A DNA stretch of 35,750 bases, taken from positions 1 through 35,750 of the forward strand of contig JAIYDW010000086.1 in assembly GCA_027487315.1 (NCBI GenBank), written 5' to 3'. Positions 1 to 35,750 of the stretch are shown here, piece by piece. Each line of letters starts with the position of its first letter. Positions within the stretch are counted from its first letter, which is position 1. Origin of the DNA: Verrucomicrobiaceae bacterium. Lineage in GTDB: Bacteria > Verrucomicrobiota > Verrucomicrobiia > Verrucomicrobiales > Verrucomicrobiaceae. Under the pieces are notes generated by a model. It was not told where the DNA came from. It saw only the letters and a program-made list of their open reading frames with translations, and ran no database searches. The translations under genes were made by a program, and so were the position numbers.

Positions 1-494
1 ACAGTGGGCATGGAGAGCATATCGACTCCGCGAGTGTTTTGCAGAGAGCTTTGCAGCTCACTCAATCGTTGCTGGCCGATGGCACTGTAGTTCTCGAAGT
101 CAAAGATATCGGGGAACAGATCATTTGCCTCCGCATCGGACACGGCGGCATCGGAAAGATGCAGGAGCTTGGCGGTCATCTTCACATGACCTTCCGGCGT
201 CGTCTCAGGCGTGACGATGGCCATGCCGTTCATCCCTGGCGCGATCTCCCAATACCCCAGCACGGCTGATTCACCCGGTTTGAGCCGCACTTTGCCTTTC
301 GAGGCGATTTTCAGTAGTTTTCGAGCTGCGGGATTTTTATCGACTTTTGGCGATGTTGGAGCCGAAAGGCTTGTTGGAGGCGTGGCGAAAGTTTTGGGCA
401 CTGAAACCCGCTCTTTCGTCCCAAAGGCCGTTCGCATGAGCCAGAACGCGATGAGGCACAAGACAAGGCAGAGAAGAATGATGGAGCGGCGCAT
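1..494 (-). CDS. Membrane-anchored hypothetical protein, C-terminus beyond window
   Basis: An open minus-strand frame runs from the ATG at 494 to the left edge (164 codons visible, no stop). Residues 1-20 form a hydrophobic segment after two arginines (MRRSIILLCLV...), so a signal anchor or signal peptide is likely. A Pro/Ser/Thr-rich spacer follows (about residues 31-55), then a folded-looking region. The last visible residues read RGVDMLSMPTV. That resembles the 'GVDxLSxPxV' stretch of secretin-like domains, in which a 'TxSGQ'-type motif usually follows, but the decisive part lies outside the window. Its first eleven residues are identical to those of the tiny ORF at 834-932. It is the last gene of the minus-strand block and starts 13 bases after the DUF2834 stop. 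The reading frame is likely real; the function is unknown. Confidence 0.6.
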   Translation of the reverse strand, partial: MRRSIILLCLVLCLIAFWLMRTAFGTKERVSVPKTFATPPTSLSAPTSPKVDKNPAARKLLKIASKGKVRLKPGESAVLGYWEIAPGMNGMAIVTPETTPEGHVKMTAKLLHLSDAAVSDAEANDLFPDIFDFENYSAIGQQRLSELQSSLQNTRGVDMLSMPT

Positions 495-496
495 GA
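464..496 (-). repeat. 33-bp direct repeat, copy A
   Basis: This segment matches 902-934 at 31 of 33 positions in the same orientation. It covers the start codon and first codons of the leftmost gene, encoding MRRSIILLCLV in both copies. Confidence 0.75.
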
Positions 497-507
497 CTGA
501 GCTTGGT

Positions 508-837
508 TCATTTCGCCGAAAGATTTTGCCGCGACTTTTTAATCCAAAGCCAAAGACAGGCGGGCACGCTGAACATCATGCTGCCAACCAGGGACATGAT
601 GATGAAGGCGATCCCTCCAGGCGCTTTCAAACCTTGCCGATGAATGAGCCAGGCAAAGAAGAACATCAGTGCAAAAGCTTCGACGATGAAGACCAGGGCT
701 ATCGGGTTCGTCATCGCTGCGACAACCAGATCCCAACGCGTGATGGACAGATAGACAAAGGCTCCGTTGGGAACCACGAGGCCGAAGATGGCCATCACGA
801 GGAACATGGTTTTCTGGGTTTCGGTGAAGTTATTCAT
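508..837 (-). CDS. DUF2834-like small membrane protein
   Basis: A 109-residue protein with three to four predicted membrane helices, at roughly residues 8-30, 38-62, 72-92 and a short tail. The pattern (FLVMAIFGLVVPNGAF near the N-terminus, TNPIALVFIVEAFAL in the middle, a Pro-containing last helix, then a Lys/Arg-rich tail) fits the DUF2834 family of roughly 100-residue inner-membrane proteins of unknown function. Its ATG overlaps the stop of the upstream tiny ORF (ATGA), which suggests translational coupling. It sits downstream of the FAD oxidoreductase on the same strand. The family assignment rests on hydrophobic pattern and length, not on a profile search. Confidence 0.72.
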   Translation of the reverse strand: MNNFTETQKTMFLVMAIFGLVVPNGAFVYLSITRWDLVVAAMTNPIALVFIVEAFALMFFFAWLIHRQGLKAPGGIAFIIMSLVGSMMFSVPACLWLWIKKSRQNLSAK

Positions 838-932
838 GATTCAGATGCAGGGGAAAGCAGACAGAGCCTTGTTTCATTCGTGCGGCCACTAACACAAGCC
901 ACGAGGCAGAGAAGGATGATGGAGCGGCGCAT
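834..932 (-). CDS. Tiny lipoprotein-like ORF or truncated gene copy
   Basis: A 32-codon frame begins MRRSIILLCLVAC. The LVAC sequence is a good lipobox with Cys13 as the lipidated residue, leaving a 20-residue mature peptide. The first eleven residues equal those of the protein starting at 494, so it may instead be a duplicated 5' fragment of that gene in which the rest has been lost. Its TGA overlaps the DUF2834 ATG, and it starts 34 bases after the FAD oxidoreductase stop. Either a genuine micro-lipoprotein or a remnant is possible; I lean slightly to a remnant that is still translated. Confidence 0.35.
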   Translation of the reverse strand: MRRSIILLCLVACVSGRTNETRLCLLSPASES

Positions 933-934
933 GA
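902..934 (-). repeat. 33-bp direct repeat, copy B
   Basis: Second copy of the segment at 464-496, with two mismatches. Weaker similarity continues a few bases further downstream in the reading direction, with a small indel. Confidence 0.75.
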
Positions 935-966
935 ATGACAGGGTGTTGGGTTCTTTTGAGTAAGGC

Positions 967-2601
967 TCAAAACTCCGGCGGGCCGTTGAGGTGCTCGCAT
1001 TTCTCGGGTTGGCCTGGGAGGAAATCGATGACTTGGTTTTGGGCGCGGAGTTTTTCCTGGAGGGCGGCGACGTTTACCTTTTGCACGGTGATTTCTTCTT
1101 TCACCGCCATGGTAGCGGCGACTCCGGCGGCGTGGCCGGTGATCATCCAGGTGCTCTCGAGGCGGAGGGTGCAAAAGGCCACATGCGTGTAGCTGGCCGC
1201 GCCGGGCACAAGCAGGTTGGTGCATTCAGCGGGCTTCGGCGTCAGGGCGCGATACGGGATCTGATTGGCGTAGCCCATGCGCCAGATACGGCCTTCGTTG
1301 ACGAACTCGTTTTCATTCAAGGCCACGCGCTGAACGTGATGGCAGTCGATGAAGTGGCTGCTCATGCCGATGCTATCCGGCTTGCGGCGGTCGGTCTGCA
1401 CGTCGTGCTGCGTCATGACATGCTCGCCTCTCATGCGGCGGGCTTCGCGGACATAAAGCTGGTGGGGCAGATGGCCATTGTCGGCGAACTCATCCTTGTG
1501 CAGGCCAAGCGCCTTCATTTCCTGCCGCACCTTTGCTGGCACCGCATCGTCGGTGGCAAGGAAATGAAGCAGGCCGAGGGTGTAATCCATATGATCCTCC
1601 TCAATGCGGGCACGCTGCTCGTAGCTGGCATCCGGCCAGTCGAACTGTCCGCCGAAGTGCCCCAGGGAAAAGATGGCGGATTGCTTGTTGTTCAGCTCGA
1701 ACTTGCCGTTCCGCCGCTCGTAGAGGTCGATGATGTCGTAGAGCTTCACCGGCTTCTTTTGCGCTGTCTGATCGCGCAGCCAATCGGCAAGCAGTGAGTA
1801 ACGCGTGGCGTCGTAGTGCTTCGGCGCGGGGATGGGCACCTGGAACTGCGGGTCTTTGGCCACGGTGAGACGGAAATTGTAGTTCATGGGTGCGCGATGT
1901 GCCGCGCCTTCCGTGAGGTCTTTGGCCCAAGCGCTGATGCCGGGCAGGAGCTTGCCCTGCGCATCCACGGTGCGAGCTTTGCGCGGAGTTTTGTCAAAAC
2001 GGATGCCCGCTGCTTCTTCGCCAAACTCCGCCTTGGACTCTCGGCCCACGGCATACTTCACACCCGCTCGTGCCATGAGGTCGCCCTCGTAGCTGGCATC
2101 GATGAACACCTTTGCCGTGAGCTTCGTGCCATCGGTCAAAGTAATGCCTGTGATCTTTGCACCGTCTTTCGTCACCGTGTCCACACTCGCGCCGTAGCGC
2201 ACCTCCACGCCCGCTTCTTTGAGCATGTCCAAATATACCTTCTCCGCGACGCTGGACTCGAAGAAGTAAATGGTATCGAGCCGATTGTCCTTGTGTGGGT
2301 AAGTCTGCTGGGCCTTCGTCTCCTCATAGTGCCTGCCCATGCGCCGATAAAAATCGTCTGCAAAGCCACCAATGGTCCACTTCAGCATGTGCTCGCTCTC
2401 CGCCGTGTTGATGCCGCTCGTGCTGAGGCCGCCGACATGCTTTGTCGGCTCGATGAGCACCACTTTTGCGCCTTCACGCGCTGCGGTGATGGAAGCCGCA
2501 AGGCCGCAAGGCACGCCTGAATAGACGACGATATCAGGCGAGGCGGCATGCAGCGATGAACACGCCAAAGCGAAAATGCTGATGAGCTTCATCTTCTTCA
2601 T
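967..2601 (-). CDS. Secreted FAD-dependent oxidoreductase
   Basis: A 544-residue protein. A signal peptide (about residues 1-19, ending SSLHA|A) is followed by a Rossmann FAD-binding start, DIVVYSGVPCGLAASITAA, then REGAKVVLIEP with the acidic residue that binds the ribose. The GGLSTSGIN motif and the late ATMAV region are typical of the FAD_oxidored family (PF12831) often seen in Planctomycetota and Verrucomicrobiota glycan clusters, sometimes labelled xanthan-lyase-like. The substrate is unknown; export suggests a periplasmic or Tat/Sec-secreted enzyme, although FAD loading of a Sec protein would be unusual and no clear twin-arginine is seen. Its ATG overlaps the upstream LamG stop (ATGA), so the two are translationally coupled. 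Confidence 0.9.
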   Translation of the reverse strand: MKKMKLISIFALACSSLHAASPDIVVYSGVPCGLAASITAAREGAKVVLIEPTKHVGGLSTSGINTAESEHMLKWTIGGFADDFYRRMGRHYEETKAQQTYPHKDNRLDTIYFFESSVAEKVYLDMLKEAGVEVRYGASVDTVTKDGAKITGITLTDGTKLTAKVFIDASYEGDLMARAGVKYAVGRESKAEFGEEAAGIRFDKTPRKARTVDAQGKLLPGISAWAKDLTEGAAHRAPMNYNFRLTVAKDPQFQVPIPAPKHYDATRYSLLADWLRDQTAQKKPVKLYDIIDLYERRNGKFELNNKQSAIFSLGHFGGQFDWPDASYEQRARIEEDHMDYTLGLLHFLATDDAVPAKVRQEMKALGLHKDEFADNGHLPHQLYVREARRMRGEHVMTQHDVQTDRRKPDSIGMSSHFIDCHHVQRVALNENEFVNEGRIWRMGYANQIPYRALTPKPAECTNLLVPGAASYTHVAFCTLRLESTWMITGHAAGVAATMAVKEEITVQKVNVAALQEKLRAQNQVIDFLPGQPEKCEHLNGPPEF

Positions 2602-3824
2602 GGCTTCGGATTTCGGATTTCCGCCAGCTTCGCCAACTCTGCCGTGCTAAGCGCCCGGTCAAACACGGCCACGCCGCCGATCCAGCCAGTGAAACCAACA
2701 CCGCGCGAGCTGTGGATGACGCGGCCGATGGTGAAGGGGCCGCCGCTTTGCGCGTCTTTCGGCGTGTAAAGGTCATGTGGATACCACCAGGGGTTCAGGC
2801 GCAGGGCCACGAGATCACGAGCGACTTCTTTTCCGCCGCGCAGGGTCACTTCGATCTTGGTGAAGCGATGCTCGCGCAGCTCGACACGTTCCTCGGCGGA
2901 CTCACGCAGCACTTTCACGCTCACCGGCTCGGCTTCGGGCGGGTTGTAGTATTGATCTTTGGGAAAGCTCTCGTCCTCGCCGTCTTGCTTGGCGAGCAGC
3001 TTCGCGTAGTGGCCCTGCATGTAGGCGTTGTAGGCGGAGGAGATGAGCCTGTCGTTCTTGGGGTTGTCGAGCCAGCGATCACCGGAGACGCCGTTCAGCC
3101 AGCCGGTGAGTTCGTCTTTTTGATGATTGAAGGTCATCGCAAAGCACTGCCAAGACTTGCCGAGCACCTCGGCGGGCGAGTCAGCAGGCACTTCGGGCGA
3201 GAGATCGGCGGAGTTGCACTTGTGGAGGGCGTATTTATTCAGGAAGGAACTCGCGCCGTTCTCCGACACATGACCGCAGGCGCTGCCTTGCTTGTTCAGG
3301 CCGGCAAAGAGCGCGTATTGTCGCTGCCCGCGCTCCACCTTCGCGATGGTGGTCGTGGTCTTTTCCTTCAAATCGGTGCCTTCATGCCAGATGCCCGCCA
3401 GCGCATGATTCCCACTCTCGCGGATCGCCCACACGACCACCGTGACCGACTTGCCCGAGCCCTTGATGTCCAGCGGCGTGTCGTGCAGTCGCGAGCGAGG
3501 CACGAAGAGGAAGGGGCGAAAGTCAGCATCGGTTTCTTTGACAATGCGAATGGCATTCCCGAACGGTCCACGACCCAACTGCGGAAAGTCCGCATACGTC
3601 GCCTCACGACCCGCGCCCCAGTAGTCCTTGATGTAGTTCGCGGCATCAAGCGGGTAGTCCGTCGTGGCTCCAGCAGGCACATGCGCCGTGAAACGTTTGG
3701 CACCATCGGTTTCACGTTTTGAGAAATCCCAAAACGCCACGAGGCCGGGCGTGTTGGTGACCGTGGCGACGGGTTCGGCAGCGAGGACAGGAAAGGCGAG
3801 GAGGAGTGCGAGGTGTTTCATCAT
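2598..3824 (-). CDS. Secreted LamG-like (concanavalin A fold) protein
   Basis: I place the start at the ATG at 3824 (next ATG at 3821), because MMKHLALLLAFPVLAAEP is a clean signal peptide; an upstream in-frame ATG at 3857 would put polar residues before it. About 408 residues. The body looks like a LamG/concanavalin-like domain (near the N-terminus GLVAFWDFSK; near the C-terminus GWIGGVAVFDRALSTAELAKL, the classic end of a Laminin_G_3 domain). The function is probably carbohydrate binding or a lyase-like fold; no catalytic residues can be named. It overlaps the FAD oxidoreductase by four bases and follows the sugar-dehydrogenase/cytochrome gene by 57 bases, so it is probably in the same transcript. 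Confidence 0.82.
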   Translation of the reverse strand: MMKHLALLLAFPVLAAEPVATVTNTPGLVAFWDFSKRETDGAKRFTAHVPAGATTDYPLDAANYIKDYWGAGREATYADFPQLGRGPFGNAIRIVKETDADFRPFLFVPRSRLHDTPLDIKGSGKSVTVVVWAIRESGNHALAGIWHEGTDLKEKTTTTIAKVERGQRQYALFAGLNKQGSACGHVSENGASSFLNKYALHKCNSADLSPEVPADSPAEVLGKSWQCFAMTFNHQKDELTGWLNGVSGDRWLDNPKNDRLISSAYNAYMQGHYAKLLAKQDGEDESFPKDQYYNPPEAEPVSVKVLRESAEERVELREHRFTKIEVTLRGGKEVARDLVALRLNPWWYPHDLYTPKDAQSGGPFTIGRVIHSSRGVGFTGWIGGVAVFDRALSTAELAKLAEIRNPKP

Positions 3825-3881
3825 ATGGATGCTGCTGTAGATGCATGTGTTGGTCAATGTTTCGGCTAAGCAGAAGTCACT

Positions 3882-6494
3882 TTACTGGGGCAGTGACAGG
3901 ATCCACTGCTTGAGCAGGTCCACGGCGCGGGTGTCGGTTTCGCGGGTGCCTACGAGGGGCATGCGGAGGAAGCCTTCGCTGGCGGTCATGCGGGTGAGGA
4001 TCTGACTGTGAGCGCTGTCTCCAGGGGCGATGATGCGGCGGGCGGTGTTTCCGCCATGATTGATGACGAGGCCGTTGATGAGGCCGGTTTGCTCCAGTGC
4101 AATTTCGGGGCGGAGATTCCAGGGTGTGGGGGAAAGACCGCCGGGTTGATGACAATTGGCGCAGTTCACGGCGAGGTAGCTGCGGGAACGCTCAGCGATG
4201 GGGGCTGATGAATCACCTGGGGTGGCGTGTTTGGGTTCGGCGCTGGCAGGTTGTGACCGGCCTGCGAGCAGTCCGTGCTTACTGAAGAGGTCGAGTTGAT
4301 TGCCGGGAAATCCTTTGAGGATGGCTTCGCGATTGAGTTGCCGCGTGTTGAAGGACAGGGCAAAACCTGCATTGGGGTTGTGGCACATCACGCACTCTGC
4401 TTGACCGGGAAATCGCCAGGTCTGGCTGCGTGACACGCCTTGTTCGCTGACGGTGATCTGCGCTTCGGCACCCGACTCGGGGACGAGGGTGGCTTCTGTT
4501 CCCGAGTCATTCCAGCGATAGCTGACGCCATAGGCACCGGCTTCATTTTTCACGAGCAGGCGCGTCTCGATGGGGCGGGCGGTTTTGAGGTTTCCGCGTT
4601 CGGTTTCCAAATCCAGATGCTGCACCCAGATCATGCCTGCGGGGAAGCTCCAGTTGCCATCCCGTGAGCCTTCAATGCGGCTGGTGAGGTCCGGCATGAC
4701 GAACCAATGGCGTGAGAGGGCGTGGTCGTTCCAGGCGGGATGATTCACCGCGTAGGGCAACACCGACGAGGCGGGAGAGAGTTCGCTTGGGCGTGTAAAG
4801 AGGCGCGTGTCACTGAGCTTCTGCGGGAATCCGACGCCCGGCTTGCCTGCGACGAGGCGGAGGATTTTGCCGCCGCTGTAATCCGTGGCCAGCACGTCGC
4901 CATTCGTGGGATCGGCATGAAAGGCGGTGATGCCGCTCTTTCCGGTGAGGCGTGTGACCACGGGCGGCTTGCCCTCGCGGCGCAGGAGGCTCCACAGATT
5001 GCCCGACGCGTAGTCAGCGAAGAGGTATTTCCCTGCCAGTTCAGGGAATCGGCTGCCATGATAGACGAGGCCTCCCGTGATGGAGTTTCCCTGACCGGTG
5101 CCGGAGCCATGGGGATAGGCGTGGAGCGAAGGTACGCTTTCAAAGGCGGTTTCAGCGGCCGTGGGTTTCTTGGGGCCTGAGGCCAGGCCTTCGCGGTAGG
5201 GCCAGCCATAGTTGCCGCCTCGCGTGACGATGTTCACTTCCTCCCAGGAGCCGCCGCCGACATCGGCCATCCAGAGATCGCCGGTTTTGGGATCAAAATG
5301 TATCTGCCAGGGATTGCGCATGCCGATGGCCCAGAACTCAGTGCGCACCTTCTCCAAGGCGGTAAGATTCACGCCATTGAGCATGCCGTTCCATAAACCG
5401 CCGATGCTTTGATGGACGAATGGATTGTCCTTCGGGATGGCGAAGCGGGCTTTGCCATCGGTGAGGGGGATGGCGGGATGCGGGTTAGGCTCCAAGCCGC
5501 CGGGCTTGCGATCCACATCGATGCGCAGGATGCCGGAGAAGAAGTTTTTGCTGATGTTCTGACCATTTTCGTATTGGTCATTCTGGCCGCCTTCATCACC
5601 GAGGGAGATGTAGAGATAGCCGTCAGGCCCAAAGCGCAGAGATGAACCTTGGTGATTGGGGGCTTGATCGAGTTGCTCGATGAAAACGACCTCAGAAGCG
5701 CTGTCCGCCAGCATGGGATTGTCAGCCCGCCTTTCGAAACGCGAGACGCGCTCATAGGATCGGCCATCCGATTTCGTGATCGAATAAAAGACAAAGAACT
5801 GGCGGTTCTCTGCCTGTTTCGGATGAAACGCGATGCCTGTGAGCCCTTGTTCGTTTTCCGTCGCTAGCTTCTCTCCACGGCTTTTGAGAAGGGCGTTGAG
5901 ATCCAAAAAGATAAGGGACTCCAGCTTCGGGGCCTTCAGATCCGGGACCAGGCGAATGATCCCTGTTTTCTTCTCGAGGACAAACAAGCGTGGGGATTTG
6001 CCCGCGATGGACTCCAGCCCGCAGGGCTCGTCAAAACGCAGTCCCGGCAGCGCATCCGTCCATTCGTAGGCGGTGGACGGCGGAGCCGCTGGCACATTGA
6101 GCGTGGCATTGGTCAGCCGCAGCTGCTTGGAAAGGCTGATGGAGACTTTGGCCGTCGCAGAATCCCCATTCTGAGTGGCGACACGATAGACGAACGAGTC
6201 GTTTTCAAAGCCTGCTCCGCTGTGCGTGTATTCGATGATGCCGCCCTCCATCACGATGGCTTGACCCTGAGTCGGCGGGGTTTCGATCACCAGCGTTCGG
6301 GAGTCGATCTTGCCCGCTTTGCTATAGTCGTTGTTCAGAACAGGAAGGCGTTCCTGGCCGCCTGGATGCAAAGTAAACTTATCTCCATTGACGAACAAGG
6401 TGCGCGTTGGTGTCGTGGGCGACTGAGCGGATAACGGCGTGATCGCCGTCATGAAAACGAGCGAGGTGCTGAGGAAGAACGGGGATCGGGGCAT
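3882..6494 (-). CDS. Cadherin-like / GSDH-type beta-propeller / diheme fusion protein
   Basis: An 870-residue exported protein (signal peptide about 1-23). Three parts are visible. About residues 30-125 form a cadherin/VCBS-like beta domain (LPVLNNDYS..., IIEYTHSGAGFENDSFVYRV). About 145-560 form a glucose/sorbosone dehydrogenase-like six-bladed propeller (GLTGIAFHP, NHQGSSLRFGPDGYLYISLGD, MRNPWQIHFDP, GGNYGWPYREG). The C-terminal part has two CxxCH heme-attachment motifs, CVMCH at Cys701 and CANCH at Cys778. This order matches the family I know as TIGR03806 (HNE_0200-like). The likely role is periplasmic sugar or alcohol oxidation, with electrons passed to the attached hemes. Cofactor (PQQ or none) and substrate are not determined by the sequence alone. 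Confidence 0.88.
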   Translation of the reverse strand: MPRSPFFLSTSLVFMTAITPLSAQSPTTPTRTLFVNGDKFTLHPGGQERLPVLNNDYSKAGKIDSRTLVIETPPTQGQAIVMEGGIIEYTHSGAGFENDSFVYRVATQNGDSATAKVSISLSKQLRLTNATLNVPAAPPSTAYEWTDALPGLRFDEPCGLESIAGKSPRLFVLEKKTGIIRLVPDLKAPKLESLIFLDLNALLKSRGEKLATENEQGLTGIAFHPKQAENRQFFVFYSITKSDGRSYERVSRFERRADNPMLADSASEVVFIEQLDQAPNHQGSSLRFGPDGYLYISLGDEGGQNDQYENGQNISKNFFSGILRIDVDRKPGGLEPNPHPAIPLTDGKARFAIPKDNPFVHQSIGGLWNGMLNGVNLTALEKVRTEFWAIGMRNPWQIHFDPKTGDLWMADVGGGSWEEVNIVTRGGNYGWPYREGLASGPKKPTAAETAFESVPSLHAYPHGSGTGQGNSITGGLVYHGSRFPELAGKYLFADYASGNLWSLLRREGKPPVVTRLTGKSGITAFHADPTNGDVLATDYSGGKILRLVAGKPGVGFPQKLSDTRLFTRPSELSPASSVLPYAVNHPAWNDHALSRHWFVMPDLTSRIEGSRDGNWSFPAGMIWVQHLDLETERGNLKTARPIETRLLVKNEAGAYGVSYRWNDSGTEATLVPESGAEAQITVSEQGVSRSQTWRFPGQAECVMCHNPNAGFALSFNTRQLNREAILKGFPGNQLDLFSKHGLLAGRSQPASAEPKHATPGDSSAPIAERSRSYLAVNCANCHQPGGLSPTPWNLRPEIALEQTGLINGLVINHGGNTARRIIAPGDSAHSQILTRMTASEGFLRMPLVGTRETDTRAVDLLKQWILSLPQ

Positions 6495-6556
6495 GTTAAA
6501 AAGTGTGTTCGTCTTTGGTCGAATATCATCGGTAGGTGGTCGAAGCCACAGAGGCG

Positions 6557-6613
6557 TTACCTCCGCCAGACACGCGCACGATGCATCTCGCTGTCACCGA
6601 TGAAGACGCTGCC
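6557..6613 (-). pseudogene. Relic of the 3' end of an NHL-repeat gene
   Basis: Read on the minus strand, this segment encodes GSVFIGDSEMHRARVWRR and a stop. It matches the last codons of the intact NHL gene (7950-9023), which end GSVFIGDSETHRVRVWRK, at about 53 of 58 bases including the stop. No upstream coding sequence remains. The 197-base gap 6495-6691 between the DUF6807 gene and the fusion gene holds nothing else I can recognise. It suggests a second NHL copy was deleted here. Confidence 0.75.
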
Positions 6614-6691
6614 ATCTCATTTGGAGAATTACTTTTGAGGAGTTGGTGTAAGAGGCGCTGTTGCATCATGTGGAGGAAGAATTTCCTTCGC

Positions 6692-7921
6692 TTACTTCGT
6701 TACGCTGACCACGGCGGGATGGGCCAGCGAGTTCCAGCAAGCATCGAAGAGCTTGGCGTCGGGTTCGCCGTCGGTGACGATGCAGCGATAGCGGGTCACA
6801 TAGGGCTTGCCGGGCTGGATCGAGAAGGCACCGAGCTTCTGCGGGACAATCGAAAAGTAAGGCATGTCCGGGTGCAGGCGCAGCGGCATCGGGAAGCGGA
6901 AATTGTCGGGGAAACCCAGCACGGCGGTGCCCGATAGGCCAGCGCTGGTCTTGCCTCCCAGGTAGCACCAACGAGCACGGGTTCCGTCGCCAATCTTGCG
7001 GTCGGTGATGCCTTCAGAGGTCAGGAAACGCGCCCCCTCCTTGCCGTTCCATGCGTCGGGGCCGCGCAGGCCAAAGCTGCCGTAATGGTATTCCGGGAGT
7101 TCGAGGGCGTCTTTGCCCGCGCAGACTTGAGTGGTCGTGAGGTCAAAGACGACCATGGGCTTGGGCCCCGATGGCACGTCATACAGCCGGACCGTCCAGT
7201 GGTCATGGAGCGCGGGGATCGGCGCGGGTCCCGTGAGGTCGGTCATCGTCAGCGTGGCCGCGAGTTGTTCGAAGACAGGATGTCCGCTGCCAGGCTTGCT
7301 CGTCGGGAGGAAGCTGGCGTGATCCAGGTCCACGCGACCCTTCTTGTTCTGCATGTTCCAGAAGTCGGTGGCCCGTCCTTGGAAGATCGCCTGGGTGTAA
7401 GGCGTCCAAATGCCGTGGTGGTGCGGATGATTGGATGGATAGTCGCCGGTCACGACGGCCCCGGAAGGCGAGTGAACCGGGTGGAGGTAGCCCGCGCGTA
7501 GAATGTCTGGACTGATGTCGGCGCGGGGCTTCCTCGTCTTGTCCATCCTGAAGTTGAGATGCTCCTTACCTCTGATGGAGATCGTTAGGCCGTCTTCGCC
7601 ATGGCTGTCGCCGTGCACCGCCTCTTTGGCTTCGGCATGGCGAAGTTCGAGGCTGACGCTCCTATTCGCCGGCACGAAGCCCAGCACGAGGATGAAGTGG
7701 CGAGAGGCATCTTCTTGCAACGGGTAGGCCCGTCCGTCGGCGTCGAAGGCACAGAGCCCCTTGAGGTCCGATGCGAGATCGGAGGATGGCATCGGCCCTT
7801 TGACCACCAGGGCGGCACGCTCGACCGGCGCGGGCGCGATCGTGACCATGGCGGCGGGTTCAGCGGCTCGAAGAGAAGCAGCTATTGCCAACGATGAGAT
7901 CCTGATGAGGCGCTTCAGCAT
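6692..7921 (-). CDS. Secreted DUF6807 (PmoA-like) protein
   Basis: I choose the ATG at 7921 because a signal peptide (MLKRLIRISSLAIAASLRAAEP) begins there; the 57 codons before it in the same frame are antisense-like overlap with the NHL gene. About 409 residues. The strongest family sign is YLHPVHSPSGAVVTGDYP followed by NHPHHHGIW, diagnostic of the PmoA/DUF6807 family (PF14100). Despite the 'methane oxygenase PmoA' label in databases, members have no membrane monooxygenase features and occur in polysaccharide clusters. The His cluster suggests metal binding or catalysis. It starts 28 bases after the NHL stop, so both are probably one transcript under LacI-type control. Confidence 0.88.
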   Translation of the reverse strand: MLKRLIRISSLAIAASLRAAEPAAMVTIAPAPVERAALVVKGPMPSSDLASDLKGLCAFDADGRAYPLQEDASRHFILVLGFVPANRSVSLELRHAEAKEAVHGDSHGEDGLTISIRGKEHLNFRMDKTRKPRADISPDILRAGYLHPVHSPSGAVVTGDYPSNHPHHHGIWTPYTQAIFQGRATDFWNMQNKKGRVDLDHASFLPTSKPGSGHPVFEQLAATLTMTDLTGPAPIPALHDHWTVRLYDVPSGPKPMVVFDLTTTQVCAGKDALELPEYHYGSFGLRGPDAWNGKEGARFLTSEGITDRKIGDGTRARWCYLGGKTSAGLSGTAVLGFPDNFRFPMPLRLHPDMPYFSIVPQKLGAFSIQPGKPYVTRYRCIVTDGEPDAKLFDACWNSLAHPAVVSVTK

Positions 7922-7949
7922 GATGTTTCGAAGGGGGATGCAGGAAAGG

Positions 7950-9023
7950 TTACTTCCGCCACACACGCACACGATGCGTCTCGCTGTCGCCGATGAAGAC
8001 GCTGCCGTCCTTATCCACAAAGACGCCGTGCGGACGGGCGAGCTGGCAGTTGAGCGGGTCGTTGCCATCGGGGCCGTCACCTTTCTTGCCATTGCCGACG
8101 AGCACTTCGAGAGTGCCCTTTTTCACGTCGAGGTAACGGATGGAATGCGATTCGGTGTCGGCGAGATAGACATCGCCATTGGGCGCGAGGCCGACGGCTT
8201 TCGGACCGGCGAGCTTCGCTTCGAGCGCAGGGCCACCATTGCCAGTAAAGCCCGATTTGCCGGTGCCAGCGACACGTTTGAGCGTGTTCGCCTTCGGGTC
8301 GAGCAGGAGCAGCGCATTGCCTTCACGCAGGGCGAGGTAGCACTTGCCATCCGCACCAAAAGCCAGCGCACGCGGGCCATTGAGCGGCGAACCCGTGATG
8401 GGTGAACCGTCCGATGCGGTCTTGGCTTCGCCCGTGCCGCTCCAGGTCGAGATGATGCCGGTCTTCATGTCGATCTTCCGCACGCGATGGTTCATGATGT
8501 CGCAAATGTAAAGATCGCCCGCCGGATCGAAGGCCAGGCTGTGCGGTTGATTGAACTGCGCCGCCGTGGCCGGTCCGCCATCGCCACTGAAGCCAGGTTT
8601 GCCCGTGCCCGCGATGGTGGTGATGATCCGCGTCTTTGCATCCACGCGGCGCACAGCGTGGTTCGCCAGTTCGACGATGAACAAATTCCCCGCCTGATCC
8701 CAAGCCAGCTCATACGGCATATTCAGCGAAGCTTTGTCCGCCGGACCACCATCGCCTTTGCGTCCACGCACGCTATTGCCTGCATAGGTTTCGATCTTGC
8801 CATCAGGTCCGACTCGCCGGACGCGGGCGTTGTCCATGTCGCAGATGTAGAGAAAGCCATCCGGCCCGCGAGCGACGCCGAAGACATTGTTGAGTTCCGC
8901 CTTGCTCGCGGGTCCACCATCACCGGAGAAACCCTTGGTGCCTGTTCCGGCAAAGGTGGTGACGGTGGCAGCGTGCGTCGTGAGGCCTGATAGCACGAGG
9001 ACGGTGATGAGGAAGAGCTTCAT
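7950..9023 (-). CDS. Secreted NHL-repeat beta-propeller protein
   Basis: The start at 9023 gives a clear signal peptide (MKLFLITVLVLSGLTTHAA); the in-frame ATG at 9176 would add 51 residues covering the promoter. The 357-residue product is built of about six NHL-type repeats, each with a 'GDGGPA...' linker, then 'LxxPxGVAxxPDGxLYICDxxNHRVRRxD'-like blade and 'IxTxAGTGxxGFSGDGGPA'. It should fold into a six-bladed propeller outside the cytoplasm; NHL propellers bind ligands or polymers, and no catalytic site is evident. It is the first gene of the minus-strand block opposite the LacI gene. Its last codons are duplicated as a relic at 6557-6613. Confidence 0.9.
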   Translation of the reverse strand: MKLFLITVLVLSGLTTHAATVTTFAGTGTKGFSGDGGPASKAELNNVFGVARGPDGFLYICDMDNARVRRVGPDGKIETYAGNSVRGRKGDGGPADKASLNMPYELAWDQAGNLFIVELANHAVRRVDAKTRIITTIAGTGKPGFSGDGGPATAAQFNQPHSLAFDPAGDLYICDIMNHRVRKIDMKTGIISTWSGTGEAKTASDGSPITGSPLNGPRALAFGADGKCYLALREGNALLLLDPKANTLKRVAGTGKSGFTGNGGPALEAKLAGPKAVGLAPNGDVYLADTESHSIRYLDVKKGTLEVLVGNGKKGDGPDGNDPLNCQLARPHGVFVDKDGSVFIGDSETHRVRVWRK

Positions 9024-9113
9024 GAAGGAAAATGATCTGACATTGAAAGGTTGGACGATGAAGACACCAGATGATCTTCTTTGGAAGAGCCATGCAGCCT
9101 CTTCACGAATCGC

Positions 9114-9141
9114 AAAATAGGCGTTTGGCTGAGATTGCCAA
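9114..9141 (-). promoter_or_regulatory. Probable sigma-70-type promoter of the NHL-DUF6807 block
   Basis: On the minus strand TTGGCA (9141-9136) is separated by 16 bases from TATTTT (9119-9114), about 90 bases before the NHL start codon. The operator-like palindrome lies immediately upstream. Confidence 0.45.
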
Positions 9142-9149
9142 CGCAGGTT

Positions 9150-9166
9150 TGTGCAACCGTTGCGCA
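9150..9166. promoter_or_regulatory. LacI-type operator candidate
   Basis: TGTGCAACCGTTGCGCA is a 17-bp near-perfect inverted repeat (core GCAAC-C-GTTGC, one symmetric mismatch pair outside it). It resembles the TGCAA/TTGCA half sites of LacI/GalR regulators. It lies 27 bases before the LacI-family start codon and just upstream of the -35 of the divergent block, so it could serve autoregulation and control of both sides. Confidence 0.6.
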
Positions 9167-9193
9167 TGAGTCTCATCTCGTTAGTCTTGCCTC

Positions 9194-10228
9194 ATGAAAT
9201 CAGGCAACCCCACTCTCCGCGACATCGCCAGTCATCTGGACATTCATGTCGCCACGGTTTCACGTGCTCTTCGCGGTGACATGCGCATCTCCGAGGACCT
9301 GCGGACCCAGGTCAAGAAAGCCGCTGACAAGCTCGGCTACAAACGCGATGCCAAGCTGGCCGAACTGATGAAGCACCTGCGTTCCTCCAAGCAGCGCTCC
9401 TTCCAAGGCACCGTCGCCTGGATCACGAACCTCGATCCAGCAGACCCCGACATGAAGGCGATGATCCAGCAGTTTCTTCCCCACGCCGAAAAGCGTGCGG
9501 CGGCCCTCGGCTACAAGCTGGACACGTTTTTTCAGGTGAAGCCTGAGGATGCCCCCAGCCTCGCCCGCATCTTCCGTGCACGAAGCATCCATGGCGTCTG
9601 GGCCAGTATCTTCTGGGAGGTGGACTATGATGCCTGGAAGTGGGACTGGAAAAAATTTGCCTTCATCCATCATGGAGCCGAACCCAAGCGCCGCATCGTC
9701 GATGTGGTCGATGCCGATGACCGCCAAAACATCCAGCATCTCTATGAGTCACTGGCTGCTCGCGGCTATCGCCGCATCGGGGTGGCCACGACGCATCAAC
9801 TGGAAAGCGGAGCTCTCTTCGAGCTCACGGCAGGCCGCACCCGTTTTGCGATGCAAAACCCGACGCACCCGGTCTTCGAGCCTTGTCTGGTGAATGATCT
9901 CGACTCGGGTGGTGCCGCGAAGATCGCCAAATGGATCAAAAAGCACAATGTGGACTGCATTGTCTCTCGCTGGCGCGGCATGACCGACCTTCTGAAAAGC
10001 ATCGGATACAACACCCCCAAAGACATCGGCCTCGCTTACGTCGCGGTGCGCCCGGACGGTGGCACACAGCATCATGCGAGCGGCATCGACGTGAACGCGG
10101 CGATGATTGCCTCGACAGCCATCGACACGCTCATCGCCGCTGTGGAGCACCGGCGCTTCGGTTTTCCTGCATTGCCGAGACAAACGCTAGTTCCCGGGAG
10201 ATGGCATCAAGGTGACACGACGCAGTAG
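9194..10228 (+). CDS. LacI-family transcriptional regulator
   Basis: A 344-residue protein. Residues 6-52 are the LacI helix-turn-helix plus hinge (TLRDIASHLDIHVATVSRAL, then RISEDLRTQVKKAADKLGY). The remainder is a periplasmic-binding-protein-like effector domain, with AYVAVRPDGG and GIDVNAAMIASTAIDTLI near the end, as in sugar-responsive regulators that dimerise and release DNA on binding a sugar. It is divergent from the NHL-DUF6807 block, with an operator candidate in between, so that block is its likely target. No Shine-Dalgarno precedes the ATG. The effector is unknown; the ligand pocket differs from named LacI members as far as can be judged by eye. Confidence 0.93.
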   Translation: MKSGNPTLRDIASHLDIHVATVSRALRGDMRISEDLRTQVKKAADKLGYKRDAKLAELMKHLRSSKQRSFQGTVAWITNLDPADPDMKAMIQQFLPHAEKRAAALGYKLDTFFQVKPEDAPSLARIFRARSIHGVWASIFWEVDYDAWKWDWKKFAFIHHGAEPKRRIVDVVDADDRQNIQHLYESLAARGYRRIGVATTHQLESGALFELTAGRTRFAMQNPTHPVFEPCLVNDLDSGGAAKIAKWIKKHNVDCIVSRWRGMTDLLKSIGYNTPKDIGLAYVAVRPDGGTQHHASGIDVNAAMIASTAIDTLIAAVEHRRFGFPALPRQTLVPGRWHQGDTTQ

Positions 10229-10280
10229 GAACTCGGTTGCCTCTATACTTGAATTTCTATGACTCGTCCAAATCCGGCGC

Positions 10281-12920
10281 TTACTTCTGCTCCAGCTTCA
10301 CATTGTCGATGAAGTAAGCCGTTTTCTTGTCTGCCAGCGAACTGAAGAGCAGGTAGCTTGCGGCATTCCAGGTGGGTTTGCAGGGGATGTCTTTGAAATC
10401 CTGCTTCGTGCCGTCCTCACGAGTGAGGCTCAGGTCATACTTGCCTGCACCGGTCGTGGCGGTGATAGCGATGCGACACCATTCGCCGGGCTTGATGTCG
10501 GCCAATGAAACGCTGTTGCCGTTGTTGGCAACAAGTTTGCCCTTTTGATAGCGAAGATACGGGCCAGCGGCGAACTCACCGCCTTTCACGCGCATCTCAA
10601 AGAACCATGCGGCGTCGGGCTGCGCCATGATGTCGAAGCTGACGTGGAAGGTGCCAGTTTCCCACCTTGGGTAGATATCGAGCACGGGATCGTAGCTATG
10701 GACGAGGCCGGGCACGTCCTGGGCTTTGAGGCTTCGCTTGGAAGGTGCGCCACCTTCCAGAGGGATGGGCGAGGCGGCTTCTTCACTGACGCCAAACCCT
10801 TCGCCCACATCTTTCTGTTCACGGGGACGATCACACTTGGCATTGCGGATGCCGATGACGCCGAGCGGCGCGGTTTCAAAGCTCTGATCGACCTTGTATG
10901 GCGGTGACGGCCAGGGACGTGCGTCGGCGTCCCAGTTCGGATACACGCTGCCTTTCGCGGCGAGGGCGACCCACGCGGCATCGGCTTTGCGAACGCCAGC
11001 GAGAGTCAGATCCCAGGGCTTGAAGCCGATTTTATCAGCAGGTGAGCCTGCTTTGAGACGGAAGTCGCGTTTGGCGATGTTTTCGAACATCGGATCGGCA
11101 AAGATCGTGCCGGAGTCGCGGCCGAGCTTGCGCCATTCGTCCCAGGTGTAGTGGGCTTTGGTCAGCAGCGCTGGCTTCTTGCCGTCGGTGGGCCAGTAGA
11201 GGTTGTTGCGGAAGATGGCGGTGTCTTTCGGCTCGCCGCGTCCGGGAGGATCGTTGAGTTTCCAGTTCCAATCGCCACCGTCGAGCAGCGGCACGTCTGG
11301 CTCCCACACGACGATGTTGCGTTCGTATTTGAAGCGCAGCCGCGGCTCGTTGCGTGAGGCCTGCACCTGTGCGGTGTGACCGAAGGCGAAGATGTTGTTC
11401 CTCACGGTGTTGAAGTAACCGTAGTGCTGATGAAAGCCCGCGTTCCAGGTGTCATGCACGAGGTTGTTCTCCATCAGCGTATCGGCGCTGCCTTCGTCGT
11501 TGTAGAGCCCCCAGCCACCGTAGCGATGACTGACGATGTGATGCACATGATTGCCTCGCAGCACAGTGCCGGGGGAGGTGCCAAGGCCGTAGTAGCCACC
11601 CATGTCGCTGAGATAACCCCAGCCGAGGTGATGGATGTGATTGTTCTCCAGCAGCGTCTCGCGTGAGGAGGTGTCGCCATAGCCCCAGTTCCAGCCTGCG
11701 CTGACGCCGGTGTAATAAAAGTCGCCGATATCGCAATGTTTGACCGAGCAGTAACGCGTGTGCGTCATCACCACGCCGCAGGCACTTGGATGCAAACGCC
11801 CACCGTGCTGCATGATGCAGTCATCGATCACGATGTGATGATTCACGCGCTCATCGGCTGGGCGATTCGTCTCGCCGATGCGCACGCCGCCTGCGCCGAG
11901 ATCATGCAGATGGCAATGCACGACCTGCGAGTCCGAGCAGCCGTTTTTGAAATAGATCCCGTGCCGTCCGACATGAGCGACTTCACAGTTCTCAAAGCGA
12001 ATGCCGCTGCTGTCCTCGATCTCGATGGCTCCATCGGTCTTCGTGGCAGCCTGTCCGTCGTGCAAACCCTCCGCTGGATACAGGTAGTGCCCATACTGAA
12101 ATGAGATGCCTTCAAAGTGAATGTCCTTCGCCCCTTTGATCACGAGAAACTTGTCCGCCACGGGTGCGATGACCTCCGCCTTCGTCATGTCCTCACCATC
12201 CAACGGCTGATAAAGCACCTCGCCTTTGGCGGCATCGAGAAACCACTCGCCCGGAGCATCCAGTGCCGCGCGGAAGTTCTCCATCCAATAGCGCTGATCC
12301 GGCTCGAACTCGACGAAGGGATACGCCGCGCGACCTTTGATCTGCACCGCCTGCGTGGCATCGTCCAATGCCTTGATGCGGCACTGGCCCACGGCCCAGG
12401 CGTGCGTGACGGTGATCAGAGCATTGTCCCGATGGTCTGCCGGGATCGCCTTGATCATGTCAAACTGCTCCTGAGCGACGGAGAAGGCATGGAAGTTCAT
12501 GTCCTTGGTCAAATCCGGGAACACTCCCGCACCCACAGCATCCGTGATGTGAAAGTAGCCTTTGTTCGGCGAACGAGCACGCGTCGCGAGGCGTCCGTTG
12601 ATCCAGAGCTGCTCAAACTTCCACGCCTTATCTGGCAGCGATGCTTTCCAGAGTCCTCCGTCCGCTTTCGTCCATCCCGTGATCGCCTTACCACCGGAAA
12701 ACACCGCCTTTTTGCCCACCCACGTCACCTGCGAGTCATCTTGGCCGAGTGTGATCGCCTCCGTGATCGGATGCACGCCATCCTCGACGATGATGCGCAC
12801 AGGTTTGGGTGCCTTGCGGGCTTCGTCCATCACTTCAGCCAAGTTCCCGGGCCTGAGCATGATATCGGCAGCGCCAGACAGTGGGACAGCCGCGAGTAAC
12901 CAAAGGGAGATCCGAATCAT
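10281..12920 (-). CDS. Secreted right-handed beta-helix protein with C-terminal LamG-like domain
   Basis: An 879-residue protein with signal peptide MIRISLWLLAAVPLSGAA. Residues of about 20-130 carry the capping segment typical of this group (ILRPG-type start, VTWVGKKAVFSGGKAITGW). From about 260 to 530 come repeated coils such as GIRFENCEVAHVGRHGIYF, VVHCHLHDLGAGGVRIG and LLENNHIHHLGWGYL, a pectate-lyase-like beta-helix (PF13229 type). The last 180 or so residues look like a LamG/DUF1080-type sandwich. Similar proteins act as glycosidases or lyases on plant polysaccharides (GH110/GH120-like helices), but no catalytic pair can be assigned. It lies 25 bases after the SHD1 gene on the same strand, probably co-transcribed. 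Confidence 0.85.
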   Translation of the reverse strand: MIRISLWLLAAVPLSGAADIMLRPGNLAEVMDEARKAPKPVRIIVEDGVHPITEAITLGQDDSQVTWVGKKAVFSGGKAITGWTKADGGLWKASLPDKAWKFEQLWINGRLATRARSPNKGYFHITDAVGAGVFPDLTKDMNFHAFSVAQEQFDMIKAIPADHRDNALITVTHAWAVGQCRIKALDDATQAVQIKGRAAYPFVEFEPDQRYWMENFRAALDAPGEWFLDAAKGEVLYQPLDGEDMTKAEVIAPVADKFLVIKGAKDIHFEGISFQYGHYLYPAEGLHDGQAATKTDGAIEIEDSSGIRFENCEVAHVGRHGIYFKNGCSDSQVVHCHLHDLGAGGVRIGETNRPADERVNHHIVIDDCIMQHGGRLHPSACGVVMTHTRYCSVKHCDIGDFYYTGVSAGWNWGYGDTSSRETLLENNHIHHLGWGYLSDMGGYYGLGTSPGTVLRGNHVHHIVSHRYGGWGLYNDEGSADTLMENNLVHDTWNAGFHQHYGYFNTVRNNIFAFGHTAQVQASRNEPRLRFKYERNIVVWEPDVPLLDGGDWNWKLNDPPGRGEPKDTAIFRNNLYWPTDGKKPALLTKAHYTWDEWRKLGRDSGTIFADPMFENIAKRDFRLKAGSPADKIGFKPWDLTLAGVRKADAAWVALAAKGSVYPNWDADARPWPSPPYKVDQSFETAPLGVIGIRNAKCDRPREQKDVGEGFGVSEEAASPIPLEGGAPSKRSLKAQDVPGLVHSYDPVLDIYPRWETGTFHVSFDIMAQPDAAWFFEMRVKGGEFAAGPYLRYQKGKLVANNGNSVSLADIKPGEWCRIAITATTGAGKYDLSLTREDGTKQDFKDIPCKPTWNAASYLLFSSLADKKTAYFIDNVKLEQK

Positions 12921-12945
12921 ATCTTATCAAATCGAGTAGCTGGCT

Positions 12946-13839
12946 CTATTCCAATTTTGCGACACCCCGAATTCGGAAATCGTCATACTGCACATCCACT
13001 GCATTCGTTGTCAAACTGATCAAAGATTTTGTTTCATGGGCGACACCCGGTGACTTGAAACTTCCGATCAGTTTGCCGTCGATAAGCACCTCGATGTTGT
13101 CGGCCTGCGTTCGGGCCGTCAGCGTATACCACTTCTTCAATTCGATCTGCACAGGGACCTTCGAGGTTTTTGTTTCAAGCATGGCCTTTTCGTCTTGAGT
13201 CAATTGATTGGCCTTCTTCCTGTCGTAGAGACCGTTTTCAAGAGTAAACGCACCCGTTTTGGCATCGCTCATGACGACTTGTGTCGGACTTACGGTCACC
13301 TGGCACACATGCCCCGCGTGAGATGTTTTGAGATTCTTGTCGTCAAACCAAAGATTGAAGCTCTTGGCTTGGGAGCTAAGGAACTGAAACTTGACCTCCA
13401 CTTCGAGATCCTTTTCACCCTCAATTCTGATGTTATCGACGGCTGAATGATCTGATCCGGTCGGCGTGATTCCAACCAAAACGCCATCTGTAACAACACT
13501 TGCACTCTTATAATGGCCCCAGCGTTCGCCGAAGGCACCGGCTGAAAAATCATCGGCAAAGATTTCTCGAGTAAAGGGAGATGCCTGCGCGCCGGTCTTT
13601 CGTTTGGAATTCCATGCCTTAATCCATGCCTGATCTTCAGTGGATAGCTGATTAAGCGGAATTTCAAACGGTTGTAGATTGACATTCACTTTGACGATCC
13701 CGTCCTGGGTGAGATCCAACAACTCCGCCTTGATGGTTTTGCCTTCCAGATTGGTCAAGTCCCGAAAATCACGCGCCTGTGCCGCTGACAAGGCGATTGC
13801 AAAATAGAGAATGGAGATATGGGCTTTCATGGTGGACAT
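12946..13839 (-). CDS. Secreted SHD1-domain / LamG-like protein
   Basis: Starts at 13839 (ATG) or 13830 (ATG) are both possible; a GTG at 13842 is less likely. About 297 residues with signal peptide (...MKAHISILYFAIALSAAQA|R). Residues about 22-70 match the SHD1 pattern common in Planctomycetota and Verrucomicrobiota exported proteins (RDFRDLTNLEGKTIKAELLDL..., IPLNQLSTEDQAWIKAW). The rest, from about 90, is a beta-sandwich resembling DUF1080/LamG (FADDFSAGAFGERWG..., WYTLTARTQADNIEVLIDG). The role is unknown, perhaps binding of polymer outside the cell. It lies between the dehydrogenase (68 bases upstream) and the beta-helix gene. Base composition is lower in GC than its neighbours. Confidence 0.75.
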   Translation of the reverse strand: MSTMKAHISILYFAIALSAAQARDFRDLTNLEGKTIKAELLDLTQDGIVKVNVNLQPFEIPLNQLSTEDQAWIKAWNSKRKTGAQASPFTREIFADDFSAGAFGERWGHYKSASVVTDGVLVGITPTGSDHSAVDNIRIEGEKDLEVEVKFQFLSSQAKSFNLWFDDKNLKTSHAGHVCQVTVSPTQVVMSDAKTGAFTLENGLYDRKKANQLTQDEKAMLETKTSKVPVQIELKKWYTLTARTQADNIEVLIDGKLIGSFKSPGVAHETKSLISLTTNAVDVQYDDFRIRGVAKLE

Positions 13840-13907
13840 CACGAAAGCCTAGTTTAAGCCCGTTGCCAAGTCGCGGTTGCAACCTCACAGCATCGTCAAC
13901 GACCCAA

Positions 13908-14936
13908 CTAAACCGGACGCAAGACGCTTTTAACGACCTCACCCTCGTGCATCTTTTCAAAGGCCTCATGCCATTCTGTCACGGGCCAGACTCCCCCAAT
14001 GATCGGCTTCACGTCAAATTGCCCGCTCGACAACAAAGCAATAACACGTTCCCAAATAGCCCAGTTATGGCTGAAACTGCCTTGCAGAGTGATGTTTTTC
14101 TGAACCAGCGGGTCAATGTTGAAACCCAGCGGCTGGGGACCCCAGCCCACCTTGCTAATCCATCCCGCAGGACGCACGATTTCTAAGGCAATTTTGAGAG
14201 TGATACTGGCACCTGCTGCATCGATGACTCCATCACATCCAAGGCCGTCTCGCTCGAACGCCCAAGGTTTTGCATCGCCAATAATCACTTCACAGCCATA
14301 GTGTTTGCGGGCTATCTCCAAACGGTGAGCATCCTGGGGTAGTCCCACAATGGCAACTTCGGCACCACACAACCGTGCCATCGCTGCACACAGGATTCCG
14401 ATGGTGCCTGGACCCAGAACCACCACTCGATCTCCGGGCTCAATTCGAGCGTTTTTGACCACCGCATTGTAAGCGACGCAGCACGGCTCCGTCAGACAGG
14501 CTTGTTCAAATGGCAAATGATCTGGGATCGAATGCAAAATTCGACTGGGCACGCGAACATATCTGGTCATCGCACCGTCTACCCCGTAACCGAAGCCTTT
14601 GCGTGTGGGATCCAAATTATAGAGACCCCGCCTGGTCATCGGATTGTGAGGACTGATGATGGCAGCAGTTTCAGACACCACTCGATCTCCCTCCCGCCAC
14701 CCTTCCACATCCTTGCCGACCTCGACGATGCACCCACCAAACTCATGACCCAGAACGACGGGGTAGTTTACTTGCCAAGAATGATCTGCGGTCCACTGGT
14801 GTAGATCAGAGCCGCAAACGCCGACATTGGCGACTTCGATAAGCACATCCTCGGAACCAATGGATGGCGCCTCTATTTCACGGATTTCGACGGACCCTTT
14901 TTCGGGGGCAAAGTTGACAACGGCTGTGGATTTCAT
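13908..14936 (-). CDS. Medium-chain Zn-type dehydrogenase lacking structural-zinc cysteines
   Basis: I prefer the ATG at 14936 (MKSTAVVNF), because family members begin close to this point; an upstream ATG at 14957 would add seven residues. About 342 residues. The catalytic-zinc ligands are present (GVCGSD, Cys41; GHE, His64 and Glu65) and the NAD(P) site is GPGTIGIL. The structural-zinc lobe, normally CGxCxxC...C, reads ISPHNPMTRRGLYNLDP: the four cysteine positions are Ser95, Asn98, Thr101 and Asp109 with no insertion or deletion. The surrounding ETAA...RKGFGYG is well conserved, so this looks like substitution, not misalignment. The substrate is probably a polyol or sugar alcohol. It is divergent from the PdxA-family gene. 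Confidence 0.85.
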   Translation of the reverse strand: MKSTAVVNFAPEKGSVEIREIEAPSIGSEDVLIEVANVGVCGSDLHQWTADHSWQVNYPVVLGHEFGGCIVEVGKDVEGWREGDRVVSETAAIISPHNPMTRRGLYNLDPTRKGFGYGVDGAMTRYVRVPSRILHSIPDHLPFEQACLTEPCCVAYNAVVKNARIEPGDRVVVLGPGTIGILCAAMARLCGAEVAIVGLPQDAHRLEIARKHYGCEVIIGDAKPWAFERDGLGCDGVIDAAGASITLKIALEIVRPAGWISKVGWGPQPLGFNIDPLVQKNITLQGSFSHNWAIWERVIALLSSGQFDVKPIIGGVWPVTEWHEAFEKMHEGEVVKSVLRPV

Positions 14937-15094
14937 GGAAGTACACCACTTCGCCATCTATGCCAGTAGTTGTCCACGACAAAGACTGTGCGAAATGCGC
15001 TTCACGGTTCGATCCCATAGACTTCCCTTTCTTCATCATGACAGCAGAGCGAGTGCCTGTGACAAGCGAAGAGCTTGCTCGAACGTCGCAACCG

Positions 15095-15123
15095 GGCATG
15101 GTATGCCACTGGCAGTTTCTGCC
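15095..15123. promoter_or_regulatory. Two adjacent 13-bp palindromes in the dehydrogenase-PdxA gap
   Basis: GGCATGGTATGCC (15095-15107) and GGCAGTTTCTGCC (15111-15123) are both perfect inverted repeats with a three-base centre, three bases apart. They lie in the gap between divergent genes, 21 bases before the PdxA start. They may be a paired operator; which regulator binds is not visible. Confidence 0.4.
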
Positions 15124-15143
15124 TCGTCAATCACGCACCAATC

Positions 15144-16157
15144 ATGATCAAACCTGTCATTGCCATCACCATGGGAGACCCTGCTGGGGTTGGTCCCGAG
15201 GTTTGTCTGCAACTACTTGCCAACCAGGAAGTGGCAAGCTTTGCCACCCCCGTCATCTTTGGGGACGCACGCCTGCTTGCCCGTTGCGCCCGTCAAACAG
15301 GCCTTCCCCCTGCCAAACGGATCATCTCTGAAATCGACTGGGCCGAGCAGCACGACAAAGTAACTGAACCGGCCGTGCTGGATATCTTTGGCTTGGATGC
15401 CGAAGACTTTGCTCCGGGAGTCGTGAGCGCCAGGACCGGTGCCGCTGGTTATCTTTATGTGGAGAGGAGCATCGAAGCAGCCATGGCTGGACAAGTTGCT
15501 GCCGTCGCCACTGCCCCCCTAAACAAAGAGGCCCTTCGCGCCGCTGGCATCATGTATCCAGGCCACACGGAAATCTTCGCAGATAAGACCGGTGCCAACC
15601 GGGCTTGCATGTTTCAATACAGCAACGAAGTCCGCGCCAGCTTTGTCACCGTTCATTGCGGCTATCATGAAGTGCCTGGATTACTCACTCTAGAACGCAT
15701 TCTGGACGTCATCGAACTTACGGCCGATGCAATGCGGCGTATTCGCGGAACAGAACCTAGAATCGCTGTTCTTGGGCTCAATCCTCATGCTGGCGAGCAT
15801 GGATTATTCGGGAACTGCGAGGAAGAGCTCATCATCATTCCTGCCATTGAGGCTGCGCGCGCCAAAGGCATTCAAATCGAAGGTCCACTGCCGCCAGATA
15901 CGGCCTTCATTCCCGCCAAACGCCGCAGCACCGATGCCTTCATCTGCATGTACCACGACCAGGGCCATATTCCCCTCAAAGCGCTCGCTTTCGACACCGC
16001 CGTGAATACGACTCTCGGCCTGCCCATCATTCGCACGAGTGTCGACCATGGCACGGCTTGTGACATCGCTTGGCAAGGCAAAGCCAGCGGCAGTAGCCTC
16101 GTGGAAGCGGTCCGATTAGCCGTCAAATTGGGCTCCAAAACGTCGGCCCATTCCTAA
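15144..16157 (+). CDS. pdxA: PdxA-family hydroxyacid-phosphate dehydrogenase
   Basis: The start at 15144 (MIKPVIAITMGDPAG) matches the family N-terminus; an in-frame ATG 69 bases upstream lies in the regulatory gap. 337 residues, normal for PdxA. Visible motifs: ITMGDPAGVGPE, YPGHTE (His141), and three metal ligands His171 (VTVHCGYHE), His215 (NPHAGE) and His271 (MYHDQGHIPLK). The family oxidises and decarboxylates 4-hydroxythreonine-4-phosphate, or in catabolic relatives (PdxA2, DtnX-type pathways, TphB) tetronate phosphates or diols. No pyridoxine gene is nearby, and no DUF1537 kinase, so a catabolic role is more likely than vitamin B6 synthesis. It is convergent with the DapA-like gene, with eight bases between. 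Confidence 0.9.
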   Translation: MIKPVIAITMGDPAGVGPEVCLQLLANQEVASFATPVIFGDARLLARCARQTGLPPAKRIISEIDWAEQHDKVTEPAVLDIFGLDAEDFAPGVVSARTGAAGYLYVERSIEAAMAGQVAAVATAPLNKEALRAAGIMYPGHTEIFADKTGANRACMFQYSNEVRASFVTVHCGYHEVPGLLTLERILDVIELTADAMRRIRGTEPRIAVLGLNPHAGEHGLFGNCEEELIIIPAIEAARAKGIQIEGPLPPDTAFIPAKRRSTDAFICMYHDQGHIPLKALAFDTAVNTTLGLPIIRTSVDHGTACDIAWQGKASGSSLVEAVRLAVKLGSKTSAHS

Positions 16158-16165
16158 ACGCGGCA

Positions 16166-17284
16166 TTAAAACTTGATGCCCAGTCGTCCCGCTACCCGCT
16201 TCGGACGGCGCAGCGCTTCGGCCATGCGAGAGGCTTCATCGGTTTCGCGCAAGTCCTTGCAAGCTGGATGCGCTTCAGGTGAAGCGATGATTCCGAGGTT
16301 ATGCAAAACATGCGCCGTGCTGTGCTTGTAGGCTGAGGCACTCATGTTTGCATCAAGCCGAAAAACCTGATCCTCCAACGATTGGAAGGCTTCAAAAACT
16401 TTGTAAACCCGGGTATCAAAGCGCCCCGTTCCAGTGGTAAACTTCTTTTGTGGCGAGTCATCGCTAAGCCACATGTCCTTTGCTGCGCAAATGAGTGGCG
16501 CCCCGCTCACGGCAGCTCCGATAAGAAGTGGTAAGCCGAGCTTGATCGCAGTGGCGATGCCAAAATCATCGCCACTGTGCGGAGCGAAATCGAGCCCTAG
16601 TTCGCGACACATCGCAGCCCAATACAGAAAATGGGGCTCGTCCAAGGTGCTAATCTTGCCACCAACAAACTTGGGGTGCATCGCCAATTGATGCAGCAGC
16701 CACGGGCCAAACGGACGCGCCCACGGCACGAAGGCTGGCTCCAAGGCGTGGACGATGCCCGGGCGAATCAACCACTCGGCTATCTCGTAATAAGCATCGC
16801 GGCATGGCTCGGGATCGAGGGCGCTGAGCCACTTCGAGGTCATGAGCATCACCTCGCAATGATCATGCTGCTGCACGATGTCGATCAGCGGGCGGTAGCG
16901 CTCAACCTTGAACGACGTGTCGGCTTCAGCACCACGTGCCGTGACACCTGCTATGAACTTCTTGGTCGGAAACTCCTCACGAAACCGTCGCAGCACCTCG
17001 GCGTAGAGTGCATCATCGAGATCAAAGATATAGCCTGTGTCAGCGTTCAGCACGACGACGAGTTCGACACCAAAATGATCGGCTGTCGCCTGCATCCAGC
17101 GGATGCTCGCCACAAAGCCCTCCCAGTCAGGCTTTCCCTCACGGAAGGGCAGCAAAGCCGCTGCGCAAAGTCGCGGCTTGGCGATATGGTCGATGAGTTC
17201 CTCCTCTCCAGTCCACGCCCACTTGGTGTCCAGCCAAGAGGTTTTTGGTGAGAGGTCCGCTGGTTTTGAGATGAGTGCATTCAT
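16166..17284 (-). CDS. DapA-like (dihydrodipicolinate synthase / DUF993-like) aldolase
   Basis: A 372-residue soluble protein without signal peptide. It has a TIM-barrel pattern with early strand CAAALLPFREG, then FIAGVTARG, VMLMTSKW and FVGGKISTLDE. Lys210 in the GGKIS strand is where class I aldolases of the DHDPS superfamily carry the Schiff-base lysine. The length (372, not about 295) and the tail (SGDDF..., YKHSTAHVLHNLG) fit the larger 'dihydrodipicolinate synthase family' proteins such as DUF993 that sit next to Gfo/Idh/MocA and isomerase genes. The reaction is probably cleavage of a keto-acid or keto-sugar. Last gene of the LysR-linked operon, 16 bases after the Gfo gene. Confidence 0.78.
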   Translation of the reverse strand: MNALISKPADLSPKTSWLDTKWAWTGEEELIDHIAKPRLCAAALLPFREGKPDWEGFVASIRWMQATADHFGVELVVVLNADTGYIFDLDDALYAEVLRRFREEFPTKKFIAGVTARGAEADTSFKVERYRPLIDIVQQHDHCEVMLMTSKWLSALDPEPCRDAYYEIAEWLIRPGIVHALEPAFVPWARPFGPWLLHQLAMHPKFVGGKISTLDEPHFLYWAAMCRELGLDFAPHSGDDFGIATAIKLGLPLLIGAAVSGAPLICAAKDMWLSDDSPQKKFTTGTGRFDTRVYKVFEAFQSLEDQVFRLDANMSASAYKHSTAHVLHNLGIIASPEAHPACKDLRETDEASRMAEALRRPKRVAGRLGIKF

Positions 17285-17300
17285 ATCGTGGAGACTTAAC

Positions 17301-18461
17301 TTAGGCTTTCGCTAGATCAGGAACTTCCAACCACTTGCGCTCGGCCCAGCTTTGCAAGCCCAGTTCGGCGAGTTGCACGCCTTTGGCACCTTCGCGCAGC
17401 GTCCACGGGAAGGGGGTGTCGAGCACGACATGACGGAGGAAGTCCTCCCACTGGATTTTGAAGGCGTTGTCATAGGTCGTGGCGTCGGGGACCTTCTGCC
17501 AGCCTTCGAAGAAGTTGATCGGCTGCTGGATGTCTGGGTTCCAGATCGGACGTGGCGTGATGCCAGCGCTCTGCACCCAGCAATCGCGCAAACCGACGAT
17601 GGCGCTGCCGTGTGTGCCATCGACCTGCATCGTGAGCAGATCATCGCGACGCACGCGGACGGTCCAGGAGCTGTTGAACTGGCAGATCACACCGCCTTCG
17701 CATTCAAAAGTGGCGTAGCAGGCGTCGTCGCTGGTGCAGTCGTATTTCTTGCCTCGCTCATCAACCCGCTGCGGGATGTGCGTGGCTCCCATGCAGCTCA
17801 CCGCCTTCACTTTGCCAAAAAGATTGTCGATCACATAACGCCAATGGCAGAGCATATCGACGATGATGCCGCCGCCGTCTTCCTTGCGGTAGTTCCACGA
17901 TGGACGCTGCGCAGGCTGATCGGCATCCAGGCCGGTGAAGACCCAGTAACCGAACTCGCCGCGCACACTGAGGATGCGGCCAAAGAAGCCTTGATCCTTC
18001 AGCAGCTTGAACTTGCGGATGCCGCTCAGCCACAGCTTGTCCTGCACCACGCCGTTCTTCACGCCCGCGTCTTCGCACACTTTAGCAAGGCGCAGCGCCT
18101 CCGCCGTCTCCACCGCGGTCGGTTTCTCGCAGTAGATGGCCTTTTTCGCCTTCACTGCCTTCTCAATGAAGCCCGCCCGTTGCAGCGTGCCGCTGGCGTC
18201 GAAAAAGATCTCGTCATCGGGGTTCGAAAGAGCCGCATCGACATCCGTGGTGAAGCGAGTCACGCCCGTGAGTGCGGCGAGTGCCGCGAGCTTGTCGTGA
18301 TTGCGCCCCGTGAGGATGGGATCGGGCATGATGACTAGGTCATCGCCCACTTTGAGACCGCCTTGATCGCGGATGGCCTTGATGGAGCGGATGAGGTGCT
18401 GGTTGGTGCCCATGCGTCCGGTGACGCCGTTCATGATGATGCCGATTCTGCGTGTTTTCAT
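17301..18461 (-). CDS. Gfo/Idh/MocA-family oxidoreductase
   Basis: A 386-residue cytoplasmic enzyme. The N-terminal Rossmann segment has IGIIMNGVTGRMGTN, the GxxGxxG-type NAD(P) site. About residues 103-107 carry CEKPT, with the conserved lysine of the family. The C-terminal domain has GEFGYWVFTG and GGGIIVDMLCHWRYVID, the latter placing Asp and His of the usual catalytic group. Family members oxidise or reduce sugar ring or open-chain hydroxyls. It lies 32 bases after the two-domain NHL gene and 16 bases before the aldolase, so it belongs to the LysR-linked operon. The substrate is not determinable; a keto-sugar is my guess. Confidence 0.92.
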   Translation of the reverse strand: MKTRRIGIIMNGVTGRMGTNQHLIRSIKAIRDQGGLKVGDDLVIMPDPILTGRNHDKLAALAALTGVTRFTTDVDAALSNPDDEIFFDASGTLQRAGFIEKAVKAKKAIYCEKPTAVETAEALRLAKVCEDAGVKNGVVQDKLWLSGIRKFKLLKDQGFFGRILSVRGEFGYWVFTGLDADQPAQRPSWNYRKEDGGGIIVDMLCHWRYVIDNLFGKVKAVSCMGATHIPQRVDERGKKYDCTSDDACYATFECEGGVICQFNSSWTVRVRRDDLLTMQVDGTHGSAIVGLRDCWVQSAGITPRPIWNPDIQQPINFFEGWQKVPDATTYDNAFKIQWEDFLRHVVLDTPFPWTLREGAKGVQLAELGLQSWAERKWLEVPDLAKA

Positions 18462-18493
18462 AGGGTGTGTTGGTTTTGGTGAGGTGGTGATGG

Positions 18494-20326
18494 TTACTGA
18501 GGTTTCTTGATTCGCAGCACGCGATGATTGCGCGAATCGGCGATGTAGATGTCGCCGGTGCGTGGATGCGTGACGACGCCATGCGGTTCGCCGAGCAGGG
18601 CTTGCAGCGCCGGGCCGGGGACGCCTTCGCTGCCTTTGGCTCCGTTGCCGGCGAGGGTGACGAGCTTGCGCTCGGAGACGATGAACTTGCGGATGCGATG
18701 ATTGCTCGCGTCGGCAATGAGGAGGTTGTCATCGCGGTCCGCCCAGAGGTGCTTGACGCCTGCGAGCGGCGGAATCGCGGCGGTGTCTTCGAGGGGTTGC
18801 ACTTTGCCATCGGGGCTTCTCATGCGCAGACCGTGTCGTGTGGGGATGAAGATGTTGCCCTTGGAGTCCACAGCATGGGCGCGACTGCCGCTGATGCCCG
18901 TGAGCGTGCTGATGAGGCCGGTGCGCATGTCCACGACGCGGATGCCGCTTTTGCCATCGCCACTGATGGTGAGCTGGGTGCAGTCATGGTTGAAGGCGAG
19001 GCAGGCGATCCAGCCAAGCCCGGCAGCCACGGCAGGGCCGCCATCGCCGGAGACTTCCTTGTCACCATTGCCAGCGATTGTCGTGACGATGCCGGTCTGG
19101 GCATCAACGCGGCGCACGCGGTAGTGAAAGGTGTCGGCGATGTAGAGATTGCCCGCGGTATCGGCGATGAGGTTATGCGGTGCGTTGAAGCTGGCCTCTC
19201 GGACGGGGCCCGCATCGCTTATGGGGGCGCTGGGTTTCGCCGCTGAGACGACAGTGAGCACGCCGGTTTTGGCATCCACGCGTAGCAGGCGATGCGTCTC
19301 TTCGCAGATGAACATATTGTCCTGCGGATCAAAGGCGATGCCAAAGGGCTGCATGACCTTGCACTCGGTCGCAGGCTTGTTTTCTTCGGCACGGCCACCT
19401 CCGGCGATAATCTCGACAATGGGCTGCGGGGTCGTTTGCTGGACGAGTTTGCCAAAAACGCTGCGAATTTGCTGCGTGGTGCCGAGAGCGAGCACGGTCT
19501 CGAACTCGAAGCTCATGCCAGGCTGGAGCGCCCACGTCTGCAAGGGGGCCAGGTAGGAGCAGTTTCCCACGCCGCTATCGCTGACGCGGTAGGAGGTGGC
19601 CATGGCCGTGTGTGGAAAGAGGATGCCGATGCCTTGATCCTGCGCATCCACCCACGCGGCCCAGCGTTCGCTGCTGTGGAAAACATTCCCCTGAGTGCCT
19701 GAAGGACCCGGTTGCCGGCGGGTGGGAGGTGCATCAGTCCAGGCGGCTTCCTTGGCATCGCAATACACGAGCGTGTGCCGTTGTGGATTCACAAACACGG
19801 CGGGCAGTTCTTGATGCTTGCGACTCTGGTGCGCCGTCTTGCCCGTGTATGTCATGCGATAGCGGAGACGTGCCAGCCCGCCATCCACGCGGTGCCACTG
19901 CTCCATGATCATGTCGGCAACTTCCTCACCACTGGCCCACTGGCGCGGACGAGTCTTCACATAAAGGCTGTGCTCTTCCACTTTGGATTCGAGCACGGTG
20001 GCAGGCAGGCCTTTCCAGCTACCGCCCTGCACGGGGTTGTAGCACCAGGGCTTGCCATTCCAGTCGGAGCCATCTTTGTCGCCATAAAACGACTGCTGAA
20101 CGTAGCGCCCATGGTCAAAGGCATTCAGCACATTGTCCGTGGAGCGCGAGGGCGAGAACCAGCCGATGCTGCCGCCCGCGTCCATGTTCATGCCGAGGCG
20201 GATATGACCATTGTCCAGGTAGATCCAATGCTCGGCGCCGAGTGCCTGCGTGGTGAGGCCCGCGCAGGTCAGAACCGCGAAGAGGGCGCCTTTAAGCGTG
20301 CGTCGTGATGGGCGTGTGTTCATCAT
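18494..20326 (-). CDS. Secreted two-domain protein: Verrucomicrobial N-domain plus NHL propeller
   Basis: A 610-residue protein with a signal peptide (about 1-30, ALGA|E). The N-terminal half (about 31-300: HIRLGMNMDAGGSIGWFSP, YVQQSFYGD, a cluster of Trp/Tyr/His) belongs to an uncharacterised beta-rich type common in Verrucomicrobiota. The C-terminal half (about 310-605) consists of NHL repeats (MQPFGIAFDPQDNMFICEE, NAPHNLIADTAGNLYIAD, EPHGVVTHPRTGDIYIADSRNHRVLRIK). The fusion would join a binding or catalytic domain to a propeller. ATGA overlap with the DUF1080-like gene upstream shows translational coupling. Alternatives: a glycoside-binding scaffold or a cell-surface sensor. It is within the LysR-linked operon. 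Confidence 0.83.
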   Translation of the reverse strand: MMNTRPSRRTLKGALFAVLTCAGLTTQALGAEHWIYLDNGHIRLGMNMDAGGSIGWFSPSRSTDNVLNAFDHGRYVQQSFYGDKDGSDWNGKPWCYNPVQGGSWKGLPATVLESKVEEHSLYVKTRPRQWASGEEVADMIMEQWHRVDGGLARLRYRMTYTGKTAHQSRKHQELPAVFVNPQRHTLVYCDAKEAAWTDAPPTRRQPGPSGTQGNVFHSSERWAAWVDAQDQGIGILFPHTAMATSYRVSDSGVGNCSYLAPLQTWALQPGMSFEFETVLALGTTQQIRSVFGKLVQQTTPQPIVEIIAGGGRAEENKPATECKVMQPFGIAFDPQDNMFICEETHRLLRVDAKTGVLTVVSAAKPSAPISDAGPVREASFNAPHNLIADTAGNLYIADTFHYRVRRVDAQTGIVTTIAGNGDKEVSGDGGPAVAAGLGWIACLAFNHDCTQLTISGDGKSGIRVVDMRTGLISTLTGISGSRAHAVDSKGNIFIPTRHGLRMRSPDGKVQPLEDTAAIPPLAGVKHLWADRDDNLLIADASNHRIRKFIVSERKLVTLAGNGAKGSEGVPGPALQALLGEPHGVVTHPRTGDIYIADSRNHRVLRIKKPQ

Positions 20327-20949
20327 GGGGCAAAGCTCGGTGTCACAACCACATGGCGAAACGCGCCAAGATCATCAAAGGAACCCAGTCCGATGCGTCC
20401 CTTGGCGAACGTTTTGTCGATCGCTTCCAGCACGAGTTGAGTGTCAAACCAGACCTTGATGCTGCCGGATGCGGCATCACGCATCAGTTTGATCTGATGC
20501 CAGTGGTTCGGCTGCCAGGGTAGAGTCTTCGCACGATTCGTTGTGATCGCTTGGCGGTCCGCGTGGTTCACCACATGCAGTTGGAGATGCACACCGTCTG
20601 CCGTTTCGCCAAGATGTGCGTAGTAGAACTCGGACTCGCTGCGGCCACCGAAAGCGATGCAGACATCGTTGTTGCCCTTGTTGAAGACATCGAGCCGTGC
20701 TTCGCAGGTGAGTGTGAAGGAATCCCACTCCGCGCCGCCAAACCAGGCCAGATTGAACGGCCTGCGGACCTTCGGCTTGTAATGCGAAGGCTTTTTCAGA
20801 ATGAGCGTCGTCGCCTCACCCTCGCCTTGCCATTCCCAGGCGGCGGGGTCTTCGAGCTGCCACTGAGCACATTGCTGGAGCGGGTGCTCCGCCAGCAACG
20901 AACTGGCAGCCATGAGGCAAAGAAGGAGCATGGCAGAGAGTTTACGCAT
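20323..20949 (-). CDS. Secreted DUF1080/LamG-like protein
   Basis: The start at 20949 (MRKLSAMLLLCLMAASSLLAEH) gives a good signal peptide and overlaps the isomerase stop by eight bases; an ATG at 20961 is the alternative. About 208 residues, a single beta-sandwich domain: WDSFTLTCEARLDVFNKGNNDVCIAFGGR, YYAHLGETADGVHLQLHVV, WHQIKLMRDAASGSIKVWFD, KGRIGLGSFDD. This is the DUF1080 pattern (PF06439), a family that includes 3-keto-disaccharide hydrolases and other LamG-like folds. It is shorter than some members. Its role in the operon may be to hydrolyse or bind an oxidised glycoside outside the cytoplasm. Confidence 0.78.
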   Translation of the reverse strand: MRKLSAMLLLCLMAASSLLAEHPLQQCAQWQLEDPAAWEWQGEGEATTLILKKPSHYKPKVRRPFNLAWFGGAEWDSFTLTCEARLDVFNKGNNDVCIAFGGRSESEFYYAHLGETADGVHLQLHVVNHADRQAITTNRAKTLPWQPNHWHQIKLMRDAASGSIKVWFDTQLVLEAIDKTFAKGRIGLGSFDDLGAFRHVVVTPSFAP

Positions 20950-21757
20950 AGAGCCGTGCATAGCTGGTCGCGATTTGATCGAGGAACTCGCCCTGATCGC
21001 CGCTCCACCATTTGTGGGAGAAGATTTCGACCTCGCGATGGCCAGTGAAGCCGGTGGCGTCCACCCAATCGCTGATTTCGCGGATGTTGATGCAGCCTTC
21101 GCCCATCAGGCCACGGTCGTTGAGGAGATCGGTGGTGGGCGTTTTCCAATCGCAGATATGGAAGGCGTGCAGGCGACCTGTTTGGCCTGCGAGATCAATC
21201 TGCGACTTCAACTCCGGGTCCCACCAGACGTGATAGACATCCACCGCGATACCCACCGAAGCGGGCGAACCGAGCGCATCGCAAATCTCATGCGCCTGGC
21301 GCATCGTGTTCACCGCGCTGCGATCATCGGCATACATCGGATGCAGCGGCTCGATGGCGAGTTTCACGCCCGCAGCCTCCGCCGCAGGCAAACTGGCCGC
21401 GATACCGTCGGTGATCTGTTTGCGCGATTCGGCAAAACTTTGCCCCGGAACGGCTCCGCAGACCAAAACGATGAGCGGAGCGCCGATGGCGTGCGCTTGC
21501 TCGATGGCGAGGAGATTGTCGTCGATGGCTTTCTGCCGGTCCGCAGCCGATTTGGCCGGGAAAAAGCCGCCACGGCACAAACTGACCACTTCCATGCCCG
21601 AATCGGCTGTCTGACGCTTCACGGCATTCAAATCACGGCCTTCCAGCGCCTGCCGCCAGATGGTGATGCCGCTCACGCCGCGCTTCGGAAACTCGGCGAG
21701 GCATTGTTCGAGGCTCAGGGGCTTCGTGGTGATGGTGTGGACGCATAGACGACTCAT
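20942..21757 (-). CDS. TIM-barrel sugar-phosphate isomerase/epimerase-like protein
   Basis: A 271-residue protein without signal peptide, of the AP_endonuc_2 superfamily (PF01261; xylose-isomerase-like barrel). The four metal ligands of the family can be placed: Glu136 (VKLAIEPLHP), Asp173 (AVDVYHVWWD), His200 (LHAFHICDW) and Glu244 (HREVEIFSHKW). Family members isomerise or epimerise sugars or inosose. Here it is the first gene of the operon, and a secreted DUF1080-like protein follows, so a role in keto-sugar or sugar-acid metabolism is likely. No Shine-Dalgarno: the ATG lies five bases after a perfect TATAAT, so the mRNA may be leaderless. Confidence 0.9.
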   Translation of the reverse strand: MSRLCVHTITTKPLSLEQCLAEFPKRGVSGITIWRQALEGRDLNAVKRQTADSGMEVVSLCRGGFFPAKSAADRQKAIDDNLLAIEQAHAIGAPLIVLVCGAVPGQSFAESRKQITDGIAASLPAAEAAGVKLAIEPLHPMYADDRSAVNTMRQAHEICDALGSPASVGIAVDVYHVWWDPELKSQIDLAGQTGRLHAFHICDWKTPTTDLLNDRGLMGEGCINIREISDWVDATGFTGHREVEIFSHKWWSGDQGEFLDQIATSYARLYA

Positions 21758-21762
21758 TGATC

Positions 21763-21768
21763 ATTATA
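21763..21768 (-). promoter_or_regulatory. -10 box of the isomerase operon
   Basis: TATAAT (21768-21763, minus strand) ends five bases before the start codon at 21757. The -35 hexamer expected 17 bases upstream (21791-21786, TACCAG) is weak and lies within the palindrome, as expected for an activator-dependent promoter. Confidence 0.55.
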
Positions 21769-21781
21769 TCCGCTCAGTTTT

Positions 21782-21801
21782 AGAACTGGTAAAACAGTTC
21801 T
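21782..21801. promoter_or_regulatory. LysR-box-like palindrome
   Basis: AGAACTG-GTAAAA-CAGTTCT is a perfect seven-base inverted repeat with a six-base centre. It lies in the 71-base gap between the isomerase operon and the LysR gene and overlaps the -35 region of the operon promoter. It is a reasonable LysR binding site by position and symmetry. Confidence 0.6.
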
Positions 21802-21828
21802 TTCCGATTAGTCTCGCTGGAATTTCCG

Positions 21829-22704
21829 ATGGAACTTTACCAACTTGAATACTTTATGGAAGCTGCTCGTCAACGCAGTTTCACGCGCGCCGCCGCACGA
21901 TTGCACCTTGCTCAAGCCGCCTTAAGCGAGCAGATTCGCAAACTTGAATTCGAACTTGGAACGCCACTCTTCAATCGCGGACGCCGAGAGACCGTCCTTA
22001 CTTCGGCGGGTGAGACTTTGCGCGTGCATGCTGAATCGCTCCTCGAACACGCTGAGACGGCAAAGCGAGCAGTGCGGGATCTTGTTGGCTTGCGTGGCGG
22101 ACGTCTTACGATTGGCACCATTCCTTCAGTCAGTGCATGCCTGTTGCCCCAAGTCATCTCGGTATTTCGCAAACGTCATCCGCTCGTCGAATTGGCTCTG
22201 TATGAAGGCACATCCGAAGCGGTAGCGCAGTGGGTGGAGACTGGGCGAGTGGAATTCGGCATCGTTCAACTTCCAACCAGTAGCGGCAGCTTTGATGAGC
22301 ATCCGCTTTTTACTGAGCCTTTTGTGGCGCTAATCGCAAAAACAAATCCAAAGGCCAACCAGAAGACCATCCAACTCGCCAAACTGGCAGAGGAGTCTTT
22401 TATACTTTACAAGGGGCGCGCTCGTGACACAGCGCTTTCGGCTTGTCGCGAAGCGGGATTTGAACCTCGCATTGCTTGTGAAAGCAGTGAACTGGAAACG
22501 ATTCGCTCTCTTGTGGCGGCAGGACTAGGAATCGCCATACTTCCTCAACTTGCCACTAGACAACCCTCCACAGGTTGCGCCGTCCTTCGCTTGCATAATA
22601 ACCCGGTGGAACGCCAAGTAGCCTTGCTGAGTCGCACAGGACACACCGCATCGCCAAGTGCAAAGGTATTCCGGGGTCTGCTGGCAAACAAAAACGGCGG
22701 GTGA
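21829..22704 (+). CDS. LysR-family transcriptional regulator
   Basis: A 291-residue regulator. Residues 1-60 hold the winged helix-turn-helix (ELYQLEYFMEAARQRSFTRA, LAQAALSEQIRKLEFELGTPLF, LTSAGETL). From about 88 to the end is the effector-binding domain (LTIGTIPSVSACLLPQVI...FRKRHPLVEL). Family members usually activate a divergent target operon on binding a small molecule. The divergent five-gene operon with a palindrome between them fits this exactly. Convergent with the alpha-2-macroglobulin gene, 18 bases apart. The effector is unknown. Confidence 0.92.
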   Translation: MELYQLEYFMEAARQRSFTRAAARLHLAQAALSEQIRKLEFELGTPLFNRGRRETVLTSAGETLRVHAESLLEHAETAKRAVRDLVGLRGGRLTIGTIPSVSACLLPQVISVFRKRHPLVELALYEGTSEAVAQWVETGRVEFGIVQLPTSSGSFDEHPLFTEPFVALIAKTNPKANQKTIQLAKLAEESFILYKGRARDTALSACREAGFEPRIACESSELETIRSLVAAGLGIAILPQLATRQPSTGCAVLRLHNNPVERQVALLSRTGHTASPSAKVFRGLLANKNGG

Positions 22705-22713
22705 AGCCGGGAC

Positions 22714-22728
22714 AGGTAGTTCCTACCT
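22714..22728. terminator. Possible small stem-loop between convergent genes
   Basis: AGGTAG-TTC-CTACCT is a perfect six-base stem with a three-base loop, just after the LysR stop and covering the alpha-2-macroglobulin stop codon. It has no T-run beyond TTT, so termination activity is only a guess. Confidence 0.3.
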
Positions 22729-25700
22729 TTCCGCCACCTTGTCATTGCCACCAGGGAGAGTGATCACTCTTTGAATTGGGCTTAATCCGTATTTAGAAGG
22801 CTCATACATCGCCTCAATCTTGGCTGGTGGAGCCACGGTATCGCCCTCGGCGATGACCCGAGCCAGGTAATGCAGCACAAACTTACCCTTTGCAGGTGCA
22901 TGATCCGTGAAGAAAAGGGCGCGATTGGCATGCAATTCACGATGGTCGCAGAACCATGGTTCATAATCGTCGAATGGACCGTCCTGACGCTCACTCTGGG
23001 TTTCAAAAGCTGGGTTCATCGCCTCAAACACAGACGGCAGTGAGTCCTCGACGGCAAGATATCGATCTCCTCCCCCTATGTCGATTCCGAGGGAGATCCG
23101 AACGAGATCACCCACTCGCAAATCGTCAGCGGGTGCTGTGCTCCCATCTGGCAGAACCTTTCGGTAATCACGCGTTATGCCATACCCATGGTTTTCACCG
23201 GCAAACTCGCGGCCTCGAGGATGCCCTCGAACCTCCATTCGCACCCAAGCCGATTCGTCTTTCGGCACCTGAACCGTTAGGGGCGCGTTTGCCCGTTTGG
23301 CACCAAGGGAAAGTTCGATTTCCCCTAGGGGCTTTTCGGCACTTAGTTGCACCGTCTCCTGGATATCAGCCCAAGCAATCACGGCGTTTATTGGATGGCC
23401 GGTGGCTTGACGACTGCGCTCATATGCCGCCAAAGCCGTAAGCGTCCACGCATTGGAGTAGGTATTGCCCCACTCCCCATTCAAGTTACGGGCACTCCAG
23501 AGTTCATTTGCGATTGTGTCGGCAGACTGAGCTAAACCCATGTGCGTATAGGCCAGTAATCGAAGGGCTCTGTTGGGGCCGTCACCCGCCCAGTGACGTA
23601 ATCCAGAAACTGGCACTGGCACCTGCGACTCTGCAGGATTTCCCACACCCAATAAGATTTTGACTTGATCCTCTGGACCATCGGATATGAGCATCGCTAG
23701 AGAAAGGTAGAGCTTAGCCGCTTCAGGCAATCGCCCCCGCCGCTCGAATAACAGCGTGTGATAAGCAGGCTCTGGTCGTTTGGCTTTCGCCAGAGTGTAA
23801 AGAGACAAAGCAGCATCCGTGATGAGGTACGAGTCCGTCTCTGTATCGAGACCTCGCAACTTTTTCGCCAAATACTCCATCAAGCCATCAACCACTTCTG
23901 CAGGCATTTGTGCCCCGGCATCTCGGGCGCGCAGTAGCATCAATCCACCATAGGCCGAACCCCAGAGATTGGGCTCTGATCCTCCAGGCCAGTAAGCAAG
24001 GCCGCCCTCACCCTCAACGACCATTTGGAGAAGCCGATTGACTCCTTTTTGGATCGCTTCACGAGAGCGTGCAGGGTCCAGTTGCTGCGGAAACAAATTG
24101 TGAAACCCACCCAAGGCGAGCCATGGCATGGTCGCAGACGTCGTCTGCTCAACACACCCGTACGGATATCTCAGCAGATAGTTCAAACCATCACGCACTT
24201 CAGTGAGTCGGGTGGTCGTTAAATTGACTTTGATCGCTCCTTGGGCTTCAAGGATCTCAGGGTTGACCTTGGCAAGAAGATTCAAGGGACCTTGAGGCTC
24301 GGCGTTCACAGCCAATTTTGGTTTCGTTTTTTCCTTGGACTTGGTTTTCGATTGACCTTTGTTCGCGGGCGGAGCGGAAGGCGCAGGTGGTGGTTTAGAA
24401 GGATTGGTAACACGGGCATAACGCACTTCTTTAAGTTCAGGCACTGGATGTGAAACTTCAAACCGTGACTCGGTGGCATCCATCAATGAGGAACCGCCCC
24501 CGACACTCTTCACACTCCATTGCCAAACAGTTTCACCGATACCCTCAAATCGCACAGGGAAAACCGTCGCTACCGAAGCTCCCCCTGGCACAATCACTTT
24601 TCGCAGCAGCTTTAAAGGCTCAGCTCCAACTTCGACAGCAGTCCCAAACGGACGCGCCTCCACGATAAAAGAGGCGCCCGCATCAAGTTGCAAAGACAAC
24701 TCCACCTCGCGTTTTTCTGGCGTCGTATTGTGCACAATGCCCTTGATCAGAACCTCATCGCCCAAACGAGCAAAGCGAGGCACCACCGGTTCCACCATAA
24801 GCGGCTTATTGACAGTGAATGCAGAAGAGCCTTGGCCAAATCGCTCGGCACCTGCGCTAACCACTGCCATCAATCGATACCGGGTAAGATTGTCTGGCAC
24901 CTTAACCGTGCTCAAACTGCGGCCTTCAGCGTCTGTCAGCGCACTGGCAACCCAAAGGGGCGTGGCTACAAAATTCTTCCGGGTCTGTTGTGGGGCATCA
25001 CCCTCCTCTCCACCTCCACCCACTAAAAAACCCTTATTGGCTCGCACTCGATCTTCTGGCGCTTCGCCGAGAAGATTCTCGATCGATGTGTAGTTCGCGA
25101 AGGTTAGTTGGAACAGTTGGTGAAAAAAATCATCTGGATTCGGTGTCTCAAATCCAGTGAGACTCAATACACCCTCATCGACGGCAAAAAGCGTGACATC
25201 CGCACCTGGCAAAGGCATACCACGAGAGTCCTTCACCACAACCGAAACAGGTAAGTGGGAACCCGGCAAAACCTCTGGCTTATCCGGCGTGACAACCACA
25301 TTCAAATCCAAAGAATCTGAAGGCACCAGGATTTCCGTGTACCCAACGCGATACTCCGGCAGGGAATGCTTCTTTCCACTTGCCGCTGCGCCACGGACCA
25401 CCACAACAGAGACAAAAACATTGGGAGAGTCCGTCTCACCAATTGGAACGCGAATGATGGGATCATCAAGCGTGTAGGACCTCACAAAATGTTGGTGTAA
25501 CCGATTTCGCTCGACGGTGATAAGCGCTGTGCCCTCAATAGGACATTGAATGGCAATGACTGCCTCACCCCCTGGTTTCACCTCTTTGCTCTCTGGTTGC
25601 AACGTAAGTCGCACCCCATTTTCGATTCGCCAGGGATACTCGCCTTTGCCAATCACAAACATCGCCAATCGAGAAAACGCCTTCACACCATCGGCATCCT

Positions 25701-28668
25701 GAGTGGTCACCGTGACAAAGTAGCTTCCGCCGCGAGTCGGCGTGAAGGTGTATGCGGAGGGTTTGCCAGAAATGGACACCCTCTCACGTTTTTCTTCCTT
25801 CAACACAACGGTGGTCTCAGTCGTCATGGCACCTCCCGCAGTTTCCACCTTTACCGTTTGGTATTCCTGACGCTCCACCACGACTTCCGCCGTTACGCCT
25901 ACCGAAGCTGGCTTCCCATCTCCATCCAAAACCGCCAATTCGAGGCGCACCGCTTCGCCCGCTCGCCCGAATCCCTCTGACTCTCGAATGCCTGGCAAAA
26001 TTTTGGCTCCTGGCACTCGCAACGTGGCGTGACTGCTGAGAGTTTGTTGATTCAGGTCAGTGAGATCCGTTCTGATTTCAATGAGTTGTGGAAAGGCCGA
26101 CCGATGTGGCGGCGGCATGGGCAATGGAAGCACAGCCGTGCCGTCTTCCGAAAGCATCAAATCACCACTGACAAACCAATCACTCCCATCGTCTTCAGAA
26201 TAGGAAGGCTGGCCATCACCATAACCAGCCCAGCCAGGGGCATCGCCAAAGTGGTAGTCGCTAAACTCGTCCGGTGGTTCAAAACCTGGAATACTCGATG
26301 CACTCCATTCGATCTCAGCCTGGCTGAGCGGTTTTCCCATGTAATATCGGGCTGTCAGCGGGACTTGGATGCGATCCTTTTCAACACTGGCTTTGGCAGT
26401 TTGAATCTCAACTTCAAAGGTATTTGGCCGATAATCCTCCACTCGGAAGTAGTGGTATCCACCGCTCTCTTCGTTCTGTTCGTCTGAGTCATCGTCGCCA
26501 TGAGGAAACTCGATGTTGAGACTGTAACTACCCAGAGGGCCCTCTGGTAGCTTGAACTCAGTCGCGTAGCTGCCATTCGCCGCAAAGGTGATCTCCTCAT
26601 CCCTAATGAGACGGTAGCGCGCATCTCGAAGCTTCAGCCGCGCTTTGCGTTCTTGACCCTCTAATGTTAGGGAATCCCCCACCTGAAGGCGCGTCATGGC
26701 TTTCAGGAACATCGTGTCGCCAGGACGATACAGGTCACGATCTGAAAAGATGAATGTTTTACGGCTCGGCTGCCAAACATTTCGCCAGGAACGATCAATC
26801 TCATAGCCATAAACGTTCCAAAGTTCCGACCCACTTCCTAAAGTGTCGAGCACCGCACAATCCTGCCCCAGTTCCGCCAGAGCAAAAACGGCTTCATTGG
26901 AAGCAATCCGGGCGACTCCGTTGGCGTCTGTCTCACCATGCCCCAGCAACTTCCGATCCCGATCAAGCAAAGTCACACGGGCCCCCACCGCAGGTGCTCC
27001 CGTCTCCAGATGGGTCACAAAGAGAAGTTGATCTTTGCCGGATGCCTTCATCATGAGCCCCAAATCGGTGCTCTCAACGAGGGTCTGCGTGATGATTCGC
27101 TTGTCCTCAAGCCCTTCCATCGCAAAACCCTCAAACTCCAGGAACACAGCTCCCGCCCCGCCAGTATCGCTGAGCAACTCTCGCCAGTTGAGCTGAATGA
27201 CATCAGACTGATCAAGCGGCTTGTTGAACCGAAATTCTCGATCAAGCATCCAGTCGCCCGGATACTTCTCAATCGACTCTGGCTTGAAGGCCCTGCGTTT
27301 CTCAAGCTTTCGCTCAAAGGCATTGTCGTAGCCACGATAAAGCTCTCGCGCTTCCAATAACTGTGGGCCATTCAGGCGTTTCGCGCGAACGCGTACATGC
27401 GTCACGTTAGCTGCGGTGACTTCAAAAATCCCAGTGCCACGGGCCAGCTGACTCCTGGCAAACGCAGGCGCCGAAACGTAAGGCGGATTCGGTTTGAAGG
27501 TCACAACCTGATCCATCACCGCTTCTTCGAGCAGCAAATCATCCCAGGCTTCAATGCCTGGCGCGACCGTGATACGATACTCCGTGCCGAGAACAAACGG
27601 ACCATGAAGACGCACAGTATCGCCCATCAACTCCAGCCGAGTTCCCTCCAATTCGGGCACCACCACCACATGTTCTGCCAAACCCGCAAGCATAGCAGCT
27701 TGCGCCGCTTTCGTCTCCTCCGGCGTTTTTCCGGCAACCTCTGCCTTAAGCCGCTTGTTGAACGCAATATCGATGTGGTAAGGCCGATCAAACGGTGTGT
27801 GTCCCGTGATTGACTCCACGGCAAGCGGCAGCACCGAACCCAATTTGACGACCTGATCTCGGCCGAGCGATGCCTGGCCACTACTGTTCGACAAGGACTT
27901 CGAAACGACAAGCTCCCAACTCGCCGCGACGGGAAGCGGATCCTCGGGCTCCACAAACAGCGCGCTCAGCCGCTTATCCCCTTCGCCTAACTTGGGCTCA
28001 ACCCCACTGATAGCCTCCGTCCATGTCGCCTGAAGTGACGAGTAAGTCATGCTAAGATCCTTCTTCTCGACATGCCTCACTCGAGCAGGAACCGATTGCA
28101 CGGGATCGGTGCTGCGAAACACCATGTGTGTGTTGGCATCCAGCGCATTGACTTGATCATTGAACTGGAAGAGCAGCGCCCGCCGCCGGGGGATGTCGTT
28201 GGTTCCAAACCATTTGGGGTCCTGATCCAAAATGGCAAAACCCGCCGTGTTCACTCGATCAAGCAAGTCCGTGTCCAGTTTCTTCCCGGTCAGATCCACA
28301 AGCCCAACGCTAAGCCGGAAGTCATACTCTTGATTGAAGCGTGGAACCTGTTTGAGTTTGTAGATTCCGCTGCGGGAACTGGTCCACTCAAAAATGCCTT
28401 CAAGCGGCGGTTCGATTCTCAAGGGGCTCACTTCCGCAGGTTTGCCGACAGCCTCCGGCTTGACCATCGGACTTGGAAAAACCAGCGTGATTGTGGATTC
28501 CGGGGCCAAATTCGCAGGCGAGATGGTCATCTCAGCAACCAGCGGCGCGTCTTCATCGGACTTCTCTTCTTTCTTGGATTCCGCGCTCAAAGACACCGCA
28601 ACCAGTGCTGATATCACCCCCAGGAATCCCAACGCTCTCGTAAACCGCACAAACAATCTTGCTTTCAT
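22723..28668 (-). CDS. Alpha-2-macroglobulin family protein
   Basis: The ATG at 28668 is chosen for its signal peptide (MKARLFVRFTRALGFLGV..., cleavage near SLSA|E); the upstream in-frame ATG at 28752 adds non-hydrophobic residues. 1,981 residues. Parts recognised: MG2-like domain near residue 650 (DLYRPGDTMFLKAMTR), A2M domain about 1240-1310 (VPDNLTRYRLMAVVSAG, VEPVVPRFARLGDEV), a Pro/Lys-rich linker about 1420-1450, and the thioester site YPYGCVEQTTS with Cys1505. Bacterial members are periplasmic traps for proteases. Unlike E. coli YfhM no lipobox cysteine is present, so this one is probably soluble in the periplasm. No PBP1C gene is adjacent; a lipoprotein hydrolase is divergent instead. 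Confidence 0.93.
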   Translation of the reverse strand: MKARLFVRFTRALGFLGVISALVAVSLSAESKKEEKSDEDAPLVAEMTISPANLAPESTITLVFPSPMVKPEAVGKPAEVSPLRIEPPLEGIFEWTSSRSGIYKLKQVPRFNQEYDFRLSVGLVDLTGKKLDTDLLDRVNTAGFAILDQDPKWFGTNDIPRRRALLFQFNDQVNALDANTHMVFRSTDPVQSVPARVRHVEKKDLSMTYSSLQATWTEAISGVEPKLGEGDKRLSALFVEPEDPLPVAASWELVVSKSLSNSSGQASLGRDQVVKLGSVLPLAVESITGHTPFDRPYHIDIAFNKRLKAEVAGKTPEETKAAQAAMLAGLAEHVVVVPELEGTRLELMGDTVRLHGPFVLGTEYRITVAPGIEAWDDLLLEEAVMDQVVTFKPNPPYVSAPAFARSQLARGTGIFEVTAANVTHVRVRAKRLNGPQLLEARELYRGYDNAFERKLEKRRAFKPESIEKYPGDWMLDREFRFNKPLDQSDVIQLNWRELLSDTGGAGAVFLEFEGFAMEGLEDKRIITQTLVESTDLGLMMKASGKDQLLFVTHLETGAPAVGARVTLLDRDRKLLGHGETDANGVARIASNEAVFALAELGQDCAVLDTLGSGSELWNVYGYEIDRSWRNVWQPSRKTFIFSDRDLYRPGDTMFLKAMTRLQVGDSLTLEGQERKARLKLRDARYRLIRDEEITFAANGSYATEFKLPEGPLGSYSLNIEFPHGDDDSDEQNEESGGYHYFRVEDYRPNTFEVEIQTAKASVEKDRIQVPLTARYYMGKPLSQAEIEWSASSIPGFEPPDEFSDYHFGDAPGWAGYGDGQPSYSEDDGSDWFVSGDLMLSEDGTAVLPLPMPPPHRSAFPQLIEIRTDLTDLNQQTLSSHATLRVPGAKILPGIRESEGFGRAGEAVRLELAVLDGDGKPASVGVTAEVVVERQEYQTVKVETAGGAMTTETTVVLKEEKRERVSISGKPSAYTFTPTRGGSYFVTVTTQDADGVKAFSRLAMFVIGKGEYPWRIENGVRLTLQPESKEVKPGGEAVIAIQCPIEGTALITVERNRLHQHFVRSYTLDDPIIRVPIGETDSPNVFVSVVVVRGAAASGKKHSLPEYRVGYTEILVPSDSLDLNVVVTPDKPEVLPGSHLPVSVVVKDSRGMPLPGADVTLFAVDEGVLSLTGFETPNPDDFFHQLFQLTFANYTSIENLLGEAPEDRVRANKGFLVGGGGEEGDAPQQTRKNFVATPLWVASALTDAEGRSLSTVKVPDNLTRYRLMAVVSAGAERFGQGSSAFTVNKPLMVEPVVPRFARLGDEVLIKGIVHNTTPEKREVELSLQLDAGASFIVEARPFGTAVEVGAEPLKLLRKVIVPGGASVATVFPVRFEGIGETVWQWSVKSVGGGSSLMDATESRFEVSHPVPELKEVRYARVTNPSKPPPAPSAPPANKGQSKTKSKEKTKPKLAVNAEPQGPLNLLAKVNPEILEAQGAIKVNLTTTRLTEVRDGLNYLLRYPYGCVEQTTSATMPWLALGGFHNLFPQQLDPARSREAIQKGVNRLLQMVVEGEGGLAYWPGGSEPNLWGSAYGGLMLLRARDAGAQMPAEVVDGLMEYLAKKLRGLDTETDSYLITDAALSLYTLAKAKRPEPAYHTLLFERRGRLPEAAKLYLSLAMLISDGPEDQVKILLGVGNPAESQVPVPVSGLRHWAGDGPNRALRLLAYTHMGLAQSADTIANELWSARNLNGEWGNTYSNAWTLTALAAYERSRQATGHPINAVIAWADIQETVQLSAEKPLGEIELSLGAKRANAPLTVQVPKDESAWVRMEVRGHPRGREFAGENHGYGITRDYRKVLPDGSTAPADDLRVGDLVRISLGIDIGGGDRYLAVEDSLPSVFEAMNPAFETQSERQDGPFDDYEPWFCDHRELHANRALFFTDHAPAKGKFVLHYLARVIAEGDTVAPPAKIEAMYEPSKYGLSPIQRVITLPGGNDKVAER

Positions 28669-28836
28669 AAATAGGGAAGATTTGACGGCGCACCATCGCA
28701 AAACTTCAAACGAAAGCGAGCACAGACAGACGTCTAACAAAAATGTTTCCAAGAGTGATCCTAGTAACCCTCAGCTTGACCCCGACTCATTCTTGACGGA
28801 GACACTGGTCGGTAAAACACCCATTCACGACTGGAA

Positions 28837-30411
28837 ATGATGAGACACTGGATCATCCGTTTGAGCATCATCATCTGGTGCACCCAACTCGTCTCTTGTG
28901 CCGTCGCGCCCGCAACCGTCAAACGAATCCGCAAGGTTGAAAGAAGTTCAAAGACTCAGGAACCACTCCAAAGCCTGCTCACAAGAGCGCTCGCCTACCC
29001 CAATTCAGCATCATCCAGCCACGCACTTGCGCACTTTGTCGAGCGTTGGAAAACGCAGATCGGAACCTCTTCCGGACAGCTTGAAGGCGATAACGTGACT
29101 TATGACATCGAGTTCATCGGTCAGGGCCCGGGTTCTTATCCCCTGAACTACTTCGACGAAATCAGCCCGGCTCAAGATTACGTCATCCGCAAACTGGAAC
29201 ACCACATGCGGACCGGAGTTGGGGCTCCGCTTGTGGCACTTCGTGAAAATCAGCATCGCGAGCCAATCGAATTCTGGTTTCCACCCGAAGTCATCTCTCG
29301 TCCCCTGACCGCGTTGGCTGAAACTGAACCTCTCAAGCAAGGCATGCAAAAGGTTCGAGTCCGCCTTCTTTGCCCTCTCATCAATCCGACGGTCGTTTGC
29401 CACGGCAAATCTCTTCCGTTAGCCGCTGATTTCTCCGTTCCCTGGGCCGCAACCCTCGCCCGCTCGGGAAAGCTGAACCAGTCACGAGTCCTCGACATGC
29501 TGCGCCGCATGCCGAGCCGACAACCTCGACTCTATTTGATGGAACCTTACGATCCCAAACGAGAACCCTTGATCATGATTCATGGCCTGCTATCAACGCC
29601 TCTCGCCTGGGCAGAGACCAGCAACAGCTTGTGGGCAGACGATGTAATCCGCCAACGCTACCAGATCTGGCACTACCACTACAATACCTCCGCCCCCGCC
29701 CTTTACTCCGCGCGCATTTTGCGCAGTCAGATCAAGGAACTCCGCGCGATTCTTGACCCCGATGGCGACGACCCCGCGTCACGCAGAACCACCTTGCTCA
29801 CCCACAGCATGGGCGGCCTGGTCGGCAAGGCCCTTGTGGTCAGACCCGGTAATGTCTTTTGGAAGGCCGCTTTCAAAGTGCCCCACGAAACTCTCAAACT
29901 GTCCAAAGAAGACCGCGCTAGCCTCGAAGAAGCGTTTGAATGGGAACCCGAACGATCCGTGCATCGCATTATTTTCGTCGCAGTCCCTCATCGCGGCAGC
30001 AGCTTTGCCGATAATTGGGTGGGTCGAATCGGAACTTGGATCACTGCCCCCCCTGTCGGCTTCCAGACCTTTTATGAACGCATTTCAAAGTCCAATCCTA
30101 GCGTTTTCACTGAAGCTTACGAGCAGCTGGGCAGCGGGCGCCTCGATAGCGTTAGCTCTCTCTCTCCACGGCAACCCACTCTGAAAATCCTGGCAGATCT
30201 GCCATTCGGACAACCCATCAGCGCCCACAGCATCATCGGCGACCGAGGCAAAGCTGATCCTCTTGAACTGAGCAGCGACGGCATCGTCCCCTACCACAGC
30301 AGCCACATTAAAGAGGCAGTTTCCGAAGTCATCGTTCCCGCAGGACACAGTGCCTTTCGCCATCCCGCCGCGATGGAGGAAATTCGACGTGTGCTGCGAC
30401 TCACCCCTTAG
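28837..30411 (+). CDS. Lipoprotein alpha/beta hydrolase (PGAP1/lipase-like)
   Basis: A 524-residue protein with a lipoprotein signal (LVSCA, lipidated Cys21). From about residue 245 an alpha/beta hydrolase domain: MIHGLLSTPLAW (oxyanion-hole HG), LLTHSMGGLVGK with nucleophile Ser324, and VAVPHRGSSFADNW, typical of lipases and PGAP1-like proteins. A terminal GHSAFRHP provides the probable catalytic His. The N-terminal 200 residues are of unknown fold. The likely role is an outer-membrane- or periplasm-anchored esterase or lipase. It is divergent from the alpha-2-macroglobulin gene (168-base gap, in which I see no firm promoter) and convergent with the FAH-family gene, six bases apart. Confidence 0.85.
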   Translation: MMRHWIIRLSIIIWCTQLVSCAVAPATVKRIRKVERSSKTQEPLQSLLTRALAYPNSASSSHALAHFVERWKTQIGTSSGQLEGDNVTYDIEFIGQGPGSYPLNYFDEISPAQDYVIRKLEHHMRTGVGAPLVALRENQHREPIEFWFPPEVISRPLTALAETEPLKQGMQKVRVRLLCPLINPTVVCHGKSLPLAADFSVPWAATLARSGKLNQSRVLDMLRRMPSRQPRLYLMEPYDPKREPLIMIHGLLSTPLAWAETSNSLWADDVIRQRYQIWHYHYNTSAPALYSARILRSQIKELRAILDPDGDDPASRRTTLLTHSMGGLVGKALVVRPGNVFWKAAFKVPHETLKLSKEDRASLEEAFEWEPERSVHRIIFVAVPHRGSSFADNWVGRIGTWITAPPVGFQTFYERISKSNPSVFTEAYEQLGSGRLDSVSSLSPRQPTLKILADLPFGQPISAHSIIGDRGKADPLELSSDGIVPYHSSHIKEAVSEVIVPAGHSAFRHPAAMEEIRRVLRLTP

Positions 30412-30417
30412 GCCAAC

Positions 30418-31272
30418 TCATTTCCAAGCTTGCGCAATCTGCATCGAGCTCCCCAAACCCTCCACACCGAGTTCCACCACATCCCCTGGCTTCAAAAACT
30501 TCGGCGGCTTGAAGCCCAGGCCCACTCCCGGTGGCGTTCCCGTAGTGATCACGTCCCCAGGCAGCAAAGTCATAAACTGACTCACATAACTCACCAGCGT
30601 GCGCACCCCAAAAATCATCTGCTGCGTGCTGCTATTCTGAATCAACTCACCATTCAACTTCAACCAAAGCTTCAAATCCTGTGGATCCGGAATCTCGTCC
30701 GTCGTGGCGATAAATGGCCCAATCGGAGCAAACGTATCGCAACTCTTTCCCTTTACCCATTGACCGCCTCGCTCCAACTGCCACTCGCGCTCACTGTAGT
30801 CGTTGTGCAAGACGTACCCCGCGATATGTTCCAATGCCTGTTCTTCCGAGACGTGGGACGCTTTCTTGCCAATCACGAAGGCTAACTCCACCTCCCAATC
30901 CGTTTTCACCGAGTTCTTCGGAATCACAATCGGATCATTGGGTCCCACGATCGCACTCGTCGCCTTAAAAAAGAGAATCGGCTCCTTTGGAATCTCCGCC
31001 CCGGACTCCTTGGCATGGTCCGCATAATTCAAACCAATGCATACGATCTTGCTAGGCCTCGCCAGCGGCGGCCCAAGCCTCACAGATTCATCTACCGTCG
31101 GAGCCTTCGCCTCATTGGCAGCAGCCCAGGTTGCCAATCGATCCAAACCATCTCCCCCAAAGAAGGCCTCGTCATAGTCCTGACCAAAGTCCGAGACATC
31201 AATACGACGGCCGTCTTCAAGCAGAAGACCGGGCTTCTCTTGTCCTGGGTTGCCAAAGCGAATGAGTTTCAT
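30418..31272 (-). CDS. Fumarylacetoacetate hydrolase family protein
   Basis: The start at 31272 (MKLIRFGNPGQEKPGLLLEDGRRIDVSDF) is typical of the family; upstream ATGs lie inside the SDR gene. 284 residues. The motifs IVCIGLNYADHAKES, DWEVELAFVIG (Glu127, Glu129 metal ligands), HNDYSEREWQ (Asp158) and GDVITTGTPPGVG define the FAH fold (PF01557). The close match to the ureidoglycolate-lyase / 2,4-diketo-3-deoxy-L-fuconate hydrolase branch and the upstream SDR suggest C-C bond hydrolysis in a non-phosphorylating deoxy-sugar-acid pathway. Same strand as the SDR, 46 bases downstream. Confidence 0.9.
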   Translation of the reverse strand: MKLIRFGNPGQEKPGLLLEDGRRIDVSDFGQDYDEAFFGGDGLDRLATWAAANEAKAPTVDESVRLGPPLARPSKIVCIGLNYADHAKESGAEIPKEPILFFKATSAIVGPNDPIVIPKNSVKTDWEVELAFVIGKKASHVSEEQALEHIAGYVLHNDYSEREWQLERGGQWVKGKSCDTFAPIGPFIATTDEIPDPQDLKLWLKLNGELIQNSSTQQMIFGVRTLVSYVSQFMTLLPGDVITTGTPPGVGLGFKPPKFLKPGDVVELGVEGLGSSMQIAQAWK

Positions 31273-31318
31273 ATCAAAAAAGGAACGGTGCTTAAAGTTG
31301 CATGTCGGATGGCGAATA

Positions 31319-32104
31319 TCACTCAACGCTGCCTTCGTAGTTCGGATAACGACCAATAATCGGATACTGTTCCAACTCCGCCACAGTGCCAGAGATCGGC
31401 CGACTTTCATGCCCCACCCAATAGACCGCCGCCCCGGCAACCTCCTCTGGTGTCGTCAATCGTCCAGCAGGTGCCGCATACGCAGGCACATGATCCGGCC
31501 AATCCGCCGGCAATCCATCCCCCATTTTCACCTGATATTCATTCTCCGTGAGCGTCCAGCCCACATTCAGTTGGTTAAATCGTACCCCATCCGTACCCAG
31601 CGCATCCGCCAAATTCCGAGTCATCGTCATCAACGCCCCCTTCGACATCGAATACGCCAGCAAATTCGCCTGCCCGCAATGCGCCAACACCGACCCAATG
31701 TTCAAAACACACCCCCGCACCTCCTTCAGCGCAGGCAAAAGCGCACGAATCAAAAGCATCGGTGCCCGAGCATTCACCGCAAGAATTCGATCAAAAAAAG
31801 CCGCATCCGTGTCCTGAATTCGCGCCCTCGTCGTCAAAGCCGCATTATTCACCAAACAATCGATCCGACCAAAGGCCGCCAGCGCATCCTTCGCCAATTG
31901 CTCTGGATACGAAGCATCAGCCAAATCACCCTGACAAAAAGCCGCGTTCCCCTCTCCCAAGGAATCCCGCAAAGCCTGCCCGCGAACCGCATCCCGCCCA
32001 TGCAATACCACTTTCGCCCCTTCCTGCACAAATCGCCGTGCCATATGCTCCCCGATGCCAGTCGTGCTTCCGGTGATTAGAATGATTTGGTCTCGCAATC
32101 GCAT
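31319..32104 (-). CDS. Short-chain dehydrogenase/reductase
   Basis: A 261-residue SDR: TGSTTGIGEHMA (NAD(P) site, TGxxxGIG), NNAA at residues 86-89, catalytic Ser138 (NIGS), Tyr151 and Lys155 (YSMSK). It is classical in length and order. With the following FAH-family enzyme it looks like 2-keto-3-deoxy-L-fuconate/rhamnonate dehydrogenase plus hydrolase. The minus strand here is G/T-rich in codon ends, unlike the minus-strand genes left of 22 kb. No strong Shine-Dalgarno. The substrate is inferred from context only. Confidence 0.88.
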   Translation of the reverse strand: MRLRDQIILITGSTTGIGEHMARRFVQEGAKVVLHGRDAVRGQALRDSLGEGNAAFCQGDLADASYPEQLAKDALAAFGRIDCLVNNAALTTRARIQDTDAAFFDRILAVNARAPMLLIRALLPALKEVRGCVLNIGSVLAHCGQANLLAYSMSKGALMTMTRNLADALGTDGVRFNQLNVGWTLTENEYQVKMGDGLPADWPDHVPAYAAPAGRLTTPEEVAGAAVYWVGHESRPISGTVAELEQYPIIGRYPNYEGSVE

Positions 32105-32311
32105 AACTCAAGTTCCCGGTATCGCGGGACCGTGACCCTCGCCAAGAGTGCCCGCTCGGACAAGCAAAATCTGGCACCGGTTTGCACCCCAACCCACCCT
32201 GGACCGCCCAGAATTGTCAGTCGCAAGGGCTCAATCCTCAAATGATTTCAACTACCGAAATAAAGGGATGCATGAACTAAAAAGATTCCCGTGATACTCG
32301 GAAATGATTTG

Positions 32312-32335
32312 CAATTTTCATAATTTTGAGAATTG
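32312..32335. promoter_or_regulatory. AT-rich imperfect inverted repeat before the surface-protein gene
   Basis: CAATTTTC-ATAATTTT-GAGAATTG pairs seven of eight positions. It lies directly in front of the Shine-Dalgarno at 32337-32342, so it may be an operator or an RNA hairpin affecting translation. The rest of the 244-base gap 32105-32348 holds a short TCCCG/CGGGA inverted repeat near 32112-32131 and nothing else I recognise. Confidence 0.35.
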
Positions 32336-32336
32336 T

Positions 32337-32342
32337 AAGGAG
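32337..32342 (+). promoter_or_regulatory. Strong Shine-Dalgarno AAGGAG
   Basis: AAGGAG is followed by six bases (ATTATT) and the ATG at 32349. This fixes the start of the large surface protein and is the only strong ribosome binding site I found in the window. Confidence 0.8.
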
Positions 32343-32348
32343 ATTATT

Positions 32349-35300
32349 ATGGTCGGTGTCAGCTTTTCGGCTTATCCCCATGCGCCCCAGGCACCTTTGA
32401 TGCCAGGGACGCATCGTGCTTTGGTCGTCACACGCCTGATCCTGTCCTCGGCACTGATAGCGGCGACTCTCCAGTTCAGCCCCACCGCCCATGCAGGCGT
32501 GGCACAGGAATTTTTTGTGCCAATGCCAGAAGACCACCTCGCCAATTCTTTCCGTGGCTTCTACCCCCAGGCTGGCAACACCATCGATAGCGCCATCTCC
32601 ATCAGCACCATGCAGCCAGGCACCGTCGTTTATTACGACCACTGGGAGGACGGTTACGAAACAAACCTTGATTCTCCTGCGCAACCGACCACCCAGATTT
32701 GGGGAGACAGCAATCCCGCCAATGGCATCCCCCCCGGCTCCGCCACCGATTCACTGACCGCCGCCTCTGTCATCAAATTGCGGAACCTCATCGACACCCC
32801 AAGGGTGGCCAGCAACGTCACGTTTGATGGCAGGGACAAAATTGGCGTCACCAAACCCGTCGCTCTGACCCGGATGACCTGGAGCACAGACCCGGGACCC
32901 GTTCTTGCAGGTGCCGTTCAAATCCAGTCCACCCTGGAGTACGGCACCCAACACATCTGCCCGATCGGTGAAAACACTCCGAACACCAGCTACAATGAAG
33001 TTTTCGAACGCGTCGAACTCTGCATCATGGCCGCCGAAAACGGAACCCAACTGCAAATCGACAAAGACGCCAACGGCAGCTTCGAAACCACCGCCACACT
33101 CAATGCCGGCGAAGGGTTTACGGTAGCCGGCATTTTCGTCGGAGCCGTTGTCAACTCCTCCAAACCCGTGCAGGCCCACCTCATCACGGGTGACGTCGGT
33201 GCCTCATACGAAAGCCGGTGGTTCAATCTTTTCCCCAGAGACACCTGGGGCAGCGAGTACTTCAACCCCGTCAGTTCGGCCTCTCTCGATACGCCCGCCA
33301 ACGTCTTCTTGTTCAACCCGAACAACAACGCCATCACCGTCCAAGTCGCCACCACCGCAGGCACCACTTCGATCCCGATTCCGGCTCGCAGCACCAACTA
33401 CTACGAAATGCCTCTCAACTCCGGAGCGCGCTTCTTCACCACAGGTGCCGTTCCTCCCGTTTTCACCGGCATGGTTGCCATGGACTCAGATCAACCCTCC
33501 GGCAGCGGCAACACCTCCTTCGAATGGGGCTTTACCCTTGTGCCAAAATCCAGCCTCACCGCCGCCATCAAGGTCGGCTACGGTCCCGGCACCAGTGACG
33601 TGCCTCCGACGGCAAACGGCAGCCCCGCCTGGGTCATCGCCGCAAACGCGACCCGCCTCTACATTGACTACGACGGCGATCTCACCACAGGCCCACTGAT
33701 AGACCCCAACGGCAATCGCTACAACTACCACGTCGATGTCGCAGCCCTGCAGTCCACACTCGTCTATGACAACAACGACAATGACCAGTCCGGCCTCCGC
33801 GTCTACGCCGCCGACGGCACCAAAATCACCGCCGCTTGGGGCCAGGACTCAAATATTGCCCTCAGTGGAAATCCTTTCCTCGACCTCGGCTACACCGTCC
33901 TCCCACACCCGCTTTTCTTCGCCCTGAAGACCGGTGCCATCGTTCAAGATCTCAATCTCGATGGCGTCGCGGATCGCGATGACATCATTGAATACACCAT
34001 CGCCGTCACCAACATCGGCATCATCCCGGTCAATGGCGTGACCATCAAGGACGTCCTCGTAGGAAACGTCACCTACAACCCCGGCTCCACCACCCTTGAG
34101 GGCACACCCGTCCCGGATAACATCGTCCCACCCGCCGCTACTGTCTTCCCGATCGACGAAGCAGGACTCTCCCTCGGTAACTTGGGTGTCCGACAAACCA
34201 AGACCGTTCGTTTCCGTGTCACCGTTGGATACCAGGGCCCGGGTAGCATCGAAATCCGCAACACCGTCATCGTCTCCATTGTCGAACAGGACACGCCCGA
34301 CGAAACAGGTGAAGTTACCCCCACACGTCCCACCCCTTGCCCAAACATCACCCTCTCCAGCTCCCGCCCCTCCACCTCCGTCGCCCTCACGAACCAACCC
34401 TACAGCGCGACCTTCTCCAACAACGGCCGTGATGGACCCTACACCTACCAAATCGCCTCCGGTTCTCTCCCTCCAGGCTTGAACATCACCAATGCGGGGG
34501 TTGTCTCCGGCACCCCCACCACCCCGGGCACCTACACCTTCACCCTCACCGCCCGCGACATCTACACCTGCCCCGCACAAGGCACCTTCACCATCGTCGT
34601 CGCAGATCCATTAGCACTTTGCCCCTCCGTCTCGGCTCTCCCCCGTGGCCTTCAAAACACCCCCTACTCCGTCACCATCACTCCAGCCGGCGGCACTGGC
34701 CCCTACCTCTTTGACATCACCAGTGGCAATCTGCAAAATGGCCTCTCCCTGAACCCCACCACCGGCCAGATCACCGGCACCCCGATTGTCGCAAACAAGC
34801 GCTCCTTCGTCATCCGCGTCACCGACTCACTCGGCACCCCCACCAGCGTTCCTTACGAACTCGAGGTCGCCTCCACCGCCTCCCTCCTCCTTGCTTCAAA
34901 GGGTAGCAACAACGTCCCCATCACCAGCGCTCAAATCCTCCGCTCCGGCACCACCCCCATCACCCAAACCACCTCCGCCTCCGGTGTCACCCTCGTGACC
35001 ACCAACACCCTCGAGCTCACTCAACTCAACATCCTCGACGACGGCGTTCCCAAAACCCTCGCCGTCGTCAACCGCGGTGGCGGCACCGTTCGCAATGTCA
35101 ACGTCAGCTCTTCCTCCACCGACTACGGCGTCGTCAACGCGGGCGTCAAACAATCCCTCGCCAGCCTCGGCATGGAACCCTTCAAACTCCTCGCCGCCAG
35201 CACCTCCTCCAACGCGAACCTCAACAACTACATCGACGATGGCCGCGGCGACACCCTGCCGGACGGCAACTCCGAGTACGACATGATGTTCGATCTCCCC

Positions 35301-35750
35301 TACGACATCGACGACGTCGTCATCATGTCCGAACGCTTCGGCAACTCCACCGCCCGACTCACCCCCCTCGACGCCGCCGGCAACGTCATCACCAACTCCA
35401 ACTCCATCCAACTCGGCCCACCTTACGATTGGAATACCGGCTTTGCCTCTCCCTACAACTCCGGTCAACCCTACTGGCTCATCGCCGTCCGCGCCGGCAC
35501 CTTCGGGGTCAATCAACCCATCCATGGCTTCCGCGTCGACACCCACGGCGCTGACATCAAATTCTTCGGCATGAGCGAATCTGCCTTTGCCGATACCCCC
35601 GGCAGCCCCGCTTCCATCGGCGACCGCGTCTGGGCTGACACCAACCAAAACGGCCTCCAGGACGCAGGCGAACCCGGTGTCGCTGGCTTCACCGTCGAAC
35701 TCCGCCGCCTCTCCGACAACGCCCTCATCAAAACCGTCTCCACTGGCACC
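32349..35750 (+). CDS. Large secreted multidomain surface protein, C-terminus beyond window
   Basis: An uninterrupted frame of 1,134 codons runs from the ATG at 32349 to the right edge. A signal peptide with a long N-region ends near residue 49 (SPTAHA|G). About 50-420 is a beta-rich head with [12 protein letters not shown], resembling IgGFc-binding-like N-terminal regions of bacterial surface proteins. About 526-641 is a DUF11 repeat ([19 protein letters not shown]). About 666-753 and 758-841 are two putative-Ig (He_PIG) domains ([20 protein letters not shown]). From 1084 a SdrD B-like, Ca-binding domain begins ([20 protein letters not shown]). The role is probably adhesion or extracellular matrix. 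Third codon positions are extremely C-rich compared with left-hand genes. Confidence 0.88.

Follow-up and report, generated by a model that had tools for sequence, protein, structure and literature searches.

How does a dehydrogenase keep a structural-zinc lobe from which all four cysteines have gone, and in what pathway might such an enzyme work? The question is raised by a 35,750-nucleotide stretch of a Verrucomicrobiaceae genome (the window), in which a 349-residue open reading frame on the minus strand (13908–14957) matches both ADH_N (86.1 bits; cut-off 23.5) and ADH_zinc_N (61.5 bits; cut-off 31.8) above the Pfam cut-offs and so belongs to the medium-chain dehydrogenase/reductase (MDR) superfamily. 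Alignment with relatives bore out what a first-pass annotation, made from the letters alone, had read in this gene: the structural-zinc cysteines 1 to 4 are replaced by Ser102 (14652–14654), Asn105 (14643–14645), Thr108 (14634–14636) and Asp116 (14610–14612; all minus strand), with no residue gained or lost, as the x2, x2, x7 spacing equals the C-x2-C-x2-C-x7-C of homologues, and the flanking ETAA, YNL and RKGFGYG are all present. That annotation had numbered the four positions 95, 98, 101 and 109, seven lower than here, because it counted from Met8. The lobe (residues 96–125, ETAAIISPHNPMTRRGLYNLDPTRKGFGYG; codons 14583–14672, minus strand, placed by arithmetic) aligned without insertion or deletion against the more distant L096 (42% identity) and L097 (36%). 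A check for cysteines displaced to elsewhere in the lobe found none in these residues; a lone lobe cysteine occurs in one family member, L085, at the position of Arg110. The catalytic-zinc ligands, given earlier as Cys41, His64 and Glu65, are retained as Cys48 (14814–14816) and His71–Glu72 (14742–14747), as is the conserved active-site Glu157 of a TEP motif (14487–14489; all minus strand).

A search of GTDB-based contigs gave at least 580 encoded relatives, of which the best 80 (82–98% identity; Verrucomicrobiota and Planctomycetota) were examined, a sample therefore biased to close relatives. Together with five loci from phylum genomes (L092–L095 and L111) and the window, they form a set of 86 sequences (>55% identity; the same two phyla). 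None of the four structural-zinc cysteines was found in any of the 86, while Cys48, His71, Glu72 and Glu157 were conserved in all. The first lobe position is Ser in 61, Asp in 24 and Asn in 1; the second is Asn in 83 and Ser in 3; the third is Thr in 63 and Ser in 23; and the fourth is invariably Asp (86 of 86), a pattern that is not due to chance. Mean column identity was 0.914 for lobe residues 96–125 versus 0.904 for residues 8–349 (48 sequences); the lobe is conserved as much as the remainder and is therefore under constraint rather than decaying. An AlphaFold2 model, made from a shallow 48-row input alignment of 82–98% identity, was poor (mean pLDDT 58.1, with the lobe below 50) and is uninformative. 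The protein thus has the residues expected of a catalytic-zinc MDR enzyme (catalytic Cys, His-Glu and distal Glu), and where C-x2-C-x2-C-x7-C would mark a structural zinc the window has S-N-T-D, with none of the four cysteines in 90 of 90 family sequences. These residues support a dehydrogenase that would carry the catalytic zinc only, its lobe being predicted to be zinc-free.

Outside the two phyla, four homologues on haloarchaeal plasmids (56–58% identity) all have D-S-S-D. All 18 more distant aligned sequences, which are next-best matches rather than a random sample and represent 17 distinct genes (L003 and L006 being the same gene), have C-C-C-C. MDR paralogues of the window's own genome (L002, L004, L005, L007 and L009) lie outside that set; L002 has lobe cysteines, and L004 and L005, of other MDR classes, have none or an incomplete set in the compared stretch. 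The dehydrogenase was present in 59 of the 68 genomes of the window's taxonomic family, and of 288 genomes sampled across the phylum, 11 had a match of at least 61% identity, with the next match at 41%.

A FastTree phylogeny of 107 sequences, with an outgroup as root, placed all 90 cysteine-free sequences in a single clade (support 0.844; stem branch 0.54), with all 17 C-C-C-C sequences outside it and L096 (C-C-C-C) as its sister. For this tree, rows with 120 or more gaps were left out, L006 and the second MDR of L096 were removed, and L116 and the four haloarchaeal proteins were added. The clade comprises S-N-T-D (55 sequences), D-N-S-D (14), D-N-T-D (7), D-S-S-D (7), S-N-S-D (6) and N-N-T-D (1). 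D-S-S-D occupies the deepest branches (the haloarchaea, L095 and two of the three loci L092–L094), and S-N-T-D is the crown pattern. This placement puts the probable loss of all four cysteines at a single point, the base of the family; from the branching, rather than from a formal ancestral reconstruction, we read a likely order of C-C-C-C to D-S-S-D to D-N-S-D to S-N-T-D.

What the enzyme oxidizes was approached through its family, its binding residues and its neighbours. Among solved structures, threonine and sorbitol dehydrogenases come nearest. L-Threonine 3-dehydrogenase (PDB 2d8a and 2dfv) is the closest of these (E 2.2e-42) and also the top NCBIfam match, but in the alignment it has lobe cysteines where the window protein has none. 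The top NCBIfam matches all lie far under their cut-offs, which speaks against both L-threonine 3-dehydrogenase (182.3 of 380 and 170.3 of 458.35 bits) and the scyllo-inosose 3-dehydrogenase IolM (170.2 bits; cut-off 450). Human sorbitol dehydrogenase (PDB 1PL6) aligns with the window protein over most of its length (E 1.9e-34). Of the seven sorbitol-binding residues postulated in PMC11519228, a Ser and a Glu are kept in this alignment, judged by eye, and five are replaced (Tyr51, Phe119, Thr122, Arg299 and Tyr300 by Q54, G121, Y124, S296 and H297), so sorbitol itself is an unlikely substrate and assignment as a sorbitol dehydrogenase is disfavoured. The sequence motif of the polyol-dehydrogenase (PDH) family, as printed in the same paper, matches 90 of 90 family sequences; it also matches 12 of 17 outgroup sequences and therefore fails to separate the present family. 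Leu206 (14340–14342, minus strand) replaces the acidic NAD-binding residue that ends the second Rossmann strand in threonine dehydrogenase, a hint of NADP+ or relaxed cofactor use; 89 of the 90 family members have this Leu, as do several of the C-C-C-C outgroup sequences. Our best reading of these features is of a putative single-zinc dehydrogenase of the PDH family, probably acting in sugar or polyol catabolism.

Gene neighbourhoods in relatives bear on the same question. A hexulose-6-phosphate-synthase-like (HPS-like) gene lies directly upstream on the same strand at 56 of the 75 loci with at least 1.2 kb of upstream sequence, mostly less than 130 bases from the dehydrogenase; its best family match is hexulose-6-phosphate synthase, with keto-gulonate-phosphate decarboxylase models weaker. 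Downstream, a barrel protein (sugar isomerase/epimerase-like), an SDR or both were found at 28 of 52 loci with 7 kb of sequence (barrel 27, SDR 17), and at 11 of 50 loci with long flanks neither these nor the HPS-like gene was nearby. An operon of HPS-like enzyme, dehydrogenase without the zinc lobe's cysteines, SDR and isomerase/epimerase-like barrel recurs in PVC bacteria (L078, L049, L139 and most of L012–L091). Inspection of recurrent neighbour clusters in PVC bacteria identified no kinase, and we recognized no description of the operon or of the dehydrogenase family among the papers that our searches listed, as judged by titles and the starts of abstracts. In the window's genome, orthologues of the operon genes are on other contigs (HPS-like on C106, 82%; barrel and SDR on C254, 76% and 71%). 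In the window itself, a PF06439 protein (3-keto-disaccharide hydrolase family; 12946–13842, minus strand) follows just downstream on the dehydrogenase strand, and PF06439 relatives likewise come after the dehydrogenase in several Verrucomicrobiaceae.

At all four haloarchaeal loci, the same barrel accompanies the dehydrogenase, together with a ketohexokinase (PF25270) and a DeoC/LacD aldolase (Pfam run on L112). In Haloarcula hispanica, mannitol and sorbitol are described as being oxidized by PDH-family enzymes, followed by ketohexokinase and aldolase (PMC11519228), an arrangement like that of the four loci, although the genes differ and the pathway as presented there has no sugar epimerase step. 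By this analogy, the present dehydrogenase would act on a polyol or sugar and yield a keto sugar. The oxidation of a polyol, one of two substrate types first proposed for the window's enzyme, thereby gains indirect support from the PDH motif and the haloarchaeal ketohexokinase and aldolase neighbourhood.

The second substrate type proposed was a hydroxyacid, and for both types an oxidative decarboxylation was suggested to follow, in a pathway shared with the PdxA-family gene on the other side (15144–16157, plus strand), which is divergent from the dehydrogenase with 187 bases between them and is probably not part of the same unit. This neighbour scores 353 bits against the TIGR00557 cut-off of 290.35, and PdxJ is present in the window's genome and overall in 11 of 12 genomes tested, as would be expected of a vitamin B6 PdxA. 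For PdxA2 (D-threonate 4-phosphate dehydrogenase) the score was below the cut-off (NF002891, 294.9 of 583 bits), and the acid-sugar kinase expected beside such a gene had no match in the window. The solved structures nearest to this neighbour are nevertheless of that D-threonate-phosphate kind, and PdxA2 is reported also to perform the PdxA reaction (PMC9997740). A PdxA match was found in 64 of the 68 family genomes, mostly in single copy and most often 70–77% identical; with PdxJ so widespread, vitamin B6 synthesis is therefore an ordinary alternative. Orthologues from G234, G302, G313 and G340 group with the window's PdxA, and those of G313 and G340 adjoin an acid-sugar kinase gene, so a threonate or erythronate role is possible for it. 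The window's genome also has a second PdxA (contig C150), 62% identical, which overlaps an acid-sugar kinase gene (PF07005) and with it is likely to form a threonate/erythronate unit (L146, 2291–4389).

Both genes are present in 57 genomes (the 59 with the dehydrogenase minus G322 and G339, which had no PdxA match). They lie within 25 kb of each other in 9 of the 57, being adjacent in 5, and far apart on one contig in 2; in the rest they are on different contigs, many of the assemblies being fragmented. Roughly 1% of random gene pairs would lie within 25 kb in a 6-Mb genome, and the nine close pairs, from three genera, exceed this rough chance expectation, an excess that could be explained by shared ancestry of gene order. 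The two genes are on opposite strands in all nine close pairs, including all five adjacent ones, and are divergent in seven. Of the shared pathway read into the divergent pair, then, linkage in some lineages holds, and a dedicated partnership is weakened.

These pairs lend some support to a reading in which the dehydrogenase acts on an aldonate or another hydroxy acid and is partnered by either PdxA or the HPS/KGPDC-like enzyme in an oxidative (or UlaD-like beta-keto-acid) decarboxylation; the weaker matches of the upstream enzyme to keto-gulonate-phosphate decarboxylase models would fit it, and PdxA adjoins the HPS-like gene in G300. We consider it unlikely but deserving of some weight, because PdxA is on the dehydrogenase strand in none of the nine close pairs, the two genes are apart in most of the 57 genomes, the haloarchaeal homologues instead accompany a ketohexokinase and an aldolase, and the best match of the HPS-like enzyme is hexulose-6-phosphate synthase, which is no decarboxylase.

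More doubtful is a cyclitol pathway, with an IolM-like dehydrogenase acting on a keto-inositol alongside an IolG-like Gfo/Idh/MocA protein and an IolO/IolE-like barrel. IolM is about equal second among the NCBIfam matches of the dehydrogenase, and the top matches are IolG for the Gfo/Idh/MocA protein, IolO for a barrel at 20942–21757 and IolE for the operon barrel, but all of these scores are far under their cut-offs (for example, 170 versus 450 and 58 versus 355 bits).

Other genes of the window were noted in passing. Next to the inositol-dehydrogenase-like Gfo/Idh/MocA gene is one for a 372-residue protein (16166–17284, minus strand), which has matches in 64 of the 68 genomes of the taxonomic family and no Pfam or NCBIfam family at 0.001; we take its sequence to resemble a DHDPS-type barrel. 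An FAA-hydrolase-type protein adjoining an SDR (30418–32104, minus strand) has 2,4-didehydro-3-deoxy-L-rhamnonate hydrolase as its top NCBIfam match (360 bits versus a cut-off of 500), and the pair looks like the end of a deoxy-sugar acid pathway. A 2009-residue open reading frame spans 22723–28752 (minus strand).

Loss of the structural zinc without deletion of the lobe had been called uncommon, which is overstated, since yeast xylitol dehydrogenases and human sorbitol dehydrogenase have already been reported to lack this zinc while retaining the lobe (PMC9895041). The zinc-free lobes of polyol dehydrogenases listed in that paper have the patterns S-S-Y-C, S-S-T-C, D-S-M-D, D-S-S-D and R-D-C-S; D-S-S-D equals the basal pattern of the present family, and the R-D-C-S row is, on our reading of the 1PL6 alignment, presumably human sorbitol dehydrogenase. 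According to the same source, the loops resemble each other with or without zinc, being held by a salt bridge or hydrogen bond in human sorbitol dehydrogenase and T. brockii alcohol dehydrogenase, and in xylitol dehydrogenase the lobe forms a contact of the tetramer; replacement of the cysteines is proposed to run via Asp first, mutagenesis is said to be unable to strip the structural zinc from MDR enzymes without damage, and the route of natural loss is called unclear. The yeast xylitol dehydrogenases (P. stipitis, S-S-Y-C; S. cerevisiae, D-S-M-D, without any of the four cysteines) are likewise medium-chain polyol dehydrogenases with a catalytic zinc and a kept lobe in which Asp/Ser-type residues replace cysteines; they are eukaryotic and at most distantly related, whereas the present family is bacterial and archaeal and runs from D-S-S-D to S-N-T-D. 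Human sorbitol dehydrogenase also retains the lobe without the cysteine set, but keeps one lobe cysteine where the window protein has none. Structural-zinc loss is thus a known phenomenon, to which the present family adds a new, deep example from bacteria and archaea.

The lobe might instead still bind a metal, either a hard one (Ca2+ or Mg2+) or zinc through oxygen ligands, given that in all 90 sequences each of the four positions is oxygen-bearing and never hydrophobic, with Asp always at the fourth, and that certain archaeal enzymes have Asp or Glu among the ligands of their structural zinc (PMC9895041). This seems to us very improbable: the archaeal cases given there retain three cysteines (D-C-C-C and E-C-C-C), S-N-T-D offers one carboxylate and otherwise weak ligands, and the zinc-free lobes described there have the same kind of residues. 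Slighter still is the chance that the lobe turned, via D-S-S-D, from a sulphur zinc site into an all-oxygen hard-metal site (Ca2+ or Mg2+), which, if true, would give the MDR superfamily an alternative structural metal, retained by halophilic archaea and PVC bacteria alike.

As a whole, we give a probability of about 0.62 to a PDH-family dehydrogenase with the catalytic zinc only, derived by a single ancestral loss of cysteines and oxidizing a polyol or sugar in carbohydrate catabolism. Its ancestor would have lost all four structural-zinc cysteines once and retained the lobe, probably as a subunit contact in tetrameric enzymes; hydrogen bonds or salt bridges from its Asp, Ser, Asn and Thr side chains would now hold it in place. 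Within carbohydrate catabolism, the enzyme would carry out one step, the NAD(P)+-dependent oxidation of a secondary hydroxyl to a keto group in a polyol or sugar. Relatives would probably hand the resulting keto compound to the sugar isomerase/epimerase-like barrel and next to an aldolase-type enzyme, which may be the HPS-like enzyme in PVC bacteria and the DeoC/LacD aldolase, after ketohexokinase, in haloarchaea.

The neighbourhoods point to a strongly conserved, uncharacterized carbohydrate operon in PVC bacteria. The family itself forms a natural series, with C-C-C-C outside, D-S-S-D deepest and then D-N-S-D and S-N-T-D, which makes the Asp-first proposal (PMC9895041) testable in a bacterial and archaeal lineage.
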